52,188 nt of DNA from an uncultured Verrucomicrobia subdivision 3 bacterium (GCA_903913865.1 CAIWMU010000223.1:1-52188); one strand, 5' to 3'; counted from the stretch's first letter, positions 1-52,188 are shown. Notes: generated by a model from the sequence alone, not told the origin. Translations and numbers: made by a program.

Positions 1-930
1 CTGCTCAACCGTCAGCACGCCGTTTGTGAACGAGAAACTGTAGTTCGCGGAGGCCAGGGTTCCCAACGCCGCCGTGATGGTGTAGGGCCCCACAGGACTG
101 GCCACATCGGCCGTAGTCGTCAGGGAAGCTGCACCGGTTACCGGAGAGGGTGTCAACGGAGTCTTGCCACTGCCACGACTACCCAGGGACCTGATTCCCT
201 CGTTGTTCACAAACCCGCTGTAGCTGGCTGTGAACACCGGGTTGGTGTGCCCATACACCCGGCTCTTGTAGTCCCCGATCACCAGCAGCGGCGCCTTCGT
301 GATGCTCAGAAAGGCCTTGTTGGTGGTCACGGTGTAGTTGCCCAGCTTGCTGTCCGGGTCACTGAGCGATGGAACAATGTCGTAGGTCGCCACAGGACTG
401 AATGAATTTGCCCAGGATGTGTAGAGGCCTGTGATGTTGTCGTTGTTCAGCACCCCCACCACTGTTCCCGTGAATACAGGGTTGGTGGCACCATACAGAC
501 GATTGGTCGCATCAGCCGTGATGCTCATCGCAGCCTTGTCCACTGTCAGAGTGGCATTCGTGAAGGCAAAGCTGTAGTTCGTCGCGCTCAGCGTGCCAAT
601 CGCAGCGGCGATCGTGTAACCACCAGCCGCGCTGTTCGTGGTCGTCGTGCTCGTCAGAGAGGGAGCACCGCTCAGAACATTCGTTGTGTCCCCATTCAAC
701 CATCCCGTGTAACTGGCTGTGAACACCGGATTCGTCGAAGCATAATTCCGGCTCTTGTTGTCGGCTGCCACCGTCACAACCGCCTGCTCAACCGTCAGCA
801 CGCCGTTTGTGAAGGAGAAGCTGTAGTTCGAAGATGCCAAAGTTCCCAGTGCTGCTGTGATGGTGTAGGGACCCACAGGACTGGTCACATCCGCAGGGGT
901 CGTCAAAGAGGGGGCACCTGTGAAGGGTAT
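1..930 (-). repeat. Repeated MBG-type modules at the left edge
   Basis: Modules of about 75-90 residues carry the signature YGxTNPVFTASY(T/S)G, then a GAPSLTT-type turn, then YTI.AALGTLxxxNYSFxFTNGVLTVEQA. The DNA at 1-110 closely matches 783-895, so the unit is repeated at nucleotide level. This fits the MBG family of extracellular sandwich repeats, and more copies probably continue beyond the left edge. Confidence 0.75.
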
Positions 931-3900
931 CGGGTCGGTGACAAACTTCACCTTTGTCCCACCACCCTTCGCTACCAATATTGTGGGCCTGTTGGTCTGA
1001 ATCCCGCTGTAACTGGCGCTACACAACGGATTGGTGTGCCCATACACCCGGCTCTTGTAATCCGCTATCACCAGCAGCGGTGCCTTGGCCACCGTCAGGG
1101 TGTTTGTCCCGCTGCCAGCATAATTGGCATCCACAATGGTGCCAACGGCTGTGTAACTGCCCGCATTGACCGGCAGCTCCCCCAGCCCATTGTAGGTCAC
1201 AGAGACCGTCAGGTTGCTCGGCGTTGTCCAACTCGTTACCTCCCGGGGCGTGCCGTCGTAGGTCTGGGTCAGCGATGCCAGTTGCACGCTGGCCGCCGCC
1301 TTATTCACCACAATCGCAAACCTGTTCGTGGCATTCAGGTAACTGTCATTCGCCACAAGCGTCACCCAGTTGCTCCCGGCCGCCGTCGGCGTTCCGGAGA
1401 AGGTCCGCGTGTCGGAATTGAGCGTGATCCCGCCCGGCAAGCCGTAGGCTGTGTAGGTCAGGGTGTTGCCATCCGGATCCGTGAAGGTTCCCGCCAGGAA
1501 GGTGTAACTGAAGGCCGAATTGTAGGTTGCCACCAGATTGGTGATTCCCACCGCCAGCTCAGGCGCCCGGTTCACTGGCAATGTCCTGAAACTCAGGATG
1601 TCGCTGTAATTGGTCCCAATCCGATTGGTCACTCCCGCCCTGTAGTAATAGGCGGTGTCAGGAATCAGCTGAGTCACCAGATTGGTGATCGCAACCGGTG
1701 CCATGCCGTTCCACACCCCATCCATCAACGTGCTGAACGTGGCCCCTGTCAGGTTCGTGACCGAGCCGTATTGGAAGAATGAACCGGTCGGCAGGTCGTA
1801 GGGGGTCATGCTCACACTCAGGGTCACGACATTGCTCCCAATCAAACTGGCCGCAAGACTGGTGAACGCCGGGACCGCAGGCTCCCGAATCACCATGACT
1901 GTGTAGGTCGTGATGGTGGTCCCATCCTGGGCGGTCACCTCAACCGGGATGCTGCTTGTGCCAACCACCAGGCTGATCCATCCGGAAGCCGTTCCAGAAG
2001 CAACCGTTGTGCCGTTCACTTTCACCGTCGCGTTGCTCTGCGCCACCGTCGCCGTGATCGTCATGTTCGTCACCCCATTGGTAACTCCCGTCCAGTAGGT
2101 GCCGGTTCCAGCCGCAAAGACCGGTGTCAGCGGGCCAACATTGGCCACCAGGCCCGACAGGGCCGCGTTGGTGCTCAGCGTCACAAAGCTCAGGAACTCT
2201 CCGTAATTTGTCCCGGCAACATTCGTTCCGACCGCACGATAGTAATAGGTCGTCTCAGGCGTCAGGTTCGTAAGCATCAGGCTGGCAGGGAGAACGTTCG
2301 GGCCGACCAGTCCGCTTTGAGCGAGCACCGACAGTAGGGAATCCGGGGTAATCTTCCGGATTCGGTGGTTGCCATTATCGGCCACATAGACATTCCCCAT
2401 CCTGTCCACCGCCATACCGAGCGGACGAGTGAACTGCGCAGTCTCTGCCGTGCCATCAGCAAAACCGATTGTGCCCGAGCCGGCCAGAGTCGTGACATCG
2501 CCCACCGGGGTCACTTTGCGGATACGGTGGTTGGCCGTATCCGAAACAAACATCGTGCCACCGGCACCCACCGCCACACCCCACGTAAAATGGAACTGTG
2601 CCGCTGCGCCCGTGCCGTCCGCAAAGCCGGTGGTGGAACCTGCCAGAGTGGTTACCAGCCCGACCGGGGTCACTTTGCGGATGCGGCTGTTGCTGTAATC
2701 CGCCACATAGACATTCCCATCAGCAGCCACCCCCACGCCCCGCGGGGAACTAAACTGCGCATCCGCTGCCGTGCCGTCGGCAAATCCAGCCGTCCCGGAA
2801 CCGGCCAGCGTTGTGACTACTCCCACCGGCGACACTTTGCGGATCCGCTGGTTGAGGTTGTCGGCCACGTAAACATTTCCACTCGCATCCACCGCCACAC
2901 CAGATGGCGAAGCGAACTGCGCCGCAACGCCTGTGCCATCAGCAAAAGCGGATGTGCCCGAGCCCGCCAGGGTCGTGACGACTCCCACCGGTGACACTTT
3001 GCGGATCCGATGGTTGTTCGGATCCCCCACGTAAACATTCCCGCTGGCATCCACCGCCACACCGTAGGGAACATTGAACTGCGCTGCCGTTCCCGTGGCG
3101 TCGGCAAAGCCAGCCGTGCCGGAACCGGCCAGTGTGGTGACCTCACCCAGAGGGGTCACTTTGCGGATGCGGTTGTTGTCCCCATCCGCCACATATACAT
3201 TCCCGCTCGCATCCACCGCCACACCGACAGGGTAATTGAACTGCGCCGCCGCGCCCGGGCCATCAGTAAAGCCCATCAGCCCGGAACCGGCCAGAGTGCT
3301 GACGATCACGCTGGCGTTGGTGCCCGTACCATATTGGAAGAAGGCATCAGCCGCCCCTCCGGGGTTAACGCTTCCGTTGAGCGTGGCACTGGCCGATGTG
3401 ATGCTACTGGCCGCAAGGGTGATGCCCGCAGGCACGGCCGGATACCGCCACACCGACACCGTGTAAAAATTCGTGGTCACCCCGTCCTGCGCCGTCACGA
3501 CGATGGAGAGTGTGTTCGTGCCCATTACCAGATTGATGGCCGAACTAGCCACGCCGGAGCCCACAGTCGTGCCGTTGACCTTCAAAACAGCGTTCGTCTG
3601 GGCAGCAGTAGCCGTCACCGTCAGGCTGCTAACCCCGTTGGAGACAATGGTCGCATAGCTGACGATGTTCGAGGCAAAGACAGGGCTGAGGGTCCCCGCG
3701 CTCAGGGCGAGGTTGTTCAGCACGGCATTTGTGCTCAGCGTGGTAAAGCTCAGCATCGCGCCATAGGCTGTCCCGGCGATGTTGGTTCCCACACTCCTAT
3801 AGTAATAGGTCGTCCCGGGCACCAATCCGGAAAGAACGAGATTTGCAGGCACTGCACTGGCCCCGGCAAGACCTGCCTGGGCAGAGACCAACACCAGCGA

Positions 3901-6900
3901 GGGCGCGGTGATCCTGCGGATGCGGTGGTTGACAGTGTCCGCCACGTAAACGGTGCCGCTTGAATCCACGGCCACGCCCCGGGGGGAATTGAATTTCGCC
4001 ACCCCGACAGCGCCATCAGCAAAGTCCGCCGTGGAACCAGCCAACGTCGTGACCACTCCTGCCGGGGTCACTTTGCGGATTCGGTGGTTAAAGAAGTCCC
4101 CTACATAGATATTCCCACTGCCATCCAGAGCCACACCCTCGGGATAGTAAAAACTGGCATTCGTGCCCGTTCCATCCCCCCACGCCATCGCACCGCTTCC
4201 CGCCAGCGTGGTGACCACCCCCGCCGGAGTCACTTTGCGCATTCGGTGGTTAAGGGAGTCCACTACATAGACATTTCCACTGATGTCCACAGCCACACCG
4301 GAGGGACCATAGAACCGTGCAGCCGCATTCGTGCCATCCACATACCCTGAAAGAGGAAAAGGCGGTCCGGCTAACCTGGTGACCACCCCCCCTTGAGTCA
4401 CCTTGCGGATGGATTGACCTGAATTGTCCCCCACGTAAATGGTGCCAGCGCTATCCAAAGCCACACCTGTGGGATCCCAGAATGTCGCCGCCGCTCCCGT
4501 GCCATCCGCCCAGCCGGTTGCGTTCGTACCCGCCAGCGTGGTCACCACCCCCGCCGGAGTCACTTTCCGGATCCGGTTGTTTTGGGTGTCTGCCACATAA
4601 ATGTTGCCACTGGGGTCAAGCACTAAGCATGCCGGATTATTAAACTGTGCTTCCAAACCTGTGCCATCCGCCCAGGCCGCCGTGCCGGATCCCGCCAGCG
4701 TGGTGACAACCCCCGCCGGAGTCACTTTACGGATCCGGTTGTTTTGGCTGTCTGCCACATAAACGTTGCCAATGGTGTCAAGCGCAACCCCGCGAGGCCC
4801 TCTGAACTTGGCATCCGCTCCCGTCCCATCCGCATCGCCAAACGTAGAACCTCCCGCCAGTGTGCTGACCATGAACTCCGTGTTAGGGCTGGTGCCATAT
4901 TGGAAGAAGGCATCCGCCACCCCACCGGGGTTAACGCTTCCGTTAAGCGTGGCACTGGCCGATGTGATGCTACTGGCCGCAAGAGTGGTGCCCGCAGGCA
5001 CGGCTGGATACCGCCAGACCGACACCGTGTAAAGATTCGTCGTCACCCCGTCCTGCGCCGTCACAGCGATGGAGAGTGTGTTTGTGCCCACTACCAGGTT
5101 GATGGCCGAACCGGCCACGCCGGAGGCCACGGTCGTCCCGTTGACCTTCATCACGGCGTTCGTCTGGGCCAGCGTTCCGGTGGCCGTCAGGCTGCTCACT
5201 TCGTTCGAAACGATCGTGGTGTAGATCACGGTATTCGAGGCAAAGACAGGACCGAGCGTCCCGGCGCTCAGCGCGAGATCGCTGAGCAGCGCATTGGTGG
5301 CCGGTGTGGTGAAGTTGAGGTAACCACCTGTGCCGGAACCGGCGACATTCGTCGCGAAGGTGGTATAGTAGTAGGTATTTTGGGGCTGCAGGTTGCTGAC
5401 GGCAAGGCTGACCGGCACCGGAAGGATGCCCGTCAAGCCGGATGCGGCCAACACCACCGAGGTTATCATCGGAATGCTAACCCGGCGAATGCTTGTAAAT
5501 GAACCACCATCCGCCAGAAAGAGATTGTTGTTGGAATCCAGCGCAACGCCCCTCAGGACACCGAACCGGGCCACGCTCCCATCCCCATCCACGTGACCGC
5601 TGTTGATCGCGCTTCCGGCAATCGTCGTCACCACTCCGCGAGCAGTCACCTTGCGTACTGCGTAAAAATCACACACATAAAGGGCTCCGGCGGCATCCAC
5701 CGCCAAACCACCATAACCACCGTTAAAAGACGCCGCCGCCCCTGTGCCATCAATTGAAGCCGCCGTCCCTGATCCCGCGAGCGTCGTCACCACCCCGGCG
5801 GGTGTTACCTTGCGGATCCTGTTTTTGCTGTAAACATAGACGTTCGCGGCCGCATCCACCGCGATGCCGCTCGGTTCATCAAATTGGGCGGCAGCCCCCG
5901 TACCATCGGCTATCCCCTGTGTGCCGCCCGCCAACGTGGTCACCACGCCAGCCGGAGTAATTTTCCGAATCGCATAGTTGTTGCCGTCCGTCACATACAG
6001 GTTGGTGGCGGCGTCCAGCGCGATCCCAACGGGATAGGAGAACCTCGCCGCCGCCCCTGTGCCATTCACAAACCCATACGAACTCCCGGCCAGCGTTGTC
6101 ACCACCCCGGCTGATGTGATCTTCCGAATCCGGGAATTCAACAAATCAGCCACATACACGTTGCCCTCCCCATCCACCGCGATGCCCTGCGGGTAGCTGA
6201 ATGATGCTGAAACCCCGGTCCCCTCACTAAACGTAGGCACACCCGATCCCGCCAGCGTCGTCACCACCCCTTCCGAAGTCACCTTCCGGATCCGGTGATT
6301 GTTCTGGTCCGCCACATACACGTTGCCCGCACCGTCCACAGCGACACCGTAGGGTCCGCCGAATTGCGCCACCGTACTGATTCCGTCGGCATAACCGGCC
6401 GGACTAGAGCCAGCCAGAGTGCTGACCACTGTATTGCTCCCTGTTGCAAACTGAAAAAAGGCCGCGCTGCCCGCTCCATTGGGATTGATGCTGGCATTCA
6501 GAGTCGCCACTGTGCCAAGAACCGTGGTCGCCGCCAAAGTGGTGGCCGTCGGGGAGGCGATCACCACAACAGCGACCGAGCCGGTCACAGAAAGATAGTT
6601 GGTGCCCGCATCAGGGGTGAACACCACGGACTGCAGGTTGCTCCCCACCGGAGGGGTTGTCGCCGGTGTTGCAAAGCCAAAGCCACCCGGGACCGACACG
6701 CTGCCTCCTGTGAGCGAAGATGCCGAAAGCGCCTGCCCTAAAGTGATCACACTGGCAACGGGCCAGGTGGTTACATTCGGTGTGCCCCTGGCCACCACGA
6801 GTGTGTTTGTGGCTGCTCCGGTGTAGTTTGTGTTCCCCACCGTGCCAACAACCACATAGCTGCCCGCGTTGATGGGCGCCGTCCCGCTGGCATCGTAGGT

Positions 6901-9900
6901 GAATGTCACCGGCAAACCCTCCGGCAGTGTTGTTGCCGTTGCCACACGTGCTGTTCCGTTGTAGGTCTGGCTCAAGCCCTGCAAAGAGACCGTCGCTGAG
7001 GCCTGATTCACCACCTGGGTGAGGATGGGGGATGTGCCTGGCCCGAAGCTCAAGTCCCCCTCGTAATCCGCCGTCAGCAGCCGAATGCCGGCACTGAGAC
7101 CGTTCGTGGTGAAGCTCGCCACCCCGCCGCTCAAAATCGCGGTCCCGAGCGCTGCGGATCCATCCTTGAACGTCACTGTCCCCGTTGCATCATTGGTCGA
7201 AAGGGTCGCTGTCAGGGTCACACTCTCACCGTAGCTGGAAGGATTGGGCGAGGAGGCCAGCGTCGTGGTCGTGTCCGGCAATCCAGGCGTTATCCGCGCT
7301 TGCGCCACATAGTAGGCGGACTTCCCGCCGATCTGGGTAAAGTTTCCGCCCACATACAGGTTGGTGTCGGATGCGAGCACGGCCCTAACAAGTTGTGGAT
7401 ACCCGGAGCCAACGCTCGACCAAGTCGTGCCGTCCCAGATCGCCAGGTTGGTGGCGAGCACCGTACTGCCGTCCACATTGGTAACACTGGTATAGCTTCC
7501 CCCGACATAGAGGTCCGTCCCAGACATCGCCAAGCAATACACCGTCGTTGACGTACCGCCGACGCCTCCCCCCCACGCGGACCAAGCGCCGGCCGTCAGG
7601 TCGAGCCGCGCGATGCAGTTGGCGTTGAGCAGGGTTCCCGCCGCGTTCGTGAGCGCGGTGAATATTCCGCCCACGTATAGGGTGGTGCCATCCAGGGCCA
7701 GCGCATTCACGTTATTGTTCGGCCACCCGTCGTAGCCGGAATACTCGCCAGACACCAGATTCAGTTTGGCCACGTTCTTGAGCGGTACCTCAATCCCTCC
7801 GGCGTTGGTGGCAGCTGAAAAAATACCGCCAACGTAGAGATTCGATCCGGACAACTGCATGGCTGCGATGCTTGAATTTACACGCAAGCGCCCAAGGGAG
7901 GTTGACCAGTTCGTGCCGTCCCACTTGGCGTAGGCGGGAGCGACCAGCGCAGTTGGCCCCGCGTTGGTGACGCGCGAGAACACACCGCCGACGTGGAGAT
8001 CTGTCCCCGACATCAACAGATCATCCACTCGATTGTTTGCTCCCCCGCCCAGCGCCGACCAATTGGTCCCATCCCATTTGGCGATGTTATTGACGAGAAC
8101 GGCTGTGCCGTCGCTGTTGGTGGCATAGTAGAAATAGCCACACGCGTAGAGGTCCGTCCCGGACACGGCCATCTTGTACAGCGTCCCGCCCAGGCCCCCG
8201 CCGAGGGGCGTCCACTCGCTCCCGTCCCACTGGGCGATGTGGTTGGCCTTGGGCTTCCCATCCGCCGAGGCAAACTGGCCACCGGCATAGAGGCGGTTTC
8301 CGGACACCGCCAGGCACCATACATAGCTCTCCAGGGCACCGGGGAAATTGCGCCAAGCCGTGCCGTTCCAGCGGGCGATTCGGGACGCAAGGAAACCGCC
8401 GGCGGTGGTGATTTGGCCGCCGGCGTAGAGATTGGTTCCATAGGCCGCCAAGGCATAGACATCGCCGCCGCCCACTCCGGTATCGAGCGGCGACCAAGCC
8501 GTGCCGTTCCACTGGGCGACATTCGTGGCACTGACTCCGCCCGCCGTGGTGACCCGCCCCCCGGCGTAGAGCGTCGTCCCCGACATCGCCAAGGCGAATA
8601 CCGAACCGTTCACTCCTGTCCCCAAGGCCGACCAAGCGCTGGTGGTGAGGTTCCACTTCGCCACGGAGTTGACGCTGACGGCGGTGGAGGTTCCGTTGGT
8701 GGCGGTAGTGAACTGACCGCTGGCATAAAGGTCGGTGCCAGAGGGCAGCAAGGCATAGACGCTGCCATTCACCCCCGCGCCGAGCGCCGACCAGGCGGTG
8801 CCATTCCATTTGGCGATGCTGTAAACCGGGATTGCGGGATTGACAGAACTCGGACGAAGGGTGGCTTTGCTTGGAGTAAACCCAGCCGTGTTGGTGGCAT
8901 AAGCGAAACTCCCTCCCACGTAGAGGTCGGAACCGACGAGAGCCAAAGAAAGAACGTTTAGCGCCGCAGCGCCCACTACATCCCCCCCAACGCCACCCCC
9001 CAAGGCTGACCAGGTGGTGCCATCCCACTTCGCCACCCGATTGACGGACACGGCAATGCCACCCGTGTTGGTGGTGTATAGGAACGAGCCCCCGGCATAG
9101 ACGGTGGTTCCCGACACCGCCAGCGCTTTGACCTCCTGAAGTCCGGTGAGGGCAGCGCCCAGCCCCAGGGCGGACCAGTTGGTCCCATTCCATTTGGCGA
9201 TGCCATTGGCAAAGACGGCCGTGCCGTCGGTGTTCGTGGCGTAGGCGAATTTACCGCCCGCGTAGAGGTCGGTCCCGGAGAATTGCAGCGCCAACACATA
9301 ATTGTCCATTCCCCCGCCCAGAGCCGTCCAAGTGTTGCCATCCCACTTGGCCACGCCGCGCGATAACAGCAGATTGCCGATATCCCGGAACCCACCACCC
9401 ACATACAGAATGCCCGCGCCGTCCACGATGGTGACATTGACCGTATGGCTCGCCCCCGCTCGGCCTCCCAGGCTAATCCAGTCCTCATCGCTGAAGGTGG
9501 GATCAATGCGGAGCGGATAGGCCGCCCCGGCATCCGCCACCACCACGGCCAGCCGGTCCGCAGTCACCACATCGATCCTCGATTCCAACTCCCGCCCGGT
9601 GGCATCCGCCACATGGAGTCGGCTATAGGATAGCTTGCGCCCGGAACCATCCAGAGAGATCTGTGCTCCCGTCGCAGCTTTGGCCGCCCGGGCCCCACTC
9701 AGCACAAGTTCCACCCGCAGATCCCCGGCACCCGCTGGCGGGGCCGACACCACGAAATCCTGCCGCACCCCATCCACGCTCACAGAATATTCCTCCACCA
9801 GTCCCGGGCGGACAAACCGGGCATGGGAGGCATCCCCGCCGGGAGTCCCCCGGGCCGGTAGTGCCGCCATGCTGCTCCCGCTGCGCCCCACTGCTCCTGC

Positions 9901-10245
9901 AACAAGCCTGAACCGGTCGGCTGCACCAAATCCGGCTGTCGAAGTCAACCACAGACCCTCAGGAGTGACCTCCCCCTCCAATTTCTGGAACGTGCAACGC
10001 AGCCGGACAACCCCCTCCGGCGTGGTGGCAATGGACAAGCCATCACCCGAATACTGTGCCGTGGCCGTGGCACCCAGTTCCGACCAGGGGATCGGGGCGT
10101 TGGAGGACGGATCGGATGGAATCCCACATGCCGTGAATGCCGACAGGCAAAACACGACTGACAGCAACAGGCTGTTTGCAAGAATGGCGAACCGGTGCGA
10201 CATGCACGACTGGACGGGTTGGGGTGTTGTCATAGGATGTTCCAT
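1..10245 (-). CDS. Giant secreted multidomain repeat protein (propeller/NHL/FN3/cadherin-like/MBG), 3' end beyond window
   Basis: The minus frame is open for 3415 codons from the ATG at 10245 to base 1, so the C-terminus lies outside the window. In-frame ATGs at 10233 and 10203 are alternative starts; none has a clear Shine-Dalgarno. A hydrophobic signal (ILANSLLLSVVFCLSAFTAC) follows the third Met. Domain order, by eye: N-terminal beta region (about 40-255); 13 propeller-like repeats of about 50 residues (about 259-990); Ig-like Big_3_5 and YDG/MBG-like domains (about 994-1220); three cassettes of FN3-like domain plus inserted six-blade NHL propeller plus cadherin-like sandwich (about 1228-2787); an uninterrupted FN3-like domain (about 2788-2892); a putative-Ig domain with NRAPELAV and PGGITLNSDTRTFSGTPT; then YDG and MBG repeats to the edge. 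Such proteins are usually surface or extracellular, probably adhesive or scaffolding. No catalytic motif was found. The function is unknown. Confidence 0.9.
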   Translation of the reverse strand, partial: MEHPMTTPQPVQSCMSHRFAILANSLLLSVVFCLSAFTACGIPSDPSSNAPIPWSELGATATAQYSGDGLSIATTPEGVVRLRCTFQKLEGEVTPEGLWLTSTAGFGAADRFRLVAGAVGRSGSSMAALPARGTPGGDASHARFVRPGLVEEYSVSVDGVRQDFVVSAPPAGAGDLRVELVLSGARAAKAATGAQISLDGSGRKLSYSRLHVADATGRELESRIDVVTADRLAVVVADAGAAYPLRIDPTFSDEDWISLGGRAGASHTVNVTIVDGAGILYVGGGFRDIGNLLLSRGVAKWDGNTWTALGGGMDNYVLALQFSGTDLYAGGKFAYATNTDGTAVFANGIAKWNGTNWSALGLGAALTGLQEVKALAVSGTTVYAGGSFLYTTNTGGIAVSVNRVAKWDGTTWSALGGGVGGDVVGAAALNVLSLALVGSDLYVGGSFAYATNTAGFTPSKATLRPSSVNPAIPVYSIAKWNGTAWSALGAGVNGSVYALLPSGTDLYASGQFTTATNGTSTAVSVNSVAKWNLTTSAWSALGTGVNGSVFALAMSGTTLYAGGRVTTAGGVSATNVAQWNGTAWSPLDTGVGGGDVYALAAYGTNLYAGGQITTAGGFLASRIARWNGTAWRNFPGALESYVWCLAVSGNRLYAGGQFASADGKPKANHIAQWDGSEWTPLGGGLGGTLYKMAVSGTDLYACGYFYYATNSDGTAVLVNNIAKWDGTNWSALGGGANNRVDDLLMSGTDLHVGGVFSRVTNAGPTALVAPAYAKWDGTNWSTSLGRLRVNSSIAAMQLSGSNLYVGGIFSAATNAGGIEVPLKNVAKLNLVSGEYSGYDGWPNNNVNALALDGTTLYVGGIFTALTNAAGTLLNANCIARLDLTAGAWSAWGGGVGGTSTTVYCLAMSGTDLYVGGSYTSVTNVDGSTVLATNLAIWDGTTWSSVGSGYPQLVRAVLASDTNLYVGGNFTQIGGKSAYYVAQARITPGLPDTTTTLASSPNPSSYGESVTLTATLSTNDATGTVTFKDGSAALGTAILSGGVASFTTNGLSAGIRLLTADYEGDLSFGPGTSPILTQVVNQASATVSLQGLSQTYNGTARVATATTLPEGLPVTFTYDASGTAPINAGSYVVVGTVGNTNYTGAATNTLVVARGTPNVTTWPVASVITLGQALSASSLTGGSVSVPGGFGFATPATTPPVGSNLQSVVFTPDAGTNYLSVTGSVAVVVIASPTATTLAATTVLGTVATLNASINPNGAGSAAFFQFATGSNTVVSTLAGSSPAGYADGISTVAQFGGPYGVAVDGAGNVYVADQNNHRIRKVTSEGVVTTLAGSGVPTFSEGTGVSASFSYPQGIAVDGEGNVYVADLLNSRIRKITSAGVVTTLAGSSYGFVNGTGAAARFSYPVGIALDAATNLYVTDGNNYAIRKITPAGVVTTLAGGTQGIADGTGAAAQFDEPSGIAVDAAANVYVYSKNRIRKVTPAGVVTTLAGSGTAASIDGTGAAASFNGGYGGLAVDAAGALYVCDFYAVRKVTARGVVTTIAGSAINSGHVDGDGSVARFGVLRGVALDSNNNLFLADGGSFTSIRRVSIPMITSVVLAASGLTGILPVPVSLAVSNLQPQNTYYYTTFATNVAGSGTGGYLNFTTPATNALLSDLALSAGTLGPVFASNTVIYTTIVSNEVSSLTATGTLAQTNAVMKVNGTTVASGVAGSAINLVVGTNTLSIAVTAQDGVTTNLYTVSVWRYPAVPAGTTLAASSITSASATLNGSVNPGGVADAFFQYGTSPNTEFMVSTLAGGSTFGDADGTGADAKFRGPRGVALDTIGNVYVADSQNNRIRKVTPAGVVTTLAGSGTAAWADGTGLEAQFNNPACLVLDPSGNIYVADTQNNRIRKVTPAGVVTTLAGTNATGWADGTGAAATFWDPTGVALDSAGTIYVGDNSGQSIRKVTQGGVVTRLAGPPFPLSGYVDGTNAAARFYGPSGVAVDISGNVYVVDSLNHRMRKVTPAGVVTTLAGSGAMAWGDGTGTNASFYYPEGVALDGSGNIYVGDFFNHRIRKVTPAGVVTTLAGSTADFADGAVGVAKFNSPRGVAVDSSGTVYVADTVNHRIRRITAPSLVLVSAQAGLAGASAVPANLVLSGLVPGTTYYYRSVGTNIAGTAYGAMLSFTTLSTNAVLNNLALSAGTLSPVFASNIVSYATIVSNGVSSLTVTATAAQTNAVLKVNGTTVGSGVASSAINLVMGTNTLSIVVTAQDGVTTNFYTVSVWRYPAVPAGITLAASSITSASATLNGSVNPGGAADAFFQYGTGTNASVIVSTLAGSGLMGFTDGPGAAAQFNYPVGVAVDASGNVYVADGDNNRIRKVTPLGEVTTLAGSGTAGFADATGTAAQFNVPYGVAVDASGNVYVGDPNNHRIRKVSPVGVVTTLAGSGTSAFADGTGVAAQFASPSGVAVDASGNVYVADNLNQRIRKVSPVGVVTTLAGSGTAGFADGTAADAQFSSPRGVGVAADGNVYVADYSNSRIRKVTPVGLVTTLAGSTTGFADGTGAAAQFHFTWGVAVGAGGTMFVSDTANHRIRKVTPVGDVTTLAGSGTIGFADGTAETAQFTRPLGMAVDRMGNVYVADNGNHRIRKITPDSLLSVLAQSGLVGPNVLPASLMLTNLTPETTYYYRAVGTNVAGTNYGEFLSFVTLSTNAALSGLVANVGPLTPVFAAGTGTYWTGVTNGVTNMTITATVAQSNATVKVNGTTVASGTASGWISLVVGTSSIPVEVTAQDGTTITTYTVMVIREPAVPAFTSLAASLIGSNVVTLSVSMTPYDLPTGSFFQYGSVTNLTGATFSTLMDGVWNGMAPVAITNLVTQLIPDTAYYYRAGVTNRIGTNYSDILSFRTLPVNRAPELAVGITNLVATYNSAFSYTFLAGTFTDPDGNTLTYTAYGLPGGITLNSDTRTFSGTPTAAGSNWVTLVANDSYLNATNRFAIVVNKAAASVQLASLTQTYDGTPREVTSWTTPSNLTVSVTYNGLGELPVNAGSYTAVGTIVDANYAGSGTNTLTVAKAPLLVIADYKSRVYGHTNPLCSASYSGIQTNRPTILVAKGGGTKVKFVTDPIPFTGAPSLTTPADVTSPVGPYTITAALGTLASSNYSFSFTNGVLTVEQAVVTVAADNKSRNYASTNPVFTASYTGWLNGDTTNVLSGAPSLTSTTTTNSAAGGYTIAAAIGTLSATNYSFAFTNATLTVDKAAMSITADATNRLYGATNPVFTGTVVGVLNNDNITGLYTSWANSFSPVATYDIVPSLSDPDSKLGNYTVTTNKAFLSITKAPLLVIGDYKSRVYGHTNPVFTASYSGFVNNEGIRSLGSRGSGKTPLTPSPVTGAASLTTTADVASPVGPYTITAALGTLASANYSFSFTNGVLTVEQ
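2330..3310 (-). repeat. NHL propeller 3 (six blades) inside the giant gene
   Basis: Six blades, the most regular of the three sets, most with GFADGTGxAAQF openings. The block is bracketed by FN3-like halves FFQYGTGTN (before) and NLTPETTYYYRAVGTNVAG (after). Confidence 0.8.
3331..3735 (-). repeat. Near-identical cassette copy (partner at 4897)
   Basis: The DNA covering the first half of FN3-like domain 3 and cadherin-like domain 2 is nearly the same, base for base, as 4897-5301. The offset is constant at 1566 bp, which is 522 codons, or one whole FN3+NHL+cadherin-like cassette. Conservation at third codon positions suggests recent tandem duplication or gene conversion rather than selection on protein alone. 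Confidence 0.8.
3900..4875 (-). repeat. NHL propeller 2 (six blades) inside the giant gene
   Basis: Six blades of the same type as propeller 1. The block is bracketed by the FN3-like halves FFQYGTSPN (before) and LVPGTTYYYRSVGTNIAGT (after). Confidence 0.8.
4897..5301 (-). repeat. Near-identical cassette copy (partner at 3331)
   Basis: Second copy of the 1566-bp-period repeat. Matching begins at the codons for the FFQYGT strand of the FN3-like domain and runs through the linker into the cadherin-like domain. Differences are scattered single bases with no indel over the first 300 or so positions compared. Confidence 0.8.
5480..6437 (-). repeat. NHL propeller 1 (six blades) inside the giant gene
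   Basis: Six consecutive blades each carry a DGTGxxAxF segment, a G(I/V)AVDxxGNVYVAD core, an (N)xIRK(V/I)T strand and a GVVTTLAG turn. Six is the usual blade number of NHL propellers. The block interrupts an FN3-like domain: FFQFATGSN precedes it and NLQPQNTYYYTTFATNVAG follows it. The later blades of this copy are more diverged than those of copies 2 and 3. Confidence 0.8.
7280..9380 (-). repeat. Thirteen tandem ~150-bp propeller-like repeats inside the giant gene
   Basis: Each unit encodes roughly V(A/S)KWDGTxWxALGxGV...VxALAxSGTxLYAGGxF. I count 13 units by the conserved WDG/ALG codons, near 9330, 9175, 9010, 8790, 8635, 8485, 8355, 8215, 8060, 7900, 7740, 7580 and 7425. The pattern resembles the Kelch/delta-60 style beta-propeller repeats common in secreted verrucomicrobial proteins. 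Thirteen units would suit two propellers rather than one, but blade boundaries cannot be fixed by eye. Confidence 0.75.
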
Positions 10246-11768
10246 AAATCTGTGTTTGCTAAAGTGGGGGGATGGAGGGAAATGGATTGAAACGGACTCA
10301 GGGCTGGCTCCAACCTCCGGTCCTGGTTGCATCTCTGCCGCATGGGGAGCGTGGCAATGGGATGCTCTGGCCGATCTTTGTGCTGCAGCACAGCCCTGAA
10401 CCGGGCTTCTTCCGGCCATGTGTATTGGCTCCACCAATGACGGGATATTGTATGTGCTGAGTTTCGGGAAGGCACGAGCGCGTGTAAAAAGTGGGGAGAA
10501 GAAGGTCCCGGCCAAAACCTTGCTCAGGGACATGGAAGAACTCGGGGCGCATTTTCGCCATTTACCCGCCTTGGAAATTGGCAGATCCAGCGCCTCCCGG
10601 TGGAGGATTCCGACCATCGCGCAAGGCGATGTTCTTACTATCAATCCTGTTCTTTCTGGAGCAGGAGCTCCAATACCGTAACGGACAACACTCAACCAAA
10701 TTCCCGAGGCAGACCCTGATTCGATCGTGCCGAAACGGGTGTTGGCGGGGAGGTGCTTCGGAGGAGGAGGAACACGCGGGATAATCCGCTGATCCTAAAG
10801 CCCTTTCCGATACATCTCCACATCCAACTCCTTAGGAACCAGCCCCATTTATACCGGCTCCAACAAAAAGTGCAATATTTTATTTAATCCAACTTCACAA
10901 AAACTATAAAACTATGAGGCTTAAGAATTATGGGCCGCGTGTAGGGTGTTTCTTGCTTATCTAGTGAAATGTTACCGGCACAATCATAGCAAAATAAACA
11001 TTTTTCCAATCCTCTTCCGTTATCCCATCGACACCGAAACGTGAACCCCGGAACCGGCGTGTGATTGCATCCACCACTCGGTCGCGGGTTTGCTCTCTAC
11101 CAGTTTCTTCACAGAAGCCAACAAAGGGAACGGAGTCCGAGAGAATCTTCGTTCTCATCGTTTGCTTCTGTTCCATTTCCCTCAGGCCAAACCCGGGTGG
11201 TATGGGGCCAGTGACCCCTGGCGCGGGAAACCGGTCAACGCCCGTCCACACGCGCCTTCCCTCCCCCCATCTGCGGTTCTCCCATCCCTCCCCAGCACCA
11301 ACGGTGCGCACAATCCCAGCCTGGGGTACAGCCCCAGGAAATGGTCCATTGAAACAACCCAAGGGCTGAAGGCCCGGCATCATCCGGGCGATTCCCGGGG
11401 GAGGGGTACGTCGGGCCTTCAGCCCTTTGGATCTATTATTATGGCCAATACCCAGGCCGTTGGCCTGGGCTTTCTCATTGTGCGCCGTTGGCGCGGTGGG
11501 AAAATGGGGCAACCTCAAATCGGAGTTTTGCCAGAAGCAAGGGCCTTCAGCCCCCGGATTGACTTCTTGATGCCCGATACCCAGGCCGTTGGCCTGGGCT
11601 TTCTCAGTGTGCGCCGTTGGCGCGGTGAGTTTTAATTGTCACTGATGGCGAAGAATAATTGTCATTGAACAAGAATCCCCGAAACGCAAACAACCCAACC
11701 CCTTCTTCTCCGCGCCTCAGCCTCTCAGCGCGAGATTTCTCCCGGTCCCCGAGGACACCGGCCAACGA
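10246..11768. other. 1.5-kb gene-free region
   Basis: No supported gene. The first 700 bp (to about 10960) show no recognisable protein in any frame and may be decayed sequence. On the minus strand near 10800-10850 there is a 17-codon open frame (MGLVPKELDVEMYRKGL, then TAG) that looks protein-like but is too short to call. A short AT-rich stretch follows at about 10860-10940. The palindrome mosaic described separately fills about 11280-11630. The promoter of the giant gene should lie just right of 10245, but no convincing -35/-10 pair was found. Confidence 0.6.
11295..11626. repeat. Palindrome mosaic, block A
   Basis: A string of short perfect hairpins: GCACC-AAC-GGTGC (11295-11307); CCTGGGG-TACAG-CCCCAGG (11320-11338); a 16-bp inverted repeat AAGGGCTGAAGGCCCG (11361-11376) with its complement at 11412-11427; CCCAGGCC-GTT-GGCCTGGG (11451-11469); GCGCC-GTT-GGCGC (11482-11494); GGGC-CTTCA-GCCC (11541-11553); and second copies of the last GTT pair at 11580-11598 and 11611-11623. 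The unit 11449-11497 recurs at 11578-11626 with a 129-bp period. The mosaic lies between genes, and none of its open frames looks like a protein. Confidence 0.85.
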
Positions 11769-12707
11769 TCAGGGATTTTGCGGCGCATCGCGCCTTTTAT
11801 TAAGACTGCACATGCTTGAGACTCTTCCGGCAAGCAGCCTTGCAATGGCATCCCGCCGCTTCGCTGCGTGGGGATTCAAACGCAGCAACCGGGGATTCCA
11901 TGCGAGCGAATAGGATCCACTCACAGATTCCAACTTCGGGACGTGGACTTCCTGGAACAAACCGGTTTCCGGGCCTGACATGAGGAATTGGGGAAGGATG
12001 GCCGCGGCCTTCCCTCCATCCAGGGCAATACGGGCCTCAAGAAAATTATCGCAAACAAGGAACGTCCGTTGCTTCGGTGGGATGACGACTCCCAGGACTT
12101 CCAACTCGCTTTTTGCCAGGATGAGGGGCAGACCACCCGCCTCAAACGCCGCCAAACCATCCTTCTCACCCAACCCCAGACCCACAGGAATCCACAACCC
12201 CACGTTCCAGGAGCCCAGGCTTCTGGTTTGCAGCGGCCGGCTCAGGGATTTGGTCCCCACCACGCCAAAGTCCAATGTCAGATCATGCAAGCGCCGCTCC
12301 ATCTCCTCAGTTCCGGCAATCTCCGTGGCATAAGTCGCACCACCGGTTTCACCCCCGGCGATCGCCGGGATCAGAAATTCCCGCGTGAAGGTTGCTCCCG
12401 CTCCGATCCTGAAAACATGCTCCTCGGCAAGGCATCCCCGCTGAAAGTTGGAAAGTCCCAGCATGAAAAACCGCGATATCCGCGCCAATTCCCGCCCGCC
12501 CGGGGTCAGCTTCGTCCCCCTGCCTTGACGCTCGATAAGGCGGATGCGGAAGAAGTCCTCCAACTCCTTGATCTGGCGGCTGTATTGGCTCTGCCTCACA
12601 GGATCTCCCTCGGCCGCCTTCACAATGCTGCCAGCCTGCCCCACCTCCAACAGGGCCTTGAGCCGATCCAGGGAAAGGCCACTCTCTGCAAAAAGTTTTC
12701 CAAACAT
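11769..12707 (-). CDS. LysR-type transcriptional regulator
   Basis: A protein of 312 residues, the usual size for LysR-type regulators. The N-terminal winged helix-turn-helix is seen as LDRLKALLEVGQAGSIVKAA, then a recognition-helix region VRQSQYSRQIKELEDFF and the wing motif LTPGGRELA. The rest should be the two-lobed effector domain; its ligand cannot be told from sequence. The gene is divergent from the acyl carrier protein gene with only 72 bp between start codons, the classical arrangement for a LysR protein and its target, so it may control that gene. The shared gap holds an ATAG-N15-CTAT dyad (12722-12744), a weak candidate site. The Shine-Dalgarno is weak. The start at 12707 is supported by the HTH position. 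Confidence 0.85.
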   Translation of the reverse strand: MFGKLFAESGLSLDRLKALLEVGQAGSIVKAAEGDPVRQSQYSRQIKELEDFFRIRLIERQGRGTKLTPGGRELARISRFFMLGLSNFQRGCLAEEHVFRIGAGATFTREFLIPAIAGGETGGATYATEIAGTEEMERRLHDLTLDFGVVGTKSLSRPLQTRSLGSWNVGLWIPVGLGLGEKDGLAAFEAGGLPLILAKSELEVLGVVIPPKQRTFLVCDNFLEARIALDGGKAAAILPQFLMSGPETGLFQEVHVPKLESVSGSYSLAWNPRLLRLNPHAAKRRDAIARLLAGRVSSMCSLNKRRDAPQNP

Positions 12708-12779
12708 GACTGGTTAGTAATATAGCTCACGGCAATCCAACTATCAAGACCTGCAATGTGGGGGTAGGATGATCCCGCT

Positions 12780-13058
12780 ATGAATAACATTCTATCTGAA
12801 CAAGACAAAAAAGTGGTCCTTGAGATCCTAACTCACCAACTCGGCGTTCAACCCGACCAGCTGATTCTGGATGCCAAAATCCAGGAGGATCTGGGGGCAG
12901 ATTCCCTGGACGTCATCGAGATTGTGATGGCGGTAGAGGAGCGCTTCGGAGTGTGTGTGGGGGATGACGAGGCGGAAAAGGTCTCAACGGTTGGGGATCT
13001 GATTGACACCCTGGCCAGAGTGCAGAGCATGGCGGGGCAGGTCGCAGGGGGTGAATAG
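12780..13058 (+). CDS. acpP: Acyl carrier protein
   Basis: A 92-residue protein of carrier-protein size. It shows the 4'-phosphopantetheine attachment motif DLGADSLD with the modified Ser at residue 42, followed by helix II (VIEIVMAVEERFGVCV) and an acidic helix III region (DDEAEKVSTVGDLID). The motif form is that of fatty-acid ACPs rather than peptide or polyketide carrier domains. The usual fabD/fabG/fabF neighbours are absent: this copy stands alone, facing a LysR-type regulator and bounded downstream by a palindrome mosaic. It may therefore be a second, specialised ACP. An AGGA element 9 bp before the ATG can serve as ribosome binding site. Confidence 0.88.
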   Translation: MNNILSEQDKKVVLEILTHQLGVQPDQLILDAKIQEDLGADSLDVIEIVMAVEERFGVCVGDDEAEKVSTVGDLIDTLARVQSMAGQVAGGE

Positions 13059-13633
13059 TTCGGGGGAAATGCGAGGGTGGCGGCAAGTAGAACGCCCCTT
13101 CAGGGCTTTTATGTATTGGCCATATAACCCGGGGCGATGCCCCGGGCTGGTATCAGGCCTCGCCGTTGGCGCTCGGTTCAGGAAGGGCCAACGGCCCGGC
13201 CCCATCCCAGCCTGGTGTAACGCCCCAGGAAATGGGCCGCAAATGATTTTCCCAAGGGCTGAAGGCCCGGTTCATCGGTTCCGGCCACGAATCCCGGAAA
13301 TGACACCGGGCTTTCAGCCATCTGTTCATTCCGCTGCCCAATTCCTATGGCGATGCCCCGGGCTGGCATAAGATGCGCCGTTGGCGCGGCCTGAGGGGAA
13401 CATGCCGAAGGCGCGGGGGCGAAGAGGGGACATGCCGAAGGCGCGGATGAATTATGTGGCGGCGGACCAACCCCGACCCCATGACGGGGGGCACACTTCT
13501 GGCGCGACCGGATTTAGGGGCAGTTCATTCCGGGGGCATGAGGTGGATCGCACCGTTGGTGCCGGGGAAGGGTGCGGTTTTTTGAGGATCGTGCCTTGTC
13601 GCGGCCAATTCGGGTGGTTACATTGGCCGCAGC
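13059..13633. repeat. Palindrome mosaic, block B (gene-free 575 bp)
   Basis: Hairpins in order: GCCC-CTTCA-GGGC (13094-13106), CCCGGGGC-GAT-GCCCCGGG (13128-13146), CGCC-GTT-GGCG (13161-13171), GGGCC-AAC-GGCCC (13185-13197), a CCTGG/CCAGG hairpin (13210-13228), GCGCC-GTT-GGCGC (13375-13387), a GCCGAAGGCGCGG direct repeat (within 13401-13446), and GCACC-GTT-GGTGC (13550-13562). The segment around 13208-13275 has the same module order and flanking words as 11318-11376 in block A, so the two blocks are homologous. No coding sequence is supported here. Confidence 0.85.
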
Positions 13634-16564
13634 ATGACCTCAATGACCCAACGCTGCAGCGGTGCGCCCCGCCGGGCCGTCTGGTTTTTCCTCGCGGCGA
13701 TCGCCTCCCATGCCTGCTTCGGGGCGGACTTGCTGCCGCCGGGAAACCGGCCCGCCGCCCCGGAAACACATGCCCTGACCGGCGGACGGGTGATCCCGAA
13801 GCCGGGCGAATGCCTGGATCCCGGAATCATCATCATCCGGGACGGGCGCATACAAGCGGTTGGCCCGAATACCGCCATACCGCCGGATGCCCGGGTGTGG
13901 GACATGACGGGCAAAACCATCTACGCCGGATTCATTGAGAGCTATTGGCCGTTGGGGGGAAGCAACGCCCCCACCCCGAACGGGGACGGCGTGGAACCGA
14001 TCAGTGCCTGGACGGCGGGTGTGGCCCCGTTTCATGGTGTGGAGGGCAAAGAAACCTCCCCGGGACGGGATGACCCGCGCTTCATGCCGCAGGGCCGCGC
14101 GGCAACCCTCTACGTCCCACGGCCGAAGCAGAATGCGGGCCTCAGGGAGTTGGGATTCACGGCCGCGCTGGTGGTCCCTGCCAGGGGCATCCTGCGGGGC
14201 TCCAGCACCCTGGTGAACCTCTCTGATGGTTCCGCAGGGGATGCCATTCTGAGGCCCGACGTGTTTCAACACGTCGCGTTCGACGTCCGCACAGCCGAAA
14301 GCCGATCCTACCCATCCTCCCTGATGGGCGTCATCGCCTCGATTCGGCAGGCATTCTTTGATGCCAATCACTATATGGCGGATCAGGCCGATTATGGCCG
14401 CAATCCCACCAGCCGCAAACGCCCCCCCTATGACGCCGCGCTCGATGCCCTGCGCCCCTGTCTCCAGAAGCAACTACCCGTCCTTTTTGAGCCCGGCAGT
14501 GCCTTGATGGTCTGGCGCGCAGGCCAGATGGCAGCAGAGATCGGCCTCAACCCGGTTTTCCTCGCCAGCGGGCAGGAGTGGCGTCGGCCGGACCTGCTGG
14601 CCCGGGACTCCTCATTCATTGTTCCGGTCAATTACCCGGAGTTGCCAAAGCTGCCTGAGGATGAAGATTGGACGCAGGTCAGTCTGGACCAGTTGCGGGC
14701 CTGGGATTGGGCTGCGGAGAATCCAGCGCTCCTGCGGAGCAACGGATGCCAGATCGCCCTGAGCACGAGCGGCCTCTCCAATCGCAAAGCCTTCCGCAAG
14801 AACCTGAAGATTGCCATCGCCCGGGGGTTGCCTGAGAAGGATGCCCTGGCGGCCCTGACGACCGTTCCCGCAAGACTTTTCGGTGCGGAGTCCCAGCTCG
14901 GCACGATCGAGCCGGGTAAGCTGGCGAATCTGACTGTTGTTGCAGGCACCAACTATTTCGATCCCGAAAACAAGATCAGCGAGGTGTGGATTGATGGCCG
15001 CATCCTTCGGGAACCGCCGCAGGCTCCCAAGGCCAGATCATCCACGGATGTCGCCTCCGGAACTCCTGATTCCCCCGATGCAAAAACAAACAGCACCGCC
15101 ACCGCCCAGGGAGAGAAGAAAAAGCAGGGGGTGAAGGAGTTGCAGGAATTGCAACGGACCCGGATCGCCCGCATACCCCTCGAGGACCGGGGTCCCCTGG
15201 CCCAACCGGGATCCATTCTTATCGAAAACGCAACGCTCTGGACCTGCGCCGAGACGGGCCGTGTCGAGCGCGCGGATCTCCTGGTGGTGGATGGCCGCAT
15301 CGCAGCCATCGGTCCGAAGGCCAGAGAGCGGTCCGATCGTCCGGGCCCACCCCTTGTGGTGGATGGCAAGGGTTGGCATGTGACCCCGGGCTTGATCGAT
15401 GCCCACAGCCACACTGCCATATTGGGAGCGGTGAACGAGATGAGCCTTCCCTGCACCGCCATGGTGCGCATCCAGGATGTGGTCAACTCCGAAACCGACA
15501 ACCTGCACCAGCAATTGGCGGGCGGCGTGACGGCGGTGAACCTGCTGCACGGTTCGGCCAACTGCATCGGCGGCCAGAATTGCGTCATCAAACTCAGGGA
15601 CGGGGCCAACCCGGCCGGACTAATTTTTCAGGATGCCCCGCCGGGAATCAAATTTGCCCTGGGCGAAAACCCGAAGCAATCCGGCGCGGGAGACCGCCAC
15701 ACGACCCGCTTTCCCCAGACGCGGATGGGGGTTGCAACATTGATCGCCAACCGGTTCACCGCTGCAAAGCAATACCTGGCCGACTGGGCAAAATTCAAAG
15801 CTTCAGGCGGTCCGCCACCCCGGCGCGATCTGGAACTGGAGGCAATCGGGGAGATCATTGAGGGCCACCGCTGGATCCACTGCCATTCCTACCGGCAGGA
15901 CGAGATATTGATGCTGATCCGCCTGATGGAATCGTTCAACGTCCGGGTGGGCACCTTCCAGCATGTGCTGGAGGGCTACAAAGTGGCGGATGAAATCGCC
16001 CGGCATGGGGCGGGGGCCTCCGGCTTCTCCGACTGGTGGGCCTATAAATTTGAGGTTTACGATGCGATCCCGCAAAACGGAAGCCTGATGCGGGAGCGCG
16101 GAGTCACAGTTTCCTTCAATTCCGATTCCTCTGAACTGGCCCGGCGCCTCTATGTGGAAGCTGCCAAGGCGGTCAAATACGGCGGGACCAGCGAGATGGA
16201 TGCCCTGAAATTCGTAACCCTCAACCCGGCGAAACAGTTGCGGATCGATTCCCGTGTGGGTTCCCTTGAAACGGGAAAGGATGCCGACTTCGCCATCTGG
16301 TCCGGTTCTCCCCTGGACTCGGGCAGCGTCTGCCTGCAGACCTGGGTGGACGGCAAAAAGTATTTTGACCGGGCCGCCGCCGCCGAGCGGGCCGCCCACC
16401 TGGACACCGAGCGCCAGGCCCTGCTCGCCAAAGCCCGCAAATGTGAATCCCTCGCAGGGGGAGGCTCGGGCCAGGATTCCCCTCCGGGCGCAAACTTTTT
16501 CGACATTCAATTGGAGAAACAATTCGAGGGCCGCGACCGGCACTGCCTGGAGGAGGAACGATGA
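13634..16564 (+). CDS. Secreted tandem amidohydrolase-fold protein (one domain probably inactive)
   Basis: 976 residues with a signal peptide (RAVWFFLAAIASHACFGA). Two amidohydrolase-like halves are visible. Domain 1 (about 40-470) has the beta-sandwich start TGGRVIPKPG and the ending LGTIEPGKLANLTVVAG, but at the metal-site strand it reads YAGFIESYWPL instead of PGxIDxHxH. Domain 2 (about 530-940) has VTPGLIDAHSHT with the metal-binding pair His591/His593, further His in RWIHCHSYRQ and TFQHVLEG, a late Asp in SFNSDSSE, and the closing motif VGSLETGKDADFAIW. Known family members are metal-dependent hydrolases of C-N bonds; the substrate here is unknown. Domain 1 probably lost catalysis. First gene of a three-gene operon; its stop overlaps the next start by 4 bp. 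Confidence 0.85.
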   Translation: MTSMTQRCSGAPRRAVWFFLAAIASHACFGADLLPPGNRPAAPETHALTGGRVIPKPGECLDPGIIIIRDGRIQAVGPNTAIPPDARVWDMTGKTIYAGFIESYWPLGGSNAPTPNGDGVEPISAWTAGVAPFHGVEGKETSPGRDDPRFMPQGRAATLYVPRPKQNAGLRELGFTAALVVPARGILRGSSTLVNLSDGSAGDAILRPDVFQHVAFDVRTAESRSYPSSLMGVIASIRQAFFDANHYMADQADYGRNPTSRKRPPYDAALDALRPCLQKQLPVLFEPGSALMVWRAGQMAAEIGLNPVFLASGQEWRRPDLLARDSSFIVPVNYPELPKLPEDEDWTQVSLDQLRAWDWAAENPALLRSNGCQIALSTSGLSNRKAFRKNLKIAIARGLPEKDALAALTTVPARLFGAESQLGTIEPGKLANLTVVAGTNYFDPENKISEVWIDGRILREPPQAPKARSSTDVASGTPDSPDAKTNSTATAQGEKKKQGVKELQELQRTRIARIPLEDRGPLAQPGSILIENATLWTCAETGRVERADLLVVDGRIAAIGPKARERSDRPGPPLVVDGKGWHVTPGLIDAHSHTAILGAVNEMSLPCTAMVRIQDVVNSETDNLHQQLAGGVTAVNLLHGSANCIGGQNCVIKLRDGANPAGLIFQDAPPGIKFALGENPKQSGAGDRHTTRFPQTRMGVATLIANRFTAAKQYLADWAKFKASGGPPPRRDLELEAIGEIIEGHRWIHCHSYRQDEILMLIRLMESFNVRVGTFQHVLEGYKVADEIARHGAGASGFSDWWAYKFEVYDAIPQNGSLMRERGVTVSFNSDSSELARRLYVEAAKAVKYGGTSEMDALKFVTLNPAKQLRIDSRVGSLETGKDADFAIWSGSPLDSGSVCLQTWVDGKKYFDRAAAAERAAHLDTERQALLAKARKCESLAGGGSGQDSPPGANFFDIQLEKQFEGRDRHCLEEER

Positions 16565-17898
16565 ACATGAAAACCCTGCCGATCGCCCTGCTTGGACTGG
16601 GTTGCCTGGCCAGTTCCCAAGGACTCGCCGCTCCAAACCCGGATGTGGTCCTGCAAGCCCGGGTGGTTCATACCGTCACCGGCCAGGATATCTCCCCGGG
16701 GGAGGTAAGATTCAGTGACGGGCTGATCACAGCAATTGGGACAACCGTTGACCACTCCGGAGCGCAGGTGGTTGCGCTGACCAACCAGCACTTGTATCCG
16801 GGCCTGATCGCCTTGGACACCGGGCTGGGGTTGGCGGAAATCAGCGGAGTTAGGGCCACCCTGGACCTGACGGAGGTTGGGGATTACACCCCCGAGGTTG
16901 AATCCTGGCTGGCGGCAAACCCCGATTCGGAATTGATCCCGGTGGCGCGCGCCAACGGCATCGTCTGTTTCGAGCCGGTTCCCCAGGGGGGGACTGTCTC
17001 CGGCCTTTCAGGTCTGATCTCTGTGGAAGGTTGGACCACGGAGCAGAGGGCCATCAAAAAGGCGATGGCCCTGCATATTTTCTGGCCATCCATGGACCTG
17101 TCGCCGCCCTCATCCCAGCCCGGGGCACCAGCCCAGCCTCCGCCCCGTTCTCTCGAGGATCAGGCCCGGGATCGGCGGACAAAGATCCGGGAATTGGATG
17201 ACTTTTTTGAAGAGGCCCGCGCCTATGCCAAGGCACGAACTGCGGCCGCAAGCGGTGGAACATCCCCACCCGCCCTGATCCCAGCCTGGGAGGCGATGAT
17301 TCCTGTGGTCACCGGGGAGGTTCCCGTGATGATTCATGCCAACGAACTGCGGCAGATACAGACTGCGGTGGTCTGGGCCCGGGAGCGAAAGATGAAGATC
17401 ATCATCGCAGGTGGACGGGACGCCGGGCTTGTGGCAGACCTGCTCGGAACCAACCGGATCCCGGTGATTTTTGAACATGTGTTCACCCAGCCCCAGAAGG
17501 ACACCCTGGCCTACGACTTCCTGTTCAGAACCCCGGAACTGCTTCGGAAAGCAGGCACCATCTGTGCCCTTTCCATCGGAGCTGACAGCTTCAACGCCGC
17601 CCTCACCCGCAACCTGCCCTATGCCGCCGCCCAGTGTGCAGCGTTTGGATGCCCAAGGGAGGAGGCCCTCAGGATGATCACCCTCAACCCTGCCGAAATC
17701 GCAGGGGTGGCCAATCATTTGGGATCCCTCTCGACCGGGAAGGATGCCACCGTGTTCAGTGCGGATGGGGATATCCTCGATGCCCGCACGAACGTCAAAA
17801 GAATGTGGATCCGGGGGGCCGAGGTGACCCTTTCGGACCGCCAGACCCGCCTTTACGACCGCTACAGGAACCGCCCCAAAACCGCCCAAGCCAAATGA
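16561..17898 (+). CDS. Secreted amidohydrolase-fold protein lacking the HxH site
   Basis: 445 residues with a signal peptide (KTLPIALLGLGCLASSQGLA). It is built like an imidazolonepropionase-related amidohydrolase: an N-terminal sandwich strand VLQARVVHTVTGQDISPG and the C-terminal motif LGSLSTGKDATVFSADG. The expected metal-binding strand reads YPGLIALDTGLGLAEI, without HxH. A strand with VPVMIHANELRQIQTA and FEHVFTQPQKD keeps some barrel His residues. It may be a non-catalytic or altered-metal partner of the preceding two-domain protein, to which it is translationally coupled through an ATGA overlap. Start choice is firm: GGAGGAA sits 5 bp before the ATG. Confidence 0.82.
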   Translation: MNMKTLPIALLGLGCLASSQGLAAPNPDVVLQARVVHTVTGQDISPGEVRFSDGLITAIGTTVDHSGAQVVALTNQHLYPGLIALDTGLGLAEISGVRATLDLTEVGDYTPEVESWLAANPDSELIPVARANGIVCFEPVPQGGTVSGLSGLISVEGWTTEQRAIKKAMALHIFWPSMDLSPPSSQPGAPAQPPPRSLEDQARDRRTKIRELDDFFEEARAYAKARTAAASGGTSPPALIPAWEAMIPVVTGEVPVMIHANELRQIQTAVVWARERKMKIIIAGGRDAGLVADLLGTNRIPVIFEHVFTQPQKDTLAYDFLFRTPELLRKAGTICALSIGADSFNAALTRNLPYAAAQCAAFGCPREEALRMITLNPAEIAGVANHLGSLSTGKDATVFSADGDILDARTNVKRMWIRGAEVTLSDRQTRLYDRYRNRPKTAQAK

Positions 17899-18701
17899 GA
17901 TACCCATTTCTTTGCCATGCAGCCTGTCTGATTCTTGCCGCGGCATCCCTGGCAATCGCAGCGGAACCCATCCCTCTGCTTAATGCCCACTCCCATAACG
18001 ACTATGCCCACCCCAGGCCCCTGCTTGATGCCCTTGACCAGGGCTTTTGCAGCGTCGAGGCGGACATCTTTCTTGTGGATGGCGAACTTCTCGTGGGGCA
18101 CAACCGTCTTGAACTGACCAACACCCGCACCCTTCAAGCCCTTTACCTCGATCCCCTCAGGGACCGGGTGGTCAAAAACTCCGGCACCGTCTATCCCTCC
18201 GGCCCGCCTTTCTCCCTCCTGATCGACCTGAAAACCGACTGGCACGATCTTTACCCGGCTCTGGCCAAGGTGCTGGCTGGCTATTCCAATATCCTGACCG
18301 AATTCCACACCTCCGGTAAAACACCCCGGGCCATCACCGTTATCCTCTCCGGGAACCGCTCCCGCGAGATGTTTGCCACCACTCCGGTCCGCTTCGCCGC
18401 CTACGATGGTGAACTTTCGGACCTGGATGGCTCGCTCGGGCCGGACATGATCCCCTGGATCAGCGCCAACTGGGCGATGACCTTCAAATGGCGGGCCAGG
18501 GGGGAATTCCCGCCCGAGGAGAAACGGAAGCTGGAGGAATTTTCCGCCAAGGCGGCAAAGCAGGGCCGGAGACTCAGGTTTTGGGGCGCACCAGATAAGT
18601 CTGACTTCTGGAAAGCGCTCAGAGACGCCAAAGTTGACCTGATCAACACGGATGACCTTCCGGGCTTGAAAACCTGGCTCCTGGATCAGGAAAAAAAGTA
18701 G
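17895..18701 (+). CDS. Secreted PI-PLC/GDPD-like phosphodiesterase
   Basis: 268 residues from the ATG at 17895, which overlaps the preceding stop (ATGA). A longer frame from 17634 exists but would run inside the upstream gene and lack a signal peptide; the chosen start gives one (CHAACLILAAASLAIAA). The mature N-terminus has LLNAHSHNDYAHPRPLLDAL, then SVEADIFLVDGELLVGH: the His, Glu-x-Asp and His-Asn residues expected of the PLC-like/glycerophosphodiesterase TIM barrel, in the form seen in the AIM6-like subfamily. The substrate is unknown. Its position in an operon with two exported amidohydrolases suggests degradation of a compound with both an ester and an amide or ring bond, which is inference. 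Confidence 0.82.
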   Translation: MRYPFLCHAACLILAAASLAIAAEPIPLLNAHSHNDYAHPRPLLDALDQGFCSVEADIFLVDGELLVGHNRLELTNTRTLQALYLDPLRDRVVKNSGTVYPSGPPFSLLIDLKTDWHDLYPALAKVLAGYSNILTEFHTSGKTPRAITVILSGNRSREMFATTPVRFAAYDGELSDLDGSLGPDMIPWISANWAMTFKWRARGEFPPEEKRKLEEFSAKAAKQGRRLRFWGAPDKSDFWKALRDAKVDLINTDDLPGLKTWLLDQEKK

Positions 18702-18711
18702 CCCGGGGTCA

Positions 18712-18728
18712 GGGGCTCACCGAGCCCC
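18712..18728 (+). terminator. Hairpin after the amidohydrolase operon
   Basis: GGGGCT-CACCG-AGCCCC lies 10 bp after the stop of the phosphodiesterase gene. It is followed by AAAAAC rather than a T-run, so it is at best a weak or Rho-assisted terminator. Confidence 0.4.
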
Positions 18729-18851
18729 AAAAACAGAGCCAAAACAGCTCACTCCCCCATCTGGGAACCTTCACATCAGAAATGACCGAAATCCACCCCC
18801 GAAACGGCTCCGGCATCCCCTTGTTTTGGGGTCTTGGAAAGTCACATTATT

Positions 18852-18889
18852 TGCGTGATTTTCACGCAAAAATGCGTGATTTTCACGCA
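18852..18889. promoter_or_regulatory. Tandem 17-bp palindromes, candidate enhancer sites
   Basis: TGCGTGATTTTCACGCA occurs twice without a mismatch (18852-18868 and 18873-18889). Each is a perfect inverted repeat TGCGTGA-TTT-TCACGCA. The repeats are 21 bp apart centre to centre, close to two helical turns, so dimers would sit on the same DNA face. They lie about 75-115 bp upstream of the start point predicted from the sigma-54-like element, the usual distance for an enhancer-binding activator. No regulator gene for them is in the window. Confidence 0.7.
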
Positions 18890-18913
18890 TTTGACCTTTT
18901 TGACTTTTGAAAA

Positions 18914-18934
18914 CCCCGAAAAATGGGGCTTTTT
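18914..18934. terminator. Weak terminator-like hairpin
   Basis: CCCC-GAAAAAT-GGGG followed by CTTTTT, preceded by AAA. The four-base GC stem is short. If active, it would shield the prepilin promoter from read-through. Confidence 0.3.
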
Positions 18935-18939
18935 CACTT

Positions 18940-18955
18940 TGGCACCGTTTATGCT
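18940..18955 (+). promoter_or_regulatory. Candidate sigma-54 (-24/-12) promoter
   Basis: TGGCACCGTTTATGCT matches the sigma-54 consensus TGGCAC-N5-TTGCW except for A in place of the first T of the TTGC element. The GG and GC dinucleotides are exactly 12 bp apart. The start point would be near 18966, about 90 nt before the prepilin ATG. Type IV pilin genes are a known class of sigma-54 targets. Confidence 0.65.
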
Positions 18956-19054
18956 TATTTTAGGATTTGTAACACAGGCACAACGTCGCGCAGCGCAGTA
19001 AACGGCAAGGTTGCGGGCGAAGAGCCGGAAACAAAAACAAACAGCAGAAAAGCT

Positions 19055-19846
19055 ATGAAACATCTAAAACAAACGAAGAAAGCGTTTACGCTGATCGAGT
19101 TGTTGGTCGTAATCGCGATCATCGCCATCTTGGCGGCGATGCTCCTCCCTGCGCTGGCCCGTGCGAAATCACGCGCCCAACGCATTAACTGCACTAACAA
19201 CTTGAAGCAAATCGGCCTGAGCTTCAAGACGTGGGCACTGGACAACAACGACCGGTATCCGATGACCGTTCCGAACTCGGATGGCGGCCCGCCGAACCAG
19301 ACCCTGCTCAACCCGTCCCCCCGTGGGACACCCAACGCCGGTTACCTGTTCCAGGTCTTCGGTGTTATGTCCAACGAACTCAGCACCCCCAAGGTTCTGG
19401 TTTGCCCCTCTGATGAACGCACAGCGCACACCAACTTCGGGATGGTGCTGAATCAGATGAACAGCGTGGCCTCCGGCACATCCTACACCCTGGCCAACAT
19501 CTATATCTCCTACTTCCTGGGAATCGACGCGACCGACAACATGCCGCAGATGATCCTGGCTGGTGATCGTAATATCGTTGGCAGCAAGGCTGTCACCACG
19601 ATCCCGACCACCATCGGCAACGGCGGTTACGGCAACGGCCCGAACCAGTCCCTCGCGATGGGCACCAACTTCGTTGGCACCGCCACCGCCCCGGCCTGGA
19701 CCGACAAGATGCACCAGAAGCAGGGTAACGCCCTCATCTCCGATGGTTCCGTGCAGCAGCTCAGCAGCTCCAAGCTCCGCGAGCAGTTCCGCACCACCGG
19801 CGACACCACCACGACCCCGGGCGAAAACACCATCCTCTTCCCCTAA
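19055..19846 (+). CDS. Prepilin-type (type IV pilin-like) secreted protein
   Basis: 263 residues. The start at 19055 puts a short basic leader ([10 protein letters not shown]) before the class III prepilin cleavage motif [20 protein letters not shown], with the conserved Glu at +5 after the cut; a longer frame from 18923 would spoil this. The C-terminal region has the H-X9-DG motif ([12 protein letters not shown]) typical of the large planctomycete-verrucomicrobial pseudopilin-like family. Such proteins use prepilin peptidase and are inserted in the inner membrane. Whether they form pili or secretion pseudopili is mostly unknown. The gene stands alone, with its own sigma-54-like promoter and an intrinsic terminator. 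Confidence 0.9.
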
Positions 19847-19882
19847 GTCAGGTGTATTTAAGTTAGGTTAAATTCAAACAAA

Positions 19883-19906
19883 GGCGCCCGAAAGGGCGCC
19901 TTTTTT
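19883..19906 (+). terminator. Intrinsic terminator of the prepilin gene
   Basis: GGCGCCC-GAAA-GGGCGCC followed by six T. A perfect 7-bp GC stem with a GNRA tetraloop makes this the strongest terminator in the window. It ends 9 bp before the rimO ATG. Confidence 0.92.
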
Positions 19907-19915
19907 GTCACAAGC

Positions 19916-21622
19916 ATGATTCCGAAACCCAAACAGGATTCCCCCCTCAAGGTGGGAATGATCAGTCTAGGCTGCGCCAAAAACCTGGTTGACGCCGAGA
20001 TCATGCTCGGCTCCCTGATCCGGGAGGGTGTTGAGATCACGAATGACCCTTCCGGGGCGGATGTGATCATTGTGAACACCTGCTCCTTCATCGATTCGGC
20101 GCAGGAGGAGAGCGTGGACACGATTCTGGAGTCCGTCCAGGTCCGGGAGGCGGAACATCGCGGCCAGGGCTTGGTCGTTGCCGGGTGCCTCCCGCAGCGC
20201 TTTCGTGAGGATCTTCCAAAGCTGTTCCCCGAGGTGGATGCCTTCATGGGAATCGACCAGGTGGCACAGGCCGGGAACATCGTGAGACAGGCCCTGGCCA
20301 ACCGTCAGCAGAAAATCTCCACAGGAGCCGACAAAAAGGCATCCTCCGCCCGCCGCGTCAGCCGACAGCTCGCGGAGCTTGAGAAGGCACGTCCCCTCGC
20401 CGAATCCGGCACGAGCCTGCGAGGAACCCCCGAGTTTGGCAAAACCCGAAGAACGGTCGTCACGGCGGAAGAGAAACTGGCGGGCAAAAAGTCGGCCCAA
20501 ATACCGGGCCCTCTGCTCGATGTTCACGCCCGGCCCACGTTCATTCCCGATTACGAGACCCCCCGCTTTCGACTCACTCCGCGCCACTTTGCCTACGTCA
20601 AGATCGCCGAAGGGTGCAATCACCCCTGCAGCTTCTGCATCATCCCACAGATGCGCGGCTCCCACCGGAGCAGGCAGCAGCAGGATGTCGTGGCGGAGTG
20701 CAAAGGCCTTCTGGCCGACGGAGTCAAGGAACTGAACCTGATCTCACAGGACTCCACTTATTACGGGATCGACCTCCGGCCGAACCATTCCCGAGCCATA
20801 GCTGCCCCGGCCAGCTTTAATGCGGCGGTCCAAGCCCTGGCACCGGGGGCGACCACGATTTCGACCCTGATCCGGGAGCTGAACACTCTGCCAGGCGACT
20901 TCTGGATCCGGCTGCTTTACACCCATCCGGCACACTGGACCGATGAACTGATTCAGGCCATCGCCGCCAGCCGGAAGGTCGCCCGTTACATTGACATCCC
21001 CCTGCAACACATCCATCCGAACCTTCTGGAACGGATGCGGCGGGAAACGACCCGGGAATACATTGTGGACCTGATCGCACGGATCCGCCGGGGAGTGCCC
21101 GGCATCGCCATCCGAACCACGTTCATCGTTGGGTTCCCGGGTGAGACGGATGCGGCCTTTGAGTCACTGCTTGATTTCATCCGGGAGACCCGTTTCGACC
21201 GGCTGGGTGTCTTTGCCTATTCCAAGGAGGATGGGACCCGCGCAGGCAGAATGGCTGGACAAATTCCGGACAAGGTCAAACAGGAGCGGCGGGATGCCGC
21301 GATGGCGGCACAGCAGGAGATATCCTCCTCCATCTCAGCATCCCAGGTTGGCAAAACCCTCCAGGTGCTTGTGGAGCGCGAGGCCACCCGCAAGGAACTT
21401 CAGGCGGCACGGGTTGATTCCTGGGAGCACGGCCTGATCCGTTCAAAGGCCGCGCCCAAGCAAACAAAGGCGGGTGGCTATCTGATTGCCCGCTCCGAAG
21501 GGGATGCTCCCGACATCGATGGACGTGTCTACGTTCGCGGCCGCCTGCCCATCAGCCAGTTCGCCAAGGTCCGGATTGTCGGGCATACCGATTACGACCT
21601 GATCGCAGAAGCGGTGAAGTGA
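19916..21622 (+). CDS. rimO: Ribosomal protein S12 methylthiotransferase RimO
   Basis: 568 residues. RimO is a radical-SAM enzyme that adds a methylthio group to an Asp of ribosomal protein S12. The N-terminal MTTase domain has its three cluster Cys: Cys20 (ISLGCAKNLVDAE), Cys56 (VNTCSFIDSA) and Cys91 (VAGCLPQR). The radical-SAM cluster is CNHPCSFC (Cys234, 238, 241), preceded by AYVKIAEG and followed by IPQMRGSHRSR. A TRAM domain ends the protein. It is longer than the usual 440 or so residues because a charged, low-complexity segment (about 130-215) sits between MTTase and radical-SAM domains, and a second insert follows SQDSTYYGIDL. No Shine-Dalgarno is seen. The ATG lies 9 bp after the preceding terminator. 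Confidence 0.95.
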   Translation: MIPKPKQDSPLKVGMISLGCAKNLVDAEIMLGSLIREGVEITNDPSGADVIIVNTCSFIDSAQEESVDTILESVQVREAEHRGQGLVVAGCLPQRFREDLPKLFPEVDAFMGIDQVAQAGNIVRQALANRQQKISTGADKKASSARRVSRQLAELEKARPLAESGTSLRGTPEFGKTRRTVVTAEEKLAGKKSAQIPGPLLDVHARPTFIPDYETPRFRLTPRHFAYVKIAEGCNHPCSFCIIPQMRGSHRSRQQQDVVAECKGLLADGVKELNLISQDSTYYGIDLRPNHSRAIAAPASFNAAVQALAPGATTISTLIRELNTLPGDFWIRLLYTHPAHWTDELIQAIAASRKVARYIDIPLQHIHPNLLERMRRETTREYIVDLIARIRRGVPGIAIRTTFIVGFPGETDAAFESLLDFIRETRFDRLGVFAYSKEDGTRAGRMAGQIPDKVKQERRDAAMAAQQEISSSISASQVGKTLQVLVEREATRKELQAARVDSWEHGLIRSKAAPKQTKAGGYLIARSEGDAPDIDGRVYVRGRLPISQFAKVRIVGHTDYDLIAEAVK

Positions 21623-21657
21623 TCTTGGGTGAGGCTGGCTTGATTGCAAGGGACACA

Positions 21658-21677
21658 GAGGGGGGCAAGCCCCCCTC
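21658..21677. terminator. Hairpin between convergent rimO and glnD
   Basis: GAGGGGGGC-AA-GCCCCCCTC, perfectly complementary; in practice an 8-bp stem with a CAAG loop. It lies between the two stop codons and could work on both strands, though a T-run is lacking. Confidence 0.55.
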
Positions 21678-21699
21678 CGCCCCCCTTTGCTCTGCCCTG

Positions 21700-24483
21700 C
21701 TATTTCAGCAGCAGGCTGGAATCCAGCTGAGTGATCGCCAATCGAAGGTGCCGCTCTATCTGCTTCTGGCGCTCGATCTCGACGACCTTTCCTCCGTCCG
21801 CATCACGCACGTAGAAGGTGTCGATGGCAGCCCCCTTCTCGGTCGAAATCTTCGCGGTTGAGATGTCCAACTCAACCTCGGTGAATGCCTGTGAGATCGT
21901 GTAGAGCAATCCGAGACGGTCCTCTGTTTCGACTTCAATGACCGTTCTCCGGTCGGAGCTGTCGTTGTCGAACTGGATGCGCGTGGGCATCTGCTCCCCG
22001 GAATAGGCTTGATAGACCGGGCGCACTATTTTCTGACGGGTGATCAGCGTCTGGAAATCAACATCCTTGCCCTCGAGAGCCTTGGTCAAAACCTTTTCAA
22101 ACACATCATGCTGCTCGGCATTGGCGAGGCTGCCGGTTCTGGCATCCACGACGCAAAACGTGTCCAGAGCTATGCCATCCGTCCGGGTGAACACGCGGGA
22201 GCTCAGAATCGTGAGACCGGCGGCACTGAACGATCCCGCAATTTTCACAAACAGCCCTCCACGATCCCAGGTGCAGATCTTCACACTGGTGAAGCCACGG
22301 TCCGGATCCGGGGTCCAGGTCACGACGGGCGCAAGAGCGCTATCCTCCGCACAAATCTGTTGGGCGATGAAGCGGTGCGTCAAAACCATGTCTTCGGAAA
22401 TCTCACGGGCCGCGTGAACCTGATAATACCTCGGGGGCAGGGTTGAGAAATGTGCAACCACCTCCTCCTCACCGATTTCTTCGGGTGCCAGACGCCGGAC
22501 CTCCTCACTGAGCAGTTCCCGGTGCTTTTCCTCAGCACGAACGAACTCAGTGCCACCGGTCATCAAGCGCATCGCCTTTGTATGGAGGGTCCACAGAAGG
22601 GAATCCTTGAAGCTGTTCCAAAGTTTGTCGCTCGTTGCCATCGCATCCACGAAGGTCAGCAGAGTGAGGATGGAGAGGTTCTCGGGGGTCTGCACCTGAC
22701 TGGCAAAATGGCGAATCACCGCCGGATCATCCAGATCCCGCCTCTGCGACAGGCTGGCCATGAGAAGATGATGCTCGATCACCAGCCGCAGCGTATGGGT
22801 ATCCGACCCATCAAGCCCCAACCGCCGGGCCACACGGATCGCCAGCTTCCCGCTGACATCCGCATGGTGCCCGTGCCCCTCCGGCTTGCCGGTATCGTGA
22901 AGCAGAAGTGCCAGATAAAGCAGGTAGGGCTTCTCCAGATTATGGAACAGTTGCGCATACCCCTGGTGCGGCGGATTGGCAGCATCCCACACCCGGTCCA
23001 ACTGCTCGAGGCAGACCAGTGTATGCTCATCAGCGGTGTATTGGTGATAGAACTCGTGCTGAACAAGGCAGGTGAGGCGGCCAAATTCTGGAATGTATTT
23101 TCCGAGCAGATCGACCTCGTGCATCGCCCGCAACACCGGGGCCACATTGCCGCGCTGGTTCAGCACGGTGAGGAAGGTCTCCCGCACATGCTCATCGGTG
23201 ACAAAGCCCCGGTTCACAAGCCCGATCACGTTCCGGATCAAGGATGCCAGATCCGGGTGCAACCGAAGCCCCCGTTGCTGGGCGTGGAGAAAAACCCGCA
23301 TCAGGCGCCGGGGCTGTTCCCGAAAAACACGGGGGGTTGCGGCATGTATCTGCCCCGCCAGCATTTTGAAACCGTCCACCGGCTCAATGACCGGGGCGCG
23401 CTCAGGAAGCAACCGCCTCAGGGACAGGCGCGGTAGTTGCACCGGCAGGAGGGCCAACCGCTGCTCCAAAGTTCTTGTGATGAGAAAAATGCTGCGCGAA
23501 TGCCGGTAGAGGTCCCGCATGAAGACCTCGATCCGGCGGCTGGGCGACCGGTCCCCATAACCCAGATTGGTGGCCACTGCAGGCTGAAGTGCCTTGCTCA
23601 GGACCTCCACAGGCCGGTTCACGTGGTAGTGCATTTCCGTCCGGGCCCGCAGTAAAAAGTCGTAGGCCGCCTCCAACTGTTTCCGCTCGGCGGTCGTGAT
23701 CAGATCCCGCGTCTGCAGCTCCTGAAGCGAGCGGGTCTGGTATTTGAAAAAGATCATCCAGAGCAGATTCTGGTAATCCCTTAATCCCCCGCATCCGTTC
23801 TTCAGATTCGGCTCCTGCATGCAGGCCGAATTTCCAAACTTGGTTCGTCGCACCGACTGATCCTCCAGGCGCATGCGGATATACTCCTGCTCATGCTTGG
23901 CGACACACTTTTTGAGCAACAGCTTCTGGAACTGCTCGAACAGCTTTGCATCCCCGACGATCAACCGGGATTCGATAAGCGATGTTTTGGACTGCATGTC
24001 ACTATTCGCCACGGTGACACAATCCTCCAGACTGCGGACCGAGTGCCCGATCTTCAACCCGAGGTCCCACAGAGGATAAAGGATCCCATCGATCATCGTC
24101 CCAAAGAGCGGCAGCGGCTTGCCGGCGGCAATCTGGCGGTGATGAAGAAACATGAAATCGATGTCGCTATGGGGATTCAACTCACCCCGGCCGAACCCCC
24201 CGATCGCGACGAGTGCCAGTTGGGGAAACTCCTTCTGGGCCTGTGCGGACAAGGTGTTCCGGGCCGCCTCCCACAAGTGCCGCAGCACGAGATCCAGAAT
24301 CTCAGACCGTGCCTGGCAGATTTCCAACCCGCCGGTACCCGCCCGGTGCAACATCTTCAAACGGTGTGTCCCGACCTTCAAAAAGGTCTTGAACCGCGCC
24401 AACTCCTGCGAAGCGGGCCGACCGGCAGGTATGACCAGCCGCGTCTGGGCATCCGCCCGGATTTTTTTGAGCAATTCCTGCAT
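21700..24483 (-). CDS. glnD: PII uridylyltransferase/uridylyl-removing enzyme GlnD
   Basis: 927 residues from the ATG at 24483; a TTG at 24489 is possible, and a stop codon directly precedes it. GlnD is the glutamine sensor that modifies PII proteins. Domains in order: nucleotidyltransferase (GGFGRGELNPHSDIDFMFL, with catalytic Asp pair, near residue 95); a GlnE/UTase linker region (SACMQEPNLKNGCGGLRD, near 220); HD domain for deuridylylation (LLLHDTGKPEGHGHHADVSG, near 510); and two C-terminal ACT domains (CTWDRGGLFVKIAGSFSAAG and ETEDRLGLLYTISQAFTEVE) that bind glutamine. All catalytic motifs are present. A GGAGGA lies about 24 bp before the ATG, unusually far. Neither PII nor glutamine synthetase is nearby. 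Confidence 0.95.
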   Translation of the reverse strand: MQELLKKIRADAQTRLVIPAGRPASQELARFKTFLKVGTHRLKMLHRAGTGGLEICQARSEILDLVLRHLWEAARNTLSAQAQKEFPQLALVAIGGFGRGELNPHSDIDFMFLHHRQIAAGKPLPLFGTMIDGILYPLWDLGLKIGHSVRSLEDCVTVANSDMQSKTSLIESRLIVGDAKLFEQFQKLLLKKCVAKHEQEYIRMRLEDQSVRRTKFGNSACMQEPNLKNGCGGLRDYQNLLWMIFFKYQTRSLQELQTRDLITTAERKQLEAAYDFLLRARTEMHYHVNRPVEVLSKALQPAVATNLGYGDRSPSRRIEVFMRDLYRHSRSIFLITRTLEQRLALLPVQLPRLSLRRLLPERAPVIEPVDGFKMLAGQIHAATPRVFREQPRRLMRVFLHAQQRGLRLHPDLASLIRNVIGLVNRGFVTDEHVRETFLTVLNQRGNVAPVLRAMHEVDLLGKYIPEFGRLTCLVQHEFYHQYTADEHTLVCLEQLDRVWDAANPPHQGYAQLFHNLEKPYLLYLALLLHDTGKPEGHGHHADVSGKLAIRVARRLGLDGSDTHTLRLVIEHHLLMASLSQRRDLDDPAVIRHFASQVQTPENLSILTLLTFVDAMATSDKLWNSFKDSLLWTLHTKAMRLMTGGTEFVRAEEKHRELLSEEVRRLAPEEIGEEEVVAHFSTLPPRYYQVHAAREISEDMVLTHRFIAQQICAEDSALAPVVTWTPDPDRGFTSVKICTWDRGGLFVKIAGSFSAAGLTILSSRVFTRTDGIALDTFCVVDARTGSLANAEQHDVFEKVLTKALEGKDVDFQTLITRQKIVRPVYQAYSGEQMPTRIQFDNDSSDRRTVIEVETEDRLGLLYTISQAFTEVELDISTAKISTEKGAAIDTFYVRDADGGKVVEIERQKQIERHLRLAITQLDSSLLLK

Positions 24484-24654
24484 CGGCAATCAGTTTGATT
24501 CCAAACTTCCTCCAACGCAAGGCGAGCCAATCCAATATCGATCATAACCCTGCCCCCCATCGGAATGAGCCGGACGCTGAAGATAACCACAGGATTGTCT
24601 CCGGATCCTCATTTTTCGCTTTCCCCGGGGCCGGATAAACTTTTCACTGCATGC

Positions 24655-24954
24655 ATGAACCGGTCCAGTAATGTCCCATGCACATGCACCGAATGCGGCG
24701 GGCAGTTTGAATTTGCCGCCACACAGATCGGGCTCACCGCCCGCTGCCCCCTCTGCCGCAAAGAGACCGAGCTGCAGTTATCCACCCCCGAAATCGCACC
24801 GACCGTGCCACGTCGCCTGATCCTATGGACCATCGTGGCACTGGTGATTCTTCTTGCCGGGTTGGGGATTTCCCTCGTGCTGCTGAAAAAGGCGGAGGGG
24901 TTGGTTCAAAAAACCGGTCCAATGAAACCTGCGGTTGAGCGTCCCGCCAGATAA
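24655..24954 (+). CDS. Small zinc-ribbon single-pass membrane protein
   Basis: 99 residues from ATG 24655; an in-frame start at 24565 would add 30 residues of no recognisable character. The N-terminal half is a Cys4 zinc-ribbon (CTECGGQFEF ... ARCPLCRKE), which resembles the MJ0042/zinc-ribbon class in which a short glycine-rich segment joins two CxxC knuckles. A membrane segment follows (RLILWTIVALVILLAGLGISLVLLKK). A role cannot be assigned; related small proteins are common in this phylum. It is divergent from glnD. Confidence 0.65.
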   Translation: MNRSSNVPCTCTECGGQFEFAATQIGLTARCPLCRKETELQLSTPEIAPTVPRRLILWTIVALVILLAGLGISLVLLKKAEGLVQKTGPMKPAVERPAR

Positions 24955-25156
24955 CAGGGCCATTCGAGGGCAGAAGTGGGACCGGGGAGACTGTTGACTG
25001 ATCCGTCCGGGCAGTCAATACAGACGACAGACGACCCGCAGTTCTCTTGAAAGGCTCAAGGCGGGCGGTAACGAAACCACCCGCTTTGCGATCCCGATCA
25101 GCCCGCCCTCACCATCCCCACGAGTGTCCTCCTCGGAATGGTGTCTATCGGGCTCA

Positions 25157-26005
25157 TCAAGGAACCGCCGTCGCCGCTTGAAGTTTCTTCAAATCCGGGA
25201 GATTCGCGGTTGTGGCAGTGGCATCAAAGCCCTGTTCCTTGTCCAACCCCCGCCAGTGCCACTGCTCTGCATGCCCATCAGCAAAAGAGAATCCAGCCCC
25301 CTTGCTGTGCCGGGCGGTTGGGGAATTCTGCCAGGTTGAAGACAACCGCACCGCGAAATAGCCGTCATCCGCCGTCAGCAAACTCTCATCCAGAAAAACA
25401 AAGGCCTGCGAAGGGGATGGGAAACGAATCTGAACGGTCTTTTTGAACATCGGGAACGTCGGACCCAAAATGTAGGAGGTATCCACAACATTATAGCGGG
25501 CTGCATCAGCAGCATCCCCACCCCCCATGCGCCCGTTCATCGAAACGGAACGGATCAGGGCGGAAGCAGGCACCCCGACCGGGGCCCGACCGACAATGGA
25601 GGGACAGCGATAAATCCCCGGACTGGCGTTGTAGGCGTAGAGCCTGTTGTTGACGATGTCGTTGATATTCGTGGCCCCGGCCGGTTTCGAAACATCCCCC
25701 GCTATCCACGCTTCCGGGGACGACAATCCGGTGGGCAGCAACCAGTTCTTGACGATTCCATCGTTGTTATCGCCCGCATACATGAACCAGCAGACGGCAA
25801 GCTGCTTCATGTTGTTCATGCACCGGATGCCGTGGGCTTTTTCCTTCGCCCGGTTCAGGGAGGGCAGGAGCATCGCCGCCAGAATGGCGATAATGGCGAT
25901 GACCACCAACAGTTCGATGAGCGTGAAACCTGAACGCTGCTCAGGCTGCGAGTCTGTGCGCAAAGCGACAGCCATGACCGGTGATCTGGAGGGCCTTGTT
26001 TTCAT
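25157..26005 (-). CDS. Prepilin-type (H-X9-DG) secreted protein
   Basis: 282 residues from ATG 26005; an upstream in-frame start at 26050 is less likely. The prepilin motif [20 protein letters not shown] follows a rather long, basic leader (about 25 residues), so ATG 25975 is also possible. [19 protein letters not shown] is typical of the family. The C-terminal H-X9-DG motif is [12 protein letters not shown]. It is a paralogue of the 19055 gene in design but much diverged. No sigma-54 element like that of the first gene was found upstream. Confidence 0.88.
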
Positions 26006-26172
26006 AGCGATGCAAACATGATGCCTGTTCCGAATGTCACGGAAAGTCAAATATGTGTATCTGCATACATTTTTTGTTCCCCACCGGGGAAGTGCCAGCC
26101 TGCTGCCGGGGGATATACAGGACTTGACCCGGAAGTCCCGGACTTACAACCTATCCCCGATTTTTCGTAACT

Positions 26173-27135
26173 ATGAAACGCTATTGCTTTTTCACAATAC
26201 TGTCCCTGAGTCTGGCATTCGCCCCTGCCAACATCTCTGCAGCCCCAAAGACCGCAGCGAAACCGGCTGCAAAGAAGGCTGCGAAACCTGCGGCGGGGGT
26301 GATCTCCAAAAACCCGTATCTTGGAGCGATTGTCATTGATGCCACCACCGGAAAAGTGTTGTTCGAAAATCAGGCGGATGCACAGGGTTACCCGGCCAGC
26401 ATGCTCAAACTCATCGACCTGCTCGTCATTCTGGACAAGGTCAACGCCGGCCAGCTTCCTTTGCAGGACAAGGCTCCCGTCAGCGCCAAATCGGCCAAGA
26501 CCGGCGGATCTCAGGTCTGGCTTGCCCAGGGAGAGACTTTCACCGTGGAGGATCTCCTTTACGCCCTGATGATCCAGTCGGCCAACGATTCGGCCGTGGC
26601 CCTGGCGGAAAAAGTGGGCGGATCGACAGAGGGGTTCGTCGCCCTCATGAACCAGAAGGCAGCCCAACTCGGAATGACACGGACCAAATTCAACTCCGTG
26701 CATGGCCTGCCCCCTGCACCGGGGGATGCCGACGATGTCACCACCGCCCGCGACTTTTCCATTCTATGCCGCCAACTCCTCCTCAGCCATCCTGAGGCCC
26801 TGCGCTACACATCAACCCGCGAACGCACATTCCGTCCCGGCCCCAAACAGGTGGTCATGCGTTCCCATAACCACCTGCTTGCATCCCTGAATGGTTGCGA
26901 CGGTCTCAAGACAGGATATATAACAAAAGCCGGTTATTCGATTGCCGTGACTGCATCGCGCAACGGTCGCCGGGTTATCGCTGTGGTGCTCGACAGCGTT
27001 GATCGCGTCACCCGCGACCGGGCAGCTGCCGATCTCGTCAATAAGGGCTTTGCGGCGCTCGAAGCCGCAGGTCCCGCACCGGTTTCGGTCGCCCCGGCGC
27101 CGCACCCTGCACCGGCGGCACCTGCCCGCAAATAA
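26173..27135 (+). CDS. D-alanyl-D-alanine carboxypeptidase (peptidase S11)
   Basis: 320 residues with a signal peptide (FFTILSLSLAFAPANISA), then an Ala/Lys/Pro-rich linker (24-42) and the serine D,D-peptidase domain. All three penicillin-binding motifs are visible: SxxK (Ser76-Met-Leu-Lys79 in YPASMLKL), SxN (Ser136-Ala-Asn138) and KTG (246-248, GLKTGYI). The fold trims pentapeptide stems of periplasmic peptidoglycan. The mature protein is shorter than E. coli PBP5 and lacks its long C-terminal domain and amphipathic anchor, ending instead in a Pro/Ala tail. The KTG and SxN spacing is normal. Convergent with the efflux operon, 21 bp away. Confidence 0.92.
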   Translation: MKRYCFFTILSLSLAFAPANISAAPKTAAKPAAKKAAKPAAGVISKNPYLGAIVIDATTGKVLFENQADAQGYPASMLKLIDLLVILDKVNAGQLPLQDKAPVSAKSAKTGGSQVWLAQGETFTVEDLLYALMIQSANDSAVALAEKVGGSTEGFVALMNQKAAQLGMTRTKFNSVHGLPPAPGDADDVTTARDFSILCRQLLLSHPEALRYTSTRERTFRPGPKQVVMRSHNHLLASLNGCDGLKTGYITKAGYSIAVTASRNGRRVIAVVLDSVDRVTRDRAAADLVNKGFAALEAAGPAPVSVAPAPHPAPAAPARK

Positions 27136-27156
27136 GCATCGGGGTTGAGGGTCGGC

Positions 27157-30100
27157 TCACTTCACCTCGACCCCGCAATCCAGCATCTCCTTGCCGAAGT
27201 AAGGATTTCTCAGTGGACCTTCCTTCTGGATCCACACCCCCGGCTTTTGTGCCATGGGGCATCGGTAGATCCTGAAAGCCGCCCCTCCTGGCGACTGTGA
27301 ACGGACGCCCCCGGCCAATTCGACCACCGCACTGCTGAAGGTTAGGAATTTCGCCCGCGCACCGGCGAGGTCCTCCCCCCGGCCGATGGCGGCGGACTGC
27401 ACAACTTTCCCGACCATGGCCTCCCACGGATGCCCCGCCTGGAACCCGCCCTTCAAGCCTGCTGCAACCGGCCCCCCTTCCATCACCGCCGCGTTGTAGG
27501 CGGTGATATCATCACTGGCCAGAGACCGACCCAGAGCGTCTGCGAACGAAATGAGGTTGGTGATCGCCATACGCTGGGAATCGGTCAGGGCAACCGGGCT
27601 CTTGACGGGAACAGCAGCAGTCGTGGCTTTCGGGTTGGAGGGGATCGAATCACCCCGCCCGCCGAACACAATCCACCCAACGACCAGCAGGACCACCAAC
27701 CCCAGCCCCAAAAGCCACCAGCGAGAGGCTTTCTTTGAATTCCCGGCCGGTCCAGATTTCAACTGTTCGCGCGCTTCACCGGCTTCGGAAACCTCCGGAA
27801 CAAACCCGGCTCCCAGATAACCCGCCCTCTCCATCTCGACGAACTCACCGCTCAATTCCGCCCAGGTCCGCCGGGGCGGGGTTCCGGAAACCCATTGAAC
27901 CTGGCGCCCACGCCACAGCGAATAGATCGCGGGAACAATCTCGAGCGTCAAAATCGTGGAGGTGATGAGCCCGCCAACCATCGGCGCTGCGATGCGCTGA
28001 ATCGCCTCCGAGCCCGCCCCATGCGCCCACAACGCCGGCAACAGGCCCAGCGTGATCATCGCCACCGTCATCAGTTTCGGGCGCACCCGCTGCACCGCCC
28101 CATAGGTGATGGCGTCGAACAGGTCGTGCTGCGTCCGCATCCGGCCGGCCCGCTGATAGGCGTGGAATGCCTCATCGAGGTAGATGATCATCAGCGTCCC
28201 GGTCTGTGCCGCCAAGCCCGCCAGCGCAATGATACCCACCCAAACGGCGATGCTGAGGTGGTAGCCGAGCAACCACAAAATCCAGATGCTTCCCGTCATC
28301 GCAAAGGGAATCGACAGCAGGATGATCAGCGTCTCGGGAATACTTTTGAAATTCAGATAGAGCAGCAGAAAAATCAATGCCAACGTCAGTGGCACCACGA
28401 CCTTCAGCCGCTCCCTGACACGGAGCATGTATTCATATTGGCCGGTCCACTCCAGCCGGTACCCGGCGGGCAGGAACCCCGCCTCCTCCACTTGTTCCCT
28501 GACCACCTTTCTCGCGGCGGCCACATACCCGCCGAGATCCCGGTTTGCCACATCAATATACACCCAGCCTGTGAGTGCGCCGTCCTCGTTCTTGATCAGG
28601 GGCGGTCCGCTTGTCACATGGATGTCCACAAGTTGACCCAGTGGCACCTGGGCCCTGCCTGACACCGCAGCTCCGCCATCCCCCATGGCACCATCGGCGG
28701 CAGCGCTCTTTTGCTCAGCCTGGGCGCCCCGTGCCCGCCTCCCCCGCGCATCACCCCCGCCTCCCCGGCTTACGTTCACCGGCACCAGGATCCGCTTCAG
28801 TTTTTCAGGGTCATCCCGCAACTCCCGGGAGTAGCGCACGTTGATGGAATAGCGCTCCCGCCCCTCAATGGTGCGGTCCACCGCCATTCCGCCGATGGCG
28901 GTCTCCACATGCATCAACACATCCTCAACATTCAATCCATACCGTGCGATCTCCGCACGCCGGGGTATGATGTCCAGATAGAGCCCTCCAACCGTCCGCT
29001 CGGAATAGGCGCTGCGGGTCCCTTCCACATCCTTCAGCACCGCCTCCAAACGCTGTCCGATGCGATTGATCTCCCCCAGATCATTGCCGAAGATCTTGAT
29101 GCCCACCGGGGTGCGGATGCCTGTCGAGAGCATGTCAATCCGTGCCTTGATCGGCATCGTCCAGGCATTCACCAACCCCGGCAGTGTCAGGGCCTCATCC
29201 ATCTCGGCTATCAATTCCTCCCAGGTGATGGGCCTCTTCTCCGGCCATGCCTTTCCCAACAAATGCTTCAACCCCTCCGGAGCCCAGCTTGAATACCACC
29301 TGCGTTCGGTGACCGTCCGCCACTCGCTCTGCGGTTTGAGTTGAACCACCGTCTCAAACATCTCGAGCGGGGCTGGATCTGTGGCCGTCTCGGATCTTCC
29401 TGCTTTTCCGTGGACAGTTGCCACCTCAGGAAACGATTTCAGTGCCCGGTCCTGCAACTGCATGAGCCGGGTTGCCTCCGTGATGGAGACCGTGGGAAGT
29501 GTTGTCGGCATGTAGAGGATGGTGCCCTCATTCAAAGGGGGCATGAACTCGGAGCCCAACCGTTGATACACAGGGATGGCTGACGCCACCGCAACGACCG
29601 CGATTCCAATTGAAAGCATCCGCCTTCTCATCAGCGCACTGACCCACGGGTGGTATAGGCGGTGCAACAGGCGGCTGATCGGATGCCTGTGTTCAGGAAT
29701 CACCTTGTGCCCGGTCATGAGCACAATCAGGGCAGGCCCCAGAGTGAGCGACAAAAACGCCGCAGCAGCCATCGTGAAGGTCTTTGTGAAGGCAAGCGGC
29801 TTGAACAACCGCCCCTCCTGAGCCTCCAGCGTGAATACCGGAAGAAAACTGACAGTGATCACCAGAAGGGCGAAAAAGAGCGGTTTGCCCAATTGTTTGC
29901 AAGCGGAGATCACAATCTCCCGCCGCTGTGCCGACCCCAGACCGGGTGGGGCGTGCTCCAGACGCTTGTGGACATTCTCCACCATCACGACAGCCTCATC
30001 CGTGAGCACCCCGATCGAAATCGCAATGCCCGCCAGTGACATGATGTTCGCCGTCAGGCCCATCAGGTGCATGGGAATAAAGGCGAGCGCCACTGCTATG

Positions 30101-31263
30101 GGCAGGGCCACGATAGCACGAGCGGCACCACCGAGATCCAGAAGGAAAACGATCACCACCAGCGCCACGATGATCGATTCCTCGATGATCGTCCTTTTGA
30201 GGGTAGAGATCGATTGACGGATCAGGTCGGAGCGGTCGTATGTGGTGACGACCTCAACCCCTTCCGGCAGGGAGCCTTTCGTCTCGGCGAGTTTGGTTTT
30301 GATGCGGTCGATGACCTCCAGAACATTCTGGCCGTAGCGCACCACCACGATCCCCCCCACAGCCTCCCCCTCCCCGTCCAGATCCCCGGCCCCACGCCGC
30401 ATTTCAGGCCCCAGCACAATATTCCGGGCCACATCCCGCAACAAAACAGGAGCCCCTTGTGCATCCGACCCCACCACAACCTGCTTCAGATCCTCGGTCG
30501 ATTGAATGTAGCCCTTGCCGCGGACCATGTAGGAGGTGCCAAACCGTTCCAACTCACGCCCGCCCACGTCGTTATTGGCACTCCGGATGGCGGAGACGAT
30601 CGTGCTGATCGGAATGTCATACATCAGCAACTGGTTCGGATCGAGTTCCACCTGGTACTGCTTTTCGAACCCGCCAAATGTGGCCACCTCGGCCACCCCT
30701 TCGACGCTCTGCAACCAGTAGCGCAGGTGCCAATCCTGAAAGGATCTCAACTGCGCCGCATCATTCTTTCCGCTGCGATCCCGGAGAGCGTATTGAAAGC
30801 CCCATCCCACGCCGCTTGCATCAGGTCCCAGAGTGGGGGTGACCCCTGGAGGCAGCGCGCTTCCAAGGCCCTGGAGATATTCAAGCACGCGGGATCTTGC
30901 CCAGTAAATATCGGTACCATCGGAAAATACCGCATAAACAAAGGAATACCCGAAGAACGAGTAGCCCCGGACCACCCTGACACGCGGGGTTGAAACCAGC
31001 TTTGTGACAATCGGGTAGGTGATCTGATCCTCAACGAGGTTCGGACTCCGCCCTTCCCATGAGGTGAACACAATCACCTGAACATCGGACAAATCCGGAA
31101 TGGCATCCAGGGGCGTGTGGCGCACCGCATAAAGCCCTCCCAAAAAGAGGGCTCCCACCAGCATGAACACAAGGAACTGATTCCGCGCGCTCCATTCTAT
31201 GATGCGCTCAACGATGGAATCCTTGTGCGCAGGCGGCACCGGGGAATTTTGTGGCGTGGTCAT
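27157..31263 (-). CDS. cusA: CusA-type heavy-metal RND pump with extra TM segment and C-terminal DUF3347-like domain
   Basis: 1368 residues from ATG 31263 (a TTG at 31272 is unlikely). The first 1130 residues are a heavy-metal RND pump: IIEWSARNQFLVFMLVGALF, DAIPDLSDVQVI, the TM4 proton-relay region SLAGIAISIGVLTDEAVVMVEN, and WTMPIKARIDMLSTGIRTP, which carries the Met of the monovalent Cu/Ag site. A Gly/Ala/Arg-rich loop (GGGGDARGRRARGAQAEQKS) is inserted near 850. After TM12 there is a linker, a 13th membrane segment (WWLLGLGLVVLLVVGWIVFG) and a domain ending in YRCPMAQKPGVWIQKEG and NPYFGKEMLDCG, as in DUF3347. The pump moves metal from periplasm out of the cell with CusB and a TolC channel, whose genes are just upstream. 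Confidence 0.93.
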   Translation of the reverse strand: MTTPQNSPVPPAHKDSIVERIIEWSARNQFLVFMLVGALFLGGLYAVRHTPLDAIPDLSDVQVIVFTSWEGRSPNLVEDQITYPIVTKLVSTPRVRVVRGYSFFGYSFVYAVFSDGTDIYWARSRVLEYLQGLGSALPPGVTPTLGPDASGVGWGFQYALRDRSGKNDAAQLRSFQDWHLRYWLQSVEGVAEVATFGGFEKQYQVELDPNQLLMYDIPISTIVSAIRSANNDVGGRELERFGTSYMVRGKGYIQSTEDLKQVVVGSDAQGAPVLLRDVARNIVLGPEMRRGAGDLDGEGEAVGGIVVVRYGQNVLEVIDRIKTKLAETKGSLPEGVEVVTTYDRSDLIRQSISTLKRTIIEESIIVALVVIVFLLDLGGAARAIVALPIAVALAFIPMHLMGLTANIMSLAGIAISIGVLTDEAVVMVENVHKRLEHAPPGLGSAQRREIVISACKQLGKPLFFALLVITVSFLPVFTLEAQEGRLFKPLAFTKTFTMAAAAFLSLTLGPALIVLMTGHKVIPEHRHPISRLLHRLYHPWVSALMRRRMLSIGIAVVAVASAIPVYQRLGSEFMPPLNEGTILYMPTTLPTVSITEATRLMQLQDRALKSFPEVATVHGKAGRSETATDPAPLEMFETVVQLKPQSEWRTVTERRWYSSWAPEGLKHLLGKAWPEKRPITWEELIAEMDEALTLPGLVNAWTMPIKARIDMLSTGIRTPVGIKIFGNDLGEINRIGQRLEAVLKDVEGTRSAYSERTVGGLYLDIIPRRAEIARYGLNVEDVLMHVETAIGGMAVDRTIEGRERYSINVRYSRELRDDPEKLKRILVPVNVSRGGGGDARGRRARGAQAEQKSAAADGAMGDGGAAVSGRAQVPLGQLVDIHVTSGPPLIKNEDGALTGWVYIDVANRDLGGYVAAARKVVREQVEEAGFLPAGYRLEWTGQYEYMLRVRERLKVVVPLTLALIFLLLYLNFKSIPETLIILLSIPFAMTGSIWILWLLGYHLSIAVWVGIIALAGLAAQTGTLMIIYLDEAFHAYQRAGRMRTQHDLFDAITYGAVQRVRPKLMTVAMITLGLLPALWAHGAGSEAIQRIAAPMVGGLITSTILTLEIVPAIYSLWRGRQVQWVSGTPPRRTWAELSGEFVEMERAGYLGAGFVPEVSEAGEAREQLKSGPAGNSKKASRWWLLGLGLVVLLVVGWIVFGGRGDSIPSNPKATTAAVPVKSPVALTDSQRMAITNLISFADALGRSLASDDITAYNAAVMEGGPVAAGLKGGFQAGHPWEAMVGKVVQSAAIGRGEDLAGARAKFLTFSSAVVELAGGVRSQSPGGAAFRIYRCPMAQKPGVWIQKEGPLRNPYFGKEMLDCGVEVK

Positions 31264-31268
31264 GTGCT

Positions 31269-32621
31269 TCAATGATTTGTTTCCCCAACGCGGGTCCCGC
31301 TGGCGGAGTCAGGTTCTGCATCCCTCCTGCCACCCCCATCCAGGGAACTGTGCCCACCGCCGATTCCCTCCCTGGCAGGCTCCTTTTCCATGCCGGAGAT
31401 GGCCGCCTTGATCTGGCTTTCCGAGTCCACCAGGAAGAGGGCTCGGGTCACAACCCGCTCCCCCTCCTTCGCCCCCTCGAGCACCTCGTAGTAGTCATCC
31501 GTCCGGACGCCCAGCTTCAGTTCCCGCGGGATCAGCAGACTGTCCGCACCCTCCACAAACGCAACGAACCGTGTGCCGGTGTCAATCACGGCACTCGCCG
31601 GGACGGATAGGAGGTCAGCGGAGTCCGTCACCAATTCCACATCGGCCCACATATCCGGTCGAAGCGTGTGCCCGGCGTTAGGTAGGTTGAGACGCAACTC
31701 TCCGCGCCTCGTCCTGGGATCAATATGCGGGTTGATGAACGCCACCTCGGTGGAAACGGTCCTGTTGGAGAGGTAGGGGAAAATCACCCGGGCCTCCTGC
31801 CCAACTCTGACCCGGGCCAACTCATACTCCGGGACGAATGCCCGCATCCACAGGTTGCCCAGCTCGGCGATCTCGTAAAGGGCCTCCCCCGCCATGAACG
31901 ACTGGCCCGAGACCGCATTCAGAGCCGTCACATGCCCCGATCTGGGGGCGCGCATCTGGAGTTCATCACTGGCCTGCCCGCCGGCTTCGATCCGGCGAAT
32001 CTCCTCATCCCCGATTCCGAGCAACTCAAGCCGGCGCCGGGCCGAGTCAAGCAGGTGCTTCGATTCCACGACTGCAGGGGAATTTGTCATCCGGCCGGAA
32101 TTGCGCACAGCAAGGATGTATTCGTTTTCAGCGGTGAACACTTCCGGGCTGTAAACCGTGAACAACGGCTGTCCCTCGGTCACATCCTGTCCGGTGAAAT
32201 TCACCTGGAGCGCCCGCACCCACCCCCCGAACCGCGGAGAGATCCGCGCCAGCCGCGTCTCGTCATGCGCCGCCGTGCCCGGCACGCGAAGGGTCCGCGT
32301 CAGCTTGCGCTTTTCCACGGCGGAAAAGGCCACACCGATCGCCTGACGCTTCTCCGGAGTGATCATGACAGACACACGCCCCGCGACTGTCGATCCCTCC
32401 ACCGCAGGATGCGCAGCCCCCCCCTCCTTGACGGCCACCAACCGCATGCCACAGATCGGGCAATCCCCGGCGCGATCACTCGTGTAGTTCGGGTGCATCG
32501 GGCAAAAGAACTTTGCCACGGCCGACTTTTCCACCGCCTCCACGATCCCCTGCCCCCCCAACAACCCCATCAGGGCCATCACAGCTAACAACCCCATTGC
32601 AATCTTCGCTTTGTTATTCAT
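31269..32621 (-). CDS. cusB: CusB-like periplasmic adaptor with heavy-metal-binding domain
   Basis: 450 residues from ATG 32621; the frame could begin at 32642, but AGGAA upstream and the short basic start favour 32621. A signal or anchor segment (KIAMGLLAVMALMGLLGGQG) is followed by a heavy-metal-binding domain with FFCPMHPNYTSDRAGDCPIC, then the adaptor fold: a beta-barrel/lipoyl region (RISPRFGGWVRALQVNFTGQ, EGQPLFTVYSPEV), a helical hairpin, ARVRVGQEARVIFPYLSN, and a C-terminal membrane-proximal domain. The adaptor links pump to channel and hands on metal. Stop lies 5 bp before the cusA ATG, so the two are translationally close. Confidence 0.92.
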   Translation of the reverse strand: MNNKAKIAMGLLAVMALMGLLGGQGIVEAVEKSAVAKFFCPMHPNYTSDRAGDCPICGMRLVAVKEGGAAHPAVEGSTVAGRVSVMITPEKRQAIGVAFSAVEKRKLTRTLRVPGTAAHDETRLARISPRFGGWVRALQVNFTGQDVTEGQPLFTVYSPEVFTAENEYILAVRNSGRMTNSPAVVESKHLLDSARRRLELLGIGDEEIRRIEAGGQASDELQMRAPRSGHVTALNAVSGQSFMAGEALYEIAELGNLWMRAFVPEYELARVRVGQEARVIFPYLSNRTVSTEVAFINPHIDPRTRRGELRLNLPNAGHTLRPDMWADVELVTDSADLLSVPASAVIDTGTRFVAFVEGADSLLIPRELKLGVRTDDYYEVLEGAKEGERVVTRALFLVDSESQIKAAISGMEKEPAREGIGGGHSSLDGGGRRDAEPDSASGTRVGETNH

Positions 32622-32716
32622 AAAAAGTAAAATTTCCTGCAAATCCAGCCTCCTCAGTTCATCGATGGCCGGATTTTCAACATCCGACCCTTTGATGTTT
32701 GACGAGGAATTTCCAA

Positions 32717-34048
32717 CTATTTTTGTCCCTTCCCACTGTTATCAACCACACCCTCACCAAGCATTTTCAGGGCTTCGAGGTCCCCGATTCCGCAGCACAA
32801 AACCAGCTCAGAAAGCATCTGGTATTGTTCCCCCGTTGCCCGCGCACGCATGACCCGCGCCTCCAGCAGCATGCGCCGGGCCTCCAGCATGTCCCGCAGG
32901 GTCTCCCGCCCGGTTTCCCATCCCGCCCGGGCACTTTCCAGCGCGGTCTGGCTTCGGGGGATGATCTCCTCCCGGTAAAGGGCGGATTCCCTGCGTGCAT
33001 TCTCGATCTTGATGGTCAGTCTCCGCAGGTCCTCAACGAGGGCAAGTTCCAGATCCTCCAGGTCCTTCCTGGCAGCTTCCACCTTCAGCCCATCCCTCCG
33101 TATTGAGGATTGGTATTTTGAACGATTAAGCCACGGTAGGGATACGGAAACGGTCACCATAGCCTGCCGGAACCGGCCATCCCCGCTGTAATTACGCCCC
33201 TCCACCCCAATTCCGACATCTGGAAAACGCCCACGGCGGGTGCGATCCAACCCGGCATCCGCCTGCTTGATCTCCTCCCGGAGTTGCCTGCTGCGCGGTT
33301 CATAGCGCAGGGCAAAATCGATGAGGGTTTGGTTGAATAGGACGCCTGTCGCGGGTGGTGGCAGCCGGAAAGTGGGCCACACGTTAGTGGAAGAACGGTT
33401 CAGCAACCGGTTCAGCGTCGCGCCACCCGCCTCAACTGTGGCCGATTGGCTCTTCAACTGGCTCGCACGCCGGGCGCGTTCATTTTGAATCTGTAGCACC
33501 TCCGCAAGTGTCGCCTGGCCGGCCCTGTATTTTTGTTCAACGGTTCCGGCGATTGCCTCAATCCACGCCAGATCCTCCTGCCCGATGACCCACTCCTCGG
33601 CTGCAAGTCCCACTCCAAAAAGTGTCCGTGCCAGGTCCAGACGCAGGGTCTGAAATTTATAGTCCGCGCCCACCTCTGCCACCCCCCGTTCAGCGGCGGC
33701 CATCCGTTTCTCCGCAGCTGCACGACCAAACAGCGGCAACATCTGCTCCACCCCATATAGAAGGTCGCCATCATTCGCCCGCATCATCTCCGTGGCACCC
33801 ATCACTCCAAACTTCGTGACCGGATCCTCCCAGACCTTGACAGATCCCTGATTGGCCACCGCCGCATCCAGCCGTTGCGCCGCAGCGCGCAACCCCGGAT
33901 TGTTGGTGCGCATCTGCTCCGCCAACTCATTGATATAGACAGGGGTCAACTCCACCGCCTCCGGGGACACAGCGCCGGCGGTGATCGCACGCAAGACCAC
34001 GCAGGAAAAACAGACAAAAACCGACCTTTTCAATCTCGCAAATCTCAT
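32717..34048 (-). CDS. TolC-family outer-membrane channel (CusC/CzcC-like)
   Basis: 443 residues from ATG 34048, with GGAGAT 8 bp upstream and a signal peptide (VFVCFSCVVLRAITAGAVS). Two long helical repeats typical of outer-membrane efflux proteins are visible: NPGLRAAAQRLDAAVANQGS and later RSRQLREEIKQADAGLDRTR, each followed by strand-rich stretches. It would form the trimeric exit duct of the pump. It is the third gene from the pump end in the operon, 95 bp ahead of the adaptor gene. Confidence 0.9.
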   Translation of the reverse strand: MRFARLKRSVFVCFSCVVLRAITAGAVSPEAVELTPVYINELAEQMRTNNPGLRAAAQRLDAAVANQGSVKVWEDPVTKFGVMGATEMMRANDGDLLYGVEQMLPLFGRAAAEKRMAAAERGVAEVGADYKFQTLRLDLARTLFGVGLAAEEWVIGQEDLAWIEAIAGTVEQKYRAGQATLAEVLQIQNERARRASQLKSQSATVEAGGATLNRLLNRSSTNVWPTFRLPPPATGVLFNQTLIDFALRYEPRSRQLREEIKQADAGLDRTRRGRFPDVGIGVEGRNYSGDGRFRQAMVTVSVSLPWLNRSKYQSSIRRDGLKVEAARKDLEDLELALVEDLRRLTIKIENARRESALYREEIIPRSQTALESARAGWETGRETLRDMLEARRMLLEARVMRARATGEQYQMLSELVLCCGIGDLEALKMLGEGVVDNSGKGQK

Positions 34049-34175
34049 AAAATCTCCATCTTCAAACCGAAAGAACACAACCGAACGAAGCCGCCTTGGA
34101 CCAAAGCGATGACAGAGGAGGCATGCAGCACCGGCAAAGTGCCGGTACAGACCACATGCGGGGAGATGCGAAAAA

Positions 34176-34550
34176 TCAGATCAGAAGGGCGCAATTCCGC
34201 TGGAACAACGGAACCACACCGCAACCACTCACCGAAGGCGCGGTTGCGTGAAAGGGGAAAGCATTGGAGGGTTGCTCAGCAAAAACCTGAAGCAACACAG
34301 GGAGGGGAATCGATTCATCGATGGCCACACCCGACAGGACCACTGGTAGCAGCGGAGTCGAGGAGGGTGCGGATTTGACAGAGCAGCAATCCGGGGTGTC
34401 GCAGGAGGAACAGTGGCATTTGGCGCGAGACGCGAGGGGTCTGCAGGAAGCAGGGCGGCTCAGATCAAGGGTTTGACCCAGGAGCAGCAGCAGTCCTAAA
34501 ATTAAGCCTGCGAGCGCTTTCACAAGACGGCGGCCAAATAGTCCAAGCAC
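34176..34550 (-). CDS. Small Cys-rich secreted or membrane protein of the metal operon
   Basis: 124 residues from a GTG at 34550; a second GTG 9 codons in would also serve. An N-terminal membrane or signal segment (ALAGLILGLLLLLGQ) is followed by a Cys cluster, CRPLASRAKCHCSSC and CDTPDCCSVK, and then a variable tail with few features. The seven or so Cys in 30 residues suggest metal binding. I do not recognise a family. Support for the gene is its place and strand in the efflux operon, between the YHS-like protein and the TolC-like gene. No clear Shine-Dalgarno. Confidence 0.55.
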   Translation of the reverse strand: MLGLFGRRLVKALAGLILGLLLLLGQTLDLSRPASCRPLASRAKCHCSSCDTPDCCSVKSAPSSTPLLPVVLSGVAIDESIPLPVLLQVFAEQPSNAFPFHATAPSVSGCGVVPLFQRNCALLI

Positions 34551-34616
34551 CGGACTTAAGCCGGTTGGGCCATGCGAACATGACCCAAACCAGACAAGAC
34601 CCGGAGCAGGACGAAG

Positions 34617-34901
34617 TTATGACTTCTTGGCTTTGGCCTGAGCTGCCGCCAGCTTCTTCAAAAACTTCTCAGGAGACTTGTTGAAATCCTTCTGACAGGA
34701 TTTGCAGCAGAGCTTGATCTCCTGGCCGTTATGAACAAACGTGAAGGTCTCACCCATGCCCCCGAGCTTTTCATCGGAGACAATACAGGTCTTGAGCGTG
34801 TAGGGCTTGGGATCTTTTTTGTCGGCGGCTACACTGTTTGACAGCGAAGCGGCGAAGGCGATTGCCACAAACAGGGCAGCGAATTTGGTCATTTTCTTCA
34901 T
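34617..34901 (-). CDS. Small secreted YHS/TRASH-like metal-binding protein
   Basis: 94 residues from ATG 34901 (TTG 34910 is less likely). A signal peptide (FAALFVAIAFAASLSNSVAA) is followed by one YHS/TRASH-like module: TCIVSDEKLGGMGETF, KLCCKSCQKDFNKSPEKFL and a Lys/Ala tail. The Cys, CC and CxxC positions are those of small heavy-metal-binding modules. It is the first gene of the efflux operon, with a promoter immediately upstream, so it would be made in the largest amount. A periplasmic copper/silver carrier or buffer is a likely role, by inference. Confidence 0.8.
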   Translation of the reverse strand: MKKMTKFAALFVAIAFAASLSNSVAADKKDPKPYTLKTCIVSDEKLGGMGETFTFVHNGQEIKLCCKSCQKDFNKSPEKFLKKLAAAQAKAKKS

Positions 34902-34932
34902 AATTCTCAATAAATTTTAAGCCAGCGAGAGC

Positions 34933-34961
34933 AAACTACTCCACAGTAGAAGGCTCGTCAA
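34933..34961 (-). promoter_or_regulatory. Candidate promoter and operator of the metal-efflux operon
   Basis: Reading the minus strand, TTGACG (34956-34961), a 17-bp spacer and TAGTTT (34933-34938) form a sigma-70-like promoter. The perfect inverted repeat CTACT-CCAC-AGTAG (34936-34949) lies across the end of the spacer and the -10, where a repressor or MerR-type activator would act. The transcript would begin about 25 nt before the small metal-binding gene. Confidence 0.55.
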
Positions 34962-35072
34962 TCCATCCTGCAAAATCGAATATGCGGCCACTTGACATGG
35001 CGGGAAGGTAAAATAAGTTGCCAAGTCCCATTCGTTGGATGCTCTTGGATGGCACCTGATCAACAGGGGGGC

Positions 35073-35129
35073 TTTGAGAGTGTCACGATGGGGATATGAT
35101 TCAACTTCCAGCTCTTACAAATTCGTAAG
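35073..35129 (+). promoter_or_regulatory. Candidate promoter and operator of the divergent barrel gene
   Basis: TTTGAG (35073-35078), a 16-bp spacer and TATGAT (35095-35100) form a plausible promoter. Just downstream of the expected start point lies CTTACAAATTCGTAAG (35114-35129), an inverted repeat with seven of eight base pairs matching. An operator at that place would block the promoter. Its sequence differs from the dyad at 34936. Confidence 0.5.
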
Positions 35130-35155
35130 TGCTGGAAATAATAACTATTTTGCAT

Positions 35156-36106
35156 ATGAGATTGTTGACCTTTTTCCTTTTGGGAGTGGCCGGGCTGAAA
35201 ACAGCATCGGGCTGTGAAATGTGCGCGACCTATGATGCAACCCGGTCATATGGCGAACCGGCCAGGGGCCTGTTTGCGGGTGTCGCGGAGCAATTCACCC
35301 ACTTCGGGACCGTTCAGGAGGATGGAGCGAAGGTCGCCAACCCTTCAGGCCAATATCTGGATAGCTCGATTTCGCAGATCTTTGCAGGTTACAGCCTGAA
35401 TGACCGGTTAAGCCTGCAGTTGAACCTGCCCGTGATTTATAGATCCTTCAAACGTCCCGACGAACTGGGCGGAATCGACAAAGGCACTGTGTCGGGCATA
35501 GGCGACGCCTCGCTGATTGCAAGTTACCTCCCGTTCTACAAAGCGTCCGGCGACTACACTCTCAGCTGGAACCTCCTGGCTGGAGTCAAATTCCCCACCG
35601 GAAGTAGCGACCGCATTCAGGAGGAGTTCAACGAAATCGCACAGCCTGTCGGCCCCCTGAGTGGCATTCACGGGCACGACCTGACCCTCGGGACCGGTTC
35701 CTACGATGGGATTATTGGCACGGGATTTTACGGCCGCTGGAAAAGGGCGTTCGCTTCTGGCAACCTGCAGTATTCCATCCGGAGCACGGGAGATTTTGAC
35801 TACCGCTACGCCAACGACCTCACATGGTCGGCAGGACCGGGGTTGTTTCTTATCATGAAGGAACAAACCACCGTCGCCCTCCAGTTTGTCGTTTCCGGGG
35901 AACACAAGGGGATGGATAAATTCCAGGGAGAGACCGCCGAAGATACGGGCATCACAACTGTATTCGTGGGCCCCCAGATTAACGTAACCCTGGCCAACCA
36001 TCTCAGTGCCCAGGTGGGCTTGGATTTGCCCGTGCTCATCGAAAACACGGCGCTTCAGACGGTGGTCGATTACCGGATCCGTGCCGCATTGGGCTGGAGG
36101 TTCTGA
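35156..36106 (+). CDS. Outer-membrane beta-barrel protein next to the metal-efflux operon
   Basis: 316 residues from ATG 35156; an upstream in-frame start at 35129 would lack a good signal. The signal peptide (LLTFFLLGVAGLKTASG) is followed at once by CEMC, a CxxC at the very start of the mature protein. The rest is alternating strands with short turns and ends in the aromatic residue Phe (ALGWRF), as outer-membrane barrels do. It resembles the phenol-degradation MetA-like transporter family in pattern, which I could not confirm. Divergence from a metal pump suggests a metal-linked role. The putative operator sits between promoter and ATG. Confidence 0.65.
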   Translation: MRLLTFFLLGVAGLKTASGCEMCATYDATRSYGEPARGLFAGVAEQFTHFGTVQEDGAKVANPSGQYLDSSISQIFAGYSLNDRLSLQLNLPVIYRSFKRPDELGGIDKGTVSGIGDASLIASYLPFYKASGDYTLSWNLLAGVKFPTGSSDRIQEEFNEIAQPVGPLSGIHGHDLTLGTGSYDGIIGTGFYGRWKRAFASGNLQYSIRSTGDFDYRYANDLTWSAGPGLFLIMKEQTTVALQFVVSGEHKGMDKFQGETAEDTGITTVFVGPQINVTLANHLSAQVGLDLPVLIENTALQTVVDYRIRAALGWRF

Positions 36107-36181
36107 TCAAATCGTAACACAAATGTAACAATCGGGCTCTTGAATTCCGGGGCCAGCTATGCAGACTCGATCCGACCAATA

Positions 36182-36208
36182 GGCACCCCTGCAAAGAAGC
36201 AGGGTGCC
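36182..36208 (+). promoter_or_regulatory. Leader hairpin of the H1-like gene
   Basis: GGCACCCCTGC-AAAGAA-GCAGGGTGCC is a 10-bp GC-rich stem with one bulged C. It ends 17 bp before the ATG at 36226, and the AGGA ribosome binding site lies just after it. No T-run follows, so it is not a standard terminator for the gene upstream; a leader element is at least as likely. Confidence 0.5.
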
Positions 36209-36225
36209 CTCCGGTCAGGATAACT

Positions 36226-36492
36226 ATGAATTCAAAGGGTGCCACAGAACCCGCAGTGGTTGAAACAGTCAACCCTCAGGTTGCGGCCGCTGAAGCGGCT
36301 GAAAAAGCAGCAAAACTCCGGACCCGTGAGACCAAAGCCGCCTACAAGAAGGCGCGCAAGGCTTACAAGGAGGCCCGCCGGGCCACCAAAGAGGCCAAAA
36401 AGCTGGCCAAGGGTGCAGCCAAAAAGGCCGCCGGGAAAAAGAAACCTCAGAAGGCCAAGCTCAAGCAGTCCTCAAAACAAAAGAATGGATGA
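36226..36492 (+). CDS. Lys/Ala-rich histone H1-like protein
   Basis: 88 residues with a good AGGA-N5-ATG start. A short acidic/neutral N-terminus is followed by KAAKLRTRETKAAYKKARKA, EARRATKEAKKLAKGAAKK and a strongly basic tail, so the protein is about one third Lys plus Arg. This is the composition of bacterial histone-H1-like and other DNA- or RNA-compacting proteins. The helical heptad-like AxxxA/KxxxK pattern would give one long basic helix. There is no signal peptide. The role in nucleoid packing is an inference from composition only; low-complexity proteins of this kind can also bind ribosomes or polyphosphate. Confidence 0.72.
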   Translation: MNSKGATEPAVVETVNPQVAAAEAAEKAAKLRTRETKAAYKKARKAYKEARRATKEAKKLAKGAAKKAAGKKKPQKAKLKQSSKQKNG

Positions 36493-36594
36493 TGCCCCTC
36501 CCCAAGAGGGATGGCATCCGGTTATCTACCTGAATACGGGCGTCCTGAGTCCCGGATCATTCTGCAATTGTGGGGCGGAGACGGATCCTCTGCT

Positions 36595-39270
36595 TCAGAG
36601 TCCCGTTGCGCGGCGGGGAATTTGCAGGACCCGGAAGAATTGTGGCGAGGTGGTCATCTGGACGAAGAATTCCATTGAGGGTGCTGCTCCCTGAATTGTG
36701 CTCTTCCGAGTTAACAAAGCCGGACCAGGCCCGGACCACACCTCGTAGTCATACCAGGGACTGCCCGCCCAACTGAGCCGCCCCATGGAGCTGTTCCAGC
36801 GGGACAAGTCCACAACGGGAGTCAACCTGCTTGCCACCGTGGGATCCGAGCCGAGCAGTTGCTCCAGAAGGTTCGAATCCCCATCCTGATCGGCATCCTC
36901 CGCAGGGCCATGGGAGAGGTCTCCGAAACACCGCGACTCCCAGCGGTCATCAAGCCCATCAAGATCGATGTCCTCAATTCCCAATCCGGTCAGAACCAGA
37001 TCCACCTCCTGAACATTGCCAACCGCCCCGCCCGCTTCATCACTGAAAAAGACAGTCCACCGTCCCGCGCTGGACTCATAGAAATGGTGTGTCGAATAGT
37101 AGGTCCAATCGACAGGACCGGGTGCGACGTCGCTATTGAATCTCTGCAGCACGCTTCGTGTTCCCGCCGGAGAAACCAGTGTGATGCGAAGATCCCCGCG
37201 TAAGGGATGATCGGTTCGCACCCGCAACCCGACATGCTCCAATGACAAGGTGTTCGTGACGGCGAAGGAGCAACTGGCACTGTTCAAGCCCAGTTGCACC
37301 CGGGCAGTGGGGTCCGCCTTGCTGAGGCTCAGGAGATTCAATCCATCTGTATGCCCGATAAACACGGATGGGATCGGGGTGAAATCGGTCCCCCCCATGA
37401 GTGTCAATTGCTCGCCTCCCGGTGCCGTGTTGGGATCGGAGTTAGTCAGGAAGTTGTAAACCACCGCCAGCCGTGCCCCGGCCAACGCCGCCAGGGTGAT
37501 GCTTCCGGCAAAGGCCCCGCCCCCCCGCTGGATCAATACCGCCCTGTTGGTCAGGTCCAATCCTGCAAAATTTGTTCCGTATCCCCCATCCACCAGGGAG
37601 AATGCCGGTGTGGGCTCATCTGCGTGGGGGCCCAATCCGGGCAGAACATCCAGAAATGCCATGTCCGGAGGCACAAGATTTCCTGTGACATGAAATCGCA
37701 GACCGTTATCCGGAATCTCCACCACCTGGGAATTCGTCAGAACCACGGACTCGCGCGGCGGTCTGGGCTTCCAGAGGCCAGCCAACTCAACGGCCCGCGC
37801 CGCATCCGGCACCCCATACCCCGTGTTATGACTCACCCTCAAGCCACCACCGTTGGTGACGATGTCACCATCCCGGAGATCGAACTGGCGCGCAGAGAGA
37901 AGCAGGATTTGCTGAACATCCCGCACGGACAACTGCGGATTCGCCGAGAGCATCAACGCCACAACACCGGAGATCAGCGGGGCGGAGGCGGATGTGCCGC
38001 TGAACGCCATGTTGTTGAAAACATAATCGGAAAGATCCTGGTAAGGGGGGAAGAAACTGATCTGGTTCACGCCCCGGGAACCGGTCAGATCGGTCGTGAA
38101 GAGCCCCTGAAAGCCGGCATCCAGATCGCCACTCGGAGCGGCCACGAGGACACACGCACCCGGCTCACTGTAACCTGCGGTGCGCCCATCCATCCGGACC
38201 GCAGCCACGGTCACCACGTCCGGATCAGAGGCATATCCATCATCATTGGCATTCCCGCCCCTGTCCCGGTCATTCCCCGCCGACCGCACCAGCACCACGC
38301 CACGGCCACTCCGACCCACATGGGTTGCATTGGAGATGCCCAACCGTTCGAGCAGGGTTTCACTGTTTTGCCCCAATCCTGCATGCCCCCAGCTGTGGTT
38401 CTGCACCCACACGGCATCCCCGTACGATTGGTAAAGGTCCATCAGTTTCTCGTCCGAAATGGTGGCAAAATTGGTCCGGTAGATCACCCAGCTTGCCAGT
38501 TGCGCCCGTGGGGCAACTCCTGTCATCCGAAAGTCATTGAGCGATGCGGCCACAAGGCCCGCCACCATGGTTCCATGGGCCCCGTTGGCCGTGCCGGAGA
38601 CCGGCCCGGCATTCGTTGTGCCCGTGTCGAAATTGAAATGAGGGGATCCCGCAACCCGCTGCTTCAACTCAGGATGTGCCAGTTCCATCCCCGAGTCGGC
38701 AATCGCCACTGTCACTCCCTGCCCCATCGTCACCGGCCAGGCCGCACGGACATTCAAATCCACCCCGGCGTTCGATCCATCCGCATTCCGGTGCTCCAGT
38801 TGCCATTGCAGGTTGTAAAAGGAATCGGTGGGGGCGGGAGCAAACGCCCCATTCAGCTCCGTCCTGTGCGACACAACAGGGTAGGCGGCCAAAACACCCT
38901 CCCTGCCCGCAAAATCGGCTGCCACCCTCCACGCATCGAGAGCATCCCGGCACTGGAGAACGTGCACGGCTCCCGGCAGGCTTCTCGCGATACTGCATCC
39001 GAGTTCCTGAACCGTCGCTCCAAAGTCCATCGCAAGACCGGGCTGAACAACCACACGATCCCCGAATTCCACAACATCGGAAGCGTTCGTTCTCCCGGCA
39101 GGCATGGCCCGCAGCCACTCCTGGCGGTCACTGGTTGCTGGAGGAGTTTCGGGGGCGATCGAGAAAGATGCCTTGTGGGGAAAGCGAAAGACAGCACTGC
39201 CGGGAAAACCCGCAGCCACCAGACTCCCTGTCAAACCCAGCAAAACCGCAACTCGAAGCAACAGTCTCAT
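36595..39270 (-). CDS. Secreted subtilisin-like (S8) protease with P-domain-like region
   Basis: 891 residues, signal peptide LLLRVAVLLGLTGSLVAAG. A propeptide-like region (about 30-150) precedes the catalytic domain, in which the triad is Asp192 (VAIADSGMEL), His232 (GAHGTMVAGL) and Ser427 (FSGTSASAP); a probable oxyanion Asn lies in RSAGNDRDRGG. The domain is followed by a PA-like insert and a proprotein-convertase P-domain-like region (GLRVRTDHPLRGDLRITLVS, and the later VFFSDEAGGAVGNVQEVDLV). A thrombospondin-3-like DIDLDGLDDRWE and DADQDGDSN region can bind calcium. It is extracellular or surface protease; substrates are unknown. No Shine-Dalgarno is evident. Confidence 0.93.
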   Translation of the reverse strand: MRLLLRVAVLLGLTGSLVAAGFPGSAVFRFPHKASFSIAPETPPATSDRQEWLRAMPAGRTNASDVVEFGDRVVVQPGLAMDFGATVQELGCSIARSLPGAVHVLQCRDALDAWRVAADFAGREGVLAAYPVVSHRTELNGAFAPAPTDSFYNLQWQLEHRNADGSNAGVDLNVRAAWPVTMGQGVTVAIADSGMELAHPELKQRVAGSPHFNFDTGTTNAGPVSGTANGAHGTMVAGLVAASLNDFRMTGVAPRAQLASWVIYRTNFATISDEKLMDLYQSYGDAVWVQNHSWGHAGLGQNSETLLERLGISNATHVGRSGRGVVLVRSAGNDRDRGGNANDDGYASDPDVVTVAAVRMDGRTAGYSEPGACVLVAAPSGDLDAGFQGLFTTDLTGSRGVNQISFFPPYQDLSDYVFNNMAFSGTSASAPLISGVVALMLSANPQLSVRDVQQILLLSARQFDLRDGDIVTNGGGLRVSHNTGYGVPDAARAVELAGLWKPRPPRESVVLTNSQVVEIPDNGLRFHVTGNLVPPDMAFLDVLPGLGPHADEPTPAFSLVDGGYGTNFAGLDLTNRAVLIQRGGGAFAGSITLAALAGARLAVVYNFLTNSDPNTAPGGEQLTLMGGTDFTPIPSVFIGHTDGLNLLSLSKADPTARVQLGLNSASCSFAVTNTLSLEHVGLRVRTDHPLRGDLRITLVSPAGTRSVLQRFNSDVAPGPVDWTYYSTHHFYESSAGRWTVFFSDEAGGAVGNVQEVDLVLTGLGIEDIDLDGLDDRWESRCFGDLSHGPAEDADQDGDSNLLEQLLGSDPTVASRLTPVVDLSRWNSSMGRLSWAGSPWYDYEVWSGPGPALLTRKSTIQGAAPSMEFFVQMTTSPQFFRVLQIPRRATGL

Positions 39271-39510
39271 GGCCGAAGATGCTAGCCATCATCCCAAATG
39301 GCACAAGACAGCAAAAAGCAGCTCTGCCGGCCGGGTGGCTCGACCCAGCCACCGGTTCCACCCACCACCGCTGCGGTTCATCGTTTGCCTTGGTGGTGGA
39401 AAGCCTGCGCTTTCGGGACGGATCCGCTCCAGCGCCACCCGGGCGCAGCCCTGCAACTGTCCTCTGGCAGCGGTCCCTGTTGGCCCAGTGCCGCATCAGC
39501 CAATCCCCCC

Positions 39511-40359
39511 CTACCTTCCCAACTCCCAAAACCTGGCTGCCGTGGAAATGGTCAACCGGTGCAGTTCCACTAACTCCTCCTCGGGCAACCTTTCTCCGTG
39601 ATACCCGCCTGCGAGGGTGAACGCCACGGGCCATTTCTGTTGGTGGCAAAACTCAAAAACGAGCCTCTCCCGCAAGGCCAGGACATCTTTCGTGATCCCG
39701 CTGCAGCCACCGATGTCACAATCTTCGTGCGGATCCATCCCGGCATTATAGATGGCCAGACCGAACTTCTCCCCTTCGAGGCTGTAGAGCGCAGTTGCGC
39801 ACTCAGGCAGGAATTTCTTTCCATCCATGCCGGGGGTCACATCTACCAGCCGGATGTCGGATCGCTTTCCAATAATGTCCTCCGTTCCATCCCCGTAGTG
39901 GGCATCGAAGTCGATGATGACGACACGGTCCACCAGCTTCCGCTGGATGACATCCAAGGCTGCGATGGCCAGCCCGTTGAAGGTGCAAAAGCCGCCACCG
40001 CTGTCCCTGCAGGCATGGTGCAACCCGGAGGAGAGGGTGCCGGAAACCCGGTCCTTGATCGCCTGTTCCGCAGCCGCCACAACTCCCCCGTTGGATGCCC
40101 GAACCATTTGATACAGCTTCGGGTCCCAGATAAATCCGTTGGATTCAGCGAGGGACTCCGGCTCCCCGGTGCGCACGGCATCGATATACTTTGCAGTGTG
40201 GGCCAACTCCAACTGATGCCGCGTCAGGAGCGGGGGAGGCTGGATCCGGACCCCGGGAACCGGATCCGTGATCAGGGATTTCATGATGTCACCAGCCTTC
40301 CTGGTTGTGTCGAAGGCGTGTGTGGATGCCACATAATCCGGGCTGTAATAGACAATCAT
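39511..40359 (-). CDS. Histone-deacetylase-family (acetylpolyamine/acetoin-type) amidohydrolase
   Basis: 282 residues with an excellent AAGGAGGT ribosome binding site 6 bp before the ATG. The zinc and catalytic residues of the HDAC fold are all visible: His114-His115 (SSGLHHACRD), Asp152 and His154 (DFDAHYGDGTEDI), Asp209 (NAGMDPHEDCD), and the Gly-Gly-Tyr turn (LAGGYHGE). GGGFCTFNGLAIAAL is typical. It is cytoplasmic. Bacterial members cut acetyl groups from polyamines, acetoin-related substrates or proteins, and substrate cannot be told from sequence. It stands alone upstream of the protease gene, 240 bp away. Confidence 0.9.
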   Translation of the reverse strand: MIVYYSPDYVASTHAFDTTRKAGDIMKSLITDPVPGVRIQPPPLLTRHQLELAHTAKYIDAVRTGEPESLAESNGFIWDPKLYQMVRASNGGVVAAAEQAIKDRVSGTLSSGLHHACRDSGGGFCTFNGLAIAALDVIQRKLVDRVVIIDFDAHYGDGTEDIIGKRSDIRLVDVTPGMDGKKFLPECATALYSLEGEKFGLAIYNAGMDPHEDCDIGGCSGITKDVLALRERLVFEFCHQQKWPVAFTLAGGYHGERLPEEELVELHRLTISTAARFWELGR

Positions 40360-40740
40360 CGCCGGACCTCCTTCCTCGAACCCTGGTTCACTGACGGTCG
40401 GATGAAGTCAGGTTCCGGGAAACAGCCGAAGCCACAGACTCCGGATACGAAAGACGTTGCATCACTTATAAAACTCATGCCTGCATGATGCAAACAGTGC
40501 GTATTTAGGTCAACAGAAAATCTTTAGTTAGCTGTGCATTGCAGCTTGTAATCACCCACTGACATGGACACTCGAAAAGTGGCATCGGCGGCCCTGTCCT
40601 CCGACGGGTTCAAGGATTTGGAAGTTGCCCCGGGATGGCCGACAGCCGCCTGCCCGCCACAGAACAGAGCCCCACAATATGCCCGCCATGCCACAACCTC
40701 ACCGCCCCATGCGAACCCCGGACAGCAGGGCGGCCTGAAA
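40360..40740. other. 381-bp gene-free region
   Basis: No gene is supported. The region holds the upstream leader of the deacetylase gene and the tail of the dehydrogenase gene beyond its stop. A word TGCATGATGCA is embedded near 40484-40494, with a related TGCATCA about 30 bp to its left; the pair looks like an operator dyad but is weak. Nothing else is visible. Confidence 0.5.
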
Positions 40741-42078
40741 TCAACGCACCTTCCAGGGGCCACGATGGGGCACATCCACCCAATCGGCGTGCCCGGTTCC
40801 TCCCGTGAACTTTTCACGGGCGGGGTCCCACTTCATCGTCTCGCCGTTGTAGTAGGCGAGGTTCGCGAGCTGACAGACGGCGGCGGTCCTGGCACCCGTC
40901 TCAACATCGCAGATGGGCTGCTTGCGGGTGCGAATGGCACTGAGCCAGTCATTGAGGTGGTCCTCGCTGCGGTAGAGCCGGGTTGTTGCCTGGCTCAAAA
41001 ACTCCTTCTCAATCCTGTCCAACTGGTCACGCAGCGGCATCTCCCCCTTCTCGATGACCTTGCCCCCGATTTTCACCTCGATCCGGCCCCGGTCCACCTG
41101 AACGACGCCGTGTTCGCCGAAAAAGGTGACATCGTTTTTGCCCGGGGCGTGGATGAGTTCGATCCCGTTTGCGTAGCGCATCCGGACCCCGTTCTGCGCC
41201 GTGCGCCAGTCTGCAGGGGGGGCAATCTCGCACGGACCGGACTCGTCCATGCCAAGACCCCACTGGGCAATGTCAAAGTGGTGGGCCCCGAAATCGGTCA
41301 CCGAGCCACCCCCATACTCCCGATAGTGGCGCCAGTTGGGGTAGTGGTTGTGAACGCCCCTCGGGCTGAGCACGGAATTGTAGGGCCGCACCGGTGCGGG
41401 GCCGATCCAGAAGTCCCAATTCAAGCCCGGCTCAACATTCTCCGCAGGCAGGTCGCACGGCACGGCCGGGCCGCCCACGGTCACCTCCACTCGGCTGATC
41501 CTGCCGAGCACCCCATTGCGAACCAGCTCACAGGCCACCCTGAACTCCCGCATCGAGCGCTGCATCGACCCGACCTGCAGGATGCGGTGCTTTTTCCGGA
41601 CAGCCTTGACCATCGCCCGGGACTCGTGCACCGATTTGCTGAGCGGCTTTTCACAGTAAACATCCTTACCCGCATTGGCGGCGGCGATGGTGATGATCGC
41701 GTGCCAGTGGTCCGGGGTGGCTATCACCACGGCATCAATATCCTTCTCGGCGACAAGCTCCCGGAAATCCTCGAACATCCTGCAGCCTTTGAATGACGCA
41801 CGGTCGCTCCTGCTCTCATAATGCTCCTGCACGCGCCGGCGTCCATCCTCCCGCCGGTGGGTATCGACGTCGCATACAGCCACCACCTGGGTCCCCGGCC
41901 TGCCAAGGAATCCCCCCATCAACCCCCTGCCCTGCACTCCGAGCCCGATGCAGCCGATGGTGATGCGATCACTTGGTTTACCCTGCGCGCCCCAGCTTGG
42001 CAGGATGAATGGCCCGGAGGCCGCCAGAGCCGCGCGCTGAAGAAAATGACGGCGTGATATGGATGATTTGGATGTCAT
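40741..42078 (-). CDS. Tat-exported Gfo/Idh/MocA-family oxidoreductase
   Basis: 445 residues. The N-terminus has a twin-arginine signal (SISRRHFLQRAALAASG), so the enzyme is exported folded, probably with bound cofactor. The Rossmann motif GCIGLGVQGRGLMGGFL follows, then the family motif VVIATPDHWHA and the EKP motif (VYCEKPLSKSVHE), whose Lys is the usual active-site residue. The C-terminal half has the expected sheet and GGGSVTDFGAHHFDIAQWGL. Such enzymes oxidise or reduce sugars with NAD(P)(H), or move sugar rings through keto intermediates. Members exported this way are very common in this phylum. Substrate unknown; neighbours suggest glycan breakdown. Confidence 0.92.
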   Translation of the reverse strand: MTSKSSISRRHFLQRAALAASGPFILPSWGAQGKPSDRITIGCIGLGVQGRGLMGGFLGRPGTQVVAVCDVDTHRREDGRRRVQEHYESRSDRASFKGCRMFEDFRELVAEKDIDAVVIATPDHWHAIITIAAANAGKDVYCEKPLSKSVHESRAMVKAVRKKHRILQVGSMQRSMREFRVACELVRNGVLGRISRVEVTVGGPAVPCDLPAENVEPGLNWDFWIGPAPVRPYNSVLSPRGVHNHYPNWRHYREYGGGSVTDFGAHHFDIAQWGLGMDESGPCEIAPPADWRTAQNGVRMRYANGIELIHAPGKNDVTFFGEHGVVQVDRGRIEVKIGGKVIEKGEMPLRDQLDRIEKEFLSQATTRLYRSEDHLNDWLSAIRTRKQPICDVETGARTAAVCQLANLAYYNGETMKWDPAREKFTGGTGHADWVDVPHRGPWKVR

Positions 42079-42334
42079 GAGTGAAAAAGGTGGAAGGATG
42101 ATGAATGTTCAACGGCCGGGCACAACGCACCCCCGCAAACGCATGACCGGAGACTCCGGCGATCTGCATGAATCCGGTTTCGGGAATAGTGCATGGGCCA
42201 TCCTCATTCGAGAGCAGTCATGAGTCAAGCCACCAATCCTGCACATTCCATCCCCGGAGCAGAACACGCCCCGGGGACCACGCAACCGGGCGTTGGAATG
42301 ATACTGGCACCGCATTCAGGAACCCTGTTCCCGT

Positions 42335-43657
42335 CTATTCTGCCTTCAACTCGAAATGGTGGGAGACCGGCTTCCGCGCCGCATTGATCTTCACCTCCAG
42401 CTCGGCGATTTGTTTATCCAGACGATCCAGTTCCCCTTTGCGCCGGGCTTCAACTTCAGGCCCTTGCGACCAATCGGGGAAGTTGTAGATCTGGACGTTG
42501 CGCCAGCGGTTGAAAAAGATGTCGTTCTTCTGGAAGACCATGGTGAGAACGCTCTGCGCCTGCTTTGTGATGGGCCCCGCCTTGGTCGCCAGATTCAGGC
42601 CCCTGGCTAGATCGGCAGCGGCAACCTTCCCGACCACCTCACCGTCGATGCTCAGCTCGTAGCTCGCATCCCCAAGGCCGGAGATCTGCAATTCATATCG
42701 GTTCAGTTCCTCCTGAATCGGGGCCAGCTTCAGCGCGGCAACAGCCTTTTCATCAATCGGCATCGGCAGGGCCTCATCGAGACGGTCGAAACTGATGTTC
42801 CCCTGGGCGGCTTTGAAGTTCTCCACTTTGCAACCCTGGGCGGCGACAACGTTCAAGGCCTTGGCATCCAACTCAGCCCGGGACACCAGCGCGGAAGCCC
42901 CGAGTCCCTTGAGCACGGCCCAGGCCATCACCGTGTGGCCAATGGGTCCGGGATGAACCGCATCACCACCACCCACGGTGTTGGGGGGATTCCCCACACG
43001 CTCCCGCAGGAGGATCGCCATGTAGGGATCGAACTGGTCCACGAACGTGGCTTTCTCCTTTGCAGCCACATCCTTGAGTCCATCGGAAAATTTGCGCAGG
43101 GATTCGTTGCGGACATCCTTGTCCGGATCGGACCGTTTATTGTCCTCGATCGGTTGCGGCGTCAGGAATGCCACCCGCGCACCACTGCTGCCGAGCAGTT
43201 TGGCGATCTGCCCCTGGCTCCGCACATAGGCCCCGAAAATATCGGGCCGAAAGGGCTGGTAGGAATGGTCGTTCATGCCGAACTTCACGGTCACGAAGCT
43301 GGGCTTGAGCGGCAGCACATCCCGTTCGAGCCCCTTTTTCACCGAGCTTTCCACCATCCCCTGCTGCGTGGCCTCATCCGCCGCAAAAAGCTTGGCTTCA
43401 TCCGGGTGCGCCCGCTGGCGCAACCAGGAGGTGTCCCCTCCCCATCCCACATTGCGGAAGGTCAGGTTCCAGGCGGGATGCCGGGTCAGAGCATAGGCCT
43501 CGATGTAGGTGGTGTAGAGCCGCTGCTCGGTGATGCTATCCCCGAGAAACACAACCCGCTCCCCATCATGGATGGCAAACTCCCCCGCATGCCCCCGTGT
43601 GACGAGGGCCAGAAAAAGAAACACCATCGACGCTTTTGTTTGTGCCAAAGATTTCAT
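42335..43657 (-). CDS. Secreted SGNH/GDSL hydrolase
   Basis: 440 residues from ATG 43657, with a signal peptide (TKASMVFLFLALVTRGHAG). The esterase fold is marked by block I FLGDSITEQRLY (nucleophile Ser), block II NVGWGGDTSWLR (oxyanion Gly), block III VKFGMNDHS (Asn) and block V DAVHPGPIGH (catalytic Asp-His). After about 260 there is a beta-rich segment and a C-terminal helical region (LDRLDKQIAELEVKINAARK) likely to be a coiled coil. The family removes ester groups such as acetyl from polysaccharides. The gene is 81 bp downstream of a second, unrelated GDSL-type esterase on the same strand. Confidence 0.88.
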   Translation of the reverse strand: MKSLAQTKASMVFLFLALVTRGHAGEFAIHDGERVVFLGDSITEQRLYTTYIEAYALTRHPAWNLTFRNVGWGGDTSWLRQRAHPDEAKLFAADEATQQGMVESSVKKGLERDVLPLKPSFVTVKFGMNDHSYQPFRPDIFGAYVRSQGQIAKLLGSSGARVAFLTPQPIEDNKRSDPDKDVRNESLRKFSDGLKDVAAKEKATFVDQFDPYMAILLRERVGNPPNTVGGGDAVHPGPIGHTVMAWAVLKGLGASALVSRAELDAKALNVVAAQGCKVENFKAAQGNISFDRLDEALPMPIDEKAVAALKLAPIQEELNRYELQISGLGDASYELSIDGEVVGKVAAADLARGLNLATKAGPITKQAQSVLTMVFQKNDIFFNRWRNVQIYNFPDWSQGPEVEARRKGELDRLDKQIAELEVKINAARKPVSHHFELKAE

Positions 43658-43738
43658 GGGCGCGATGCTAAATCCCGGACCAAACCGAAGCAAGCGGGTT
43701 CCGTGGATCCGATTGCCACCCCGTCAGGAACCGGAAAA

Positions 43739-44893
43739 TCACCGGGCTGCGCGAAGGGCCTTTTTCAATACAGGCTCGATCCCATCGGCCATCCGCATGA
43801 AACCGAGATCGGTGGGGTGCACACCGTCAACCGTCCCCTGGCCATCCTCCCCGAGGAGCCCCCTGGCTGGCACATAAAACAGCCGCCGGTCCCCCGCCTT
43901 GCGACGCTCATCATAAATCTTCCGCAATGTCTCGTTGGATTTGGTCCAACCGGGCCGCCGACCTCCCGTCACTGCCGCGCTCCCGGGCTCCACATTCTCC
44001 ACCAGCACGATCGGCGTGCGGGGGTGGGCCTGCCGGATTGCCGCGAGCACCTCGGGCAGCCGCTCCGCCACCAGATCGGCGCTCATGTTCGGCAGGGGAT
44101 CGAGCACATAGACGGAGGGGTCCAGTTCCGCCAGGAGTTGGCCGACTTCCGCCTCGCACCGGGCACTGCCTGAGAAACCGAGATTGATGGTGGGACCATC
44201 AAACCGCCGCCCCAGGATCGCCGGATAGGCCATGCCGGGCCTGCTGGCGCAGCCCCCCTGCACAATCGAGGTGCCGTAAAACAGGATGGGCTTTGCACTC
44301 GATGCCCGGGGAGCGGATGCCGCACACTTCGCCTCCGCTGGAACACCGATCTCCACCTTTGAGACCCCGTTGTAAAGCGGAAGATACAGAAGGAAATCGT
44401 GCGGCTCCCCGCCCAGCCCGGAGGCCAGTTGCTTCTCGGCGGTCACAGCGTCATCAGGCCGCGCCGCCCCCAGCCATCGCCATTCCCCCCGGTGGCGAAT
44501 ATAAAGATCCACCCCGCTCACGCCGCTGGCAGGCATGTGGGTCATGGCCAGTGTCTTGCTGCGCACCGTCCACCGCGCCGAAATCCGCTTTGCATCGGTC
44601 GTAAAGCGGATGGCCATGCCTGCGGAGTCCTGGGCCAAACCCCAGACCGCCGGCGGCACCACCCCCTCCGCCCGGGCGGGAAGCCGGTCATAGAAGCTCT
44701 TCGTGGCAGTCCAACCTTTTCCCTCCAGACAAAGATCTGCAGCATCCACCCACTGGAGATTCACGTCAGCAGGGGCGGCCCCCGCCGGTTGCACGCCTGC
44801 AAGGAACTGCAGGGAGATGCAGACAATCAGCCGGATGGCCGACAGGAGGAGGGGACTCGGGCTTGCGCCCTCTTGTGTGTGTTTCCGGATCAT
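43739..44893 (-). CDS. Secreted GxDLY/Lipase_GDSL_3-type esterase
   Basis: 384 residues from ATG 44893; in-frame starts at 45016 and 44902 are possible. The signal peptide is SAIRLIVCISLQFLAGVQPA. The N-terminal half has a beta domain with the eponymous motif GVDLYIR. The C-terminal half is an SGNH esterase, with FYGTSIVQGGCASR (nucleophile Ser), NLGFSGSAR, and DGVHPTDLGF (Asp and His). I read this as the GxDLY plus Lipase_GDSL_3 architecture. The substrate is probably an ester on a glycan. It may share a transcript with the GDSL hydrolase downstream. Confidence 0.86.
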   Translation of the reverse strand: MIRKHTQEGASPSPLLLSAIRLIVCISLQFLAGVQPAGAAPADVNLQWVDAADLCLEGKGWTATKSFYDRLPARAEGVVPPAVWGLAQDSAGMAIRFTTDAKRISARWTVRSKTLAMTHMPASGVSGVDLYIRHRGEWRWLGAARPDDAVTAEKQLASGLGGEPHDFLLYLPLYNGVSKVEIGVPAEAKCAASAPRASSAKPILFYGTSIVQGGCASRPGMAYPAILGRRFDGPTINLGFSGSARCEAEVGQLLAELDPSVYVLDPLPNMSADLVAERLPEVLAAIRQAHPRTPIVLVENVEPGSAAVTGGRRPGWTKSNETLRKIYDERRKAGDRRLFYVPARGLLGEDGQGTVDGVHPTDLGFMRMADGIEPVLKKALRAAR

Positions 44894-45085
44894 GGGCACC
44901 ATCTTAAGCCCACAACCGCCAGCGGCAACGCCAAGTTTCACACTCCACCAGATAACCCGCATTTCCCTCCCGAACTCTCTTCCAGTCGTGCGCCGAATTC
45001 GCCGGACGCTGCGCATCGAATTTCCCGATATTGGCCGCTTTTTTTTCGATTAGGACCATTCCGGACGGAGGATTAACGTAGTGAC

Positions 45086-45469
45086 ATGAAAACGCATCAG
45101 CCTTGGGCCCGGATCCTGAAAATCGTCGGCGGCATCGCCATGCTGCTGGGAACACTCGACCCTCTGGAAGGATCGCTCCTGATCCTCCCGGGCAGCGGAT
45201 TGGTCGCGCTCGGGATGTTCCTCTCCGGGGAGAACCGCAGCACCGTGGGCTACTGGCTGTGGGCCTTCGGCCTGATTGCGCTCGGGGTCGGGGTCCTGTT
45301 TGGTTTGAGTGCGCTGGGAGGGGTCGGCGGAACCAGCGCCTACTCCATCTGGTGGGCGCTCCTCATCCTCCCGTATCCGGTGGGTTGGATCATGGCGCTC
45401 GCAGGTTCCATCTCCGCCATATCCAGATACTCAAAATCAAGAAAGCAACCGATCCAGTGCCCACAGTGA
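45086..45469 (+). CDS. Small integral membrane protein of unknown function
   Basis: 127 residues with three or four hydrophobic segments: ILKIVGGIAMLLGTL, SLLILPGSGLVALGMFL, YWLWAFGLIALGVGVLFGL and WWALLILPYPVGWIMALAG. A basic C-terminal tail follows. A GGAGG stands about 13 bp before the ATG. The composition and segment spacing are those of a real membrane protein, but I recognise no family. Convergent with the next small gene, 29 bp between their stops. Confidence 0.62.
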   Translation: MKTHQPWARILKIVGGIAMLLGTLDPLEGSLLILPGSGLVALGMFLSGENRSTVGYWLWAFGLIALGVGVLFGLSALGGVGGTSAYSIWWALLILPYPVGWIMALAGSISAISRYSKSRKQPIQCPQ

Positions 45470-45498
45470 GCGAATCGGCCCACAGGACCGGAACTGCC

Positions 45499-45882
45499 TC
45501 ACAAAAGATTGGGCCAGGAGTGGCAGGCCAAAACCCAGATCGCCACAAGCTTGTTGAAGTTCAACAGTGCCAGCCCCACTATTAACCCATAGAAACAATA
45601 CCTCAAGGCCTTGCGAGGCAGGAGGGTGACAACATCCTGATCCGTTACCGGTTCCGGTTCGCGCGGATCGCAAACCTCTTTTTCAACAGGCTTTTCAGCG
45701 GGCTGATCGTAACGGAAGCAGTCGTAGGTAAGCCCCATTGCCTGACGGGGCCTGTGAAATCTCCGGTGGCGGTGACGGCGGCGGGGACCGGATGTCCGCC
45801 TGGTCCTGCCGGACTCCGGCGTCGTGGAACTTGCCGCAGTTCCCCTGCTGAAGGTTGAAAGCATACCGCCTAAAATGCTCAT
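45499..45882 (-). CDS. Hypothetical single-pass membrane protein with Arg/His-rich N-terminus
   Basis: 127 residues. A basic stretch (TSGPRRRHRHRRFHRPRQ) is followed by an acidic middle (PVEKEVCDPREPEPVTDQD) and one membrane segment (CFYGLIVGLALLNFNKLVAIW) near the C-terminus. Bias in the segments is consistent with a real protein anchored by its tail, but I see no family match. The RGT/RRH-rich part could bind nucleic acid or phospholipid, which is speculation. Start ATG 45882 has no clear Shine-Dalgarno. Confidence 0.45.
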   Translation of the reverse strand: MSILGGMLSTFSRGTAASSTTPESGRTRRTSGPRRRHRHRRFHRPRQAMGLTYDCFRYDQPAEKPVEKEVCDPREPEPVTDQDVVTLLPRKALRYCFYGLIVGLALLNFNKLVAIWVLACHSWPNLL

Positions 45883-45950
45883 GCTTTGAACATATCGCCC
45901 CGAGAGGGGGCGTCAAGTTCCGAAAGATCCCCCATCATGGCCCAAATCCT

Positions 45951-48683
45951 CTAAGGTTTGGTCTCAAGTATGAAGCTGGCCGGAGCGTAGGCATGCATCT
46001 GGACCGTGATTTTGCCTGAGACCGGAAACGCACCGCCCAACTTCTCCCCGCGCAGGCTGACAGGGGTTGCGGAAGTGAATGTCGCGGGAAGAGTAATGTC
46101 CAACCCGCCTCCAATCCCCACCTGTTCCCAAACCCGAAGCACCGTTCCCGGGCCATCCGGATTCGGCCCGAAAGCAGTCACGGCAACGCCCTTGCGGGAG
46201 AGGGTGATGCCGCTTTGCATGGGCGGCAGCTTGCCGGGTCGGGCGGTTGTGCGGGCGGCAGCGAGCGGAACCCGGGTTTCCATCGCCGGGGAGTAAAGGG
46301 CCGATTCGGTATCATATTTGCCGAACGCCCAGAGGCGGACCCGTGCGAGCATTCGACGGCCATCGCCGATCCAGCTCCCGAAATTCGTCCGCCAGTGGTT
46401 ATTGTAGAGATTCAGAAACAGTCGCGGTTTCTTCGGCTTGTAACGCTTCTCAAAATTGTATTCGCCGGGCTCCCCGAGACTGACCAGCGGGGTGTCCCGG
46501 GGGCAGATCCCCACACCCGCGCCGGTCCCCTCATCATAAATTGCGATGCCGCTGTTCACCCACAGATTGTGCTGGTTTGAAAAATCGACCGCCATGTCCG
46601 CGATCGGATCCAGATCGCCCCCAAGTCGCCCCACGCGAAACTTCGGATTCTCAATTTTGAACGGCAGGCATATCCAGGCGGTCTCAGGCCATCCATCCGG
46701 CTTCTTGTCCCAGCCCACTTCCAGATCGGCAACCGGCATTGTGCCCGGCAGCGTCAACCGGATGTGAACCTGCTGCGGCTGCCCGGGCCCGGGGATGGTT
46801 CCAGTCAGCACCGCAGAGACATCGACCGAGGTCTTGCGCAGGCTCAAAGTCATGTTCTCCGGCAGGGCTGACCCGTAGATGCTGTCCTCCGGCATGTCAT
46901 AGGCGGAGAAGATTAATTTGTGGGCTCCATATTGGGGATAGAGCGATTCCTCTGTCCATGCCACGAGATTGGAGCGTGCAAAGCGCTCGTAAAAATACTG
47001 GCCGAACCCCTGGGGTGCATCGGAATCGACAAGCTCCCTCCCGGTCCGCTTGTCAATCAGGCTCGAAATACGCCCCCGCCGGGGATCAATCGTCGCCTTG
47101 AAAAACGAGCTTTCAATCACCCCCGCGCCCTCGTCCACGCTGAGCCCGTCCGGCTCTGTCTTTTCATTCGAAACGACATACGTCCGGTAGCCAAGTGGCG
47201 GGATGTCCCGCGCGGTAAATCGGATGACCCGATAAGGATCCTCAATGGCCGGACCCTCCCCAAAACAGGGAATCGCCGGACCGCCATCCACCGGCTTTAA
47301 CGACGTGCCAAGCCCAAGGTGGAATGCATTCAGGGTAACCTCCCCATCCCGCTTCCAGGGGAGTGGATTGAACACAACAATGCGGCCTCCCCCCACGTTC
47401 ACACTGTCCGCAAGTGTCGCGACGGCGTCTTCATACGGTGCGCCAACGAGCCTCGCTGCGTTGTCGATGTAGTCGGCGTGATCCTTCCACGAGGCGGCCA
47501 TCAACTCATACTGTGGCGGCAGCCCCCGGGACCACAACTCGTCCCAGCCCTTGCCGTAGGGCTGTTTGACGTAGTGCTGGTTTGCCAACCCCCAGGTGTG
47601 CTCGCTGAACAGCATGCTCCCCTCATAGGCACCGGCGATCACATCAGAGATCCCGGGCCGGAAGATCCCCCAGCACCGCTCGAGCATCGTGAGCTGGTCG
47701 AGCGCCCCAATCACGGGGCGGATGTTATGAGCCTGCCTGCACGCGCCCGGCATGCTCATGGTTCCATGAATCCACGGGTCGGGAATGTCACTGCGCACCA
47801 CTGGCAGACTTCCCAGATCCTCCTTCAGAATCAACGCCGCAAAATCGTCCATGGTTCCGACCCGCGCCTGGATTCCCCGTTTCGCGTAAAACTCAATGTC
47901 TTTTTTCACGGTTTCCGGTGCTGGCGGGCCCTGGTTGTCCCCCGTCATGCTGATGTAAATCCAGCTCTTGTAGGGCCAGTTCGCCGGGGGCAGCGTGTCG
48001 CTCCCGTATCCATTATTGTAGAGCGTCAGCAGCCGGGAACCATCCGGCCCCTCCCACCAGAAAAACGGCGGCAGGCCCAGCGTCTTGTTCACAAGCGGTC
48101 CGCCCATGTGATAGAACTTGATCCCTGCATGGGCAAAAAGAGTCGGAAAAATCCAGGACTGCCCCGGCACATCGCTCATCTTCGCACTGATGGAAAGGGG
48201 CTGGCCAAACCGGCGGTTGATGGTGGAGGAAATGTTCAACCCGCGCACCAGATCCTCCAGCTCCGCCGTCTCGGTGTGCGTTGTGAACGGATAAGCGTGA
48301 ACTGCCAGGTTGCCATCCCGGATGGCCTGCTCAATCTTCTGCCGCCGTTCCGGGGTCTGACCATCCCAGATGATCTGCTTCATCGGCCAGCCGGAAAGGG
48401 TCCAGACAAACTGCTGGTCCTTGGGCTGCCTGATGTTCACCTCGATCGCATCCAGCACACGATCCGCCATCTCCGTCCGGTATTCATGCACCACATCCCG
48501 CGCCCGTGCCGTATAGCCAATGTCAAAGTGGGTCTTGTAAACGATCACCACCGTTTTCAACGCCGACACGGCGGGCTCAGCGGACTTTCCCCCCTCCCCC
48601 GCCGGCTCGGCCCGGACCAATCCCCATGACGGGTAAAGGGCGAAACCAACCAGCAGGCAGGCAAAGAATCGTCTCATGTTCAT
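45951..48683 (-). CDS. Secreted glycoside hydrolase family 38-like protein
   Basis: 910 residues from ATG 48683 (48677 also possible); the longer frame from 48788 lacks a signal. The signal peptide is FFACLLVGFALYPSWGLV. The GH38-type barrel shows the metal-binding THFDIGYT at about residue 50 after the signal, SKMSDVPG-like SAKMSDVPGQSW (probable nucleophile Asp), and long matching segments such as GSMLFSEHTWGLANQHY. The C-terminal third is beta-rich. It may be an alpha-mannosidase or act on another sugar; some proteins of this pattern are annotated DUF5054. Flanked by esterases and a dehydrogenase on the same strand. Confidence 0.85.
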   Translation of the reverse strand: MNMRRFFACLLVGFALYPSWGLVRAEPAGEGGKSAEPAVSALKTVVIVYKTHFDIGYTARARDVVHEYRTEMADRVLDAIEVNIRQPKDQQFVWTLSGWPMKQIIWDGQTPERRQKIEQAIRDGNLAVHAYPFTTHTETAELEDLVRGLNISSTINRRFGQPLSISAKMSDVPGQSWIFPTLFAHAGIKFYHMGGPLVNKTLGLPPFFWWEGPDGSRLLTLYNNGYGSDTLPPANWPYKSWIYISMTGDNQGPPAPETVKKDIEFYAKRGIQARVGTMDDFAALILKEDLGSLPVVRSDIPDPWIHGTMSMPGACRQAHNIRPVIGALDQLTMLERCWGIFRPGISDVIAGAYEGSMLFSEHTWGLANQHYVKQPYGKGWDELWSRGLPPQYELMAASWKDHADYIDNAARLVGAPYEDAVATLADSVNVGGGRIVVFNPLPWKRDGEVTLNAFHLGLGTSLKPVDGGPAIPCFGEGPAIEDPYRVIRFTARDIPPLGYRTYVVSNEKTEPDGLSVDEGAGVIESSFFKATIDPRRGRISSLIDKRTGRELVDSDAPQGFGQYFYERFARSNLVAWTEESLYPQYGAHKLIFSAYDMPEDSIYGSALPENMTLSLRKTSVDVSAVLTGTIPGPGQPQQVHIRLTLPGTMPVADLEVGWDKKPDGWPETAWICLPFKIENPKFRVGRLGGDLDPIADMAVDFSNQHNLWVNSGIAIYDEGTGAGVGICPRDTPLVSLGEPGEYNFEKRYKPKKPRLFLNLYNNHWRTNFGSWIGDGRRMLARVRLWAFGKYDTESALYSPAMETRVPLAAARTTARPGKLPPMQSGITLSRKGVAVTAFGPNPDGPGTVLRVWEQVGIGGGLDITLPATFTSATPVSLRGEKLGGAFPVSGKITVQMHAYAPASFILETKP

Positions 48684-48844
48684 TCCAAAGCTTAGAAAAC
48701 CCCATCCCCTTTGCAAAGCTCCAGAGGATGCCATTGCGCCCCTTTTTGCTCCTGAGGGTATTTTCCAAAAAAAGCAGGGGCCCGGCACCCGCGAGGCCCC
48801 AACTCTGATTCATTCATTGGTCAAGGAGGACTTCGCCACCGTCC

Positions 48845-50071
48845 TCAAGGCGTCTTCCGCAGGCGGAAGAACCTCGCAGTAGTGTCGATCGGAATCGATG
48901 CCTTGTTCATCTTCTCGACGACCCAGATATTCGGCTGGGGGTCAATATCCGAGAATGCCCCGGGCGAGAGGCTGGGTGCGGCCTGAATGGCCACAGCATT
49001 GACGGAGGACGGCCATGAAAGAAGAGCCTCACCCGCAGACAGGGAGACGGTCAACTGCGGCTGCCCGATCTCAAAAACAACCCCACCCAGCGCAGATGTC
49101 CCTATGATCAACCGCTTCCCATCCGGCATGACATCCAGACCAAAGTATTGATCCGTGTAGCCGGTGACTGCATCCAGTTCGGCTTTCGCATAGGTGGCGT
49201 AAAGGGAACCCAACTGGGTCGCGCTGGTCATGTTGTAAACCTGAATGCCATTATCGGTGGTTTGCACATAGAGATAGCCTCCACGTTCCAACACTGTCCA
49301 CACGCCGAAGCTGCCACCACCCGTCAACGTTCCCGCATTCCCGAGCAGGGTCTCAGCGCCCGTGGCCAGATTGACCGCATAGAAATTGGGATTGTTGTTC
49401 TGGTTGCCATCTCCGTAGTAGGCATAGCCTGGATAGCGGTCCCCCACCCGGACGTTCCTGATCCGTGTGCTCACGCCCGTGGTGATGTAGCCATTCGCAT
49501 TCCACCGGGTGTTGGGCGCCACAGAGAATGGCTCTGCTGTCACATCCGTCAGATAGAGGCGCTTCCGGCTTGAAGATGGATTGTAAATTGTGTGAATGAT
49601 CGTTTTGTCGTCCGCCCAATCAAAACCCTCCACCGTCTGGTTCCCTGGAGTTGCTGTGTCCACAACGTTGCTGCCGTTGTAGTCATAGCGTGAAAAGGTC
49701 GTCGAGAGGGCTGCCCCGCTGCTGGACCCAAGAATGTAACTATTGCGCAACGCTCCCCGGAATGGAGCCACCATGCGATGCTCCTTGGGCGTCACCCCGT
49801 CACGAACCATCAGATCCGGGATCGGCGACCCGATCGGATACCGGCCAAATGCAGGAGTGACTATCTGCCCCACGTAATCAAACCCGTCAAAAAAACGCGG
49901 GTTGAACGTGCTGCTCCATGGGACCCCAATGTCATCCGCCAGATGGAGGATGACGCCCAATTGCAGTTCCTGGGGTTGCATCGGCTGGGCTTGAGCAACG
50001 CAGGCGGCCAGAAGGGCGGCGACAGAAACCATGCGGGTGGTGAGCTGGGTTAAGCGATTTATTGGGTGCAT
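48845..50071 (-). CDS. Secreted protein of unknown function with verrucomicrobial C-terminal tail
   Basis: 408 residues from ATG 50071. A signal peptide (TRMVSVAALLAACVAQAQP) precedes a beta-rich body with YNGSNVVDTATPGNQTVEGF, YLTDVTAEPFSVAP and LDVMPDGKRLIIGTSALGGV; the latter parts look like propeller blades. The end (AGEALLSWPSSVNAVAIQAA ... FFRLRK) is the LSW...FFRLR tail found on many secreted proteins in this phylum. It is probably a surface-exposed propeller protein. Function unknown. Confidence 0.78.
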   Translation of the reverse strand: MHPINRLTQLTTRMVSVAALLAACVAQAQPMQPQELQLGVILHLADDIGVPWSSTFNPRFFDGFDYVGQIVTPAFGRYPIGSPIPDLMVRDGVTPKEHRMVAPFRGALRNSYILGSSSGAALSTTFSRYDYNGSNVVDTATPGNQTVEGFDWADDKTIIHTIYNPSSSRKRLYLTDVTAEPFSVAPNTRWNANGYITTGVSTRIRNVRVGDRYPGYAYYGDGNQNNNPNFYAVNLATGAETLLGNAGTLTGGGSFGVWTVLERGGYLYVQTTDNGIQVYNMTSATQLGSLYATYAKAELDAVTGYTDQYFGLDVMPDGKRLIIGTSALGGVVFEIGQPQLTVSLSAGEALLSWPSSVNAVAIQAAPSLSPGAFSDIDPQPNIWVVEKMNKASIPIDTTARFFRLRKTP

Positions 50072-50225
50072 AATTAAACCCGTTGTGACAGATCGAAGAC
50101 GGCGCGTCAAGCGATATCCCCAGAAAATCGCGAATAAATTTTTAGACCATCACTTCAATGGCACCCCGTGAAGATCCGACCACCCGTCCCGCCGCCATGA
50201 AGCAATCAGGAAAAGGAACGTCCTC

Positions 50226-51032
50226 CTACCCGCCCGCTCCAGCCTTCCAATTCAGAACAGAGTGGTTTCCACAGCGGTTGCTCCCGGCGATGGCGCTTGA
50301 AATGAACTGCTTGGCCTCCGCAACAGCCTTGGGCAGGGACATTCCGCGCGCCAGGCAACCTGCGATCGCCGCCGAATAGGTGCACCCGGTCCCATGTGTG
50401 CTGACTCCCCGGACAAACGGGGCGCTCAGGACCAGTTCCTCACGGCCATCGAAAAAGATGTCCACCGCCTGAGTCATCCCCCGCAGGTGCCCCCCCTTGA
50501 GGAGCACTGCGCAACCAAACCGGCCATGAAGCTGACTCGCCGCCGCCCTCAGGTCCTCGACATCGTCCAGAGGCCTTTCCGCCAGAATGATCGCCTCATC
50601 GAGGTTGGGAGTGATCAGGGTGGCGAGGGGGAGGAGATCGTGGACCAGCGCCCGCATGGCGTCCGGTTTCAGCAACCGGGCCCCGCTCGTGGCGACCATG
50701 ACGGGATCGACCACCAGCGGGAGTTTGGTGGCCTTCAAAGTCTCAACAACGGCACGGATAATCCCCCTGGAGTAGAGCATGCCCGTTTTGATGGCGGAGG
50801 GGGGCATCCCCTCGAGCACGGCCTGGATCTGGGCTCGCAGAATTTCGGTCCGGCAAGGCTGGATGCCTCGCACGCCTGACGGGTTTTGGGCGGTCAAGCA
50901 GGTGATGGCAGTCGTCCCATGCACCCCCAGGGCCGAAAAAGTCATTAGATCGGCCTGAATTCCAGCCCCGCCGCCGCTATCGGACCCGGCGATGGTCAAA
51001 GCCACGGGCCTGCTGCTCAATCGTTTTCCCAT
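50226..51032 (-). CDS. thiD: Hydroxymethylpyrimidine/phosphomethylpyrimidine kinase ThiD
   Basis: 268 residues. ThiD phosphorylates the pyrimidine half of thiamin twice. The ribokinase-fold motifs are all present: ALTIAGSDSGGGAGIQADLM at the start (substrate loop), a long TAITCLTAQNPSGV, VVDPVMVATSGARLL, ITPNLDEA, LLKGGHLRG, and the anion-hole/ATP motif STHGTGCTYSAAIAGCLARG. No TPP riboswitch-like sequence is seen upstream, and no other thi gene is nearby. Confidence 0.95.
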   Translation of the reverse strand: MGKRLSSRPVALTIAGSDSGGGAGIQADLMTFSALGVHGTTAITCLTAQNPSGVRGIQPCRTEILRAQIQAVLEGMPPSAIKTGMLYSRGIIRAVVETLKATKLPLVVDPVMVATSGARLLKPDAMRALVHDLLPLATLITPNLDEAIILAERPLDDVEDLRAAASQLHGRFGCAVLLKGGHLRGMTQAVDIFFDGREELVLSAPFVRGVSTHGTGCTYSAAIAGCLARGMSLPKAVAEAKQFISSAIAGSNRCGNHSVLNWKAGAGG

Positions 51033-51162
51033 GTCAGGAAGTTAGGAGTTGAACGGGCCAAAGTCAGCCCAAAACCCAGCATCCCCCCCGTCCCGGCCAG
51101 TCGTTTGGGGTTGCCCGGAGAATTTGCCTGAATAAAGTGTTGCCACAACCCAATGTTTCCGT

Positions 51163-51190
51163 TTGACTTGAGGCAGTCCCGGCACATAAT
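51163..51190 (+). promoter_or_regulatory. Candidate sigma-70 promoter of the FHA gene
   Basis: TTGACT (51163-51168), a 16-bp spacer, and CATAAT (51185-51190), five of six bases of the -10 consensus. The start point would be near 51197, leaving a leader of about 12 nt before the ATG at 51209, with no room for a full Shine-Dalgarno. Confidence 0.6.
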
Positions 51191-51208
51191 GCCGCTACCT
51201 AAAAACGT

Positions 51209-51724
51209 ATGGCGAAACTTGTTCTCCTTAGCGCGGGCTTGACTGGTCGCACCCACGAGTTGAAGGTGGAAAAAACCACCATCGGCAGAGTGGAGGACAA
51301 TACCTTTCCCATCACGGAGGCATCCGTCTCCAGCCACCACTGCGAAATAATCCTGAAGGGTGAGGACGTCGTCGTCAAAGACCTCGGATCCACCAACGGA
51401 ACCTTCATTGCAGGCGAAAAGATCACCGAGAGTGTGCTGAAGCCGGGACAAATCCTGCGGCTTGGTCAGATCGAGATGCGCCTTGAGACGGAAGCCACAC
51501 CGGCCCCATCCGCCAAACGGCTGGATCAAACCATGGTCATGCAACGGGGCGTTCAGCTGAGCGAACTTGAGGCGGGCGGTGGAAAACCGGCCTTTGACAA
51601 AAGCGGTTCAGGTTTTTCGAAGAAGGATAACAAGGTAAACAAGATTTTCCTCTTCGCCGGAATTGGCATGGGATTGGTGATCGTGGGGCTCCTGCTCTAC
51701 GTCTTCCTGATCGCAAGCAAGTAA
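51209..51724 (+). CDS. FHA-domain protein with C-terminal membrane anchor
   Basis: 171 residues. The N-terminal half is an FHA domain, which binds phosphothreonine peptides: TIGRVEDNTFPI, SVSSHHCEI, VVKDLGSTNGTFI and GQILRLGQIEMRLE contain the conserved Gly-Arg, Ser-x-x-His and Thr-Asn-Gly. A linker rich in Ser/Gly/Lys (ELEAGGGKPAFDKSGSGFSK) follows, then one membrane helix at the end (FLFAGIGMGLVIVGLLLYVF), so the domain would face the cytoplasm as a tail-anchored protein. No kinase or phosphatase gene is in the window. The linker Thr/Ser may be a target. Divergent from thiD, 176 bp away. Confidence 0.88.
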   Translation: MAKLVLLSAGLTGRTHELKVEKTTIGRVEDNTFPITEASVSSHHCEIILKGEDVVVKDLGSTNGTFIAGEKITESVLKPGQILRLGQIEMRLETEATPAPSAKRLDQTMVMQRGVQLSELEAGGGKPAFDKSGSGFSKKDNKVNKIFLFAGIGMGLVIVGLLLYVFLIASK

Positions 51725-52129
51725 CCGGTCCCCCGAAGGTCCCCTGCCGGGGAGCCTTCAAATGTTCCATCTTTCGAGGTGGTCCCTTGCGGGATTCACC
51801 CCATTCGCGCTTCGCCCCGGACCCAAACACCACCCTCTTTGGGATGGGTTTATCCGAATGCGCGGGCCCGGGACATCCTTGTTCGCAACGCGTTCCCAGT
51901 GAACAATTTATGTCGCCCCTACAGGGCTTTTGTGCTTTTTGTCCCGTTTACCCAGGGGGTTGCCTTGGTCTGTCTCAGTCCGGGCCGTTGGCCCTCCGGG
52001 ACGTCCCGCGCAGGCACCCAACCCGCCCCGAAAAGCAGACCCGGGCCGGTCTAACCCGACTTTCGCACCCCACCCCCTGGACAGGGGGGTATGACTTCTG
52101 TAAGTGGTTGATAGACAACGGTTGGAATT
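51725..52129. repeat. Palindrome mosaic, block D (gene-free right end)
   Basis: GCCC-CTACA-GGGC (51915-51927), a CCCAGGGGGTTGCC segment with poor symmetry (51951-51964), GGGCC-GTT-GGCCC (51982-51994), GGGACGTCCC (51998-52007) and CCCCCT-GGAC-AGGGGG (52073-52088). The order of the first three elements is the same as in block B (13094-13171). The first 150 bp after the FHA gene include an imperfect AAGG..CCCC/GGGG..CCTT hairpin (about 51736-51758), possibly its terminator. No gene is supported. Confidence 0.75.
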
Positions 52130-52157
52130 TTGATTCTTGCTTTGTAGGGACTATAAC
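52130..52157 (+). promoter_or_regulatory. Candidate promoter reading out of the window
   Basis: TTGATT (52130-52135), a 16-bp spacer, and TATAAC (52152-52157). An ATG at 52169 opens MNFSLR and runs off the end. If this is the start codon the transcript would be nearly leaderless. Too little is in the window to call the gene. Confidence 0.4.
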
Positions 52158-52188
52158 TGTCGATTTCCATGAATTTCTCTTTACGCGC

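What the first reader, a model, noticed from the sequence alone, without database searches (positions are those of the whole stretch)
1570..6564. NHL propellers inserted inside FN3-like domains, three times, with an uninterrupted fourth copy
In each cassette the FN3-like start (SITSASATLNGSVNPGG, ending FFQYGT-N) is followed not by the rest of the domain but by a six-blade NHL propeller, after which the FN3 resumes with L-P-TTYYYR-VGTN-AGT. In the fourth copy (about 1570-1880) the same two halves are joined directly, FFQYGSVTNLTG to LIPDTAYYYRAGVTNRIGT. The uninterrupted copy gives an internal control for where the propeller went in. Nested propellers in an FN3-type sandwich would put a six-bladed disc on each stalk module, in a regular array.
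Basis: partly seen in the sequence, partly recalled or inferred. Interest (0 to 1): 0.68.

Follow-up and report, generated by a model that had tools for sequence, protein, structure and literature searches.

The report
Propellers nested inside split FN3 domains
A giant, probably surface-exposed bacterial protein carries three six-bladed propeller discs, each threaded through a loop of a small fibronectin-like stalk domain, and an unrelated bacterial phylum has built the same thing with a different stalk domain, so such nesting seems to be a recurrent way to hang discs on a protein stalk.

Summary
Window 1-10233 (minus strand, running off the contig end) encodes a protein of over 3,400 aa with three FN3-like domains, each interrupted by a six-bladed NHL propeller, and a fourth that is uninterrupted. 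A profile of 265 intact FN3 domains from other bacteria matches the N halves at positions 3-44 and the C halves at about 58-94. Joined halves match 3-94 with summed bits (55, 76, 78; N-shuffled controls at most 31, 47, 50). AlphaFold2 of cassette 3 (pLDDT 92.9, pTM 0.82) gives strands A-B-C, a 24-strand propeller, then C'-E-F-G; without the N half, the C half drops from pLDDT 86-93 to 52-55. The insertion is in the C-C' turn. At least 11 nested and 4 uninterrupted copies lie in this genome, more in other Verrucomicrobiota and one Planctomycete, always in the same slot. In Bacteroidota, NHL propellers interrupt He_PIG Ig-like domains in the same way; one protein again has three nested plus one uninterrupted copy. 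Nesting lets a propeller hang beside the stalk without breaking it; multivalent surface binding is inferred, not shown. I found no earlier description in the literature searched. New variant of a known kind (domain nesting).

The parts
1..10233 (-). Giant secreted-type protein (over 3,400 aa, cut by the contig end): signal-peptide-like start, unassigned propeller-like repeats, Big_3_5, MBG_3, three nested FN3{NHL6}-cadherin-like units, uninterrupted FN3, MBG_2/MBG_3 repeats
   Evidence: start codon and signal peptide by inspection
6439..6555 (-). FN3 copy 1, N half (strands A-B-C), ends FFQFATG
   Evidence: matches independent FN3 HMM 3-43
5479..6429 (-). NHL propeller 1, six blades, inserted in FN3 copy 1
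5302..5478 (-). FN3 copy 1, C half (C'-E-F-G)
   Evidence: HMM 62-93; joined 3-92, 55.0 bits
5008..5301 (-). Cadherin-like beta-sandwich spacer 1 (PF12733)
   Evidence: three PF12733 stretches in the protein; position by alignment
4888..5004 (-). FN3 copy 2, N half, ends FFQYGTS
   Evidence: HMM 4-44
3910..4878 (-). NHL propeller 2, six blades
3736..3909 (-). FN3 copy 2, C half
   Evidence: HMM 58-94; joined 4-94, 75.9 bits
3442..3735 (-). Cadherin-like spacer 2 (PF12733; best stretch aa 2155-2244)
3322..3438 (-). FN3 copy 3, N half (model strands 10-17, 24-31, 36-43)
   Evidence: HMM 5-43; AlphaFold2
2347..3306 (-). NHL propeller 3, six blades: one outer strand first (51-56), three strands of the last blade at the end (345-370), so the first strand closes the last blade
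   Evidence: PDB matches to NHL propellers Z 45.6
2182..2337 (-). FN3 copy 3, C half (model strands 374-383, 389-395, 403-412, 415-425)
   Evidence: HMM 62-94; joined 5-94, 78.3 bits
1882..2175 (-). Cadherin-like spacer 3
   Evidence: alignment
1567..1881 (-). FN3 copy 4, uninterrupted
   Evidence: matches FN3 models 4-94 without a gap; PF16656 17-93

Best explanation
Each cassette is one FN3-type beta-sandwich whose C-C' beta-turn is opened and carries a complete six-bladed NHL propeller. The propeller is itself opened at the c-d turn of its last blade, its first strand closing that blade, so its two ends lie side by side; they are joined to FN3 strands C and C' by short linkers. Shown: the split domain, the slot, six blades, shared inheritance of both halves and the propeller, recurrence in other genomes. 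Inferred: the FN3 remains a continuous link in a surface stalk (MBG, Big_3, cadherin-like, FN3), while the propeller hangs off-axis, outside the path of tension, as a repeated ligand-binding disc. Multivalent binding of extracellular polymers or cells is the most likely use.
For: Complementary coverage of an FN3 HMM trained on other genomes, summed bits when joined, controls far lower. Own genome: 4 full-length FN3 matches and about a dozen split pairs, with nothing in between among strong hits. AlphaFold2 of the nested cassette: pLDDT 92.9, pTM 0.82, strands 3 + 24 + 4; with the N half removed the C half drops to pLDDT 52-55 and strand C' is lost. Propeller = NHL fold: SOQ1 7djm Z 45.6, rmsd 1.5 over 307 residues. 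Same slot and 264-334 aa inserts in other Verrucomicrobiota families and an Isosphaeraceae planctomycete. Pairwise distances of N half, C half and propeller correlate (r 0.41-0.65, Mantel p <= 0.011), so the cassette is inherited as a unit. Parallel nesting of NHL in He_PIG domains in Bacteroidota, with a T9SS-type tail, fits a surface-display role.
Against: No model coordinates or PAE were available, so packing of the halves is not measured directly. In the deletion control the uninterrupted FN3 copy 4 also had low confidence (pLDDT 25-39, thin alignment), so that control is suggestive rather than clean. Stock Pfam fn3 models do not pass on joined window copies. Nothing tests ligand binding, export or surface location; the gene's end is off the contig.
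Confidence: 0.8

Rival explanations
1. The propeller sits between two separate domains: a degenerate FN3 remnant before it and an independent small beta domain after it, with no shared sandwich.
For: Stock Pfam matches are confined to the C half in W2 and W3.
Against: The halves cover complementary, non-overlapping parts of one FN3 profile in every cassette; strand counts are 3 and 4, neither a complete FN3; the C half loses confidence without the N half; the two halves co-vary in divergence.
Confidence: 0.05
2. The nesting is real but neutral: a propeller was captured once by recombination among repeats, and the cassette spreads by duplication within giant repetitive genes, without a selected role for the disc.
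For: Cassettes behave as units and FN3 hosts of nested copies cluster in the tree; one origin is not ruled out. Presence is patchy, with full junctions in only a few percent of sampled genomes.
Against: Blade number, insert length and slot are kept at 40-60% propeller identity, and an independent He_PIG/NHL nest exists in Bacteroidota, both of which suggest constraint.
Confidence: 0.2
3. The uninterrupted copy is not an ancestral control but a cassette that lost its propeller.
For: Uninterrupted copies of this genome lie among the nested ones in an unresolved tree.
Against: Uninterrupted FN3s are by far the commoner form in other bacteria. The tree cannot decide (64 of 101 inner branches open).
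Confidence: 0.35

Closest known systems
Bacterial FN3-like domains (SATLNGxVNPNG...FEYGT...LSGLxPxTTYYYR type; Pfam fn3/PF16656-like)
   Same: The host domain: all seven strands and the conserved motifs; uninterrupted copies in the same protein
   Different: Here the C-C' turn holds a ~320-aa propeller
NHL six-bladed propellers (SOQ1, NHLRC2, TRIM71, PknD, designed Pizza proteins; teneurin-like protein 9ifo)
   Same: Fold, blade motif, six blades, one-plus-three strand closure; the teneurin-like protein's NHL shares 42% identity in the structural alignment
   Different: In matched PDB chains the match is confined to the propeller; none has FN3 halves on both sides
He_PIG (PF05345) domains interrupted by NHL propellers in Bacteroidota (found here: L087, L177, L179)
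   Same: Ig-like host split by an NHL propeller; L087 has several per protein with an uninterrupted copy beside them
   Different: Another host family, another loop (between NxGGxv and ysIsPaLPxGL), another phylum
Known nested domains such as integrin beta (I-like domain in the Ig-type hybrid domain) and prolyl oligopeptidase (propeller in the hydrolase domain) (own knowledge, not tested)
   Same: A domain inserted in a loop of another; Ig-type hosts and propeller guests each have precedent
   Different: No precedent known to me for a propeller guest in an FN3 or He_PIG host, nor for tandem arrays of such nests

Membership tests
FN3-type domain (host) | Full-length match of the joined halves to an FN3 profile built from unrelated intact domains | tested here: met
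   HMM positions about 3-94 of 96, 52-82 bits for 11 cassettes, all above shuffled and swapped controls
FN3-type domain (host) | Pfam gathering cut-off for fn3 / PF16656 | tested here: not met
   Joined W2 21.1 and W3 20.5 bits vs 30 for PF16656; the uninterrupted control W4 also only 24.2, so this reflects model reach
FN3-type domain (host) | Seven strands A-B-C-C'-E-F-G in one sandwich | tested here: met
   Seven strands predicted, 3 + 4 around the propeller; packing itself not measured
NHL propeller (guest) | PF01436 repeats above cut-off | tested here: met
   15 stretches, 335 bits against cut-off 20
NHL propeller (guest) | Closed six-bladed fold | tested here: met
   24 strands in 1 + 5x4 + 3 order (one short edge strand in places); Z 45.6 to 7djm, 41.1 to 6xg7
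Teneurin / teneurin-like proteins | YD-repeat shell following the NHL domain | tested here: not met
   PF25021 TEN_NHL matches the propellers, but no RHS/YD family is among the Pfam matches of the 3392-aa protein; the missing 3' end was not seen
He_PIG/NHL nests in Bacteroidota | PF05345 match above cut-off across joined halves, with an NHL propeller between | tested here: met
   L087 third nest 38.4 bits, 9-95/96; L179 45.9 bits 4-94, L177 48.1 bits 2-91; the C half carries most of the score in the one case tested (42.1 of 44.1). This is the parallel case, not the window's protein
Secreted/surface protein | Export signal and anchoring at the cell surface | not testable with these tools
   Signal-peptide-like N terminus by inspection only; C terminus missing from the contig

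The most novel reading that the evidence does not exclude
Ig-type sandwiches in giant bacterial surface proteins have independently captured six-bladed propellers at least twice (FN3 C-C' turn in Verrucomicrobiota/Planctomycetota; He_PIG loop in Bacteroidota), because a velcro-closed propeller has adjacent ends and can be spliced into a beta-turn, giving a general 'side-mounted disc on a load-bearing stalk' architecture.
Probability: 0.6. Interest if true: 0.62.

Novelty: new variant of a known kind. Interest (0 to 1): 0.52.

Why it matters
Domain annotation misses these hosts, because each half falls below profile cut-offs; giant surface proteins of the PVC group and Bacteroidota may therefore hold many more unrecognised nests. 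With nested and uninterrupted copies of one domain in one protein, the cost and benefit of inserting a 320-residue disc into a 90-residue sandwich can be measured directly. It also offers protein engineers a natural template for hanging a propeller on a beta-turn without breaking a stalk.

Tried and rejected
Pfam on joined halves: inconclusive for the window copies, as the stock models are too weak. Foldseek and VIA-align with the nested model list only propellers (rows span model residues 48-374), so they say nothing about the sandwich. Deletion control: the uninterrupted copy 4 in the same construct was also poorly predicted, so it could not serve as the positive control. Tree of FN3 hosts: too few columns; nested copies cluster, but one or several origins cannot be told apart. 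Artefact of assembly or frameshift: rejected, since the frame is open throughout and the arrangement recurs on other contigs and in other genomes. Searches of a 5.4-million-paper open library for NHL with FN3, He_PIG, domain insertion or Verrucomicrobia found no description of such nesting; subscription papers are not covered.

Full report
WHAT WAS CLAIMED.

THE OBSERVATION. The frame is on the minus strand, 1..10695, 3565 codons, open at the window's low end. The window is a complete 52,188-base contig of a 6.27-Mb genome in 267 contigs, so the gene's 3' end is missing. The protein (P0001) has, from the N terminus, a signal-peptide-like start, about 700 aa of propeller-like repeats without a Pfam match, Big_3_5, MBG_3, then three units of FN3-N / NHL x6 / FN3-C / cadherin-like sandwich (PF12733), then an uninterrupted FN3, then MBG repeats. 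FN3 starts are at aa 1224, 1742, 2264 and 2784, a period of 518, 522 and 520 aa. Coordinates agree with the finding.

IS IT ONE SPLIT DOMAIN? I built an FN3 profile from 265 intact domains of other organisms, leaving out the window's genome and all proteins with nested copies. N halves align to profile positions 3-44, C halves to about 54/62-94, and joined halves to 3-94 with bits equal to the sum: 55.0, 75.9 and 78.3 for the three window copies. With the N half shuffled the maxima are 31.0, 46.7 and 50.1; with the halves swapped 25.9, 39.2 and 43.5. Across the genome the FN3 profile gives four full-length hits and otherwise split pairs. Stock Pfam models are weaker: for W2 and W3 they see only the C half, and they miss their cut-off even on the uninterrupted copy.

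STRUCTURE. AlphaFold2 on cassette 3 with seven other aligned cassettes gave pLDDT 92.9 and pTM 0.82. Strands 10-17, 24-31 and 36-43 (A, B, C) precede the propeller; 374-383, 389-395, 403-412 and 415-425 (C', E, F, G) follow. The propeller spans 51-370 with 24 strands: one outer strand first, five full blades, then three strands, so that the first strand closes the last blade. As a control I predicted the same propeller and C half without the N half, followed by the cadherin-like domain and the uninterrupted FN3. The C half, with the same aligned rows, fell from pLDDT 86-93 to 52-55 and lost strand C'. The uninterrupted copy, whose alignment was thin, was also poor, so this control is supportive but not clean. 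PDB comparison identifies the guest as an NHL propeller: SOQ1 7djm Z 45.6, rmsd 1.5 over 307 residues; NHLRC2, Thin, TRIM71; teneurin-like protein 9ifo Z 39.3, 42% identity. A profile of the cassette finds no solved chain that matches beyond the propeller to any real extent.

WHERE EXACTLY. From the profile and the strands, the insertion lies in the turn between strands C and C'. The propeller is open at the corresponding c-d turn of its last blade. Two beta-turns are thus cut and cross-joined, with about 7-13 residues before the first propeller strand and a few after the last. This is an inference from strand positions.

SPREAD. This genome holds at least eleven nested cassettes on six contigs (W x3, C78, C102 x3, C180, C253, C134 x2) and four uninterrupted copies, plus two N halves cut by contig ends. 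One C134 cassette has a propeller only 23-28% identical to the others in the same slot. Relatives: other families of the order (G023, G046), other families of the class (G244, G247, G272), another class (G273). The G023 locus was seen only as a junction match; its cassette is cut by the contig end. Named records: uncultured Verrucomicrobia LaPlata_bin-2736, an Akkermansiaceae MAG, a Verrucomicrobiales MAG with two nests, and an Isosphaeraceae MAG of the Planctomycetota. It is rare: three other genomes with a full junction of 286 sampled in the class, one of 246 Planctomycetota, at strict thresholds.

INHERITANCE. Distances between N halves, C halves and propellers correlate over 24 cassettes (r 0.41-0.56 overall, 0.58-0.65 in the own genome; Mantel p 0.0002-0.011). 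The cassette therefore evolves as a unit. The FN3 tree clusters nested copies (9 changes against 23.4 for shuffled labels) but cannot decide between one and several insertions, nor whether uninterrupted copies are primitive or have lost the propeller.

A SECOND, INDEPENDENT CASE. The scan also returned L087, from a Bacteroidota MAG (labelled Flavobacteriaceae). There an NHL propeller splits a He_PIG domain (PF05345): the natural stretch shows no He_PIG match, the joined halves match 9-95 of 96 with 38.4 bits against a cut-off of 24. The same protein has three such nests and one uninterrupted He_PIG, and ends in a T9SS-type tail (the tail by inspection). A sample of 296 Bacteroidota genomes found junctions in five more; two read through here are nested, one of them twice, with 44-48 bits when joined. 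In the one case tested the C half alone holds most of the score (42.1 of 44.1 bits), so profile coverage, not bits, carries the argument there. The uninterrupted L087 copy was not reported by Pfam at E 0.01; its identity rests on the close similarity to the nested halves. Host family and loop differ from the FN3 case, so these are best read as separate captures.

HOW IT WORKS. Shown: split domain, slot, fold of the guest, recurrence, joint inheritance. Inferred: because the propeller's ends are adjacent, the sandwich can close around them and stay a link in the stalk, while the disc hangs beside it. In an end-to-end arrangement the propeller would carry the load; nested, it does not. Three discs at a fixed spacing suggest multivalent binding at the surface. 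No ligand, export route or anchoring was tested. The neighbouring genes are ordinary (LysR regulator, amidohydrolases, radical-SAM/TRAM methylthiotransferase-like protein, GlnD, HlyD-type efflux, subtilase) and give no hint.

VERDICT. Observation and interpretation both hold. Nesting of domains is a known kind; a propeller inside an FN3 or He_PIG sandwich, in tandem and in different phyla with different hosts, is to my knowledge undescribed, within the limits of the literature searched.

Noticed in passing
window about 7290-9490 (minus strand; aa ~230-960 of P0001): About 14 degenerate repeats of the type LYVGGxFxxATNxxGxxVxVNxIAKWNGTxWSALGxGVxGxVxALAxSG, probably one or two further propellers, with no Pfam match.
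   Followed up: no
L087 (Bacteroidota MAG), aa ~60-1480 of the 3072-aa frame; L177; L179: NHL propellers nested inside He_PIG Ig-like domains; L087 has three nested copies and one uninterrupted, and a T9SS-type tail.
   Followed up: partly
L036 (own genome contig C134), second cassette: A highly diverged propeller (23-28% identity to the NHL ones) occupies the same FN3 slot in the same protein.
   Followed up: partly
L035 (contig C253), end near 6354-6479 and L037 (contig C133), end: Two more FN3 N halves cut by contig ends; the one in C253 lies in another frame behind a stop, perhaps an assembly error in repeats.
   Followed up: no
L086, cassette at 5026-6276: One blade lacks its outer part (VTTLAQYFYDPCGVAV), so the propeller there has a shortened blade.
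   Followed up: no
window 18923-19846 (+): Protein with an N-terminal methylation motif (PF07963, pseudopilin type).
   Followed up: no
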